From positions 1 through 41,309 of the IMG/VR virus record IMGVR_UViG_3300032294_001096: a stretch of DNA of 41,309 nt. One strand, given 5' to 3'. Below the pieces are notes generated by a model. That model did no database searches and was not told where the DNA came from. It saw only the letters and a program-made list of their open reading frames with translations. Positions 1 to 41,309 of this stretch are shown here, piece after piece. The DNA comes from a virus. The position numbers were made by a program, and so were the translations under genes. The first letter of the stretch is position 1; every line of letters begins with the position of its first letter.

Positions 1-1
1 C

Positions 2-1339
2 CTGACGAACGTCAATTTTGAGGTGATGCACACGGGTATTGGCTCGCGTGGTGGGTTGACCGGAAACGCAAACCTTCACGGCACGTATCAGAACATTCAC
101 TTTGGTCGCATGTACCAGCTTGTTGACCATCCGCTGGCTGATTGGTCGGGGCCACTGACGTTGCGGGATTGCTACGCGGAGAGCTTCGTCCGAATTGGCG
201 ATTGGTCTGGCCCTCTGAAATTAGACGGCTGCTATCTTTCGTTCGTTGAACAGGAAAACAACCACACTATTCCGCACAGCCACGCAGACGTTGCCCGGCT
301 TATCTTTGACAATACAACGCTTGCGGGTTTGCCTAACGGCCTTCTTCTACAGCATTCCCCGAACGGGAGCAATATTGTTGAATTTCTAAATGGGTCGGGT
401 CGAAGAGGCGGTGGGGGAACGTCAAACTACGCCGCCCATGCTGACGCTACAAGGATTGGGTACGGCGTCGAGTATATGGACGGCGTATACATGAAGCCCG
501 GCAGGCGGTTCCGCGTGTTGCATTCTACCATAGCGATAACAACGGCGGGCACTGACAATTGGAAGGCTTTTTGGCCGAACGAAGGTATGATTATGACCTA
601 TTTGGACCAACAATATACCAGCTTTCAGTCGCAGTATCCGATGGGCGATTATCCGAGCCCCAGCGGCTCGCAGGAAATGCAGGGCGCAGTTCAGGAGTTC
701 CCGGTTCCGAAAATAGTGCAGAGAGAACTGAACGTCGATGTGATTTCGCGTAGTGGATTTGATCTGACGTGTACCAGATCGCAGCTTGGCGACATCAAGG
801 CGGACGTTGGGGATGTGTTTGGATTTACGCCGACAACGGGAGATGTGGCGCTGCGCAGTCCGACGTGGTTCCTGTGTGTTTCCGTGACGACATCGCAAAT
901 GATCCTGCGGCAGCAGAACAACTACATGCAGTCTACCCCTACAGATTATAGCGTTACAGGCTATGATTGGGTGCAGATCGGAGCCGGGTCGCATCTGACG
1001 GAGTACATATGCACCCGCATTCGGCAGACGACAAAGTTGTGGGTTGGGAACGTCACAAACGGGTCGCCCGTAATCTCCAACATCCGCCATGCGTTCAAGT
1101 TCGGCGCAACCGACGACTTCTCGGCGTCGAACTTCAACGACCCGAAGGGAATGGTTGTCGGTGACTACTTCCTGCACCAAGAGATTGAGCGAGCCAACAC
1201 GGGCGGTTCCGGTTTGAAGGTTCCGAACCTTGTAACGGCCATCGACTTCACGGCCAACACGATCACGCTGACCGACAATTTCAACATCACGCGGACGAAC
1301 TACCCCATCGTCTTCTACGTGAAGGTGTTCAACGCCTAG
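2..1339 (+). CDS. Tail spike / beta-helix tail protein, C-terminal part (5' end outside the window)
   Basis: The frame is open from the first bases, so the start lies before the window; 445 residues are visible. Near the N-terminal side a rung-like repeat occurs twice in tandem (DWSGPLTLRDCY, then DWSGPLKLDGCY about 22 residues later). This is typical of right-handed beta-helix spikes that bind or degrade surface polysaccharide. The C-terminal third is beta-rich with no recognised catalytic motif. Base composition is lower in GC than the head genes (for example 30 of 60 bases in 901-960). The right end of the window begins a similar structural gene, so this could be the same gene across a circular junction, but the two pieces are out of frame by one base as given. 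The exact receptor or enzyme activity is unknown. Confidence 0.75.
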   Translation: MTNVNFEVMHTGIGSRGGLTGNANLHGTYQNIHFGRMYQLVDHPLADWSGPLTLRDCYAESFVRIGDWSGPLKLDGCYLSFVEQENNHTIPHSHADVARLIFDNTTLAGLPNGLLLQHSPNGSNIVEFLNGSGRRGGGGTSNYAAHADATRIGYGVEYMDGVYMKPGRRFRVLHSTIAITTAGTDNWKAFWPNEGMIMTYLDQQYTSFQSQYPMGDYPSPSGSQEMQGAVQEFPVPKIVQRELNVDVISRSGFDLTCTRSQLGDIKADVGDVFGFTPTTGDVALRSPTWFLCVSVTTSQMILRQQNNYMQSTPTDYSVTGYDWVQIGAGSHLTEYICTRIRQTTKLWVGNVTNGSPVISNIRHAFKFGATDDFSASNFNDPKGMVVGDYFLHQEIERANTGGSGLKVPNLVTAIDFTANTITLTDNFNITRTNYPIVFYVKVFNA

Positions 1340-1380
1340 TCCATGCCGCCGCTTCCCCCTCCTGGCCGGCGGCCGGGCAG

Positions 1381-1413
1381 GCCCCGCTGGCTTCGGCCGG
1401 GCGGGCTCTTTTT
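1381..1413 (+). terminator. Intrinsic terminator after the tail-spike gene
   Basis: An 11-base arm, a TTCG tetraloop and an 11-base return arm pair with two internal mismatches, followed by TCTTTTT. It lies 41 bp after the spike stop codon and would end late transcription before the attP/integrase region. Confidence 0.75.
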
Positions 1414-1501
1414 GCGTTTCGGGGATGGCGAACCACGGGAACAGACGGAGAAAGTGTCTACCCGGCCGTCTTGTGAAGCCATTGAAATCGCTTGATCTGG
1501 A

Positions 1502-1521
1502 GAGTCCCACAGCGGCCACCA
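1502..1521 (-). other. attP: Putative attP core: 3' end of a tRNA gene
   Basis: The plus-strand 20-mer GAGTCCCACAGCGGCCACCA fits a tRNA 3' end exactly: the end of the T-loop (GAGT), the 3' T-stem strand CCCAC, a 7-base acceptor strand AGCGGCC, discriminator A and CCA. The matching 5' T-stem strand GTGGG and the rest of a tRNA are absent upstream, so this is a fragment and not a tRNA gene. It lies 46 bp beyond the integrase stop codon, between the integrase and the last late gene. That is where a tRNA-targeting tyrosine recombinase keeps its crossover site. Nearby, GTTAGACA occurs twice as a direct repeat 13 bp apart (1554-1561 and 1567-1574), possibly arm-type sites. The tRNA identity cannot be read from the fragment. 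Confidence 0.6.
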
Positions 1522-1567
1522 TAACCTTATGTTTTCAGTGAGAAAAACACATGGTTAGACACCAAAG

Positions 1568-2617
1568 TTAGACAGTGCGGAACTTGACGACCTTGAGGCC
1601 GGCGCGCGCGGCGATCCGACGGTCGGCGCTCTTGGTGTAAAGGTCGGCCTGCTGCATCGTCGTGTGCCCGAGAGCGGCCTGGATCTGCGTCGCCGTCGCG
1701 CCACCCTCGGCCAACGCTTCGCCGAGCGTCTTGCGCAGCCCGTGGAGCGTGCAGCCCGACAGCCCGGCCATTTCGCACCAGTCGCGGAATCGACCGGTCA
1801 GGCTCTTGTCGCTGAACGGCCGGCCGAACTTCGTGACAAGTATCGTTTCGCCGCGCCGGGAGGCGGCGTCGAGCTCGGCCTTCAGTGGCGGCAGCACGTC
1901 TAGCACCACCTCGATCGCCGTCTTGGCCTGCGTGAAGGCGATCACGTCGTCCGCCATGTCGGACCAGCGCAATCGCACCAGGTCGATGCGTCGCGCTCCC
2001 GTGAACAGCGCCAAGGCGAACACCAGTCGCGGCGTCGTGCCGGTCGGCCAGCGAGCCACGAAGCGCGCCAGCTCGTCGGGGCGCCATGCCCGGTGCCCCT
2101 CAGTCGGCGGGCGCCAGCGCAGGCGGTGCGTTGGGTCGACTTCTATCCATTCCTCGTCGAGCGCAAAGCCGATCAGCTTGCGCAGCATCCGCAGCGCGTG
2201 GTCGGCGGCGTGCGGGGTATCGGAGAGTTCGTCGAGGAGGCGCTTGACGTGCTTGCGGCGAAGGTCGGCCATCGGGGCGTCGCCCCACGGCATCGATCCG
2301 GCGGCAATGGGGCGCGTCAGGAGCCGCTCGGCAACGCGGGTTTGGTCGCGGACGGAGGTCGGGCCGAGGCGCTTCCACTCTGCCGTGCGTTGGAGGCCCA
2401 CCCAAGCCGCTCGCAAGGTTCGTGGCTGTATCGGGTGAAGGCTGGCGACCGTGGCCGTCCTGCGCGGCCTATTGGCGACCGCTGCCTCATATGCCGCTTG
2501 AAACTCGGGCTCGCCGGGCTGGCCGGGCAATTCCTGCTGCCGGCCGCGGTAGCGGAACCGCCAGCGCGTGCGGCCGTGGCGGTCGCGGTATGACGTGGTA
2601 AAGGGCAGGCGCTCCAT
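1568..2617 (-). CDS. int: Tyrosine-family site-specific integrase
   Basis: This is a 349-residue tyrosine recombinase that would integrate and excise the phage. An N-terminal basic region and a core-binding domain (about 60-165) precede the catalytic domain (about 170-349). The catalytic residues are all visible: R209 in TGAR, K232 in QAKT, H292 and R295 in LHGLR, H318 in LGH, and the nucleophile Y327 in ADLYTK. An ATG 36 codons upstream is possible, but it would run through the preceding gene. The chosen ATG lies 8 bases after that gene's stop codon. It is the last gene of the leftward operon and sits beside the putative attP. Confidence 0.95.
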   Translation of the reverse strand: MERLPFTTSYRDRHGRTRWRFRYRGRQQELPGQPGEPEFQAAYEAAVANRPRRTATVASLHPIQPRTLRAAWVGLQRTAEWKRLGPTSVRDQTRVAERLLTRPIAAGSMPWGDAPMADLRRKHVKRLLDELSDTPHAADHALRMLRKLIGFALDEEWIEVDPTHRLRWRPPTEGHRAWRPDELARFVARWPTGTTPRLVFALALFTGARRIDLVRLRWSDMADDVIAFTQAKTAIEVVLDVLPPLKAELDAASRRGETILVTKFGRPFSDKSLTGRFRDWCEMAGLSGCTLHGLRKTLGEALAEGGATATQIQAALGHTTMQQADLYTKSADRRIAARAGLKVVKFRTV

Positions 2618-2625
2618 TCTGGCAG

Positions 2626-2877
2626 TCAAGCCGCTCGGCTCGCTCCATGCAAGGCTTGGTCGATCTTGTTTCCGCCGTCCTCGGGCAGATCGGCAAAGGC
2701 GAGGTCTAGGGCGATGCGATCCCACACCTTGCGACCGTCAATCTTTTTTGCGCGCGGAAGCCGGCCACGATCGACCAGTTCGGAAAATTTCGTCCGGCCG
2801 ATCCCGAGATACCGCGCGGCTTCCTCAAGCCCGAGGCCGCGCGGAGGGTAGGAGAAAGGATCGCCACGCTCACTCAC
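2626..2877 (-). CDS. xis: Small helix-turn-helix protein, probable excisionase
   Basis: An 83-residue protein with a winged-helix/MerR-type DNA-binding domain of the excisionase (AlpA, HTH_17) kind. Residues about 16-55 contain EEAARYLGIGRTKFSELVDR, followed by a basic wing ending in DGRKVW. It lies directly upstream of the integrase in the same operon and overlaps the preceding gene by 8 bp. In this position such proteins usually act as recombination directionality factors that bend DNA at the attachment site. A regulatory role is possible instead. Confidence 0.8.
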   Translation of the reverse strand: MSERGDPFSYPPRGLGLEEAARYLGIGRTKFSELVDRGRLPRAKKIDGRKVWDRIALDLAFADLPEDGGNKIDQALHGASRAA

Positions 2878-3202
2878 TGGTGCTGTCCTCCTGTGCTGCG
2901 AGAACCATGGCGCGGTAGACTTCGCCGGAATTTTTGCGTTTTGCAGTGCGCCAACGTTCGATGGAACCGGGCGGCGGGGACGGGTGGCCGATGAACTCTG
3001 TGGTCGCTGGGGTCACCGCGGCCAACATCGCCTCAGTCGGCTCCACCGGCACCACCCGCATCCCTGCTGCCTCTATGGCTGTGAGGGCTCCGCGTGCTTC
3101 GTGCGTGTACGCAACCCACGACAGTTGCTCTTCCCCGTCGAGGTCGTAGTTTGCGCCGGCCATCCCCCGCGCCATCGTCTCGATAAGCTGATCACGGGTC
3201 AC
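2870..3202 (-). CDS. Phage protein of unknown function, 110 aa
   Basis: The N-terminal half (MTRDQLIETMARGMAGA...) is helical and is followed by a segment RVVPVEPTEAML of a type that recurs in early-region proteins of temperate phages. The C-terminus is basic and then acidic. There are no catalytic motifs, signal peptide or membrane segment. It overlaps both neighbours (4 bp upstream, 8 bp downstream), consistent with translational coupling in the leftward operon. No function can be assigned. Confidence 0.75.
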   Translation of the reverse strand: MTRDQLIETMARGMAGANYDLDGEEQLSWVAYTHEARGALTAIEAAGMRVVPVEPTEAMLAAVTPATTEFIGHPSPPPGSIERWRTAKRKNSGEVYRAMVLAAQEDSTSE

Positions 3203-3720
3203 GGGGCTTCGTCAGGACCGGCGAGGAAGGCGTCGATGCGCTTTAGATCGCCCACCGTCGGCATCGGCTTGGCACCCGGCCAGCGGCGCTCATCATCTTG
3301 GCAGGCGGAACCCAGCATGGCCGCCACGCCACGGAATGGTGCCATTATCTCCGCCGCCTCGCGGAGCTTGGCCCGCTCTGCTTCCAGCGCCTTATAGTAC
3401 TTGGCAACACGCGCATCGTGGGCTTTCTCCATTTCCCTGATCCGCATCGCGTGCTGCTCCCCGTCAATGCGGAATAGGTCCAGCAGCCGCTCGATCTCTG
3501 CGGCTTGTGCCTGCATTGCGTCCGCCGCAGCGTGGCGAACCTCGAACTCCCCGGAATTGCGCAGCCTCTCCACCAGCCCCGCTACGTCGGCAGGCAGAGG
3601 CGGGACAAGCGCGGCCTCGACAGCTGCCCAGCGGGCGCGGTGTGCCGCCGATAGGATGTCCCACCCGGGCGCATCGCCGCCGTTCCACCACGTCTCGTAG
3701 GCTTTCTGTCCCGGTTCCAT
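3199..3720 (-). CDS. Phage coiled-coil protein of unknown function, 173 aa
   Basis: The start was chosen at the ATG preceded by a strong Shine-Dalgarno run (GGAGGGGAG) just upstream; an in-frame ATG 12 codons earlier lacks this. The N-terminus contains AYETWW and a Trp-rich stretch seen in many phage accessory proteins. The middle, about residues 45-130, is a long charged coiled coil, and the C-terminus ends DAFLAGPDEAP. The start overlaps the stop of the small lipoprotein gene by one base (TGATG). Function unknown. Confidence 0.75.
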   Translation of the reverse strand: MEPGQKAYETWWNGGDAPGWDILSAAHRARWAAVEAALVPPLPADVAGLVERLRNSGEFEVRHAAADAMQAQAAEIERLLDLFRIDGEQHAMRIREMEKAHDARVAKYYKALEAERAKLREAAEIMAPFRGVAAMLGSACQDDERRWPGAKPMPTVGDLKRIDAFLAGPDEAP

Positions 3721-3854
3721 CACTCCCCTCCATACGGCTGCGTCGGCTCCTGCCAATCACGCGCGATCTGCTCCATGCCGCCGCGCGTGACGTGCTGCGG
3801 CCCGGCGCAGGCTGCGAGGACCAGGGCGGCGAGTAGGGCGAGGGTGCGGGTCAT
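3720..3854 (-). CDS. Very small predicted lipoprotein, 44 aa
   Basis: A 44-codon gene fits exactly between its neighbours: its ATG overlaps the upstream stop codon (ATGA) and its TGA overlaps the next start (TGATG). The product begins MTRTLALLAALVLAACAG, a textbook lipoprotein signal peptide: a short basic n-region, a hydrophobic core and a lipobox L-A-A-C with Cys16. The mature part is only 29 residues, Gln/Trp-rich, ending PYGGE. It would be an outer- or inner-membrane-tethered peptide. The size resembles o-spanins (Rz1), but it sits in the early leftward operon with no Rz-like partner, so an exclusion or envelope role is equally possible. Confidence 0.65.
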   Translation of the reverse strand: MTRTLALLAALVLAACAGPQHVTRGGMEQIARDWQEPTQPYGGE

Positions 3855-4069
3855 CTGATCTCAACCCTTGTCGGCACCCGGAACGTGGGCTGCATGCCCT
3901 GCCGGCGGGTGAGTTCGACAAATGCCTTGGCGACGATCTGGAGGCAGTTGCGCGTGTCTGCCCACTCCTCGTCGTCGGCTTCTCGGATCTCGTCGATGCT
4001 CTTGCTCAACAGGAAGTCCGAGTAGAGCGTGCCGAGCTTGCACAGATGGCGCAGTTCCTCGTCTGTCAT
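3851..4069 (-). CDS. Hypothetical phage protein, 72 aa
   Basis: A small acidic helical protein beginning MTDEELRHLCKLG, with an acidic centre (EADDEEW). No known domain or membrane segment is visible. It overlaps its neighbours by 4 bp on each side (ATGA), like most genes of this operon, which supports it being translated. Function unknown. Confidence 0.7.
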   Translation of the reverse strand: MTDEELRHLCKLGTLYSDFLLSKSIDEIREADDEEWADTRNCLQIVAKAFVELTRRQGMQPTFRVPTRVEIR

Positions 4070-4275
4070 CGCCCGTCCCCCACAAGCTGCCGCGCGCGCT
4101 CCATGAGGGCGAACCAGTCGTCACGGTCGAACTGCCGGCCGGCGACCATCGCGTCCCACATGGCGACGATCTTCCCGAGCGTCTCGCGAACGTCAGTCCG
4201 GTTCACGGACAGCCGCGTCATGCCGTAGATGGCTTGATGCAGGCTGCGTTCGATCTCGCGAAGGTCGGCGCTCAT
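4066..4275 (-). CDS. Hypothetical phage protein, 69 aa
   Basis: A small, mostly helical protein starting MSADLREIERSLHQA, with no recognised motif. It overlaps the flanking genes by 4 bp on both sides. Coding is supported by the ATGA junctions and codon use like its neighbours. Function unknown. Confidence 0.7.
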   Translation of the reverse strand: MSADLREIERSLHQAIYGMTRLSVNRTDVRETLGKIVAMWDAMVAGRQFDRDDWFALMERARQLVGDGR

Positions 4276-4601
4276 GGCAGGGCCACCGCCTTTTGGATGG
4301 CGGCGCGGATCGCGCGCATCTCCGCGAACGAAATGCGCGAGTTCGTCATCTCCAGGTCAAGTCGGTGTGTGTCGTCCGGCAATACGATGGATTGCAGAGC
4401 GGCCAGCAAATCCGGCGCGGCAGCGATCAGTCGAGCGTCTGCATCCTTGCGTTCTTCGAAGAAGTGTTGCGTCTCCTCGTCTGCGTCAGGGTCAATGTTG
4501 CACTCAGCAACCGCGGCGCCGTTCAATCCATAAACGGTGCTTGTTTCCCAGCTATTGCTGACGAATTTCCACGGTCCGCGCGTGTGTCTGTTCTCGCTCA
4601 T
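4272..4601 (-). CDS. Phage accessory protein with GPW and ADARLIAAAPDLL motifs, 109 aa
   Basis: The N-terminus TRGPWKF, then a beta-rich segment about residues 14-35, then DADARLIAAAPDLLAAL match a protein type very common in temperate and lytic phages of proteobacteria. No biochemical role is established for that type. The second motif is probably an amphipathic helix. It overlaps its neighbours by 4 bp. Recognition of the type is firm; function is unknown. Confidence 0.8.
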   Translation of the reverse strand: MSENRHTRGPWKFVSNSWETSTVYGLNGAAVAECNIDPDADEETQHFFEERKDADARLIAAAPDLLAALQSIVLPDDTHRLDLEMTNSRISFAEMRAIRAAIQKAVALP

Positions 4602-4861
4602 GCCCCGTCGTCCTCGTCATGATCAGCAGGATCGACCATCGCCGGCGCCGGTGGGTGCTCATCCCGCATGTCGACGTAGTTGTTGTTCAGCGAGGCGTTG
4701 GTGATCGGCGTCGGCGCCGCCAAGGCGGTCAGCGTCTCAAGCGCGGCGCTGATCGTCTTCTGCTCGGCCGGCGCCGTCAGGATCGAGAGGATCGCCTTCT
4801 CGACTGCCTCGACGCCCTGCTTGCTGATGCCGCCTATTTGCATCCCGATCTTGTTGCTCAT
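4598..4861 (-). CDS. Hypothetical phage protein, 87 aa
   Basis: The start is placed at the ATG giving MSNKIGMQIGGISKQG, because it overlaps the stop of the upstream gene by 4 bp (ATGA). A longer in-frame extension would cross that gene. The N-terminal half is helical; the C-terminal half is rich in Pro and Asp and ends DPADHDEDDGA. No motif is recognised. Confidence 0.65.
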   Translation of the reverse strand: MSNKIGMQIGGISKQGVEAVEKAILSILTAPAEQKTISAALETLTALAAPTPITNASLNNNYVDMRDEHPPAPAMVDPADHDEDDGA

Positions 4862-5019
4862 CTCTCGCCCCTCCAATGCTCGTAGATCGGATCGCGCTCG
4901 GCTTCTGCATCCTCGTCCGCTTTCGCCGCGACCTTCATGGAAGCCGCAGTGAAAAACCCGGCCCAGTAGATGACAAAGGCGACCACGCACAGGCCGACGA
5001 TCTGGCCGATGGTTTCCAT
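4858..5019 (-). CDS. Small single-span membrane protein, 53 aa
   Basis: Starts METIGQIVGL; residues about 5-27 form one hydrophobic segment (VGLCVVAFVIYWAGFFTAA). A charged tail ends in IYEHWRGER. The start lies 2 bp after the stop of the preceding gene, and the end overlaps the next gene by 4 bp. It would sit in the cytoplasmic membrane. It lies directly after another membrane or exported protein, so the two may work together, for example at the envelope during infection. No family assignment. Confidence 0.7.
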   Translation of the reverse strand: METIGQIVGLCVVAFVIYWAGFFTAASMKVAAKADEDAEAERDPIYEHWRGER

Positions 5020-5021
5020 GT

Positions 5022-5480
5022 TCAAACCCCTCCCGGCGCCACGAAGGCGCAATAGGTCACGAACTTCGGATCAGGCTGGTCGTCGCTCAACGGCTCGGTC
5101 ATCCGGCCGACCTTCTGGCGAGGCATCCCGCAGAAATGCCCGGCCGCACCGCCGTCGCCTGGAATCGCGGTCGGCAGGATCAGGTCGCGACCGACCGTGA
5201 TCCATGCTCCGTATCGCTTCGAGAACATGCGCGCCGAGCCGTCGCGGCTCATGACGATTTGCTCGGCTTCCAGCTTCTCGCAGTCGCCGGTCACCGGGTC
5301 GCCGCCGCAGCACAGAATGCCACGGTGATCGCGAACGCCGTTGTAGATGTCATGCGCCCACGCCCCGCCGACGAGCAGCCCGAGCGCCACGACTGCCGCC
5401 AGCAGCAGCAGCACCAGCGCCACGACGGCGGCGAGGATCAGCCGCGTGGCAAACTTAAAAGGGTCGTCGCCTTCGTTCAT
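5022..5480 (-). CDS. Membrane-anchored or exported Cys-rich protein, 152 aa
   Basis: Starts MNEGDDPFK, where the ATG overlaps the upstream stop codon by 4 bp. Residues about 12-40 are strongly hydrophobic (a signal anchor ending near GGAWAHD). The rest would be periplasmic. It has four conserved-looking cysteines (CCGGDPVTGDC, then HFCGM) and ends in TYCAFVAPGGV. The pattern of a CC pair followed by DC and a late HxCG resembles small secreted alphaproteobacterial proteins of unknown role. Disulfide bonding in the periplasm is likely. Function unknown. Confidence 0.75.
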   Translation of the reverse strand: MNEGDDPFKFATRLILAAVVALVLLLLAAVVALGLLVGGAWAHDIYNGVRDHRGILCCGGDPVTGDCEKLEAEQIVMSRDGSARMFSKRYGAWITVGRDLILPTAIPGDGGAAGHFCGMPRQKVGRMTEPLSDDQPDPKFVTYCAFVAPGGV

Positions 5481-6310
5481 GCTGCCTTCTCCCGCATGAG
5501 CTCGCCGAGCCGCAGCTCGATCATCTCGGCCAGGATCACGGTGGAGGTGGCGCCCTTGCGCGCAGCCGCCATGACGCGGGCCGCTTCCTCGCAGTCGGCC
5601 ACGTCGATCTGCTCGAAGGCTGCGAACAACGCCTCGCCGGCGTCCCGCCAGTCCTTGCGCTTGTCCATCACGGAGCAGAGCGCGCGAATCACCGCGCTGC
5701 TGATCACGCCCGGCGCGTTGTTGTCGGTCTGCGTGATGCACTGCATCGCCGAGATGAAGGTATCCCGGCCGTACTGGGCAAAGCACGCGGCGGCCGCCTG
5801 CACCGACATCGTCTGTCCGGCCTTCTGCTGGTCTTTCGGGACCGGGTAGCGCAGCAGCTCCACCTCGGCGATTTCGCAAGCCTGCGCCAGAAGCATCGCC
5901 TCGGGCTCGCCGGCAGCAACCGCGGCTGCGTGCAACGCCATGCGGCTGATCTTCGTGACAGCGCCGTTGATGGCCACGAAGGCCTTCGCCTGCGTCTCCC
6001 GGTCGGCGATGACGACCTGGCAGGGCACCAACTCGACGCCGATCAGCGCGGCCGCCGTGGTCCTGTGCTGTCCGTCGACGATGGCGAACTTTCCGCCCTC
6101 GACCGGCGCGATGATCACCGGGGCGAAGCAGGACCAGCGGAACTGCTCGGCGATGCGCTGGACGTTGCGGCGGCCCTGATCGCGCAGAGCGCGCTGGTAG
6201 GTCTCGTCGACGACCAGGTCGGCGATCTTCACCCACTGCAGCATGGGAGCCGGGCCCGGGTCGGGGGCGGCGACGGGCTTGAACCCGTTCGTGGAGATCG
6301 AGCGCGTCAC
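5477..6310 (-). CDS. ParB/sulfiredoxin-fold protein
   Basis: A 277-residue protein with an N-terminal ParB-like (ParBc/Srx fold) domain, about residues 20-120. It opens with VKIADLVVDETYQR and contains the box-II-like motif DGQHRTTAAA, which in this fold binds nucleotide. The C-terminal half is helical and has no clear DNA-binding domain. The GTG start overlaps the previous stop as GTGA; a longer reading frame upstream is a shadow of the neighbour. In phages such proteins can act as CTPase/nuclease-like factors, partition proteins or transcription regulators. No parA is present, so plasmid-like partition is unlikely. Confidence 0.85.
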   Translation of the reverse strand: MTRSISTNGFKPVAAPDPGPAPMLQWVKIADLVVDETYQRALRDQGRRNVQRIAEQFRWSCFAPVIIAPVEGGKFAIVDGQHRTTAAALIGVELVPCQVVIADRETQAKAFVAINGAVTKISRMALHAAAVAAGEPEAMLLAQACEIAEVELLRYPVPKDQQKAGQTMSVQAAAACFAQYGRDTFISAMQCITQTDNNAPGVISSAVIRALCSVMDKRKDWRDAGEALFAAFEQIDVADCEEAARVMAAARKGATSTVILAEMIELRLGELMREKAA

Positions 6311-6561
6311 GCTGCCATCCTCCCCGTCCCAGCCGCCTCGGCCCGCCTCAGCGCGGCTGCGACGGTCGTGTGCCAAACGCCGAGAAACCGACCGATGCGA
6401 GCAGGAGGCCAACCGCGACCGGCCAGCAGGACGCAGACTTCCTGCCGCGCCGCGACGGTGTCGGCCGTGCGCTCCGCGCTGCCGAAGACGGACCGCCACG
6501 ACACGCGGTGGCGCTGGGCGATCTTCTGGATCTCGAGGATGAGCTGGCCGCGCGGGGTCAT
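6307..6561 (-). CDS. Small protein resembling DnaA domain IV
   Basis: An 84-residue protein whose residues about 36-74 match the DNA-binding domain IV of the replication initiator DnaA: ARQEVCVLLAGRGWPPARIG is followed by a second helix and the signature HTTVAAALRR (DnaA: DHTTVL.A). The ATPase domain is absent. It could bind DnaA boxes and compete with or mimic host DnaA, or be a simple helix-turn-helix regulator. It is coupled by 4-bp overlaps to both neighbours and lies next to the ParB-fold protein. Confidence 0.7.
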   Translation of the reverse strand: MTPRGQLILEIQKIAQRHRVSWRSVFGSAERTADTVAARQEVCVLLAGRGWPPARIGRFLGVWHTTVAAALRRAEAAGTGRMAA

Positions 6562-6776
6562 CGGGCGCGCTCCTTGTGGAGCGCAAGGATCACGTCGTCG
6601 ATGGCGGCGCCGTACGCCTTGACGCAGCCGTAAGCGTGCATCCGGTCTTCGAACGACCCCGTGTCGTCCTTCGCCACGATCAGCAACTGATCGTAGCGGT
6701 TCTCAAAAACCGTGCGGAGATCCTGCAAGACCTTGATCGTCTGGTCCTGGTAGTCGGCGGCGAGCATTGCGGACAT
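6558..6776 (-). CDS. Hypothetical phage protein, 72 aa
   Basis: Starts MSAMLAADYQDQTIKVL; the ATG lies 2 bp after the upstream stop. The protein is helical, with a RYDQLLIVAKDD segment and a single Cys. It overlaps the DnaA-IV-like gene by 4 bp. No motif is recognised. Confidence 0.7.
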   Translation of the reverse strand: MSAMLAADYQDQTIKVLQDLRTVFENRYDQLLIVAKDDTGSFEDRMHAYGCVKAYGAAIDDVILALHKERAR

Positions 6777-6778
6777 GG

Positions 6779-7081
6779 CTAGGCCACCTCCGCCAAGCGC
6801 GGCGACGGCTTGATCAGCAGGCGGGTCGAAGTCGTCTCGGACTCGTACCCGTCGAGTGCATCGCCGAGATCGGCGCGCAGGCGCTTCGTGTCGAGCCGCT
6901 TGCTGGTCGAGGTGGAGGCGGTGACGACGAACAGATCGCCGCGGGCCGCGCTCACGTCGCGCCGCTTGAACTCGTCCTTGAGCGCGTCGAGCTGCTCGGT
7001 CTGGGACTTGATGACCGTGTCGAGCTTGCCGATCTCGTCGGCGAGCTGCTCGGCGCTGAGATTGTGAAACGGGGAGGGCAT
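6779..7081 (-). CDS. First gene of the leftward operon; helical phage protein, 100 aa
   Basis: Residues about 8-45 form a coiled coil (SAEQLADEIGKLDTVIKSQT...). They are followed by a basic, Ser/Thr-rich segment with STSKRLDTKRLRADLGDAL and a C-terminal TSTRLLIKP. The second half resembles a type found in early operons of alphaproteobacterial temperate phages, function not known to me. A GGAGA Shine-Dalgarno lies about 7 bases before the ATG. It is the first gene behind the operator-controlled leftward promoter. Confidence 0.7.
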   Translation of the reverse strand: MPSPFHNLSAEQLADEIGKLDTVIKSQTEQLDALKDEFKRRDVSAARGDLFVVTASTSTSKRLDTKRLRADLGDALDGYESETTSTRLLIKPSPRLAEVA

Positions 7082-7113
7082 CGGCCGGTCTCCATCGGGG
7101 TGCGATGGAGGAG

Positions 7114-7163
7114 AGTATGTGCATTTTGCACTGATGTCGTCAACAGAAATGTGCGTTACGCAC
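7114..7163 (-). promoter_or_regulatory. Leftward early promoter with two repressor operators
   Basis: On the minus strand, TTGACG (7143-7138) and CATACT (7119-7114) form a sigma-70-type promoter with an 18-bp spacer, about 33 bp before the first leftward gene. A palindrome on the plus strand at 7119-7131 (GTGCATTTTGCAC) lies between -35 and -10. A second, perfect one at 7151-7163 (GTGCGTTACGCAC) lies just upstream. Their centres are 32 bp apart, about three helical turns. The same 13-bp site occurs at the repressor/cro promoter. Downstream, CTCCATCG/CGATGGAG (7090-7097/7103-7110) could form a hairpin that includes the ribosome-binding site. Confidence 0.75.
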
Positions 7164-7180
7164 GCTACTACATTCAGCCT

Positions 7181-7864
7181 CTATAAGCCCGGCGGCCTCG
7201 GCGGAGGGAGCGGGACGCCCGCTGGCCGGCCCTGCGACGGTGCGGGGCGCGTCGTAGGTGTCAGGACCGGGGGCGCTTCTTCAATGACGGGTGAAGGCAC
7301 AACTGGCGGCGCCGAGACAGTGCCCATAGGCGTGCCGGGCGGCGTCTCGTCTTTTGTCCAGACCTGCAAGGCATAGGTCGCCGCGGCCACAACGCCGATG
7401 GCGATGATCAACCGGAGCGGCGTGACTGAGGGCGGGTCATGCGCAACTCGTGCGGGCGGCGGCAACGCTGCCCAGCGCGGTGTGGCTTTCAGCGGCCAGA
7501 CCAGGTCGAGCTTGACGCCGAACGAGCCTTCGTCGCCGTCACGATCCCACCCGCCGACGATCTTCGCAGCACATTGCGCTCGCCCATTCGTGCCGGCCTG
7601 CTCTGTGATGATGGCGCGGAATTTCGGAGCGTGCTCGCGTGGGATGTGACCAACTGTCAGCCCGGCGATCTCAACCCGCACGGCGTTTGGATCGTGGCTA
7701 TTCGCGGGATCTGGAACCAGTTCAGCGATACACCGGAAGTTCGCGCCGTCCTCTGTGCGCCCGCCGACGATCTCTTCGAGTTCATCCTGGTAGTAGGATT
7801 CTCCGCGAACCTCGCCGAAGTAACTGCCGTCGCCTTCCAGTTCGACGACGTCCCGCATGGTCAC
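7181..7864 (-). CDS. HIRAN-domain protein with a C-terminal membrane anchor and Pro-rich tail
   Basis: A 227-residue protein (GTG start overlapping the repressor stop as GTGA; an ATG two codons later is equally good). Residues about 18-125 fit a HIRAN domain, with YQDELEEIVG and DPANSHDPNAVRVEIAG then VGHIPREHA. HIRAN domains bind DNA, notably 3' ends or damaged DNA. A single membrane span follows (about 150-169, RLIIAIGVVAAATYALQVW), and the last 55 residues are largely proline. The HIRAN part would face the cytoplasm and the tail the periplasm, or the reverse. Because it is co-transcribed with the repressor it is probably made in lysogens, suggesting superinfection exclusion or another lysogenic-conversion role (inference). 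Confidence 0.75.
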   Translation of the reverse strand: MTMRDVVELEGDGSYFGEVRGESYYQDELEEIVGGRTEDGANFRCIAELVPDPANSHDPNAVRVEIAGLTVGHIPREHAPKFRAIITEQAGTNGRAQCAAKIVGGWDRDGDEGSFGVKLDLVWPLKATPRWAALPPPARVAHDPPSVTPLRLIIAIGVVAAATYALQVWTKDETPPGTPMGTVSAPPVVPSPVIEEAPPVLTPTTRPAPSQGRPAGVPLPPPRPPGL

Positions 7865-8478
7865 ATCTCGATCATTGACCGCCGAACTCGGCCGATCACG
7901 GCGACAGGGCCGGCGGGGAAAATCGGCTCATGCGAAGGATCTGTCGAGACGGGCTCAAACCGATCAGGATTCGGGCGGAACCGCTTGTATGTTGCCTCGC
8001 CCTCGATCTGGATCACGTAGCAGCCATTGGGCACGAGCTTACGATCGCGCCGGTTCACAAGAATGATCGAGCCTGGTGGCGAGATGCGGTCCATGCTTGA
8101 CCCCACGACCTCGAGGGCAATCCACTCACCTTGTGGCAGGTCGCCCACGGATAGCTGCTTCGCCGACTCTAGATCATCGACCGTCTCGGGCATATCCAGC
8201 CGGCCGGCGCTTACCCAAGAAATCAGCGGGACCGACCGGGCAGGCGTTGCTCCGTCTATGGAGCCTTCTCCTGTGAGCAGCCAGCTCGTCGAGACGCGGA
8301 ATGCGTCGGCGTACTTCTCGGCGACGGTGCGCCGCAAGCCGCGCTCACCGCGTTCGTGCTGGGAATAGGTATCGTAGCTCCAGCCAAATCGGGTCGCCGC
8401 GGCGCGGGCAGTTGAGAACTGCGCTCGCGCTCGTGCTTGGCGCAGTCGTTCGGCTTGGTCATCGCGGGCGTCCACCAT
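7861..8478 (-). CDS. cI: CI/LexA-like phage repressor, S24 peptidase family
   Basis: A 205-residue repressor. The N-terminal helix-turn-helix domain (about 10-62) includes ARAAATRFGWSYDTYSQHER, followed by the typical STSWLLTGEG. The C-terminal S24 peptidase has the nucleophile S128 in VGSSMD, the general base K165 in ATYKRF and a candidate cleavage site A91-G92 in WVSAGRL. Self-cleavage stimulated by RecA would make the lysogen SOS-inducible. The ATG at 8478 lies only 2 bases from the operator 8481-8493 and has no Shine-Dalgarno, so the message may be leaderless. Longer in-frame starts would cross the control region and cro and are rejected. Confidence 0.9.
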   Translation of the reverse strand: MVDARDDQAERLRQARARAQFSTARAAATRFGWSYDTYSQHERGERGLRRTVAEKYADAFRVSTSWLLTGEGSIDGATPARSVPLISWVSAGRLDMPETVDDLESAKQLSVGDLPQGEWIALEVVGSSMDRISPPGSIILVNRRDRKLVPNGCYVIQIEGEATYKRFRPNPDRFEPVSTDPSHEPIFPAGPVAVIGRVRRSMIEM

Positions 8479-8551
8479 CCGTGCAGAATGCACGTGTAAG
8501 TGCGTGCGTTTCGCCTTGACACTGATGCGTGCGTTATGCACATATTGCGGC
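8479..8551. promoter_or_regulatory. Divergent switch region between repressor and cro: promoters and operators
   Basis: The 73-bp gap holds two clear 13-bp operators, GTGCAGAATGCAC (8481-8493) and GTGCGTTATGCAC (8529-8541). A degenerate third, GTGCGTTTCGCCT (8504-8516), lies between them. Centres are at 8487, 8510 and 8535, a three-site layout like lambda OR. The rightward promoter has TTGACA at 8516-8521 and CATATT at 8541-8546 (19-bp spacer), with the operator 8529-8541 covering the spacer exactly as in the leftward promoter. Expected transcription start is at about 8552, the cro ATG itself. A repressor promoter probably uses CATTCT inside operator 8481-8493 as its -10; no good -35 is visible. 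Confidence 0.8.
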
Positions 8552-8737
8552 ATGAGCAACCCGCCTGACATCCGCGACCTCCGCATTCGGCTCGGCTGGA
8601 CCCAGCAGCAGATGGCCGAATATCTCGGCTTGGATCGTTCGTCTGTCTCTCGGATGGAGAAGAGCCAGCCTTCCAAGGGGCCGACGCTCAAGCTTCTTGA
8701 ACATCTTGCGCGCATCGCCAAGGGCCGCGCAGCATGA
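8552..8737 (+). CDS. cro: Cro-like regulator, XRE-type helix-turn-helix
   Basis: A 61-residue, single-domain helix-turn-helix protein: IRDLRIRLGWTQQQMAEYLG then LDRSSVSRMEK, with a final helix TLKLLEHLARIA. It is divergent from the repressor and is the first gene of the rightward operon, the classic Cro position. An upstream ATG at 8504 is in frame but lies within the promoter and is rejected. With the predicted transcription start at about the ATG and no Shine-Dalgarno, it may be translated from a leaderless message. Its stop overlaps the next start as ATGA. Confidence 0.85.
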   Translation: MSNPPDIRDLRIRLGWTQQQMAEYLGLDRSSVSRMEKSQPSKGPTLKLLEHLARIAKGRAA

Positions 8738-8931
8738 CCCCATTCGCGCTCCCCTTCTGGCGCGATACGCGCGGCCAGCTTTCCAGCGGTGGGCTGGCTG
8801 GCCGCGCACTCCTTTCACCCATTGCGGCCTCCCCCGTGGGCCGCATGAGCGGCCGGCCCTGCGTCCCCCAGCCTGCAACCGGCCGGCCGCTCCACCAGTT
8901 CGGCAACTCCCTTGATGGGAGGCCAGCATGA
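8734..8931 (+). CDS. Small hypothetical early protein, 65 aa
   Basis: The reading frame is joined to both neighbours by 4-bp ATGA overlaps. The product has no recognised domain. It is rich in Gly, Pro and Arg and contains LHQFGNS near its end. A nearly identical coding stretch (LYQFGAS) recurs in the possible gene at 9262-9555, in the same frame. Function unknown. The overlaps are the main support. Confidence 0.5.
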   Translation: MTPFALPFWRDTRGQLSSGGLAGRALLSPIAASPVGRMSGRPCVPQPATGRPLHQFGNSLDGRPA

Positions 8932-9272
8932 CGCCTTGCAGGAAGTGCGGCGCGCCCCGCGTGGCCTACAATGACGCGGGCAAGCCCGGCGCATTCAGGT
9001 ACGCCTGCCGCCCTTGCGAGCGCGCTCGTGTTCAAGCTCATCGCGTCAAGAACCCAGATCGCGGCGTGTCGTCCTTGCAGCGCAGAGCGCACAAGGCAGT
9101 CGAGAATGCGCTGATCCGGGGAACTCTTCACCGGAACCCTTGCATGGTGTGTGGCACGCAGGATCGCGTGCAGGCGCACCATGAAGACTATTCCCGCCCT
9201 CTTGATGTGGTCTGGCTGTGCCCGACGCATCACAAGGCGCGGCACAGGGAGATGCGCTGCAATGCCGCGTAG
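8928..9272 (+). CDS. Small zinc-binding HNH-like protein
   Basis: A 114-residue protein with an N-terminal zinc knuckle (CRKCG, then CRPC, about residues 4-30). Its C-terminal half has a ββα-metal (HNH-like) pattern: CMVCG, QAHHEDYSRPL, and a final CPTHH. The His pair before EDYSRP is where HNH nucleases place their catalytic His, so it may nick DNA. It may also be a zinc-finger protein without nuclease activity. It belongs to the rightward early operon and overlaps the preceding gene by 4 bp. Confidence 0.75.
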   Translation: MTPCRKCGAPRVAYNDAGKPGAFRYACRPCERARVQAHRVKNPDRGVSSLQRRAHKAVENALIRGTLHRNPCMVCGTQDRVQAHHEDYSRPLDVVWLCPTHHKARHREMRCNAA

Positions 9273-9555
9273 CAACTCCCTCTACCAGTTCGGCGCGTCC
9301 AACCTGTCCGCGTCGAAAAAGCCGGCCGGAGCTTTGCCCCAATCCGGCAACCTGCGCCTTTCGGCGTATTCCTCCCTGACTTGGCCGGGGGCTTTCGGGC
9401 TCCCGGCCACTTTCCAGACGCCTCGCGATGGCAGTCGCGGCGTCTCCGAGCTTTATCCAATTCGCCTTACTCACTCTGTCCTCCCGCTGTCTGAGCCATC
9501 ACGCCAGACAGGGGTTTTCAGATGCGCAAAAAGTCTTTGCAGGGGTGCAAAATGA
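9262..9555 (+). CDS. Possible small early protein, 97 aa (doubtful)
   Basis: This frame starts inside the end of the HNH-like gene and ends in an ATGA overlap with the next gene, so the operon's coupling pattern would be unbroken. The first half uses GC-rich third positions like real genes; the last third does not. It contains LYQFGAS, echoed in the gene at 8734. No domain is recognised. If it is not coding, 9273-9551 is a 279-bp spacer holding a strong hairpin. Confidence 0.35.
   Translation: MPRSNSLYQFGASNLSASKKPAGALPQSGNLRLSAYSSLTWPGAFGLPATFQTPRDGSRGVSELYPIRLTHSVLPLSEPSRQTGVFRCAKSLCRGAK
9383..9408. other. Strong stem-loop with TTCG tetraloop
   Basis: GGCCGGGGGCT, TTCG, GGCTCCCGGCC form an 11-bp stem (two G-T pairs). 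No T-run follows on either strand, so it is not a standard intrinsic terminator. It may be an attenuator, an RNA-stability element or part of a coding frame. Confidence 0.5.
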
Positions 9556-9899
9556 GCACCGCGCTGGTCGATGACGTTGCCGAGAAGGCCCGCTGGCTGG
9601 TCCAGCGAGAGAGCCGCGGCCCGGGCGATCTGGAAGGCGCGATGCGCCGCCTCGAAACCCGCTACGGCATCCCCTACGGCGTCCTGTGGTCCCTGCGTTA
9701 CCGCCGGCCGGCAGACATCTGGGGCTCGGCCCTCGTGGCGATCTACGCGGCCCATGACGACATGCACGGCCGGCAGCTTGCGGCCCTTCGACACGAACAG
9801 GCGATCACCGATGCGAAGACCCGGATTGGCTCGTATTTGGCTCGCGCGGCTGCTGCTGTGGCTGGCAAGGCGGACGGGCTGATCGGGGGGGGCGACTGA
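9552..9899 (+). CDS. Phage protein of unknown function, 115 aa
   Basis: Starts MSTALVDDVAEKARWLVQRE after an AGGGG Shine-Dalgarno; an in-frame ATG ten codons earlier also has one and cannot be excluded. The segment RESRGPGDLEGAMRRLETRYGI followed by a Trp-containing SLRYR motif resembles a recurring early protein of rhizobial-type phages, function unknown. It is coupled to the next gene through TGATG. Confidence 0.75.
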   Translation: MSTALVDDVAEKARWLVQRESRGPGDLEGAMRRLETRYGIPYGVLWSLRYRRPADIWGSALVAIYAAHDDMHGRQLAALRHEQAITDAKTRIGSYLARAAAAVAGKADGLIGGGD

Positions 9900-10279
9900 T
9901 GAAGCTTGGCCCCGAGGATCGCGTGCAACTTGGAATCCTCGAATACCTCGAGGCCGTTCTGCCGCACGCAATCGTCGCTCACATCCCCAACGGCGGGCGC
10001 CGTTCGCTGAGCGAGGGCAAGCGGTTCAAAGCGCTTGGCGTCGTCAAGGGCTTTGCCGACCTGATCATCCTGCCGGGGCAGGGGCGCGCATTTTTCCTTG
10101 AGGTCAAGGCGGGCCGCAACAAGCCGACTCCTGAGCAGGAGGCGTTCGGTGAGGACGTGCGGGGCCTCGGTTGTGGCTGGGCGGTCGTTCGCAGCCTTGA
10201 AGACGTACGCCTCGCTCTCCGCGCTTGGGGCATCAGCACCAGAGAAGCCAACACATTCACCGGCCAGCGGGCCGACTGA
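9899..10279 (+). CDS. VRR-NUC-type nuclease
   Basis: A 126-residue protein of the VRR-NUC (PD-(D/E)XK) nuclease fold. NGGRRS opens the domain, D54 lies in GFADLIIL, the E68-V-K70 triad follows in FFLEVKAG, and Q80 follows in PTPEQEAF. Phage members of this size are stand-alone structure-specific endonucleases, possibly Holliday-junction resolvases. It lies in front of the recombination ATPase, consistent with DNA replication/recombination. Its start overlaps the previous stop by one base. Confidence 0.9.
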   Translation: MKLGPEDRVQLGILEYLEAVLPHAIVAHIPNGGRRSLSEGKRFKALGVVKGFADLIILPGQGRAFFLEVKAGRNKPTPEQEAFGEDVRGLGCGWAVVRSLEDVRLALRAWGISTREANTFTGQRAD

Positions 10280-10309
10280 AGCAGCAAAGCAACCAAAGGA
10301 CGCAAAGCC

Positions 10310-11119
10310 ATGTTCAAGATTGTTACAGCAGACCAGCGACGCGAAGCACCTCGAGGCGTAAAGGCGCTCATTGTCGGGCCGGCCGGCGTCGGCAAGACCA
10401 GCCTTCTGCGCACCCTGAACCCCAAGACCACGCTGTTTGTCGACCTCGAGGCCGGCGACCTGTCGGTGCAGGATGTGCCGGCCGACACCATGCGCCCGCG
10501 CACATGGGATGAATGCCGCGATCTTGCCGCGTACCTTGGCGGCGCCAACCCGGCACTGCCCGAGACGGCCGCGTACAGCAAGGCGCACTACGATCGCGTC
10601 GTGTCCGAGGTCGGCGATCCCAAAGCGCTCGAAAAGTACGAAACTTATTTCATTGACTCGATCACGGTGGCCGGTCGCCTTTGCTTTCGCTGGGCGTCGC
10701 AGCAACCGGAGGCTATTTCCGATCGCAACGGCAAGCCGGACATCCGCGGCGCTTACGGGCTGCATGCCCGTGAGATGATCGCCTGGCTGTCCCAGCTGCA
10801 GCACGTTCGCGCGAAGAACGTCATCTTCGTCGGCATCCTTGAGTTCGTCACCGACGAGTTCAATCGCGGATCCTGGCAACCTCAGATCGAGGGCAGCAAG
10901 ACCGGCCGAGAACTGCCCGGCATCGTCGACCAGGTCATCACCTACCAGCACATCGTCTTCGAGGAGGGGGAGCAGCCTCTTCGCGCACTCGTGTGCCAGC
11001 AACCCAACCCCTTCAACTACCCGGCAAAGGATCGCTCAGGCCGGCTTGAACTTTATGAAAAGCCCGACCTCGGCGCTCTCATCTCCAAGATCACCGCAAC
11101 CAAGGCCAAGGCCGCCTAA
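10310..11119 (+). CDS. RecA-fold phage ATPase, Sak4-like recombinase
   Basis: A 269-residue P-loop ATPase with Walker A GPAGVGKTS (residues 23-31), an early acidic strand FVDLEAG and a Walker-B-like strand YFIDSI (about 113-118). The C-terminus is basic. The size, the motif spacing and the position between small nucleases and a possible ssDNA-binding protein match phage AAA_24/Sak4 proteins. These promote single-strand annealing and recombination with help from an SSB. A helicase-loader role is less likely because a primase-helicase is encoded downstream. Confidence 0.8.
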   Translation: MFKIVTADQRREAPRGVKALIVGPAGVGKTSLLRTLNPKTTLFVDLEAGDLSVQDVPADTMRPRTWDECRDLAAYLGGANPALPETAAYSKAHYDRVVSEVGDPKALEKYETYFIDSITVAGRLCFRWASQQPEAISDRNGKPDIRGAYGLHAREMIAWLSQLQHVRAKNVIFVGILEFVTDEFNRGSWQPQIEGSKTGRELPGIVDQVITYQHIVFEEGEQPLRALVCQQPNPFNYPAKDRSGRLELYEKPDLGALISKITATKAKAA

Positions 11120-11136
11120 GCAAAAGGAACGCAACG

Positions 11137-11718
11137 ATGGCTTACGATTTCAACGACGCAGACTCCCAGCGCACTGGAGAACTGATCCCCGATGGCACTG
11201 CCGTGCCGGTCCACATGACGCTGCGCCCGGGAGGCGCTGGCGACGAGGGCTGGCTGAAGATGACGAAGCGGGGCGACGGCATGATGCTGGACGCCGAGTT
11301 CACCGTGGTCGAGGGCGAGTATGCCCGGCGCAAGTTCTGGTCGCTTTTTACGGTCGACGGCACGACGGACGGCCAGAAGACAGCAGTGAGCATCACCCGG
11401 TCGCGCATCCGCGCCATGCTTGAGAGCGCGCGCGGCATCGACCCGACTGACGAGAGCGACAAGGCCGTGTCGGGACGGCGCATCGAGTCCTTTGCCGACC
11501 TGGATGGGCTGCGCTTCTGGGCTGTTGTCGGGCTTGAGAAGGGAACGGACGGCTACAAAGACAAGAACGTGCTCAAGGCCGTCATTACGCCCGACCGGCG
11601 CGAGTGGTCGAAGCTGGCGCAGGATTCCCGTCAGGCTGCGAAGTCGGCGCCAGCCGCGGCAAAGGCCGCCACTGCTGCTCCCAAGTCCAACGGCGCGAGC
11701 CGGCCATCATGGGCGTGA
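11137..11718 (+). CDS. Possible ssDNA-binding partner of the recombinase, 193 aa
   Basis: Starts MAYDFNDADSQRTGELIPDG after an AAGGA site. The first about 140 residues are beta-rich, and LIPDGTAVPVHMTLRPG is like the N-terminus of DUF669-type phage proteins. The last 40 residues are an Ala/Lys-rich flexible tail ending SRPSWA. The layout of an OB-like domain plus a flexible tail directly behind a Sak4-like ATPase suggests an SSB-like role. This is inference; sequence similarity to classical SSB is not visible. Confidence 0.6.
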   Translation: MAYDFNDADSQRTGELIPDGTAVPVHMTLRPGGAGDEGWLKMTKRGDGMMLDAEFTVVEGEYARRKFWSLFTVDGTTDGQKTAVSITRSRIRAMLESARGIDPTDESDKAVSGRRIESFADLDGLRFWAVVGLEKGTDGYKDKNVLKAVITPDRREWSKLAQDSRQAAKSAPAAAKAATAAPKSNGASRPSWA

Positions 11719-12182
11719 CGAACATCGACGACATCCAGCGCGAGCTGGCAATTCGCGCGGCTATCGCCATGGCGCGCAGTGTTGTCGGCGAGGATCGACA
11801 GGGCGGGATGATTCCCGCCTTGCTCCCCGTCGCCAAGCTGTCTGACCAGCACTGGCGCAAGATGGCCGAGGCGTTCGTCTCTGGCTGGATCATCGAGCGT
11901 TCGCGCCAGTTAACGCGCGAGCGTCTTGGAGACGAGGCGACGTTCCTCGCCATGGGCGAAGAGCCGGAGCCTGCGTCTCTTGGCCCGGTGGCCGCAGTCC
12001 TCCCTCAGCTCGGGGACTTTGTCGAGCGCCGCGGCTTGGCCGACATGCCGATCGGCGGCTGGGGCCGCGACGACATCATTCTCTTCGCTCGCTGGTGCGC
12101 CGATCTCGTGGTGTGGGCCGAAACGGCCCGCGACGAGCGTCCCACCGATCCAGTGATCAACGAAACACTGATGGCGGGCTGA
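11709..12182 (+). CDS. Phage protein of unknown function (DUF6511-like), 157 aa
   Basis: The start MGVTNIDDIQRELA overlaps the previous gene by 10 bp. The protein is helical; the C-terminal part contains PIGGWGRDDIILFARWCADLV, a pattern I associate with the DUF6511 group of phage proteins, whose role is unknown. It sits between recombination and nuclease genes and shares a one-base overlap with the next start. Confidence 0.65.
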   Translation: MGVTNIDDIQRELAIRAAIAMARSVVGEDRQGGMIPALLPVAKLSDQHWRKMAEAFVSGWIIERSRQLTRERLGDEATFLAMGEEPEPASLGPVAAVLPQLGDFVERRGLADMPIGGWGRDDIILFARWCADLVVWAETARDERPTDPVINETLMAG

Positions 12183-12901
12183 TGGACCTGGACTTCAACC
12201 GCACAGCGATCCGGCAGAAAAGCTCGAATGAGCTGGTGAACGCCGTGGTGGACACATCCATCGCGGCTTCACTCGCCGGGGCTGCGCCGCGCGGTTACCT
12301 TGGTGCCTCGTCGCTCGGCGACGATTGCATGCGCAAGATCCAGTGGATGTGGACGCGCTCAAAGCCGCCCGAGCCTCGCACCGAGCGCATCTTCGCCCGC
12401 GGGCGCTGGTTTGAAACCTACTACCGCCAGCTCATGCACGACGCTGGCTTCCGCATGATCAGTAGCGGCGACCGCATCGGCTTTTCCCAGCTCGACGGCA
12501 AGTTCAAGGGGCACGCGGACGGGGTCATCCTAAGCGGCCCTGACGAGCTTTCCTATCCGTGCTTGTGGGAGTGCAAGGGGCTCGGCGCGAAGGGCTGGAA
12601 AAAGCTTGTCACAGACGGCTTGGCCGCCGCTTACCCGACCTATGCCAACCAGGTCGCGCTGTACCAGGCATATCTCGACCTGACCGAGCACCCGGCTCTC
12701 TTTACCGCGGCGAACATGGACACCATGGAGGTCGTGCACCTTCTCGTCCCGTTTGACCCGCGCCGCGCGCAGATGGCGTCCGACAAGGCGCTTGCGATCG
12801 TTCTGGCGGAAGAGGCCGGCGAGACGATGCCGCGCCACACCAACGACCCCAATCACTTCGCATGCCGCTGGTGCCAGTTCCGCGAGGAGTGCTGGGCGTG
12901 A
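12182..12901 (+). CDS. Cas4/RecB-like Fe-S nuclease
   Basis: A 239-residue PD-(D/E)XK exonuclease. The active-site residues are D113 in GHADGVI and E130-x-K132 in LWECKG, followed by motif III with Q157 in YANQVALYQAY. One cysteine near the N-terminus (C49) and three at the C-terminus (C228, C231, C237 in CRWCQFREEC) are arranged like the [4Fe-4S] ligands of Cas4 and AddB. It probably processes DNA ends during recombination or replication. No CRISPR array or other cas gene is present. Confidence 0.85.
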   Translation: MDLDFNRTAIRQKSSNELVNAVVDTSIAASLAGAAPRGYLGASSLGDDCMRKIQWMWTRSKPPEPRTERIFARGRWFETYYRQLMHDAGFRMISSGDRIGFSQLDGKFKGHADGVILSGPDELSYPCLWECKGLGAKGWKKLVTDGLAAAYPTYANQVALYQAYLDLTEHPALFTAANMDTMEVVHLLVPFDPRRAQMASDKALAIVLAEEAGETMPRHTNDPNHFACRWCQFREECWA

Positions 12902-14898
12902 CCGACGAGAACGTCTTCGACTTCAATGGCGCCGCGCGACAAGACAGCGTCGTCGGGACGCCGCAACTCGATGCGGCTGAGATCCGCGCTCGCATCAATC
13001 GCTCTCCGCGCGCGTTCGTCGATTGGCTGTTCTCAGGCCGGGCACTTTGCAACGCTCGTGAGGCCCGCATTGGCGACACATCCGGCGCTGCAGGCTCGTC
13101 GCTGAGCATTGCCCTTGCCGGCGAGAATGTCGGGCTGTGGCGCGACCATGCGACAGGCGAGTCCGGTGACCTGATCGGCCTGTACATGTCTTATATGGGC
13201 TATCAGCGGGGTGGCTTTCAGCTCGCTCTGAAGGAGATCGCCAAGGAGTTTCTCGGCGATCCGGTCGACATTCGCCGGGCGAACTTTCAGCCCACGGCCA
13301 CACAGCGCATCGCCGAGAAGAAATCGAAGCTGGGCGACAAGCCGCGCGCCGATGACCTCGAACTCGGCCTGCATGTCGCCGAGTGGAAGTATTACGACCT
13401 CACCGGCACCATCATTGCCGGCGTGAAGCGGTTCGAGCCGGACGGCACGCCTGCCAGCAAAACTTATCGCCCCTACTGCTTCAAGACTGTCGACGGCCAG
13501 CCCAAGTGGATGATGGGCGCCCCGCAGTTGCGACCGCTTTACCGCCTTCCAGAAATTGCCTTGGCGCAGACGGTTGTGCTTGTAGAGGGCGAGAAGTGCG
13601 CGCAGGTGTTGGCCGACCTCGGGATTGACGCCACCACCGCCATGCAGGGCGCGGAGGCGCCGATTGATCGCACCGATTGGTCGCCGCTTACTGGCAAGAC
13701 CGTGATCATCTGGCCGGACAACGACGCGCCCGGCTTGTCCTACGCGCGCCGGGTGTCCGAGCGTCTGGCCGCCATTGGCTGCACTGTCCTCGGCGTCAAC
13801 ATTCCAGCCGATGTGCCCGAGAAGTGGGACGCCGCCGATTGCGTTGCGGAAGGGCGAGACCCGCGAGAGATCATCGCAACGGCTGGCCCGGTCGACGTCC
13901 GTCCGGAGCGCGGCATGCGTCTCTACACGCTTGACGAGCTCGCCGAGCGGCCGACACCTGAATGGCTTATCGACGGCATGCTGACAGAGGGCGGGCTCGC
14001 GCTGCTGTGGGCGCCGCCGGACAGCTACAAGACGTTTTTCGCGATCGACATGGCGATGAGCGTGGCGACCGGGACCAGCTTCCACGGTCGGGCCACGAAG
14101 CCGGGCCTAGTGATCTACGTGGCCGCAGAGGACGACGCTGGCGTGGCTTTCCGCATGGCGGGCTGGCGCGCTACTCGTGGCAAGGACTTGCCGACCCCGC
14201 ACGTGCGCATCCAGGCCGATGGCATGACCCTTGTGAGCGAGGACACGCAGAAGTTCATCGAGGCCGTCCTGGCGCTTCCGGAGCGCCCCAAACTGATCGT
14301 CATTGACACGGTCGCCCGCACCTTCGGTGCCGGGAACGAGAACCAGACGCAGGACATGAACGCTTATGTGAAGGCGGCCGACGACATTGGCCGAGCCACT
14401 GGTGCGCTTGTCCTGATCGTCCACCATTCTGGTCTCAACAGCGACCGCGAGCGCGGCAACACGGCGCTTCGTGGGGCTTGCAACACCATCATTTCCATCG
14501 CCCGGGAGGGCGACACGCTCACGCTCATAAACCAGGCACCCAAGGGAAAGCAGAAGAACGCTCAGCCATTCAGCGACATCCACATGCGCATGCAGCAAGT
14601 CCATTTCACACACCGCGGCGAAGACGTCACGACGCTCGTTCCAATGCTCGACGATACCCCGACGCAGAAGCCATCCAAGCCCGCAGAGGCGAAGCTTGGA
14701 AAGAACGAAAAGGCCGTTCTCGATGCGCTGACAGAGGTCGGCGATGAGATCGGATTCACCCGCTTGAAGCTCATGACGAGCATGAATCCAGCTTCTCTGA
14801 TGAGGGCGCTGGACAGCCTCTGCGAGCGTGATCTGGCTCGCCGGGCTGACGATGGAGACGGCCCTAACAAGCTATGGAAGGCAGTGATTTGTTCTTAG
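12898..14898 (+). CDS. Primase-helicase: TOPRIM primase fused to a RepA/DnaB-like helicase
   Basis: A 666-residue replication protein; the GTG start overlaps the previous stop (GTGA). An N-terminal region (about 30-115) resembles primase N-domains with GLWRDHATGESGDLIGLY. A TOPRIM-like domain has VLVEGEKC (about 226) and WPDNDAPG (about 272). A RecA-fold helicase domain has Walker A APPDSYKT (about 372-379, Tyr in place of the usual Gly) and Walker B LIVIDTVA (about 466), with HHSG (sensor) and RGNTALRGA further on. The last 70 residues look like a winged helix. It would unwind and prime phage DNA. Confidence 0.9.
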   Translation: MTDENVFDFNGAARQDSVVGTPQLDAAEIRARINRSPRAFVDWLFSGRALCNAREARIGDTSGAAGSSLSIALAGENVGLWRDHATGESGDLIGLYMSYMGYQRGGFQLALKEIAKEFLGDPVDIRRANFQPTATQRIAEKKSKLGDKPRADDLELGLHVAEWKYYDLTGTIIAGVKRFEPDGTPASKTYRPYCFKTVDGQPKWMMGAPQLRPLYRLPEIALAQTVVLVEGEKCAQVLADLGIDATTAMQGAEAPIDRTDWSPLTGKTVIIWPDNDAPGLSYARRVSERLAAIGCTVLGVNIPADVPEKWDAADCVAEGRDPREIIATAGPVDVRPERGMRLYTLDELAERPTPEWLIDGMLTEGGLALLWAPPDSYKTFFAIDMAMSVATGTSFHGRATKPGLVIYVAAEDDAGVAFRMAGWRATRGKDLPTPHVRIQADGMTLVSEDTQKFIEAVLALPERPKLIVIDTVARTFGAGNENQTQDMNAYVKAADDIGRATGALVLIVHHSGLNSDRERGNTALRGACNTIISIAREGDTLTLINQAPKGKQKNAQPFSDIHMRMQQVHFTHRGEDVTTLVPMLDDTPTQKPSKPAEAKLGKNEKAVLDALTEVGDEIGFTRLKLMTSMNPASLMRALDSLCERDLARRADDGDGPNKLWKAVICS

Positions 14899-15033
14899 TT
14901 CGTACTGGTTCGAACTAGTTCGCGAACTAGCGGTGCGTTTGGTTCGTCAGTTCAGGTTCGCTGGGGGTTTACCCCGTAAGGGGTACCCCCGAACCGAACT
15001 AGACCAAGCACCCGAACCAAGCGAGGCGCAAAC
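14899..15033. other. Repeat- and hairpin-rich intergenic region, candidate replication origin
   Basis: The 135 bp contain many GTTCG/CGAAC units. They include the palindrome GTTCGAAC and a perfect 16-bp palindrome CTAGTTCGCGAACTAG (14915-14930). A compound stem at 14956-14995 has outer arms GGTTC/GAACC, then GGGGG/CCCCC and inner TACCCC-GTAA-GGGGTA. After the stem come further CGAAC units. No T-run follows, so it is not a simple terminator. Repeats directly after a primase-helicase gene are a usual place for a phage origin; a transcription-control element is the alternative. Confidence 0.5.
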
Positions 15034-15291
15034 GTGGCGAGGTTGGAGATGATGTTTCGATGGTTGCACGACGGGCAGGAATACCGATGCGTCGGCCTTG
15101 AGCCGTTCACCAGGCGCGACGGGAGTGCTGTTCGGCTGTTCGCTTGGCGGTCCGAATGCCCAACGTGCGGCAAGCCGTTCGAATGCCGCACCATCGAGGG
15201 CGCCAAGTTCACTCCGACGCGACGCTGCGACGAATGCAAGCGACCCGGCCTGACTGTGCGCCGCGAGCGCAAGCAGAGGGAGTTCGCTTGA
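15034..15291 (+). CDS. Small zinc-ribbon protein, 85 aa
   Basis: The GTG start follows a GAGG site; an internal ATG pair six codons later is possible. A zinc ribbon is formed by CPTCG (about residues 42-46) and CDEC (about 65-68), with basic surroundings (VRRERKQREFA at the end). It is probably a DNA- or RNA-binding regulator. Its stop overlaps the next start by one base. Confidence 0.75.
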   Translation: MARLEMMFRWLHDGQEYRCVGLEPFTRRDGSAVRLFAWRSECPTCGKPFECRTIEGAKFTPTRRCDECKRPGLTVRRERKQREFA

Positions 15292-15794
15292 TGCCACGAT
15301 CCCGGAAGTCAGGACTTCGCGAGCCGAACGGGCGTCCGTCCCGTTCCGATCGCGTCCAATACTGGCAGCGCCAGCGCGACGTGCTTGAGCGCAAGCAGCA
15401 CGACCCGAAGCTCGAAACGCCTCTCGGGCTGTACTTCCTCGCTCACGAGATCACGACCCAGGAGCACGAAGCCGGCCAGTGGTTCGCTGAGCTTCGCGCT
15501 TCTGCTGACGCGGCGCTTTCTTTGCCCGGGCGCCATTGCAGGGCGCAGGACATGAACAGCCTCGGCGGCCAGTCCAACTCGCAGGAAACGCCCGAGACGC
15601 AGAAGGCCAAGCGCCGGGCAATTGAGCAATACGACAAGGTCATCGCTTTCGTCGGCCGCTCGCGCCAATTGGCCGCCCTTGAGCACGTCATCGTCCAAGA
15701 GCGCCGGCACGACACCTACGAGCAATGGCTCGACCTCGTGCAAGGGCTTCGCCTGCTTGTGGCTTATCGGATGGGCCGGAGGCTGGCGGCTTGA
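15291..15794 (+). CDS. Phage regulatory-region protein of unknown function, 167 aa
   Basis: Basic N-terminus (MPRSRKSGLREPNGRPSR), then helical segments with LGLYFLAHEITTQEHEAGQW and a C-terminus with WLDLVQGLRLLVAYRMGRRL. The layout resembles late-early proteins found just before the packaging genes in alphaproteobacterial phages, some of which are suspected regulators of late genes. No HTH motif is certain. A terminator follows at 15839. Confidence 0.7.
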   Translation: MPRSRKSGLREPNGRPSRSDRVQYWQRQRDVLERKQHDPKLETPLGLYFLAHEITTQEHEAGQWFAELRASADAALSLPGRHCRAQDMNSLGGQSNSQETPETQKAKRRAIEQYDKVIAFVGRSRQLAALEHVIVQERRHDTYEQWLDLVQGLRLLVAYRMGRRLAA

Positions 15795-15838
15795 CAGTTT
15801 CTGACGAATCTGACATGCATTTCTAATCAAGCGCATTG

Positions 15839-15866
15839 CGCCTCGCAGAACATGCGGGGCGTTTTG
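15839..15866 (+). terminator. Intrinsic terminator at the end of the early operon
   Basis: CGCCTCGCA, loop GAACA, TGCGGGGCG: a 9-bp stem with one G-T pair, followed by TTTT. It lies 45 bp after the preceding stop and would separate early genes from the HNH/packaging block unless antitermination occurs. Confidence 0.75.
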
Positions 15867-15883
15867 CGTTTCAGGGCCAGACC

Positions 15884-16225
15884 ATGACCCGTCGAGATCA
15901 GCGCAGCGCCGAAGCGGAAGCATGGCGAGCTTGGTACTCGCTCAGTAGGTGGCAACGCCTTCGCGCCTCGCACCTTCGCTCCGAGCCTCTGTGCCGATCC
16001 TGCAAGGCCAAGGGCCGCATCACCCTCGCCACAGTCTGCGACCACGTCACGCCTCACAAGGGCGACCCAAACCGCTTCTGGCACGGTCCTTTCCAATCAC
16101 TCTGCACCGAGTGCCACAATCGCACGAAGCAGCGAGAGGAACGCCGAGGCCACCACGACGAGGTCGATTCCTCGGGCTGGCCGACCGACCCTCGGCACAG
16201 ATCGAACCGCCATCGGGCCGAGTGA
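15884..16225 (+). CDS. HNH endonuclease next to the terminase genes
   Basis: A 113-residue HNH protein. Zinc-binding CRSCKAKG is followed by the catalytic segment CDHVTPHKGD (His before VTPH), then FQSLCTECHNRTK with the second cysteine pair and final H-N. HNH proteins beside terminases are known in several HK97-like phages to be needed for cos cleavage and DNA packaging. The position directly before terS fits this. The start used is the ATG giving MTRRDQ, because an upstream in-frame ATG lies inside the terminator hairpin. Confidence 0.9.
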   Translation: MTRRDQRSAEAEAWRAWYSLSRWQRLRASHLRSEPLCRSCKAKGRITLATVCDHVTPHKGDPNRFWHGPFQSLCTECHNRTKQREERRGHHDEVDSSGWPTDPRHRSNRHRAE

Positions 16226-16381
16226 CCGAGGTGTGGCAAAGGGGCCACGATCTTATAGGGTACAATTCGCCGACCTGGTGACCCCCGGGGGGCTTCGATC
16301 TTCCGGCGGAAAAAGTTCCACACCGGCGCCCAAACTCAACGCAAATCGCCGCTAAATTAACGGATTTTCGGGGGTTTTACG
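16226..16381. other. Spacer before terS; possible cos site and late promoter
   Basis: The 156-bp gap between the HNH gene and the small terminase contains a CCCCCGGGGG palindrome (16282-16291), a GTGGC/GCCAC inverted repeat near 16233-16248 and AT-rich boxes TATAGG and TACAAT (16254-16266) that could be a -10. No convincing -35 lies at proper spacing. This is the expected place for cos and for the late promoter, but neither is proven by the bases. Confidence 0.35.
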
Positions 16382-16879
16382 GTGGCCGCAGGAAAACGGG
16401 GGCGTCCGAAGAAGCTGGCCGAGCTCGAGCGGCTCGACGGCAACCCGACGAAACGACCGATCATCGACCCTGAAGTCGTCGGGCTCGGCGAGCCTTTCGT
16501 CCCACCACACCTGCACGAAGACGCCCAGGCGTGCATCGAGCACATCAAACGTTCGATGCCGCCGCGGGTCTACTCCGCGCTCGACAGCTACGCGCTCGCG
16601 GCGTTCGCCACGGCATGGGCCTGGCACAAGCACGCCGCGCACGTCATGAGCGATCCGGAGTTCATGCCGATCGATGTCGACGACAGGGGCGTTCAGAGGC
16701 CGTCACCATGGTTTCGCGTCCTGAACAGCCAATCCGCGGAACTGCGGTCATGGGGCGACAGGCTCGGGCTCAACCCGGCCGCCCGCGCAAGCCTCAAGCT
16801 GCCCGGCCAGGACGAGCCGAAAAGCAAATTCGCCGACCTGGTCGCGCTGACCGGGTCATCGCGTTCGTTGAGTGCCTGA
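16382..16879 (+). CDS. terS: Small terminase subunit, P27 family
   Basis: A 165-residue protein starting at GTG after a GGGGG site. The opening GKRGRPKKLAELERLDGNP is the hallmark N-terminus of P27-type small terminases, which recognise phage DNA and recruit the large subunit. The helical centre (SALDSYALAAFATAWAWHK) and the C-terminal LGLNPAARASLKLPG segment also fit. Its 3' part overlaps the large subunit gene extensively. Confidence 0.92.
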   Translation: MAAGKRGRPKKLAELERLDGNPTKRPIIDPEVVGLGEPFVPPHLHEDAQACIEHIKRSMPPRVYSALDSYALAAFATAWAWHKHAAHVMSDPEFMPIDVDDRGVQRPSPWFRVLNSQSAELRSWGDRLGLNPAARASLKLPGQDEPKSKFADLVALTGSSRSLSA

Positions 16880-18399
16880 CGACGCCGAGCGGCGAGGGGG
16901 CCGGCGGCCCGTTCAAGCTGCGTGAGTGGCAGAAGCGGTTTATCCGGGACGTCTACGAGCCGCACGGCGCGGACGGACGCCGCATGGTGCGCCGCGCAGT
17001 GCTCTCGATCGGGCGCAAGAACGGCAAGACCGCGCTGATCGCGGCCCTCGTGCTGGCGCACCTGGTCGGTCCCGAGGCGATCGAGAACGGTGAAATCTAC
17101 AGCGCGGCGAACGACCGCGAGCAGGCGGCGCAGGTGTTCAAGGTCGCGGCGCAGATGGTGCGCGCGGATCCCGAGCTGTCGCGGTTCGTGAAGGTCGTCG
17201 ACAGCACGAAGCACATCGCCTGCTACGGCAACGGGTCGTTCTACAAGGCTATATCGGCTGAGGCGGGCACGAAGCACGGCCTCAACCCGTCGTTCGTGAT
17301 CTTCGACGAGCTCGCGCAGGCGAAGAGCCCGGAACTCTACGACGTGCTCGACACGTCGATGGGCGCGCGGGCCGAGCCGCTGTTCGTGACGATCTCGACG
17401 CAGTCGAACGACCCCGAGCACATTCTGTCGAAGCTGATCGACGACGGGCTGCACTCGGGCGATCCTCGCATCGTCGTCCACCTCTACGCGGTGCCCGAGG
17501 ACGTCGAGGACATCTTCAACCCGAAGGTCTGGAAACTTGCGAATCCGGCGCTCGGCGACTTCCGGTCGCTGGACGACCTCAAGGCGACCGCCGACAAGGC
17601 GCGGCGAATGCCGGCAGACGAGCCGAAGTTCCGCAACCTCTATTTGAATCAGCGCGTGGCGCCGGTTTCATCGTTGATCTCGCGGGCCGAATGGGTCGCG
17701 TGTGCCGGCGATCCGGAGTTCGAAGACGGCCAAGGCGTCTATCTGGCGCTCGATCTGTCGTCCACGACCGACCTGACGGCGCTCGTGATGGTCGGGGAGG
17801 GCAAGGCTACGCCGGTCAAGGCGTGGTTCTGGAAGCCGGAAGACTTGATCCTCGAGCATTCGGCCCGGGACTTCGGGTCTGGCTCGCGGCGATACGCCGA
17901 ATGGCGCGACGCCGGATGGCTTGAGACGACAGCCGGCCGCTCGATCGACCACATGGCAGTCGCGACGCGCATCGCGGAGCTTTGCCAGCGGTTTTCGGTG
18001 CGCGGTCTGGCTTACGACCGGTGGCGCATCAACGATCTGCTGCGGCAGTTCGACGGCGTCGGGCTAGACGCACACGCCGAGGAAGAGCGCGGCGACGGGC
18101 TGCGCCTGGTGCCATGGGGGCAGGGCTTCCGCGACATGGCTCCGGCGATCGACGCGCTGGAAATGGCCGTGCTCGAGCGCGAGCTGGTGCATCCGGCCTC
18201 GCCGGTCCTGACCTGGAACGTGGCGAACGCCGTTGCGGTCACTGACCCGGCCGGCAACCGGAAACTCGACAAGGGCAAGGCCCGGTTCCGCATCGACGGC
18301 GCGGTGGCGCTGGCAATGGCGCTCGGGCTCAAGGCAAGGGACCGCCAGGAGCCGACAGGGCCGTCGTTCTGGGAAGTCCTGCAGCCCGGCAAGGCATAA
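16708..18399 (+). CDS. terL: Large terminase subunit (ATPase and nuclease)
   Basis: The packaging motor. The conserved part begins at RVIAFVECL (codon near 16852), with LREWQKRFIRDVY, Walker A GRKNGKT (about residue 102), Walker B FVIFDEL (about 199) and the ISTQS coupling segment. The C-terminal RNase H-like nuclease has acidic residues in ALDLSSTTDL, LAYDRW and FRIDGAVALA. The start is uncertain: no normal start codon lies between 16753 and the conserved region. I used the ATG at 16708 because of a GAGG site 8 bases before it (563 aa); ATG 16750 (549 aa) is the alternative. Both overlap terS by over 120 bp. Confidence 0.92.
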   Translation: MVSRPEQPIRGTAVMGRQARAQPGRPRKPQAARPGRAEKQIRRPGRADRVIAFVECLTTPSGEGAGGPFKLREWQKRFIRDVYEPHGADGRRMVRRAVLSIGRKNGKTALIAALVLAHLVGPEAIENGEIYSAANDREQAAQVFKVAAQMVRADPELSRFVKVVDSTKHIACYGNGSFYKAISAEAGTKHGLNPSFVIFDELAQAKSPELYDVLDTSMGARAEPLFVTISTQSNDPEHILSKLIDDGLHSGDPRIVVHLYAVPEDVEDIFNPKVWKLANPALGDFRSLDDLKATADKARRMPADEPKFRNLYLNQRVAPVSSLISRAEWVACAGDPEFEDGQGVYLALDLSSTTDLTALVMVGEGKATPVKAWFWKPEDLILEHSARDFGSGSRRYAEWRDAGWLETTAGRSIDHMAVATRIAELCQRFSVRGLAYDRWRINDLLRQFDGVGLDAHAEEERGDGLRLVPWGQGFRDMAPAIDALEMAVLERELVHPASPVLTWNVANAVAVTDPAGNRKLDKGKARFRIDGAVALAMALGLKARDRQEPTGPSFWEVLQPGKA

Positions 18400-18408
18400 G
18401 GCGGCACC

Positions 18409-19725
18409 ATGGCAGGCTTTCTCGCGCGCGTTGCCGGGCTTTTTCGAGACGAGCGCAAAGCGGGCTCGATCATCGACAGCATCCCCGAGTTCCTTCGCTA
18501 TGGGGGCTCGAAAAGCGGCGTCTCGGTCTCGTGGCGCAACGCGCTTGAGGTCTCGACGGTGCTCGCGGCGACGCGGGTGATTTCGAACGGCATCGCGCAG
18601 GTGCCGATCCAGTTCCTCGGCGTCGATGCGGCCGGCAACCGCACGCCGATCCTCTCGCATCCGGTGCTCGACGTCCTCGCGCGCCGGCCGAACCGCTGGC
18701 AGACGTCGTTCCAGTTCCGGCAGACGCTCATGGCGCACCTGCTGCTGACCGGAAACGCCTTCGTATTCGTGAACCGCGTCGGCCCCGAGCGCCGGATATC
18801 GGAATTGGTGCCGATCGCGCCGGGCCGGGTGACGGTCTACCGCGGCACGGACGGAACGCTCGAATACGTCGTGACGGCCGAGGCTCCGGAGCAGTCGGGC
18901 CTTGGCGCGGCGGCGCCGGAACTGACTACGGGAGCGCAGCGCAGGTTCCCCGCCGAGGCAATCTGGCACCTTCGCGGGCTGTCGTGGAACTCGTGGATGG
19001 GGCTTGAGATCGTCAAGCTGGCGCGCGAGGCCATCGGGCTCGCGATTGCCACCGAGGCGACCCATTCGAAGCTGCACGCCAACGGCGCGAAGCCTGGCGG
19101 CCTCTACTCGGTCGAGGGCAAGCTGAACGCCGAGCAATACAAGCAGATTTCGGCCTGGCTGGACGCCTCGACGAACGGCGACAACGCATGGCGGCCGCTG
19201 GTGCTCGACAACGGCGCGAAGTGGACGCCGTTGCAGTCCAAGGGCGTCGACACGGAACACCTCGACACGCGGAAATTCCAGATCGAGGAAGTCTGCCGCG
19301 CGCTGGGCGTGATCCCGCTGATGGTCGGGGCCTCGGACAAGACGGCGACCTACGCCTCGTCCGAGCAGATGTTCATTGCGCACGTCGTCCACACTCTCAG
19401 CCCGTGGGCGAGGAACTTCGAGGAAAGCGCGCAGGCGGCGCTGCTCGGCGAAGACGAGCGCATCGACATCGAGCTCAACTTCAACGCGCTCATGCGCGGG
19501 GCCGCGAAGGACCGCGGCGACTACAACGCTAAAGCTCTCGGCTCGGGTGGTGCGCCCGGCTGGATGACGCCGAACGAGGTGCGGCGAGCCGAGGGCCTGC
19601 CGCCGATCGCCGGGGGCGACGAACTGCCGAAGCCGCCGGGGACTGCGCCAGCGGCACCGTCTTCCGACGCGGTTGACGACGACGCGGCCGAAGATGACGC
19701 GGCCGACGGAGAACAGGACACATGA
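18409..19725 (+). CDS. Portal protein, HK97 family
   Basis: A 438-residue protein of the HK97 gp3-type portal family. Landmarks include VSWRNALEVSTVLAATRVIS, HPVLDVLARRPNRWQTSFQF, LLLTGNAFVFVNR, the stem region LHANGAKPGG and ICRALGV-like VCRALGVIPLMVGASD. The last about 30 residues are a disordered Ala/Asp tail. It forms the dodecameric DNA gate at the head vertex. A good Shine-Dalgarno (AAGGCGG) precedes the ATG, and it overlaps the protease gene by 4 bp. Confidence 0.95.
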   Translation: MAGFLARVAGLFRDERKAGSIIDSIPEFLRYGGSKSGVSVSWRNALEVSTVLAATRVISNGIAQVPIQFLGVDAAGNRTPILSHPVLDVLARRPNRWQTSFQFRQTLMAHLLLTGNAFVFVNRVGPERRISELVPIAPGRVTVYRGTDGTLEYVVTAEAPEQSGLGAAAPELTTGAQRRFPAEAIWHLRGLSWNSWMGLEIVKLAREAIGLAIATEATHSKLHANGAKPGGLYSVEGKLNAEQYKQISAWLDASTNGDNAWRPLVLDNGAKWTPLQSKGVDTEHLDTRKFQIEEVCRALGVIPLMVGASDKTATYASSEQMFIAHVVHTLSPWARNFEESAQAALLGEDERIDIELNFNALMRGAAKDRGDYNAKALGSGGAPGWMTPNEVRRAEGLPPIAGGDELPKPPGTAPAAPSSDAVDDDAAEDDAADGEQDT

Positions 19726-20426
19726 CCATCGAACGCCGCATCAACCCCGTCGCGGAGATCAAGTTCGCGACGGACGGCGAAGCCATGACCTTCTCGGGCT
19801 ACGCCAGCGTCTTCGACGGCATCGATTCCTATGGCGACCGCATCCGCAAGGGCGCATATCGCGAGACGCTCGCCGAGCACCGCGCTGCCGGCCGGCTCCC
19901 GCCGATGCTGTCGCAGCACGGATCGTTCGTCGGCGGCGACGCCAACATGCCGATCGGCGTGTGGAAGTCGATGGAGGAAGACGATCGCGGGCTGTACGTA
20001 CAAGGCGAGCTGGCCCCGACGCCGCGCGGCAAAGAGGCTCACACGCTGCTGAAAATGGGCGCGCTGTCCGGCCTCTCCATTGGGTTCGTTCCGGTCGCGT
20101 GGGAAAGCCGCGCGAAGCCGGAAGACCCGCGCCGGACGCTGACCAAGATCAGCCTGGTCGAGGTAAGCCTGGTGACCACGCCGGCCGATCCGAAGGCCCG
20201 CGTGACCTCGGTCAAGGCGGCAATCGAGATGACAATTCGCGAGTTCGAAGAGGCGCTGGAACGCGGGACGCTTCCACCCCTCACGGCTCGGGATGCCAAG
20301 GCCCTGCTGGCTGCGGGCTTCAAGGCGATGACCTCCGCGCGGGATGCCGGGGACGAGAAGTCAGCCACTCACGGCGACCTGGCGGAGATCCTCCGCCGCA
20401 ACGTCGCCATCCTCAAATCCCGATAA
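19722..20426 (+). CDS. Prohead protease, HK97/U35 family
   Basis: A 234-residue maturation protease. The catalytic pattern is H66 in MLSQHG, S119 in SGLSIGF and E147 in LVEVSLVTTPA. The opening FSGYASVFDGID then GDRIRKGAY is typical. It would cleave the delta domain of the capsid protein during head maturation. The C-terminal 70 residues are helical and may be a scaffold-like extension. Confidence 0.93.
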   Translation: MTIERRINPVAEIKFATDGEAMTFSGYASVFDGIDSYGDRIRKGAYRETLAEHRAAGRLPPMLSQHGSFVGGDANMPIGVWKSMEEDDRGLYVQGELAPTPRGKEAHTLLKMGALSGLSIGFVPVAWESRAKPEDPRRTLTKISLVEVSLVTTPADPKARVTSVKAAIEMTIREFEEALERGTLPPLTARDAKALLAAGFKAMTSARDAGDEKSATHGDLAEILRRNVAILKSR

Positions 20427-20436
20427 GGAGTTTCCC

Positions 20437-21735
20437 ATGTCGGAAGAAATCAAGAGCCTCCTTGAGGCTCAGGGCAAGGCATTCGAAGAGTTCAAGTCGG
20501 CGAATGACGCCATGCAGGCCGAGATCAAGAAGCTCGGCGCGGCTGACGCGATCACCGTCGACAAGGTCGAGAAGCTGTCGAAGGCTCTCGACGAGCAGGG
20601 CGACCGCCTCAAGGCTGCTCAGAAGCACGCCGAAGAGGTCGAGGCCAAGATGAACCGTTCCGGCCTCGGCCACAACGGCGGCCCGGCCATGGAGGCCGAG
20701 CAGAAGGCGGCGGCGTCCTTCGGCCGCCAGGTCGGCCAGGACATGAGCGTCGAGGACTTCCGCGACTACAAGCGCGGCTTCGACACCTATCTGCGCAAGG
20801 GCGACGCCACGCCGGCCGCCGAGCGCAAGGCCCTGTCGGTCGGCTCCGATCCGGATGGCGGCTACCTGGTCACGCCGGACACCTCCGGCCGCATCATCGC
20901 GAAGCTCTACGAGACCTCGCCGATGCGCCAGCTCGCCAACGTCGTGACGATCGGCACCGACACTTACGAGGGCCTGATCGACAACGGCGAGGCTTCGGCC
21001 GGCTGGGTCGGCGAGACCGCAACCCGCACCGAGACCACCACGCCGCAGCTCGGCAAGTGGTTGATCCCGGTCGCTGAGATGTACGCCATGCCGTCGGCCA
21101 CCCAGAAGGTGCTCGACGACGCGGTGCTCGATCTCGAATCGTGGCTTGCGATGAAGGTCGCCGACAAGTTCGCCCGCGTCGAGAACGCTGCGTTCGTGAG
21201 CGGTGACGGCGTTGCCAAGCCGCGCGGCCTGCTCACCTACACGATGTCGACCACGGCCGACGCGACGCGGCCCTGGGGCGCGTTCCAGTACATCTTCACC
21301 GGCACGTCCGGCGGCTTCGGCACCACGACGAACGGCACCGACAAGCTGCTCGACGTGATCTACAGCCTCAAGAGCGGCCACCGCAACAACGCCCGCTGGT
21401 TCATGAACCGCGGCACGGTCGGCGCGGTGCGCAAGATCAAGGACGGCCAGGGCAACTACGCCTGGCAGCCTTCTACGCAGATCGGCCAGCCGGCCACGCT
21501 GCTCGGCTTCCCCGTCGCGGAGGGCGAGGACATGCCGGCGATCGGGGCCGACAGCTTCTCGATCGCCTTCGGCGACTTCGCCGAGACCTACCAGATCGTC
21601 GACCGCGTCGGGATCTCGGTCCTGCGCGATCCCTACACCTCGAAGGGCTCGGTCCTGTTCTACTCGCGCAAGCGGGTCGGCGGCGGCGCGATCCACTTCG
21701 AGGCGCTGAAGTTCCTGAAATTCGGTACGTCCTGA
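20437..21735 (+). CDS. Major capsid protein, HK97 fold
   Basis: A 432-residue precursor. Residues 1 to about 105 are a coiled-coil delta domain (EEIKSLLEAQGKAFEEFKSA...) to be removed by the protease. The mature part shows PDGGYLVTPDTSGRIIAKLYETSPMR-type N-arm sequence and ends FEALKFLKF. The segments WLAMKVADKFARVENAAFVSG and ARWFMNRGTVGAVRKIKDG are characteristic of HK97-type capsids. A perfect AAGGAG lies 6 bases before the ATG; an earlier in-frame ATG lies in the protease gene and is rejected. Confidence 0.96.
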   Translation: MSEEIKSLLEAQGKAFEEFKSANDAMQAEIKKLGAADAITVDKVEKLSKALDEQGDRLKAAQKHAEEVEAKMNRSGLGHNGGPAMEAEQKAAASFGRQVGQDMSVEDFRDYKRGFDTYLRKGDATPAAERKALSVGSDPDGGYLVTPDTSGRIIAKLYETSPMRQLANVVTIGTDTYEGLIDNGEASAGWVGETATRTETTTPQLGKWLIPVAEMYAMPSATQKVLDDAVLDLESWLAMKVADKFARVENAAFVSGDGVAKPRGLLTYTMSTTADATRPWGAFQYIFTGTSGGFGTTTNGTDKLLDVIYSLKSGHRNNARWFMNRGTVGAVRKIKDGQGNYAWQPSTQIGQPATLLGFPVAEGEDMPAIGADSFSIAFGDFAETYQIVDRVGISVLRDPYTSKGSVLFYSRKRVGGGAIHFEALKFLKFGTS

Positions 21736-21742
21736 GGACTAA

Positions 21743-21762
21743 GGGCGGGCTTCGGCCCGCCC
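21743..21762 (+). terminator. GC-rich TTCG hairpin after the capsid gene
   Basis: GGGCGGGC, TTCG, GCCCGCCC: a perfect 8-bp stem with a UUCG loop, 7 bp after the capsid stop. The following bases TCGCTCCG are not a real T-run. It is likely a partial terminator or 3'-end stabiliser that keeps capsid mRNA abundant relative to downstream genes. Confidence 0.55.
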
Positions 21763-21808
21763 TCGCTCCGCGGCATCCCCACTCACGCGCAGCATAGGAG
21801 ACCCTCAG

Positions 21809-22237
21809 ATGCGCGATCTCATGAACAACGTCCACGTCGTCAACGCCATCCCTCCGGTGGCGGCGCGCACGGACAACACCGCCATCGTGTCGTCGATCAT
21901 CGACGTTCGCGACTACGATTCCGCCATGTTCGCGATCTCGATCGGCACGAACACGGACACGAACGCCACCTTTGCGGTGCTGCTCGAGGAAAGCGATGCC
22001 TCGAACATGTCGGGCGCCGTGGCCGTCGCCGATGCGGACCTGAACGGCACGGAAGTGCTGGCCGGCTTCGACTTCGCCGACGACACTGAGACCCGCAAGC
22101 TCGGCTACCGCGGCGCGAAGCGGTACATCCGCCTCACGATCACGCCCTCGGGCAACGACGCCGGCAACATCTTCCTTGCCGCGGTCGCGATCCTCGGCAA
22201 CCCGCTGTTCGCGCCGACGCCGAACCCGCCGCAGTGA
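21809..22237 (+). CDS. Probable head-associated structural protein, 142 aa
   Basis: Follows the capsid gene with its own ribosome site (TAGGAGA). The product is beta-rich throughout (VVNAIPPVAARTDNTAIVSS..., then a long acidic loop) and ends in a Pro-rich tail. Size and position fit a capsid decoration or head-stabilising protein, but I do not recognise the family with confidence. Confidence 0.65.
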   Translation: MRDLMNNVHVVNAIPPVAARTDNTAIVSSIIDVRDYDSAMFAISIGTNTDTNATFAVLLEESDASNMSGAVAVADADLNGTEVLAGFDFADDTETRKLGYRGAKRYIRLTITPSGNDAGNIFLAAVAILGNPLFAPTPNPPQ

Positions 22238-22255
22238 CCTGACGGCTGAACCGTC

Positions 22256-22822
22256 ATGAACCTTCGCCAAATCACCGCACCGACCATCCGGCCGGTGACG
22301 CTGGAAGAGGCGAAAGCCCAACTGCGCGTCGAGTCCACGGATTTCGACGCGCAGATTTCCCGGTTGATCGACACCGCCGTCTCGTGGCTGGCGGCGCCGG
22401 ACGGTTGGCTTAACCGGTCGATGTGCCGGCAGACGCTTGAACTGACAATCGCGGCATGGCCGAACGCGGATGGCGTCCACCTGCCCGGCGGCCCGGTCGC
22501 GTCGGTCGTCTCGGTCAAGTATTTTGACGGCGCGAACGTCGAGCAGACCGTGTCGTCGGGCGACTACTTCCTAGACCGCGACCGACTGTTGATGCTGCCC
22601 GGCTTTACGAAGCCGATCGTGATGGCGCGGCCCGCTCCGATCGCAATTCGCTATCTGGCCGGCGCGGAGACCGCAGCCGAGGTGCCGGAGGCGATGAAGC
22701 ACGCCGTCCTGGTCCTCGTGACCCGCCTTTTCGAACACCGCGGCGACATGGTCGTCGGAACGCTGCGCGAAGACCCGCAGCTTGAGGCCATCCTTTCCCC
22801 CTTCCGAAACTGGATCATCTGA
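22256..22822 (+). CDS. Head-tail connector, HK97 gp6-like
   Basis: A 188-residue protein starting with the family's usual opening: RPVTLEEAKAQLRVESTDFD, then ISRLIDTAVSWL. The middle carries VVSVKYFDG. The C-terminus has PEAMKHAVLVLVTRLFEHRGD, also typical. It would form the ring below the portal (adaptor). Confidence 0.9.
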   Translation: MNLRQITAPTIRPVTLEEAKAQLRVESTDFDAQISRLIDTAVSWLAAPDGWLNRSMCRQTLELTIAAWPNADGVHLPGGPVASVVSVKYFDGANVEQTVSSGDYFLDRDRLLMLPGFTKPIVMARPAPIAIRYLAGAETAAEVPEAMKHAVLVLVTRLFEHRGDMVVGTLREDPQLEAILSPFRNWII

Positions 22823-22832
22823 GGACCGCGCC

Positions 22833-23336
22833 ATGCCGCTCACCGCAAGGATTTCCGCTCAGATCGACGCGACCGAAACCGCGGCGATCGACTTCGGCAC
22901 GAAGACGTCCAAGATCCAGGCCGCGCTTGCCATCGCGCTCGCCAGCGGCACGGGCGCCGGGCAGGCCGACATGATCTTCTCGGACGAGCGCACACTGGCA
23001 GCGTCCGCAACCGAAAACCTCGACCTCGCGGGCTCGCTCGCCGGGGCCTTTGGCGCCACGCTGACCTTCGCCAAGGTGAAGGCCATCATGGTCATCGCCG
23101 ATGCCGGCAACACGAACGACGTGGTGATCGGCGGCGCGGCGTCGAATGCTTTCGTGGGTCCGTTCGGTGCGAACACCCACACGGTCGCGGTCGAACCCGG
23201 CGGCGTTTTCCTGATCGCGCATTCGGGCACCGGTTGGACGGTCACGGCCGCCACGGGCGACCTTCTCAAGATGACCAACTCTGCCGGCACGACTGGCGTC
23301 ACCTACAAGATCGTCATCATCGGCACCTCCGTCTGA
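22833..23336 (+). CDS. Virion protein of unknown function in the neck cluster, 167 aa
   Basis: Starts MPLTARISAQIDATETAAID. The product is an Ala/Gly/Thr-rich beta protein with segments SATENLDLAGSLAGAFG and KAIMVIADAGNTNDVVIGG. The repeated VIGG/VFLIAHSGTGWTV strands suggest a structural shell protein (decoration or neck fibre). No catalytic residues are evident. Confidence 0.7.
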   Translation: MPLTARISAQIDATETAAIDFGTKTSKIQAALAIALASGTGAGQADMIFSDERTLAASATENLDLAGSLAGAFGATLTFAKVKAIMVIADAGNTNDVVIGGAASNAFVGPFGANTHTVAVEPGGVFLIAHSGTGWTVTAATGDLLKMTNSAGTTGVTYKIVIIGTSV

Positions 23337-23341
23337 GGCTG

Positions 23342-23533
23342 ATGGCTGTCTGGTACGCCTTTGATCGGGCGTTCGACTTCCCGGTCAAGCGTGGCGTCGA
23401 GGTGGCCTATCTGGCTGGAATGGTCCTGCTGATCCCGGAGACGCACGCCGACGCGGCGGACGCGGCCGGGGTCGGTCGCCGCACGAAGCGGCCGGAGACG
23501 CGACATGCGCACAAACGCAGGCGGAATGCGTGA
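23342..23533 (+). CDS. Small neck-region protein, 63 aa
   Basis: MAVWYAFDRAFDFPVKRGVE then AYLAGMVLLIP, with a basic C-terminus (KRRRNA). Such small proteins, with a Trp/Phe-rich start and a KAG-like turn, are often found just before the head-closure gene in HK97-like phages; role unknown. It overlaps the head-closure gene by 29 bp if that gene uses its first ATG. Confidence 0.65.
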   Translation: MAVWYAFDRAFDFPVKRGVEVAYLAGMVLLIPETHADAADAAGVGRRTKRPETRHAHKRRRNA

Positions 23534-23852
23534 TCGCCTCCGCTTCGAGAGCCGCGCGGTCGCCGATGACGGCTACGGAAACCCGGTCGCGGGCGACTGG
23601 ACGCATCGCTTCACCAGGTCGGCCGATGTGCGGCCGGCGCGCGGCGGCGAGGAAGTCCTGGCGGCCAAGCTGCAAGGCGTCCAGCCGGTGCGGATCATCG
23701 TCTACTCGGACAGCGAGACGCGCACGGTGACGCCGGAGTGGCGGGCCGTCGATAGCCGTTCGGGCCTCGTCTATGCCATCCGCGCGGTGGCCGACGAGGA
23801 ACGCCGCGGCCAGTTCCTCACGCTCGACGCCATCGCAGGCGCGGCGCCGTGA
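23505..23852 (+). CDS. Head closure protein, SPP1 gp16-like
   Basis: A 115-residue protein beginning MRTNAGGMRDRLRFES, the usual start (M-x-AG-x-LRxRxxFE) of phage head-tail adaptor/stopper proteins. DGYGNPVAGDWTHRFTRSAD, then RPARGGEEVLAAKLQG also fit. An ATG seven codons later is possible. It closes the portal channel after packaging. The next gene's GTG overlaps its stop. Confidence 0.88.
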   Translation: MRTNAGGMRDRLRFESRAVADDGYGNPVAGDWTHRFTRSADVRPARGGEEVLAAKLQGVQPVRIIVYSDSETRTVTPEWRAVDSRSGLVYAIRAVADEERRGQFLTLDAIAGAAP

Positions 23853-24271
23853 GCGACCCCGGCCTTGCCATTCAGGCCGCGCTGATCGGCACGCTTCGCG
23901 CCACAGGTGCGGTGACGGCGCTGGTCTCGACGCGGGTCTATGACATCCCTCCGGCTCTGCAGCCGGGCGCCATGCCGACGTTCCCCTACGTCACCATCGG
24001 CGAGGCGCAGTCGATCACGGAGCGCGCGGACTGCCTCGACGGCACCGAGCATTTCGTTGACCTGCACGCATGGTCCCGCGCGCCCGGCTTCGTCGAGGTG
24101 AAGCGGATCGCAGGCGCGATGCGGGCGGCGCTCCACGAGGCAGAAATCGAGGTTGCCGGCTACCGGCTGATCGACCTCGCAGTGCAGGACGTCCGCTATC
24201 TCCGCGATCCGGACGGCCTGACCTCTCACGCCGTGTTGCAGTTCCGCGTCCTCGTCGATGCAATCGACTAA
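23849..24271 (+). CDS. Tail completion protein, DUF3168 / gp17-like
   Basis: A 140-residue protein with GTG start. The pattern AIQAALIGTLRATGAVTALV, then RVYDIPPA..., FPYVTIGEA and the late VQDVRYLRDPDGLTSHAVLQFR is characteristic of DUF3168 tail terminator/completion proteins. These cap the tail tube and join it to the head. Confidence 0.9.
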   Translation: MSDPGLAIQAALIGTLRATGAVTALVSTRVYDIPPALQPGAMPTFPYVTIGEAQSITERADCLDGTEHFVDLHAWSRAPGFVEVKRIAGAMRAALHEAEIEVAGYRLIDLAVQDVRYLRDPDGLTSHAVLQFRVLVDAID

Positions 24272-24293
24272 CCCCTGAACCGGAGGCCCGACG

Positions 24294-24743
24294 ATGGCTC
24301 GCCCGACCACCTACTCTGCGAAGAAGCTGCTGATCCTTCTCGGCGACGGCGGCACGCCCGAGGTCTTCGCCGCGCCGTGCGGCCTCACGACCCGCGGGAT
24401 CGAGTTCAGCAAGGAGACGAATGACGTCACCGTGCCGGACTGCGATGACCCCGACCTGCCGGCATGGTCCGAGCGTTCGGTGCGGACGCTGTCGGCCAGC
24501 GTATCGGGCTCGGGCATCCTCGCGGCCGAGGCGTTCGCGACGTGGCGCGCGGCGTTCCTCAACACCGACCCGACGAACGCCCGCATCAAGATCGACGACA
24601 TCCTCGCCAACGGCGGCGGCTACTTCTCCGGCCGGTTCCACCTTTCCGGGTTCTCCATCACGGGCGAGATCGGCGACAAGATCCAGGTCGAAATCACGAT
24701 GGAATCCGATGGCGAGGTCACCTGGGTGGATGCGGCCTCCTGA
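24294..24743 (+). CDS. Major tail tube protein
   Basis: A 149-residue protein preceded by GGAGG. The segments GIEFSKETNDVTVPDCDDPD and WSERSVRTLSASVSGSG, with a C-terminal GEIGDKIQVEITMESDGEVTW, match TP901-1/GTA-type tail tube proteins, which polymerise into the tube. It is followed directly by the tail assembly chaperone genes. Confidence 0.9.
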   Translation: MARPTTYSAKKLLILLGDGGTPEVFAAPCGLTTRGIEFSKETNDVTVPDCDDPDLPAWSERSVRTLSASVSGSGILAAEAFATWRAAFLNTDPTNARIKIDDILANGGGYFSGRFHLSGFSITGEIGDKIQVEITMESDGEVTWVDAAS

Positions 24744-25177
24744 TGTCGTCCAACGCCTCGATCACCCTAGCATGGGCGGACGGAGACTATCTGTTCCGCC
24801 TCCCCATCGGCCAGCTCCGCGAGTTGCAGGAGAAGTGCGGCGCGGGGCCGATGGTCATCTACCAGCGGCTCCACTCCGGCGAGTGGCGGGTCGACGATGT
24901 CCGCGAGACGCTCCGGCTCGGCCTTATTGGCGGCGGCATGAAGCCGGTCGAGGCGTTGGTGCTGGTCAAGCGGTATGTCGACGAGCGGCCATGGGCCGAG
25001 AACGTGCTGCCGGCCACCGCCGTCATCCTCGCTGCTGTCATGGGCGTGCCGGACGACAAGGTGGGAAAACCCGAAGCGGAGACGACCACGACGGAGGCGA
25101 CGGACGCCTCGTCTTCTCCGCGCTCTACGGTGCGGGGGCGGTCCTCGGCTGGACAGCCCGCCAGGTCGACGAACTGA
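24743..25177 (+). CDS. Tail assembly chaperone, short form (GTA TAC-like)
   Basis: A 144-residue protein: LAWADGDYLFRLPIGQLREL, QEKCGAGPMVIYQRL, then RETLRLGLIGGG. This is the pattern of the Phage_TAC_11 / gene-transfer-agent family upstream of the tape measure gene. The last 45 residues after the slippery site are low-complexity (Thr/Ser/Arg), as expected for the unshifted G-type product. It starts one base inside the previous stop. Confidence 0.88.
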   Translation: MSSNASITLAWADGDYLFRLPIGQLRELQEKCGAGPMVIYQRLHSGEWRVDDVRETLRLGLIGGGMKPVEALVLVKRYVDERPWAENVLPATAVILAAVMGVPDDKVGKPEAETTTTEATDASSSPRSTVRGRSSAGQPARSTN

Positions 25178-25314
25178 GCCTCTGGGAACTGGCGGCGGCG
25201 ATCGACGGCCTGAACAGGTCGCAGGGCGCCGAGCAGCCGGTCGAGACCATGAGCGATAGCGAGTTCGCCGACATGCTGGATCGAAACGCGAACTGGATGG
25301 CGAGCGTTCACTGA
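24743..25314 (+). CDS. Tail assembly chaperone, frameshifted GT-type fusion
   Basis: A -1 shift at 25063-25069 joins the first 109 codons to a second frame with no start codon of its own. Its product continues FSALYGAGAVLGW, then VDELSLWELAAAIDGLNRSQ and ends DMLDRNANWMASVH, like the Phage_TAC/GTA chaperone that contacts the tape measure. The fusion would be about 190 residues. The two frames correspond to lambda G and T. The fusion is inferred; the second frame and the heptamer are seen directly. Confidence 0.82.
25063..25069 (+). promoter_or_regulatory. Programmed -1 ribosomal frameshift site GGGAAAA
   Basis: The heptamer is in the correct phase for simultaneous slippage (G GGA AAA in the zero frame, re-pairing on GGG AAA). 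It is nearly the same as lambda's GGGAAAG in gene G. The -1 frame then stays open to 25314. Confidence 0.85.
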
Positions 25315-25733
25315 TGGCTGAGACCGCTGCATTCAAACGCCGGCTTGCGCGCATTCCCGCGCGGGTGCGAGCGGAGGTCATGCAGCACATGGCAGACGCG
25401 GCCGAAGAGGTCGCCGGCATCATGCGCCGGGTCGGCCCGGGCGACCGGACGTTCGTGCTCGAGCGGTCGATCCGCGTCGAGCCGGAGCCGGGGCAGTTGC
25501 GCGTCAGGATCAAGGCTGGCGGCAAGGATACCCGCAAGGCCGTCCGGTCCGGGGCCAGCGTTCTCTACGATTACGCGCTGGCGCAGGAGTTCGGGACGGA
25601 GAACATGCCGGCGAGCCCGTTCTTTTATCCCGTGTGGCGGCTTCGTCGCCGCGCGGTCCGCAGCAAGATCCAGCGCGCGATCCGCAAGTCCGTGATCAGC
25701 GAAGCAAACCGGCAGGGCCTCGGCAATGGCTGA
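25314..25733 (+). CDS. HK97 gp10-like protein in an unusual position
   Basis: A 139-residue protein: FKRRLARIPARVRAEVMQHM, then LERSIRVEPEPGQLRVRIKAGG, YALAQEFGT and a basic ending PFFYPVWRLRRRAVRSKIQR. This is the layout of the HK97-gp10-like tail component/neck family. That family normally sits between head-closure and tail-completion genes; here it lies after the chaperone and overlaps the tape measure gene by 8 bp. Confidence 0.8.
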   Translation: MAETAAFKRRLARIPARVRAEVMQHMADAAEEVAGIMRRVGPGDRTFVLERSIRVEPEPGQLRVRIKAGGKDTRKAVRSGASVLYDYALAQEFGTENMPASPFFYPVWRLRRRAVRSKIQRAIRKSVISEANRQGLGNG

Positions 25734-27732
25734 CGACGGAGCAAAACTCGTCGTCTCCATGGAGGCGAAGCTGCGCACGTTCGAGCGTCAGTTGCAGCGC
25801 GCGGGCGTGATCGCGGACCAGAGCGCGAAGAACATCGAGAAGCGGCTGTCCAACATCAACCCGGGCGCCGACGCGCTGGTGGCCGGGTTCAAGCGCATTG
25901 GGGCGGCGGCCGCGGCGGCGTTCTCCATCGACCAGGTCCGGCAGGCGATCGACGCTTACACGCGGGTCCAGAACGCGCTCAAGGTCGCCGGTCTTGAGGG
26001 CGACAAGCTGAAGGCTACATACGACACGCTGTTCGCCGCGTCCCAGCGCCAGGGCACGTCCATCGAGGCAACGGCGACGCTGTATGGCCGCCTCGCCGCG
26101 GCCCAGAAGGATCTGAACGTCACGCAGGGCGAGCTGCTCGAGTTCACGGAGGGCGTCGGCGTCGCGCTCCGGGTCGCCGGGACGGATGCCACCACGGCCT
26201 CGGGAGCGCTGTTGCAGCTCGGCCAGGCACTCGGCGGTGGGAAGATCCAGGCCGAGGAATACAACTCCATCCTCGACGGCGCGCGCCCCATCCTGCAGTC
26301 CGTCGCGATCGGCCTGAAGGAAGCGGGCGGGTCGGTGTCGAAGCTGACGGCGCTGGTGAAGGACGGCAAGGTTTCCAGCGAGGTGTTCTTCCGCGCCTTC
26401 CTCGCCGGCCTGCCGGAGATCAACCGACAAGCGCAGACGGCCGGCACGACGTCGTCGCAGGCGATCGAGCGGCTCAAGAACAGCCTGGTGAACCTCGTGG
26501 GCCAGCTAGATGCGGTGCTCGGCGTGTCGCCGGCGTTCGCGAGCGGCATCAGCAACATCGCCGGCACGTTCGACACGCTGGCCGTGAAGGTGTCCGGCGC
26601 GATCAAGGAATTGCAGGCGTTCAACGCGGCCGCCGGCGCTGCCGTAAAGCAGGGGCTCGAGGCGGCGAAGGTCGGGACCGCGGCGACGCAGGCGACCGCG
26701 CTGCGCGCTCAGATCGACAGCCTCAAGCGGCAGAACCCCAACGGTGTGGTGGGCGGCGACGCGCTGCGCCTGCGCGGCCTCGAGGAACAGCTTGCCCGGG
26801 CCGTCGCCGCCCAGGTGGCCCCGGCGGCGAGTGGTTCGCAGGTTGCGTCGCGCCCGGGCGGCCCGTCGCGCATCATGGGTACAACCTATCGCCCGCGGCC
26901 GCAGGTCTCGCTGGACGACGCGCCGGTGACGAACACCGGCGGTGGCGGCGGTGGCGCCCGCGGTGGCGGCGCCGTCTCCCAGAGCGAGTTCGAGCGCGAG
27001 GTCCAGCAGATCCAACGCCGGACCGCGCTGCTGCAGCAGGAAGCGACGACGGTCGGCAAGTCGGCATTCGAAGCGGACCGGGCCCGGGCGGCATACGATC
27101 TCATGGAAGCGGCGAAGCGTGCCGGTCTGTCCACCACGCCGGCGCTCACGGCGCAGATCGAGGAGCTTTCGCGGGCCTACGCGCAGTCTGAGCAGACGGT
27201 GCGGGCGGCCGAGGAAGCGCAGCGCAGCATGAACGAGCTGGCGCAGTTCGCGGGCGACAGTCTCTCCGGCTTCTTCTCGGACATCGTCTCGGGCGGTGAG
27301 AACGCCGAGAAGGCGCTCATGAACCTCACCAAGAGGTTGGCGGACGCGGCGTTGCAGGCGGCGCTGCTGGGCGACGGGCCTCTGGCCGGTCTGTTTGGCG
27401 GCGGCAAGGCGGCCGGCGGTGGTGTCGGCGGGCTGATCGGCGGGCTTCTCAAGTTCATCCCAGGCTTTGCCGGTGGCACGCGGTCGGCACCCGGCGGCCT
27501 CGCCATGGTCGGCGAGAGGGGCCCGGAGCTGGTCAACCTGCCGAAAGGCTCTCAGGTCATCCCGAACGACGTTCTGATGGGCGCGGCGGGACGCGGCGGT
27601 CAATCGGTCGTCGTCAACATTTCGGCCACGAACAACGGCGGCATGTCGCCTACCGAAATGGCGGCTTTCGGGCGCACCATCCGCGACGCGGCGATCAACG
27701 GCACTTTCGAAGCGATCCGGCGCGGGCGGTAG
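25726..27732 (+). CDS. Tape measure protein
   Basis: A 668-residue protein that sets tail length (roughly 100 nm by the usual 1.5 Å per residue rule). The N-terminus has coiled coil. Residues about 75-250 contain the tape-measure domain: YTRVQNALKVAG, GGGKIQAEEYNSILDGARPI and KDGKVSSEVFFRAFLAGLP. The middle is Ala/Gln-rich with a glycine linker (GGGGGGARGGG), and the end has FAGGTRSAPGGLAMVGERGP and LPKGSQVIPN, both common at tape measure C-termini. Confidence 0.93.
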   Translation: MADDGAKLVVSMEAKLRTFERQLQRAGVIADQSAKNIEKRLSNINPGADALVAGFKRIGAAAAAAFSIDQVRQAIDAYTRVQNALKVAGLEGDKLKATYDTLFAASQRQGTSIEATATLYGRLAAAQKDLNVTQGELLEFTEGVGVALRVAGTDATTASGALLQLGQALGGGKIQAEEYNSILDGARPILQSVAIGLKEAGGSVSKLTALVKDGKVSSEVFFRAFLAGLPEINRQAQTAGTTSSQAIERLKNSLVNLVGQLDAVLGVSPAFASGISNIAGTFDTLAVKVSGAIKELQAFNAAAGAAVKQGLEAAKVGTAATQATALRAQIDSLKRQNPNGVVGGDALRLRGLEEQLARAVAAQVAPAASGSQVASRPGGPSRIMGTTYRPRPQVSLDDAPVTNTGGGGGGARGGGAVSQSEFEREVQQIQRRTALLQQEATTVGKSAFEADRARAAYDLMEAAKRAGLSTTPALTAQIEELSRAYAQSEQTVRAAEEAQRSMNELAQFAGDSLSGFFSDIVSGGENAEKALMNLTKRLADAALQAALLGDGPLAGLFGGGKAAGGGVGGLIGGLLKFIPGFAGGTRSAPGGLAMVGERGPELVNLPKGSQVIPNDVLMGAAGRGGQSVVVNISATNNGGMSPTEMAAFGRTIRDAAINGTFEAIRRGR

Positions 27733-27735
27733 CGG

Positions 27736-28356
27736 ATGGCGATCTCGTATCCCCTGACGCTCCCGGCCTTCCGGTCGCGCAACTTCACCTTCGGACTGAC
27801 GCCGACCGTCGCAATCTCTGCGTCGCCGTTCACGGGGCAACAGCAGGTCTACGAGTGGCCGAACGTGACGTGGCAGGCGTCCTTCGACGTGGTCGCGTCC
27901 GGCCGGACGGAGTGGTCGCAACTGACGGCATTCATGACCTCGCTGCGCGGGCGGCTCGGGACGGTGCTGATCTATCCCTACCAGGGCGTCCGGCCGCGCG
28001 GCACGACGAACACCAGCGGCGTCACAGTGGCGACCGGCGGCGCGGCCGCGCAGGCACGAGCGCTTAACCTCTCGGGCGTCGGGGCGGCGAAGACGCTGCT
28101 GGCCGGCGACTTCCTGCAGCTCGGCACGGGCTCAACGGCTCGGCTCCACATGGTCGTGGAGAACGCCACGGCGGACGGGTCCGGCAACGCCACGGTGACC
28201 ATCGAGCCGCCGCTTCGCGTGGCCTACTCGGCCGGCGCGGCGGTGACGCTCCTGAAGCCTTCCGCGCTGATGCGCTCGGCCGTCAACGAGGGAGCCTCGA
28301 CGGTCGAACTCGGCGGGGTCATCACGGCCAGCTTCGCGTTCACCGAGGCGCTCTGA
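27736..28356 (+). CDS. Minor/distal tail protein, 206 aa
   Basis: Starts MAISYPLTLPAFRSRNFTFG. A beta-rich N-domain with QQQVYEWPNVTWQASFD and LRGRLGTVLIYPYQG is followed by a second beta domain. It lies directly after the tape measure gene, the position of distal tail proteins that start the baseplate hub. One-base overlap with the next gene. Confidence 0.75.
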   Translation: MAISYPLTLPAFRSRNFTFGLTPTVAISASPFTGQQQVYEWPNVTWQASFDVVASGRTEWSQLTAFMTSLRGRLGTVLIYPYQGVRPRGTTNTSGVTVATGGAAAQARALNLSGVGAAKTLLAGDFLQLGTGSTARLHMVVENATADGSGNATVTIEPPLRVAYSAGAAVTLLKPSALMRSAVNEGASTVELGGVITASFAFTEAL

Positions 28357-28919
28357 TGCCGCGCACGCTGGATTCCGCCTTCGCGTCGGCCGTCGCTGCC
28401 GGTGAAGTCTACCCGGCCATTCTGGTCGAGGGCCTGTTCGATAGCGGCGCGCTGCGGCTCTGGTCGGGCATCGGCGATCTTTCGTGGAACTCCTACACCT
28501 GGACGGGAGCGGGCAACGTCCTGACCGTCGAGGCCATCACCGAGCGCGGTGACGTGCAGGCTCTGGGAACGTCCGTCACCCTGTCGGGCATTCCCTCGAC
28601 GCTGGTCTCCCTCGCGCTGGCTGAGCCGTATCAGGGCCGCATCGTGCGAATCTATCAGGCGCTGCTCACTTCGGCCGGCGCGGTGGTCGATGATCCGGAC
28701 GAGAGGTTTACAGGCCGGGCCGACGTCATGAGCATTTCGGACGACGCGCAGACGGCCATCATCACCATGAGCGTCGAAAGCCGCCTGATCGACCTGCAGC
28801 GTCCGCGCGAGCGTCGATACACGAACGAGGACCAGAAGACCCGGTCCGCGGCGGATCGCGGTTTCGAGTACGTGGCATCGATCCAGGACCAGCCGATCAA
28901 GTGGGGGACGGATTCGTGA
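28356..28919 (+). CDS. Tail tip/hub protein, DUF2163-like
   Basis: A 187-residue protein: LVEGLFDSGALRLWSGIGDL, SWNSYTWTGAGNVLTVEAI then VTLSGIPSTLV, and late ESRLIDLQRPRERRYTNEDQ. The pattern of a described surface (dG-x-x-RLWSG-x-GDL) and hub-type strands fits the DUF2163 or equivalent GTA hub protein between distal tail and hydrolase genes. The family name is inference. Confidence 0.75.
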   Translation: MPRTLDSAFASAVAAGEVYPAILVEGLFDSGALRLWSGIGDLSWNSYTWTGAGNVLTVEAITERGDVQALGTSVTLSGIPSTLVSLALAEPYQGRIVRIYQALLTSAGAVVDDPDERFTGRADVMSISDDAQTAIITMSVESRLIDLQRPRERRYTNEDQKTRSAADRGFEYVASIQDQPIKWGTDS

Positions 28920-29332
28920 CCCGCGTCGAAGGCTGGGGCGCGCGCCTCGACGCCGTCATTCAGGCAGCCACCGAGCGGCCTTTTTCATGGGGCGAGCACG
29001 ACTGCTGCACGTTCGCGGCCGACTGCGTCGATGCGGTCACCGGGACGCGGCTATGGCCGGCCGGGCTCGGCGCCTACACGACCAGCGTCGGCGCGCAGAA
29101 GGCCATGTTCGCGTGCGGGTGGCAGACGGTAGAGGACGCGCTTGATGCGGTCGTCGGACATCGCGTGCCGGTCCTGATGGCGCAGCGCGGCGACCTTGTG
29201 CTGATCCCGGCCGAAGGTTTCGCCGGGGCGGCGGTGATCGACATGACAGGGCAGTTTGCGGTTGGGGTGTCTCACGGGGGCCTGTTGCGCGTACCTGTGC
29301 TTGACGCCCTGGCTGCGTGGAGGGTCGGCTAG
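28916..29332 (+). CDS. NlpC/P60-like tail hydrolase (DUF6950-like)
   Basis: A 138-residue protein. The GTG at 28916 overlaps the previous stop and has GGGGGA upstream; a GTG five codons earlier is less likely. The N-terminus FSWGEHDCCTFAADCVDAV carries the candidate catalytic cysteine, and VGVSHGGLLRV the histidine. It probably cuts peptidoglycan during DNA entry, as does the equivalent GTA peptidase. Its stop overlaps the J-like start (TAGTG). Confidence 0.85.
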   Translation: MTRVEGWGARLDAVIQAATERPFSWGEHDCCTFAADCVDAVTGTRLWPAGLGAYTTSVGAQKAMFACGWQTVEDALDAVVGHRVPVLMAQRGDLVLIPAEGFAGAAVIDMTGQFAVGVSHGGLLRVPVLDALAAWRVG

Positions 29333-32205
29333 TGCCGCCCGTCGTCGCGGCTGTTGGCGCCGCCGCAGCCTTCATCGGCAGCTCGACGATCCTTTCGTCG
29401 GTCGTCGGCGTCGGCCTGTCGGTCGGCCTGTCGTTCGTCTCGAAGGCCCTCACTCCGAAGCCGAAGCGCAGCAGTGCGTCAGGGCAGGGCGCATCCACGC
29501 AGGTCACGGTTCGCGACCCGGTCGCGGCGCGGCGCCTGGTCTACGGCCGCGCCCGTGTCGGAGGCACGATCGTCTATATCGGGTCGACCACGAACAACGC
29601 CGACCTGCACCTCATCATCGCGCTTTGCGAAGGCCAGATCGACGGGTTTGACGGCATATACCTCGATGATCGGCTCGTGCCGCTCGACGGTAGCCTGCAG
29701 TACGAGGAAGGGTTCGCGCAGCTCTACGGCTACATCGGGGAAAACCCTCAGACCGCCTCCGCATCGGCCATCGCCAACCTTGGCGGGGCGTGGACCGAGA
29801 GCCACAAGCTGGATGGCGTCGCCTATCTCTACGTGCGGCTTGTCTGGGACAAGAACGCATGGGCGTCTGGCGTCCCCTCCGTCTCCGCGCTGGTGCGGGG
29901 TCGCAGGATCTACGACCCGCGCACGACGACGACGGCCTGGTCGGACAACCCGGCGCTGATCCTGCGTGACTTCTTGCTGCTGCCCACATCGGACGGCGGT
30001 GTCGGCGCGGTGTCCGGGGAGATCGACGAGGCGAGCTTCATCGCCGCGGCCAACATCTGCGACGAGCTGGTCACGCTGTCCGGTGGCGGAACCGAGAAGC
30101 GCTACACCGCTGGCGGGCTGATCGAGCTTGACGAAGGCTCGACGCCGCAGTCGCTGGTGCAGTCGCTGCTCTCTGCGTGCGGCGGCCGGCTGTCATTCTG
30201 GGGCGGCAAGTGGCGTCTCACGGTGGCGGCGTGGCGGTCGCCGACGTTCACGGTCACCGATGCGATCCTGCGAGGGCCTATCCGCGTCGAAACCCGCGTC
30301 AGCCGGCGCGAGCAGTTCAACGCCATCAAGGGCACGTTCCGCGATCCTGCCGACCGCTACATCGCCAAGGATTACCCGGCGATCACGTCGTCCACGTTCG
30401 AGACGGAAGACGGTGGAACCCGGGTCTACACCGACCTGCCGCTCGACTGGACGCAGTCGGCGTCCATGGCGCAGCGGCTCGCCAAGATCGAACTCTACCG
30501 CTCGCGCGAGCCCATAACTGCAGTCGTACAGTGCAATTTGTCCGCCTATCCCGTCGTCGTCGGCGATGTCGTCAACGTCACGCATGACCGCTGGGGCTGG
30601 ACGAACAAGACGTTCGACGTCGTCGAGGTCAAGTGGGCCATCGGCGACGACATGGCGCCTGGGATTGACCTGACGCTGCGCGAGACGAGTTCAGCCGTCT
30701 ACGACTGGTCCGCGTCCGAGGAACAGCTTCTGCAGGCGTCTCCGGCGACGTCGTTCCCGAATTGGAGCGATATCGCAGCGCCATCCTTCACCCTCGCGGC
30801 CGGTGACGACGAGCTTTTCATTGCGGGCGACGGCGTGGTGCAGTCGCGCATCAAGGTCTTGATCACACCGGTCGCGAACGCCTTCGTCGACCGGTGGGAA
30901 ATTCGCTGGAAGCTGTCTTCCGAGGCGACATTCACCGACCCGATATCGATCGGGGCCGCGGGGTCGAACGTCTGGTGGATCACGCCGATCCAGGACGGTT
31001 CTCTCTACGACGTGGAGGTCCGCGCGCTCACGTCCATCGGCAGTCAGTCGTCATGGGCTGGCGTCTATGGGTTCCTCGCAATCGGCAAGACCGCGCCGCC
31101 GCCGGACATCGCGACCGTCTCGATCAGCAACGGCGTCCTGCGCTGGGAGTACCCCTCGCCGCCGGCCGATCTGGCCGGGTTCAAGGTTCGATATCACTCC
31201 GGCGTCTTCGTGTTCTGGGGATCTGGCGTCGATGCGCATTCCGGCCTTCTGAGCGACGGGTCGTTCGACGCGGCGGAACTGCTGACCGGCCAAGTCACGT
31301 TGATGGTCAAGGCCGTCGACACGTCCGGGAACGAGAGCGTCAACGCTGCGGTGGTGATCACCGACCTCGGCGATCCGATCGTCGATAACATCATCGTCGA
31401 CTACGACCTGCACGCGCTGGGCTTTCCCGGCACGATCACGTCCGGGGAGGTATCCGGCGGCGACCTGGTCGGCGAATCAACGACCCTGTTCTGGTCAACG
31501 GACACCGCTCCGTTCTACCCGCCCGGGCAGCCGTTGTTCTGGCCGGCTGGCTCGTATGGCGACATTCTCTACACGTGGACCTACACGCCGGCCCTCGAGC
31601 TGGCCGACGCCACGATGTCGATCTTCTCGACGATCGTCGGGGCGCCGTGGTCGATCATGTATCGGGTCTCGGGCGATAGCCTGTTCTGGGATGGCGCCGA
31701 CGAAGCGCTGTTCTGGGCAGAGGAAGGGACGACATACGAGTCCGTGCTGCTCGAGGACGACGTCACCGAGTGGCTGATGGAGGACAACTCCACGCCGGTC
31801 ACCATGGAAGCACCGATCGACGGGCTGTTCTGGGGGCCGGCTGGGGACTTCCTGTCGTGGCCGGGATCGCTTTCGCCGATCCGTCGTGCCCTTTACGAGT
31901 TCCAACTGTCGGTGTCTGGCGGCGCGGCCGAGCCAGGCGTCACGCAGTTGCGCCTGGTCTTCGACGTGCCGGACATCATGGAGACGCTCGGCGACGTGGC
32001 TGTGCTGGCGGCCGGGACGCGGTTGCCGCTGACCAAGACCTTCCGCGCCATCACGGCCGTCAACCTGACCGTGCAGGCCGGGCCGAATGCGGCGGTGTCT
32101 GCCCGTATTGAAGACAAGGCGCTGATAGGCCCTCTGGTGACGGCGCGCGACGCCGCGGGGACTGCGGTCGACGCCTCCATCGACGCCATCGTGCAGGGAT
32201 ACTGA
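29332..32205 (+). CDS. Tail tip / host-specificity protein, lambda J-like
   Basis: A 957-residue protein; GTG start after a GGAGGG site. A hydrophobic N-terminus (about 2-40) precedes ARRLVYGRARVGGTIVYIGS and LCEGQIDGFDGIYLDDRLVP, the signature of J-like central tail fibres. Then come hub domains (LRGPIRVETRVSRREQFNAI) and fibronectin-type repeats (about 480-690). The C-terminal third has LFW repeated five times and an acidic VLLEDDVTEWLMED motif shared with the gene at 39647. It ends in a beta-helix-like segment. It contacts the receptor. Confidence 0.9.
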   Translation: MPPVVAAVGAAAAFIGSSTILSSVVGVGLSVGLSFVSKALTPKPKRSSASGQGASTQVTVRDPVAARRLVYGRARVGGTIVYIGSTTNNADLHLIIALCEGQIDGFDGIYLDDRLVPLDGSLQYEEGFAQLYGYIGENPQTASASAIANLGGAWTESHKLDGVAYLYVRLVWDKNAWASGVPSVSALVRGRRIYDPRTTTTAWSDNPALILRDFLLLPTSDGGVGAVSGEIDEASFIAAANICDELVTLSGGGTEKRYTAGGLIELDEGSTPQSLVQSLLSACGGRLSFWGGKWRLTVAAWRSPTFTVTDAILRGPIRVETRVSRREQFNAIKGTFRDPADRYIAKDYPAITSSTFETEDGGTRVYTDLPLDWTQSASMAQRLAKIELYRSREPITAVVQCNLSAYPVVVGDVVNVTHDRWGWTNKTFDVVEVKWAIGDDMAPGIDLTLRETSSAVYDWSASEEQLLQASPATSFPNWSDIAAPSFTLAAGDDELFIAGDGVVQSRIKVLITPVANAFVDRWEIRWKLSSEATFTDPISIGAAGSNVWWITPIQDGSLYDVEVRALTSIGSQSSWAGVYGFLAIGKTAPPPDIATVSISNGVLRWEYPSPPADLAGFKVRYHSGVFVFWGSGVDAHSGLLSDGSFDAAELLTGQVTLMVKAVDTSGNESVNAAVVITDLGDPIVDNIIVDYDLHALGFPGTITSGEVSGGDLVGESTTLFWSTDTAPFYPPGQPLFWPAGSYGDILYTWTYTPALELADATMSIFSTIVGAPWSIMYRVSGDSLFWDGADEALFWAEEGTTYESVLLEDDVTEWLMEDNSTPVTMEAPIDGLFWGPAGDFLSWPGSLSPIRRALYEFQLSVSGGAAEPGVTQLRLVFDVPDIMETLGDVAVLAAGTRLPLTKTFRAITAVNLTVQAGPNAAVSARIEDKALIGPLVTARDAAGTAVDASIDAIVQGY

Positions 32206-32206
32206 A

Positions 32207-33304
32207 ATGACCGCTTTGCCGGCCCTCTCCTACATGAGCAACGCCGCCCGCACGCAGGGCGAGATGAAGACGGCGCTCGACGACATCGTCGCCTTCATGC
32301 GGGAGAGGTTCGGCGCTGGCGCGGGCTGGACGTTGATCGCGTCGGGCAGCACGGTCAATCTCGGCGGCGAGACGAGCCGGCTCAATCTCATCACCGGCAC
32401 CACCACGATCACCAGCTTCGGCACCACGAACCCAGGCGACAGTGTCCTGTTCGTGGTGCGGTTTGCTGCAGCACTGACCCTGACGAACGGGTTGAACCTG
32501 ATCCTGCCGACCGGCGCCAACATCACCACGGCGGCCGGCGACGTGGCGATTGTGGTTTGGGAGGGCTCGAACGTCTGGCGGGTGCTGTCCTACCAGCGGG
32601 CAGACGGATCTCCTCTTTTCGGCGCCGCTATACCGGGTGAGATCAAGGATTTCGCGTTCAACCGCGTGCCGGCTGGATGGCTGGAATGCGACGGTACGGC
32701 AATCAGCCGCTCTACCTACGCAGCCCTGTTCGCTGCGCTCGTTCGCACCGCGACTGTCACCATCACGATCGCGACGCCTGGCGTCGTGAGCTGGACGGCG
32801 CACGGGCTGCGCGCAGGAGACCCCGTCAAGTTCACCACGACCGGCGCGCTCCCGACCGGCATCACGGGCGGCACGACCTATTACGTGATCTCGACGGGCC
32901 TGACGGCCGACACGTTCCGGTTTGCGTCGGCGGCCGGCGGCTCGGCGATCAACACAAGCGGGTCGCAGTCTGGCACGCACACTGGCATCAATGCGCCTTG
33001 GGGAGACGGCAACGGATCGACGACGTTCAACTTGCCCAACTTCCAGGGCGAGTTCAGGCGCTCAAATGACAATGGGCGCGGCGTCGATACGAACCGCTCG
33101 TTCGGCTCGGCCCAGGCGGACTTGATCAAGAGCCACGATCATGACGCGGCTTCGACGGGCGGCAATATCCTGACCAATGCCGCCGGCAACCTCGCGGCCG
33201 GTGCGGCCGTCGGTGCAGACACAGGCATCACAAAGACCGGATCGACCGGCGGTGCGGAAACCCGGCCCCGGAACGTCTCCGTCCTGACCTGCATCAAGAC
33301 CTGA
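32207..33304 (+). CDS. Tail fibre with collar domain and an inserted Ig-like domain
   Basis: A 365-residue protein. Residues about 142-180 and 262-285 form a phage tail-collar domain (GWLECDGTAISRSTYAALFA ... GDGNGSTTFNLPNFQGEF); it ends with ETRPRNVSVLTCIK. The collar loop is interrupted by about 80 residues of a beta domain (TVTITIATPGVVSWTAHGLR ... TADTFRFA). A His-rich turn IKSHDHDA could bind metal. It follows the J-like gene with one intervening base. Confidence 0.88.
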   Translation: MTALPALSYMSNAARTQGEMKTALDDIVAFMRERFGAGAGWTLIASGSTVNLGGETSRLNLITGTTTITSFGTTNPGDSVLFVVRFAAALTLTNGLNLILPTGANITTAAGDVAIVVWEGSNVWRVLSYQRADGSPLFGAAIPGEIKDFAFNRVPAGWLECDGTAISRSTYAALFAALVRTATVTITIATPGVVSWTAHGLRAGDPVKFTTTGALPTGITGGTTYYVISTGLTADTFRFASAAGGSAINTSGSQSGTHTGINAPWGDGNGSTTFNLPNFQGEFRRSNDNGRGVDTNRSFGSAQADLIKSHDHDAASTGGNILTNAAGNLAAGAAVGADTGITKTGSTGGAETRPRNVSVLTCIKT

Positions 33305-33329
33305 TCCAGCCCGCACTGACCGCCCGCTT

Positions 33330-33356
33330 CAGCCCGCTTCGGCGGGCTGTTTGATT
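33330..33356 (+). terminator. Intrinsic terminator after the collar fibre
   Basis: CAGCCCGC, TTCG, GCGGGCTG: perfect 8-bp stem, then TTTGATT. It separates the tail-tip genes from the spike/lysis/fibre block. Confidence 0.8.
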
Positions 33357-33370
33357 CTGGAGACGTCGCA

Positions 33371-34987
33371 ATGTCGCAGCTTCCCGTCCGGCGACTGAAC
33401 AACGAGGCCGACATCGGGCTCGGCCCGAGCGGCGAGCTGTTCGTCAAGGGCGAAGTCCGGACGATGAACGGCCGGCCGGTGTCGTTTCCGGACGGAATCC
33501 AAGGAATCCGGGACATCAACGCGGCCGACTTCGGAGCGCGAGGAAACGGCGAAACGGACGACACTGCCGCGCTCAACGCATGGGCCGACGCCATTCGCGC
33601 CGTCGTCCCGGTCAATGCACTTTTCCGGCCCATTCGCGCCGTCATCCCGCCGGGCGTCTATCGCTGCAACGGCTCAGTCAACCTGACCGACATCAACGGG
33701 CTGCAGCACGGCATCGAGGCAACAGGCGCGGTCATTCACTCATTCGCTGCCGGCAAGGCGGCACTGGACTTCCTTGGCAGTCGCTGGCTCCGCGTCAACG
33801 GGCTGCGGGTGTACGGCGACCCCTCTGCGCCGCCCCGCGTAGGCATCCAGATCGGGCGCTACACGAACGGGATGGCGGTGGACAACAACACGTTCACTGG
33901 CCTGCACATGACGGGCCGCTACACGCTGGCAGGCTTCCTCAACTACGGGTCGGAAACCAGCCTTCTCAGCCGCGTCTATATCGACAACGCCCAGCCCGGC
34001 TCTCTCGACAGCTTCGCGGCCATCTTCGACGGGGCCAACAGGTGGACCATCGCGTCGGATTTCGTGACGGTCACGGCCAGTGTGGACACCGCGCAGACCT
34101 TCAACGACGTGTGCGTCCTGAACGGCGACTTCCGGCAGATTGCGGGCGGCTCGGCGCTGTGGATCGGTGAGGCGGCGCGGCTTCGCATGGTGTCGAGCTA
34201 CGGGGCCAGCGCAGGCACGCCGGGCGTCCGCATCTACTACAAGACGGTCGGCAGTCGGAACCTCGACCTCGATCTGCACCTTGAGACGACCACGATGACC
34301 GACTGCTTCCTGTTCGAGGGGGCAAGCGTTCAGGTCTACCACGGCTTCCGCTGGAAAGAGCATGAGGTGTTCGCGTCGAATAGCTGCTTCGCGGCGGGTT
34401 CGGGCGTCACGTTCGTCAATCTGCGTGAAGCGGACATCGAGATCGGCAGCAAGGCGTCCGGTGCCACGCTGGCAAAGGTCTTTGATGACCCGACCGAGTT
34501 CATCTTCAGCGGCAACGTCCGCATGTACGCGAAGACGCTGTGGAACCAGCCGCGTCGCTCGTCTTTCGTCGGGATGTTCGACCAGTCCACGCAACTGATC
34601 AACACCGGCCTGCACCGTGTCGCGACGACCAATGCCACACCAACACGTTTGACGACGGACGGCAATGCGGCTGCGGCGGGCAACACGGACGCGCTGGAGA
34701 ACAACACCGCGCGTCTGGTCGAGGGCCATGTCATCGCGTGGGAAGCGGCGACAGGCGACACGAAAACATGGTCCATCGTGGCGACGATCAAGCGCGGCGC
34801 AAATGCTGCGGCCACGACGTTGATCAGCAGCGCCGCCACGGCACTCCACGCAGACGCGGGCGCGTCCGCTTGGACGTTGGCGCTGGCGGCAGATACCACG
34901 AACGGCGCGCTGAGCATCACCGGAACGGGTGAGGCATCACACACGATCCAATGGATCGCCACCACGCGCATCACGCAAGTTTCATAA
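33371..34987 (+). CDS. Tail spike with pectate-lyase-like beta helix
   Basis: A 538-residue protein. A short N-terminal virion-binding part precedes DFGARGNGETDDTAALNAWA, the entry motif of Pectate_lyase_3 / right-handed beta-helix depolymerases. Long parallel-beta rungs follow (VNGLRVYGDPSAPPRVGIQIG, LFEGASVQVYHGF). The C-terminus, about 430-538, is a separate Thr/Ala-rich beta domain. It probably binds and degrades a surface polysaccharide; substrate unknown. A GGAGA site precedes the ATG. Confidence 0.85.
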   Translation: MSQLPVRRLNNEADIGLGPSGELFVKGEVRTMNGRPVSFPDGIQGIRDINAADFGARGNGETDDTAALNAWADAIRAVVPVNALFRPIRAVIPPGVYRCNGSVNLTDINGLQHGIEATGAVIHSFAAGKAALDFLGSRWLRVNGLRVYGDPSAPPRVGIQIGRYTNGMAVDNNTFTGLHMTGRYTLAGFLNYGSETSLLSRVYIDNAQPGSLDSFAAIFDGANRWTIASDFVTVTASVDTAQTFNDVCVLNGDFRQIAGGSALWIGEAARLRMVSSYGASAGTPGVRIYYKTVGSRNLDLDLHLETTTMTDCFLFEGASVQVYHGFRWKEHEVFASNSCFAAGSGVTFVNLREADIEIGSKASGATLAKVFDDPTEFIFSGNVRMYAKTLWNQPRRSSFVGMFDQSTQLINTGLHRVATTNATPTRLTTDGNAAAAGNTDALENNTARLVEGHVIAWEAATGDTKTWSIVATIKRGANAAATTLISSAATALHADAGASAWTLALAADTTNGALSITGTGEASHTIQWIATTRITQVS

Positions 34988-35001
34988 CCCCCGGAACACC
35001 C

Positions 35002-35511
35002 ATGACAGACCTGACCGCATCCCCCGCGTGGTTCGTGTGGGGGCTGGGCGAACTTGGCATCCGCGAGATCCCCGGCAAGACGAACAACGACCGCATTATG
35101 GCGTATCGGAAGATCGGCAAGACGCCGCTTTCGGGAGACGAGAGCCGCGTGCCCTGGTGCGCGATCTGGGCCAACGCAGCCCTTGAGCAGTGCGGAATTC
35201 GCGGCACGCGCTCGGCGCTGGCGCGCTCGTTCCTGGAATGGGGCCAGAAGCTCGACAAGCCGGCGCTCGGCGCGGTCGTGGTGCTGTCCTCGGCCCGCGG
35301 GACATGGTCCGGCCATGTCGGCTTCTACCGCGGCGAGACGGCCGATCAGGTCTACCTGCTGGGCGGCAATCAGGGCGACGCGGTCTCGATCGCGCCCTTC
35401 GACAAGGCCCGCATCATCGGCATCCGGTGGCCGCACCTCACCCGCGTGCCGCGCCTCGGCGCCATCAAGATCGCCGCCGGCCGCAAAGGCCCGGCCGTCA
35501 GCGACTTCTGA
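35002..35511 (+). CDS. Endolysin, TIGR02594-type cysteine amidohydrolase/peptidase
   Basis: A 169-residue single-domain enzyme. GLGELGIREIPGKTNNDRI, WC at residues 52-53 (catalytic C53), SGHVGFY (H105) and VYLLGGNQGD (N123) are the family's Cys-His-Asn positions. It would cut peptidoglycan during lysis. No signal peptide, so it needs the holin. It lies between spike and holin-like genes. Confidence 0.9.
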   Translation: MTDLTASPAWFVWGLGELGIREIPGKTNNDRIMAYRKIGKTPLSGDESRVPWCAIWANAALEQCGIRGTRSALARSFLEWGQKLDKPALGAVVVLSSARGTWSGHVGFYRGETADQVYLLGGNQGDAVSIAPFDKARIIGIRWPHLTRVPRLGAIKIAAGRKGPAVSDF

Positions 35512-35533
35512 TCCCCATCCACAGGAGCGGACG

Positions 35534-36172
35534 ATGAACTATCTCCCAGACCGCAAGGTGCTGGCCGGCGGCATCGCCGGTCTCCTGACGTGGGGCCTGA
35601 CGGTCGTCGCGGCCAAATACGGGGTTGTCCTGACCCCCGACATGCAGGCGCTGATCGTCGGTGGCGTCGGATGGGCGATGGCCTACATCGTGCCGCCGTC
35701 GCAGCACGACATCGTCAAGCGGCTCAACGACGACCTGGTCGCCATCGCCGCTGCTGATCCGAACATCCCGGTGACGCCCGGCAAGGTGCAGACCATCCTG
35801 AGCATGGGCAAATCGGCCGCGCCGGTCCTGCTGGCGTGCTTTCTGGTCCTCGGCCTATCGGCCTGCGCTTCGGTCAAGACTTCGACGCAGGACGCGCTGG
35901 CGCAGGCGGTGGCGGCCGGCGAGAACCTGACGCCGGAGCAGAAGTGGCAGATCGCCTGCCAGTCCGCCGACGCCGCGCATCTGCTCTACGGCGCGTTCCT
36001 CGCTCCCAAGCAGTCGCCGGACACCAACGCCCGCGAGGCGGCCGTGTACGCCTCCATTCAGGTCATCTGTGCCAACCGGCCGGACAACGCCGCCGCGGGC
36101 CTCGTGACGCTGCTGGCGGCCGTTGACGCCTTCAAGCGTGAGTTCGCTACGAACAAGCCCGCGAGGGCTTGA
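35534..36172 (+). CDS. Holin-like membrane protein with an internal lipoprotein signal
   Basis: A 212-residue protein. The N-terminus has two short hydrophobic segments (about 9-27 and 39-53), as in small phage holins. A second hydrophobic stretch (about 96-110) ends in a lipobox LSAC (C111). The internal codon ATG at 35804 (M91) would begin a lipoprotein of 122 residues (MGKSAAPVLLACFLVLGLSA then CAS). Either the gene is a fusion with three spans, or it makes two proteins in one frame, a holin and a spanin-like lipoprotein. An AGGAG site precedes the first ATG. Confidence 0.75.
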   Translation: MNYLPDRKVLAGGIAGLLTWGLTVVAAKYGVVLTPDMQALIVGGVGWAMAYIVPPSQHDIVKRLNDDLVAIAAADPNIPVTPGKVQTILSMGKSAAPVLLACFLVLGLSACASVKTSTQDALAQAVAAGENLTPEQKWQIACQSADAAHLLYGAFLAPKQSPDTNAREAAVYASIQVICANRPDNAAAGLVTLLAAVDAFKREFATNKPARA

Positions 36173-36174
36173 GC

Positions 36175-36513
36175 ATGTCGCTCTTGCCGGACCCGGAAGC
36201 CAAGACCAGCATGTTCAAGTCGGACATCAGCCTCGGGAATGTGCTGACCATTGGCGCGATGACGGTCGCGCTCGCAATGGGATGGCAGGCGCTATCAAGC
36301 GCCGTCTCTGAGATGGATCGCAAGATCGTCCGGGTCGAGCAGAAGGCCGACAAGATCGAGGGCGACGCCGAGCGGCTGCGCGACAAGGTCGAAAGCCGCG
36401 AACTCGCCACGCAGCGCGCCGTCACCGAGATCCAAGCCGATCTTCGCTATGTGCGCCAGTCCCTCGACTACCTCGTCCGCGCCAACGGCGGCGGCCGGGT
36501 GCAGCCGCAGTAA
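36175..36513 (+). CDS. Single-span membrane protein with coiled coil, 112 aa
   Basis: One membrane span (about residues 22-38, VLTIGAMTVALAMGWQA) is followed by a long coiled coil (SEMDRKIVRVEQKADKIEG ... LRDKVE). A GAGGG site lies 8 bases upstream. An inner-membrane helix plus coiled coil resembles i-spanins or holin accessory proteins. Its position next to the endolysin and the lipoprotein-bearing gene supports a lysis role (inference). Confidence 0.75.
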   Translation: MSLLPDPEAKTSMFKSDISLGNVLTIGAMTVALAMGWQALSSAVSEMDRKIVRVEQKADKIEGDAERLRDKVESRELATQRAVTEIQADLRYVRQSLDYLVRANGGGRVQPQ

Positions 36514-36522
36514 GGGGGCACC

Positions 36523-36867
36523 ATGCCCGGCGAAAAGAACCTGGCCGTCTGGAAGGGCAACACCTTCGCGACGACGTTCCGCTTCAAGGTCGACGCGGAC
36601 ACCGCGCTTGACTTGACCGGCTCGACGCTCGTCTTTCGCGCAATCTGGGCGGGCGGCGAGATCCGAAAGACCGGGCCGTCGTCTGATATCGCAGTGCCGA
36701 CCCCGGCCAACGGCGAAGCGACGTTGAACCTCTCCGTTGCCGACACGCGGCTGATCCCGTCCGGAGCAATTGCCAAGTACGAGATTGAGCGGCGCATCAG
36801 CGGCGCGCAGACGACGCTGCTTTACGGGACGCTCGTCGCCTCGGAATGGGTGAACGACGATGTCTGA
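36523..36867 (+). CDS. Tail/baseplate accessory protein, 114 aa
   Basis: MPGEKNLAVWKGNTFATTFR, then LDLTGSTLVFRAIWAGGEI: an all-beta protein like small phage domains that begin receptor-binding or baseplate proteins (a strand pattern of 'x-x-G-x-T-x-x-F-R' and 'L-T-G-S'). It has no fibre repeats. It overlaps the next gene by 8 bp. Function unknown. Confidence 0.65.
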   Translation: MPGEKNLAVWKGNTFATTFRFKVDADTALDLTGSTLVFRAIWAGGEIRKTGPSSDIAVPTPANGEATLNLSVADTRLIPSGAIAKYEIERRISGAQTTLLYGTLVASEWVNDDV

Positions 36868-37141
36868 GGTCGTCGAAGTCCTCGTCCCGTCGCCAGTCTC
36901 GGTCGTCGAGGTTCTGATCCCCGGGCCGCAGGGTCCGGGCGGCAGCGGCTCGGCGTTCACCTTCACGCAAGCGTCGGCCGCCACGACCTGGACCATCAAC
37001 CACAACCTCGGCGTGCGCCCGGTCGTCACCGTCCTGTCGGTTGGCGGTATGGAGGTCGAGGCCGAGGTCACGCACACCTCGATCAACCAGACCGTCGTCA
37101 ACTTCGTCACCGCAACCGCCGGCACCGCGCGGCTCGTCTAA
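36860..37141 (+). CDS. Short tail fibre protein with HN-type domain, 93 aa
   Basis: An opening beta strand repeat (VVEVLVPSPVSVVEVLIPGP) leads into a mini collagen-like link GPQGPGG and then the domain WTINHNLGVRPVVTVLSVGG ... TSINQTVVNF. The same domain ends the next gene. It is probably a small trimeric fibre. Confidence 0.7.
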   Translation: MSEVVEVLVPSPVSVVEVLIPGPQGPGGSGSAFTFTQASAATTWTINHNLGVRPVVTVLSVGGMEVEAEVTHTSINQTVVNFVTATAGTARLV

Positions 37142-37153
37142 GGATCGCCCGAC

Positions 37154-37945
37154 ATGGCAAAAGCAGTCCTCTCGGACCTCGACTTCAACAGCGTCGCGCG
37201 CATCCTCAACCTGCCGGACCCGTCTGCCGCGCAGCACCCGGCGACGAAGGCTTATGTCGACAGCGCCGTCGAGGGGCTGGCGTGGAAGGACAGCGCGCGC
37301 GTCGCCACGCAGGGCAACCTCTCGATCGCCTCGCCCGGCGCGACGATCGACGGCATCACCATGGCGACGAACGACCGCGTGCTCGTGCGCGCGCAGTCTT
37401 CGCAGCCGGAAAACGGCGTCTACATCTGGAACGGCGCCGCGACGCCGATGACCCGCGCGCCGGACGCCAGCACGGCGGCCGAACTCGAGCAAGCCGTGGT
37501 CACGGTCGAGGAAGGAACCAGCGTCGGCGCCACGTTCCGGCAGACAACGGTCAACTTCACCCTCGGCTCCGGAAACGTCGTCTGGCAGTCGTTCGGCACG
37601 TCCGCGCCGGCCGCCTCGGAGACGACGGCCGGCATCGCAGAGATCGCCACGCAGGCCGAGACGGACACGGGCACGGACGACGCGCGCATTGTCACGCCGC
37701 TCAAGCTCGCCACCTACTCGGGCCGCAAGCTGAAGTTCTCGGCCGACTTCGGCGACGGCTCGGCGACGCAGTACACGATCACCCACAACTTCAACACGCG
37801 GGACGTGCACGTCGAGGTCTACCGGACCTCCGGCAACTACGACACGGTCCTGTGCGACGTGGATCGGACCTCGGTCAACGCCGTGCGCCTGACCTTCGCG
37901 GCTGCGCCGACGACGAACCAGTTCCGCTGCGTCGTGATCGGTTGA
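37154..37945 (+). CDS. Tail fibre protein, 263 aa
   Basis: The N-terminus ARILNLPDPSAAQHPATKAY VDS matches the phage fibre motif for trimer entry. A first beta domain (about 40-160) is followed by a fibre repeat AGIAEIATQAETDTGTDDAR then VTPLKLA. The C-terminal domain QYTITHNFNTRDVHVEVYRT is related to the preceding gene. It would assemble as a trimer and contact receptors. Confidence 0.82.
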   Translation: MAKAVLSDLDFNSVARILNLPDPSAAQHPATKAYVDSAVEGLAWKDSARVATQGNLSIASPGATIDGITMATNDRVLVRAQSSQPENGVYIWNGAATPMTRAPDASTAAELEQAVVTVEEGTSVGATFRQTTVNFTLGSGNVVWQSFGTSAPAASETTAGIAEIATQAETDTGTDDARIVTPLKLATYSGRKLKFSADFGDGSATQYTITHNFNTRDVHVEVYRTSGNYDTVLCDVDRTSVNAVRLTFAAAPTTNQFRCVVIG

Positions 37946-37954
37946 GGTTGAGAC

Positions 37955-39643
37955 ATGGCTGACGACGTCGCAATCACTGCCGGCACCGGCACGAACATCG
38001 CCACCGACGATATCGGTGGCCGGCACTTCCAGCGCGTCAAGGTCACGTTCGGCGCGGACGGAACGGCAAACGACGTCGCGTCTGGCAACCCGCTTCCGGT
38101 TACCGGCACGGTCGAGATCACCAACGACGCCGGATCGCCGATTGGCGTGTCTGCGTCGTCTCTTCCACTGCCGACCGACGCCGCATCGGAAACGACGCTT
38201 GCGAGCTTAGACGCCAAGACGCCTGCGCTCGTCAGCACGGTTCCGTTCAACAACTCGTCTGCGCCGCCGACCCGCATCGTCGGGCAGGACATCTGGAATT
38301 GCTCGTTCGCGCAGTCTGGATCGTCGGTGCTGTCTGTTGACTTCACGACGCCCACCGTCGGAACGGGCGTCACGTACAACCAGACCTCCGGCAACCTGAA
38401 CATCCTGACCGGCACGACGACCAACGCGGAGTTCCTGACCCGCTCGGTGCAGTCGTGGCGCGGCTCGCTGCGGATGCGGTTCTCGCTCGTCGCGAGCCAA
38501 CGCATTGCCAACCAGAACTTGCAGATCGTCCTTGCCGACCTGATCGGCTCGGCGCTTTCCTACAACATCGTATCGACCACGGTTGTCGATGTGACGTTGA
38601 CGGCGCACGGCTACACGGACCAGAACGTCGGCCAGTTCATGCAGATGGGCGGCATTACGGGCGCGGCGGGTGTGCCGGGTCGCTATGCCATCGCATCGAT
38701 CCCCAACGCCAACACGATCCGTTTCACGGTGGCGGGCTGGCCTGCGAGCGGCACCGGCACGCTGACGCTGTTCGGCTGGAACTACGTCCGCAACCTCATC
38801 ACCGGCACGACGGCCACGAACGTCGCGTGGGACGGCCAGCGGCGCGGTTGGGCCACGGGCGATACGACGGCGACGATCAACACCACGGCTTCGCCTGGAT
38901 CGATCATTCAGAACGACCTGAATGGTCGCGATGCGTTCCTGATGGATCAGCTTCGCATTACGTCCACGACGCCGACGTTCACGACGAGGGCGAGCCGCTA
39001 CGAGAACCTTCCCGACGACGACGTGGTGCTTTACGTCTTCATTTGGTCCTACAACGGCACGGTTGCTCCGGCTTCCACCACGACGTGGACGCTCGGCTTC
39101 ATCTCGGTTGAGAAGTTCGCCAACGTTCCCGTGTACCTTCAGGGGTCGCGGGCCAACGGCGCGGCTAACCCGATCTCGGTGACGTTCCCGGCAGCACAGG
39201 CTGTCAGCGGCACCGTCACGGCCAACATCGGCACGGGCAGCATCGCAGCCGGGACCAACGCCGTTGGCGACGTGGGCATTCAATACAGGGCCACCGCGAC
39301 CGGCGCGGCATCCTTCGTCTCGGTCATGTCGCCGGCTACGCCTGCCGCGACAGTCTGCAAGGCCGGCGCGGGGCGGTTGCTCGGGGTCCAGTTGCAGAAC
39401 AGCGCGGCTGCGATCCGGTCGGTCAAGTTCTGGAACACAGCGCAGGGATCGGTCACGCTCGGGACAACCGCGGCGGTCTTCGAGGTGGACATCCCCGCCG
39501 GCGAGCGAGTGGATTTCAACCTGCCGGGCGGCATCGGGTTTGCGACCGCCATAACCTATGCGGTCACAGGGGCGAAGGGGCTAACGGACAACACCGGAAC
39601 CCTCGGCGTCAACGACGTTTCCGGCGCTCTGTTCTTCGCCTGA
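37955..39643 (+). CDS. Large virion structural protein, 562 aa
   Basis: Beta-rich throughout. The N-terminus includes DDIGGRHFQRVKVTFGADGT; a central segment VVDVTLTAHGYTDQNVGQFM ... NANTIRFTVAGW is like the domain inserted in the collar fibre. A C-terminal domain (about 430-562) contains RLLGVQLQNSAAAIRSVKFW. It is probably a baseplate or fibre component. No catalytic motif. Confidence 0.7.
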   Translation: MADDVAITAGTGTNIATDDIGGRHFQRVKVTFGADGTANDVASGNPLPVTGTVEITNDAGSPIGVSASSLPLPTDAASETTLASLDAKTPALVSTVPFNNSSAPPTRIVGQDIWNCSFAQSGSSVLSVDFTTPTVGTGVTYNQTSGNLNILTGTTTNAEFLTRSVQSWRGSLRMRFSLVASQRIANQNLQIVLADLIGSALSYNIVSTTVVDVTLTAHGYTDQNVGQFMQMGGITGAAGVPGRYAIASIPNANTIRFTVAGWPASGTGTLTLFGWNYVRNLITGTTATNVAWDGQRRGWATGDTTATINTTASPGSIIQNDLNGRDAFLMDQLRITSTTPTFTTRASRYENLPDDDVVLYVFIWSYNGTVAPASTTTWTLGFISVEKFANVPVYLQGSRANGAANPISVTFPAAQAVSGTVTANIGTGSIAAGTNAVGDVGIQYRATATGAASFVSVMSPATPAATVCKAGAGRLLGVQLQNSAAAIRSVKFWNTAQGSVTLGTTAAVFEVDIPAGERVDFNLPGGIGFATAITYAVTGAKGLTDNTGTLGVNDVSGALFFA

Positions 39644-39646
39644 TCC

Positions 39647-40045
39647 ATGTTGCTCCTTTTCTCCGGGGCGGCGGCCGCCGCGACGGAATACCTCTATATC
39701 GGCCCGTCCGCGCGCTCGACGCGATACCTCGGCGCCAAGACGGACGCGCAGATTTACCTCGGCCCGCGAGCGCTGTTCCCGCCGGAGAGCGCGTCGGCAA
39801 TCCTGATGGAAGACGACGCCACCTACTGGCTGATGGAAGACAACGTCTCCCTCTGGCTGGTGGAGACCGCCGGCTCCGCGCCGGCCGACGCGATCCTGGC
39901 CGAAGACGGAGCCTCCGTCTGGACGATGGAGGACGGCACGACGCCGTGGCTCATGGAATCCACCGTGCCGCTCGACGCCCTGCTCGACCTCAATGACGAG
40001 CCCGTCCTCGACCTCGACGACGAATACATTTTGCCCCCACTGTGA
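39647..40045 (+). CDS. Acidic repeat protein of the tail module, 132 aa
   Basis: After a hydrophobic start and TEYLYIGPSARSTRYLGAK, an acidic motif occurs twice: AILMEDDATYWLMEDN (about 51-66) and AILAEDGASVWTMEDG (about 82-97), each followed by a short -W-L-(V/M)-E- end. The last 30 residues are Asp/Leu-rich. The same motif is present in the J-like protein. Function unknown; a role in joining tail parts is conceivable. Confidence 0.65.
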   Translation: MLLLFSGAAAAATEYLYIGPSARSTRYLGAKTDAQIYLGPRALFPPESASAILMEDDATYWLMEDNVSLWLVETAGSAPADAILAEDGASVWTMEDGTTPWLMESTVPLDALLDLNDEPVLDLDDEYILPPL

Positions 40046-40056
40046 GGATCTGACAC

Positions 40057-40506
40057 ATGCCGAGGACTTCCGATTTCACCGATGGCGGGGACTTCGAAGA
40101 CACCGACATTGTCGGCGTCGTCGAGACGCCAGGCAGCGGCCCGGTCAAAAAGACGGTCAGCAAGCTGATCAACTATGTCGGCGTGGCTCCGATCAACTCT
40201 CAGTCGACGGCCTACACGCTGGTCCTGACAGACCGCGGCAAGGTGATCCTGCATCCCTCGGCGGACACGACGGCACGCACGTTCACGGTGCCGGCGAACA
40301 GCTCCGTGGCGTTTCCGGTGGGAACCTGCATCACCATCGTGAACCAAAACGCTGCGGGCGTCGTCACGATCGCCATCACGACCGACACGATGCGGCTGGC
40401 CGGCGCCGGTACCACCGGCTCGCGTACGCTGGCGGCGAACGGCGTGGCGACGCTGATCAAGCTCACCTCAACCGAGTGGATCATCTCCGGCGTGGGGCTC
40501 ACCTGA
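40057..40506 (+). CDS. Tail fibre/structural protein, 149 aa
   Basis: An acidic start (PRTSDFTDGGDFEDTDIVGV) is followed by KKTVSKLINYVGV. Beta strands follow with AYTLVLTDRGKVILHPSADT and FPVGTCITIVNQNAAGVVTI, a pattern common in phage fibre knobs of the type 'Y-T-L-x-x-x-D-x-G-K-x-I'. One-base overlap with the next gene. Confidence 0.7.
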   Translation: MPRTSDFTDGGDFEDTDIVGVVETPGSGPVKKTVSKLINYVGVAPINSQSTAYTLVLTDRGKVILHPSADTTARTFTVPANSSVAFPVGTCITIVNQNAAGVVTIAITTDTMRLAGAGTTGSRTLAANGVATLIKLTSTEWIISGVGLT

Positions 40507-41129
40507 TGACCGCGCAGTTTCTCATTCGGGCGGGCGGGCTGGTGTCGGCGGGGGGCGGCGCGGCGCTGACGTGGAACCCAGCGGACAAGGGCTCGCGTAT
40601 TGTTCTGTCTGCGGGAGATACGCGGGCGACATATAGCGGGCCGGCGGACTTTGCGCCTTTCAACGTTCGCGGAACAATAGGCAAAAGCACGGGAAAGTGG
40701 GTCTTTGAAATAACGACATCCACGGGAACGATGTGGTGCGGCTTTGCAAACGCATCTGCGTCCAACACCGTCTACATGGACGCAACAGGGTTTGATACCG
40801 TTTGGGTCGCAAACAATACAAACTTGTGGAGGACTAATAACGGGTCCACCACTATCGGAACGGGCGGCTCCGTTGGCCTTTTCGGGTCAAACATTACTTA
40901 TGCCGTTGACTTCACCGCAGAGCTGATGTGGGTCGCAGTGGACGGCGGCAACTGGAACAATAGCGGCTCCGCAGACCCAGCGACAGCAACGGGCGGGTGG
41001 GACTTCTCGGCCACGAATGCCGGGCCATTCTTCCCGTGGTTTTCATGCAATTCGGACGCCATGTTCGCCGATATTCGCACGTCTGGCATGGCAAAGTCCA
41101 TCCCCTCCGGCTTCTCGGCGTGGGCTTGA
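40506..41129 (+). CDS. SPRY/B30.2-like tail protein, 207 aa
   Basis: The domain after about residue 35 shows the SPRY pattern: TGKWVFEITTST, then CGFANAS, GSVGLFGSNITYAVDFTAELMW and VAVDGGNWNNSG, with a closing GPFFPWFS. Phage SPRY domains are found on receptor-binding proteins. Base composition in this gene is lower in GC than the head genes (31 of 60 bases in 40681-40740). Confidence 0.7.
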   Translation: MTAQFLIRAGGLVSAGGGAALTWNPADKGSRIVLSAGDTRATYSGPADFAPFNVRGTIGKSTGKWVFEITTSTGTMWCGFANASASNTVYMDATGFDTVWVANNTNLWRTNNGSTTIGTGGSVGLFGSNITYAVDFTAELMWVAVDGGNWNNSGSADPATATGGWDFSATNAGPFFPWFSCNSDAMFADIRTSGMAKSIPSGFSAWA

Positions 41130-41132
41130 TCA

Positions 41133-41309
41133 ATGTCCGGCAACCGTATCGACACCTATCCCGTCACCGGCTCCTTCGCTCGAGCCCATCGCGCGCTCGG
41201 CAAGTTCGGCATGAACCTAGCCGACTTTGCCGCGCTTACCACGTCTAGCCGCTTTGACGGCTTTGGCAACGGCACCGGCTACACGGTCAGCAACTGGATC
41301 AGCGATGGC
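41133..41309 (+). CDS. Start of a tail-spike-like gene, cut by the window end
   Basis: 59 codons are visible (MSGNRIDTYPVTGSFARAHR, then ALGKFGMNLADFAALTTSSR). The gene starts 3 bp after the previous stop. It is the last gene of the host-interaction block. If the genome is circular it would continue into the spike gene at the left end, but the last codon ends exactly at 41309 while the left gene's frame begins at position 2, so a direct join is out of frame by one base. Confidence 0.6.
   Translation, partial: MSGNRIDTYPVTGSFARAHRALGKFGMNLADFAALTTSSRFDGFGNGTGYTVSNWISDG

What the first reader, a model, noticed from the sequence alone, without database searches (positions are those of the whole stretch)
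7181..7864. HIRAN-domain membrane protein in the lysogeny operon
A HIRAN domain (DNA-end/damage binding in known proteins) joined to a membrane anchor and a proline-rich tail, co-transcribed with the repressor, is an odd combination. Expression in the lysogen suggests defence against incoming DNA at the membrane: superinfection exclusion by recognising free phage DNA ends is a testable idea.
Basis: partly seen in the sequence, partly recalled or inferred. Interest (0 to 1): 0.7.

Follow-up and report, generated by a model that had tools for sequence, protein, structure and literature searches.

The report
Lysogeny-operon membrane protein with HIRAN domain
A temperate phage makes, in the same transcript as the repressor that keeps it dormant, a membrane-anchored protein whose domain is related to one that grips DNA ends; many unrelated phages carry such a gene in the same spot, so it probably guards the dormant phage's host against incoming DNA, although nobody has tested this.

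Summary
On the minus strand (7864..7181) lies a 227-aa protein with a Pfam HIRAN domain above the curated cutoff, a confident HIRAN core in AlphaFold2, one C-terminal transmembrane helix and a proline-rich tail. Its GTG start overlaps the stop of a CI-like S24 repressor. This is lambda's OR/OL plan, with HIRAN where rexAB sits. The arrangement is not unique. In 15 of 38 related virus loci the HIRAN gene is the next gene downstream of a repressor, against 1.2% of other genes, and most of the family carries a membrane anchor. In five loci the repressor-side dyads clearly recur beyond HIRAN. Streptococcal prophages have the same linkage, and a 2025 paper names such a gene thaL, without testing it in the passages read. 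So the kind is already named; this is a rex-position variant with a C-terminal anchor. Best explanation: a lysogen-expressed, membrane-tethered DNA 3'-end binder acting on incoming linear DNA (superinfection exclusion). Function is inferred. Main rival: tuning the phage's own lysis-lysogeny switch, as RexA or Hex do.

The parts
7181..7864 (-). HIRAN - transmembrane - proline-rich gene (227 aa from GTG; alternative ATG at 7858)
   Evidence: ORF; PF08797 5.5e-7; relatives; structure
7502..7828 (-). HIRAN domain, residues 13-121, with pocket-equivalent residues Y24, N55, H57, D58, H73 and F115
   Evidence: Pfam residues 13-88; strands and helices to residue 120; profile alignment to HLTF; column counts; F115 = HLTF F142 was matched by eye
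7355..7417 (-). predicted transmembrane helix, residues 150-170; flank charges put HIRAN in the cytoplasm and the tail outside
   Evidence: AlphaFold2 helix, hydropathy 1.9, flank charges +1 inside / -2 outside
7184..7354 (-). proline-rich tail, residues 171-227, predicted outside the membrane; not shared with the close relatives
7861..8478 (-). CI-like repressor, HTH plus S24 peptidase (205 aa from ATG 8478); its stop overlaps the HIRAN GTG
   Evidence: Pfam S24 2.8e-12 and HTH_31; phrog_4 transcriptional repressor 1.3e-32; junction sequence
8553..8737 (+). Cro-like HTH protein, divergent from cI
   Evidence: HTH_3 4.4e-10
8481..8493 (.). OR-type palindrome GTGCAGAATGCAC
8529..8541 (.). OR-type palindrome GTGCGTTATGCAC, inside the PR spacer
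8516..8546 (+). PR-like promoter TTGACA ... ACATATT
   Evidence: read from sequence
7119..7131 (.). OL-type palindrome GTGCATTTTGCAC, inside the PL spacer
7151..7163 (.). OL-type palindrome GTGCGTTACGCAC
7114..7143 (-). PL-like promoter TTGACG-18-CATACT, the only promoter-like hit in 6500-9000
   Evidence: same layout as PR
6779..7081 (-). first gene of the presumed PL operon (100 aa), downstream of OL
   Evidence: weak similarity to phrog_434

Best explanation
The gene is a rex-position lysogeny gene. In the lysogen the repressor silences PL and PR through the GTGC-N5-GCAC operators, while the cI-HIRAN message is made from the maintenance promoter (layout shown; transcription inferred). The product is inserted in the inner membrane by one C-terminal helix, with the HIRAN domain facing the cytoplasm and a proline-rich tail outside (predicted). 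HIRAN is expected to bind free 3' DNA ends, because the pocket residues of HLTF HIRAN are kept (residues shown, binding inferred). Tethered at the membrane, it most likely catches or flags the ends of linear DNA arriving from a superinfecting phage, and so delays circularisation or replication or triggers a membrane response: a prophage-encoded exclusion or defence protein (inferred).
For: HIRAN domain and fold. Pocket columns in 39 family members: N55 39/39, D58 39/39, Y/H/F at the HLTF Y93 position 39/39, Y/H at the H110 position 38/39, F/Y at the F142 position 38/39. cI-HIRAN overlap and the OR/OL bracket. Conserved linkage: the next gene downstream of a repressor in 15/38 viral loci against 7/596 other genes, spread over the tree with 11 label changes, at least 4 forced by supported branches. 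Repressor-side dyads recur downstream of HIRAN in L113, L118, L105, L114 and L096. Membrane anchor at either end: 22 of 40 phage members with a TM, 6 more with a short amphipathic N-terminus, plus TM-HIRAN downstream of the repressor in streptococcal phages. Linkage to S24, short XRE and ImmR/ImmA-type modules fits a general lysogenic cargo gene. The window's nearest cI relatives hold a different gene or none in that slot, as expected of interchangeable exclusion genes. Prophage genes at this position are known exclusion proteins (RexAB, PMC11077077, PMC12894663), and inner-membrane proteins that block phage DNA entry are known (SieA, PMC11436027).
Against: No experiment on any member. PADLOC gives only a marginal match to a candidate system (PDC-M03B, E 0.005). 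One supported clade of cI-linked members (L096, L099, L101, L104) has no TM, so the anchor is not universal. Anchored HIRAN proteins also occur on chromosomes away from repressors (Lysobacter, Luteimonas, Nitrosomonas-type genomes), so the domain is not dedicated to exclusion. HLTF Y72 is only loosely conserved. RexA's DNA binding is not strictly needed for its exclusion (PMC11077077), so end-binding need not be the exclusion mechanism here.
Confidence: 0.45

Rival explanations
1. It tunes the phage's own lysis-lysogeny switch. Made with the repressor, it binds DNA ends or ssDNA during damage and alters RecA-driven repressor cleavage or the return to lysogeny, as 434 Hex or lambda RexA do.
For: Hex is co-expressed with the 434 repressor from PRM and blocks RecA-stimulated repressor autocleavage (PMC3564112). 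RexA binds DNA and biases the lambda switch (PMC11077077). The window's repressor has an S24 peptidase. HIRAN ligands (3' ends, ssDNA) are RecA substrates.
Against: About half of the linked repressors show no S24 domain (L089, L094, L105, L114, L115, L117, L124), and an ImmR/ImmA-type module has one too, so a role in RecA autocleavage alone cannot explain the linkage. A membrane anchor is not obviously useful for this.
Confidence: 0.25
2. It protects the prophage from being removed by natural transformation, or senses imported ssDNA: membrane HIRAN catches the 3' end of single strands entering through the competence pore.
For: Pneumococcal prophages are under 'chromosomal curing' pressure, and the phiRMV8 lysogeny module holds thaL; the same prophage responds to ssDNA import (PMC12637031). 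HIRAN specificity for 3' ends and a membrane location would fit.
Against: thaL itself was not tested in the passages read. The window's host, and whether it is transformable, are unknown. Similar genes occur in phages of many groups.
Confidence: 0.12
3. A general host-type gene picked up by phages: a membrane-tethered HIRAN protein for DNA repair, replication or nucleoid attachment that gives lysogens a mild fitness gain, with no exclusion role.
For: Chromosomal, non-phage members with N-terminal TM exist (Lysobacter, Luteimonas, Kangiella, Nitrosomonas-type), and HIRAN is known mainly from repair proteins.
Against: Strong, repeated retention directly behind the repressor and inside the operator bracket points to a function in lysogeny.
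Confidence: 0.15

Closest known systems
[quoted passage not shown]
   Same: HIRAN plus TM, in the lysogeny module of a C1-regulated prophage; the streptococcal phages examined here have repressor then TM-HIRAN then integrase.
   Different: Different phage group. The window's gene overlaps cI, has one C-terminal TM plus a proline-rich tail, and sits between OR and OL with no integrase beside it. ThaL has no tested function in the passages read, and the phiRMV8 sequence itself was not compared.
Lambda RexA/RexB exclusion genes
   Same: Same slot: downstream of cI, same strand, between OR and OL; DNA-binding plus membrane functions.
   Different: One protein instead of two; HIRAN instead of the RexA fold; one TM instead of a RexB channel. 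Not homologous on any test here.
434 Hex
   Same: Co-encoded with the repressor, overlapping its end.
   Different: Hex overlaps the repressor frame and acts on RecA-mediated cleavage; no homology was tested.
HLTF/Rad5 HIRAN domain
   Same: Fold and most DNA-contact residues.
   Different: HLTF HIRAN is part of a SWI/SNF fork-remodelling translocase; here it is alone on a membrane anchor.
HipN/HipL HIRAN proteins (PMC8262856)
   Same: Prokaryotic HIRAN predicted to sense DNA ends, in conflict-related loci.
   Different: No HipS domain or Hip kinase here. The window family keeps an aromatic at the HLTF F142 position, which most bacterial HIRANs are reported to lack.
P22 SieA
   Same: Prophage inner-membrane protein acting against incoming DNA is the model proposed here.
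   Different: No sequence relation was tested; SieA blocks passage of DNA, while here DNA-end capture is proposed.

Membership tests
HIRAN domain (PF08797) | Match above the curated cutoff | tested here: met
   29.8 bits against 24.7
HIRAN domain (PF08797) | HIRAN beta-barrel fold | tested here: met
   AlphaFold2 core pLDDT 90-96; top PDB matches all HLTF HIRAN, prob 0.9-1.0, E about 1e-3, modest TM-score; profile match to HLTF 2e-7
HIRAN domain (PF08797) | DNA-contact residues of HLTF (Y72, N91, Y93, D94, H110, F142) | tested here: met
   Y24, N55, H57, D58, H73, F115 in the window; conservation counts; F142 match by eye
HIRAN domain (PF08797) | Binds 3' DNA ends | not testable with these tools
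   needs purified protein
ThaL (TM-HIRAN of lysogeny modules) | HIRAN plus transmembrane segment | tested here: met
ThaL (TM-HIRAN of lysogeny modules) | Encoded in the lysogeny module beside the repressor | tested here: met
   cI stop overlaps the HIRAN start
ThaL (TM-HIRAN of lysogeny modules) | Homology to the phiRMV8 ThaL sequence | not tested
   that record was not identified; other pneumococcal phage HIRAN proteins were found through L054
Rex (RexAB-like) | Position between cI and PL/OL, same strand as cI | tested here: met
Rex (RexAB-like) | RexA (RdgC-like) fold | tested here: not met
   fold matches are HIRAN only
Rex (RexAB-like) | Partner multi-TM RexB gene | tested here: not met
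   no room for another gene between the HIRAN stop (7181) and OL (7163)
HipN/HipL | HipS-like domain or Hip kinase | tested here: not met
   Pfam shows HIRAN only
Known anti-phage defence system (PADLOC-DB) | Significant match to a system protein | tested here: inconclusive
   PDC-M03B E 0.005 over 41 residues only
Superinfection exclusion protein | Reduces superinfection of lysogens | not testable with these tools
   no experiment possible

The most novel reading that the evidence does not exclude
Membrane-tethered HIRAN proteins are a widespread, so far untested class of prophage exclusion proteins that recognise incoming DNA by its free 3' ends at the inner membrane, independent of sequence, deployed from the rex slot of many unrelated temperate phages.
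Probability: 0.3. Interest if true: 0.8.

Novelty: new variant of a known kind. Interest (0 to 1): 0.55.

Why it matters
If the exclusion reading is right, lysogens would carry a sequence-independent 'open DNA end at the membrane' detector. That is a simple way to tell injected linear DNA from the closed chromosome, and it would tie the HIRAN domain, known from fork repair, to phage competition. Even without that, the conserved repressor-HIRAN operon gives a defined gene set and pocket mutants for a direct test.

Tried and rejected
Close relatives of the window protein: only one IMG/VR locus with a single-sequence query, so profile queries were used. NCBIfam: no family for it. Rex membership: rejected on fold and on the missing RexB partner. 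An intrinsic terminator between HIRAN and OL: the only minus-strand hit is the operator palindrome itself. A single 15-base OR dyad of the window scanned downstream with mismatches is not significant (56/300 shuffles); the bracket rests on the exact GTGC-N5-GCAC pattern, 4 of 5 copies in two gaps of 75-100 bp (Poisson about 9e-6 and 5e-6 for two copies in each gap; the pattern was chosen after seeing the sites, so these are optimistic). L124's recurrence is weak (12/300). Wider replication in bacterial genomes: 4/395 and 27/399 genomes had any hit (many of them weak), and no new repressor-linked case appeared among the loci examined, so the linkage is mainly a phage-set result. F142 to F115 was matched by eye because hhalign stopped earlier. 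Host of the phage: not determined; the terminase is HK97/HK022-like at 41-45% identity.

Full report
OBSERVATION. The ORF is real and lies on the minus strand, 7864..7181. It matches Pfam HIRAN above the curated cutoff. AlphaFold2, given 39 related sequences, predicts a confident HIRAN core and a separate helix at residues 150-170. The best PDB matches are all HLTF HIRAN, with E about 1e-3 and modest TM-scores because the tail and helix do not align; a family profile finds HLTF at 2e-7. The helix scores as a transmembrane segment, and flank charges put HIRAN inside and the tail of 19 Pro in 57 residues outside. The frame has the codon-position GC pattern of its neighbours.

ANATOMY. Upstream on the same strand is a CI-like repressor with HTH and S24 peptidase. 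Its TGA stop overlaps the GTG of the HIRAN gene, and an ATG lies 6 nt further. Divergent from cI is a Cro-like gene at 8553-8737. The palindrome GTGC-N5-GCAC occurs 5 times in 41 kb (1.7 expected). Two copies lie in the cI/cro gap (8481, 8529) and two in the gap behind HIRAN (7119, 7151); the chance of two copies in each gap is about 5e-6 and 9e-6, with the reservation that the pattern was defined from these sites. Each pair sits by a TTGAC(A/G)...ATGCACATA promoter with an operator in its spacer: PR towards cro, and PL towards the 100-aa gene at 7081..6779. This is the lambda plan PL/OL - rex - cI - OR/PR - cro, with HIRAN in the rex slot. Transcription itself was not measured.

FAMILY. Profile searches gave 41 viral and 80 bacterial-genome loci. 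Anchors are common: of 40 phage rows, 21 have an N-terminal TM, one (the window) a C-terminal TM and 6 a short amphipathic N-terminus. More distant members L126 and L054, and pneumococcal phage IPP12, also have HIRAN followed by C-terminal TM, so the anchor appears at either end. A clade of four repressor-linked members has none.

LINKAGE. Pfam S24 and HTH_3 hits on the viral records and home-made HMMs show the HIRAN gene as the next gene downstream of a repressor, same strand, within 350 bp, in 15 of 38 viral loci, against 7 of 596 other genes (binomial p about 1e-19; related loci are not fully independent). Five of 47 genome loci show it too, two of them the same elements as viral loci. In L099 and L101 the cI stop and HIRAN start overlap, as in the window. 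On a HIRAN tree the linked label needs 11 changes, at least 4 of them forced by supported branches, so it is not one clade. Dyads from the repressor side recur past HIRAN in L113, L118, L105, L114 and L096 (0 or 1 of 300 shuffles), and weakly in L124 (12/300). In L118 a lipoprotein-like gene lies between HIRAN and the distal dyads. The linked repressors include S24 and non-S24 types, and streptococcal phages show cI then TM-HIRAN then integrase, and HTH - DUF955 (ImmA-type) - HIRAN - integrase. The window's own nearest cI relatives have a secreted protein (L127) or no clear gene (L128) in the slot, so the slot carries exchangeable cargo.

DNA-BINDING POCKET. HLTF HIRAN holds a dinucleotide between Y72 and Y93 (PMC4666394). 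Aligned by hhalign, the window has Y24, N55, H57, D58 and H73 at Y72, N91, Y93, D94 and H110. In 39 members N55 and D58 are invariant, position 57 is always Y, H or F, and position 73 is Y or H in 38. By eye F115 matches HLTF F142, which is needed for duplex binding; it is F or Y in 38 of 39, whereas most HipN/HipL HIRANs lack it (PMC8262856). Binding by this family is therefore likely but untested.

FUNCTION. Position among exclusion genes, anchor, cytoplasmic HIRAN, retained pocket and exchangeable slot together favour a lysogen-expressed protein acting on incoming linear DNA at the membrane (confidence 0.45). Rivals are tuning of the phage switch (Hex, RexA; 0.25), protection against transformation or sensing of imported ssDNA (0.12), and a general repair-type passenger (0.15). 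The mix of repressor types argues against a role limited to RecA-driven S24 cleavage.

NOVELTY. [quoted passage not shown] the phiRMV8 sequence itself was not compared. The kind is thus named. I found no paper describing the wide repressor linkage, the operator bracket or a function (open-access library only). I file the window's gene as a new variant of that kind: C-terminal anchor, proline-rich outer tail, rex slot, non-streptococcal phage.

Noticed in passing
L104 6408-6899, L112 6357-7220, L118 6357-7211: Lipoprotein- or signal-peptide-like genes (short hydrophobic start, LxGC-type box read by eye) directly follow HIRAN in several cI-HIRAN phages; in L118 the gene lies before the distal operators, so it may be part of the lysogeny operon.
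   Followed up: partly
L127 5396-5926: The closest relative of the window's repressor is followed, in the same slot, by a signal-peptide-like protein instead of HIRAN.
   Followed up: partly
L219, L225-L229: A separate N-terminal-TM HIRAN clade in bacterial genomes of the Nitrosomonas order, not next to a repressor; possibly a chromosomal gene of its own.
   Followed up: partly
L209 2730-4417 (Streptococcus phage phiARI0995b): HTH - DUF955 (ImmA-type) - HIRAN - integrase order: HIRAN also joins an ImmR/ImmA-type lysogeny module.
   Followed up: partly
L003 6035-6484 (Nostoc phage Nsp-JY10): HIRAN with a MGLLEWLFGK start lies convergent, 2 bp from an XRE/S24 repressor; also in the immunity region but in the other orientation (as in L097 and L119).
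   Followed up: partly
L107 (=L002) 5983-6426, L120, L103: A HIRAN subgroup without a clear TM sits among tail genes instead of the lysogeny region.
   Followed up: no
window 5477-6586 (-): ParB-like/DUF6551 protein (phrog_1033 1.3e-21) in the presumed PL operon.
   Followed up: no
window 8928-9272 (+): 114-aa Cys/His-rich protein that reads like an HNH-type or zinc protein, directly after cro; no Pfam match.
   Followed up: no
window 10310-11119 (+): AAA_24 ATPase (2.9e-40), of the kind often found among phage recombination genes.
   Followed up: no
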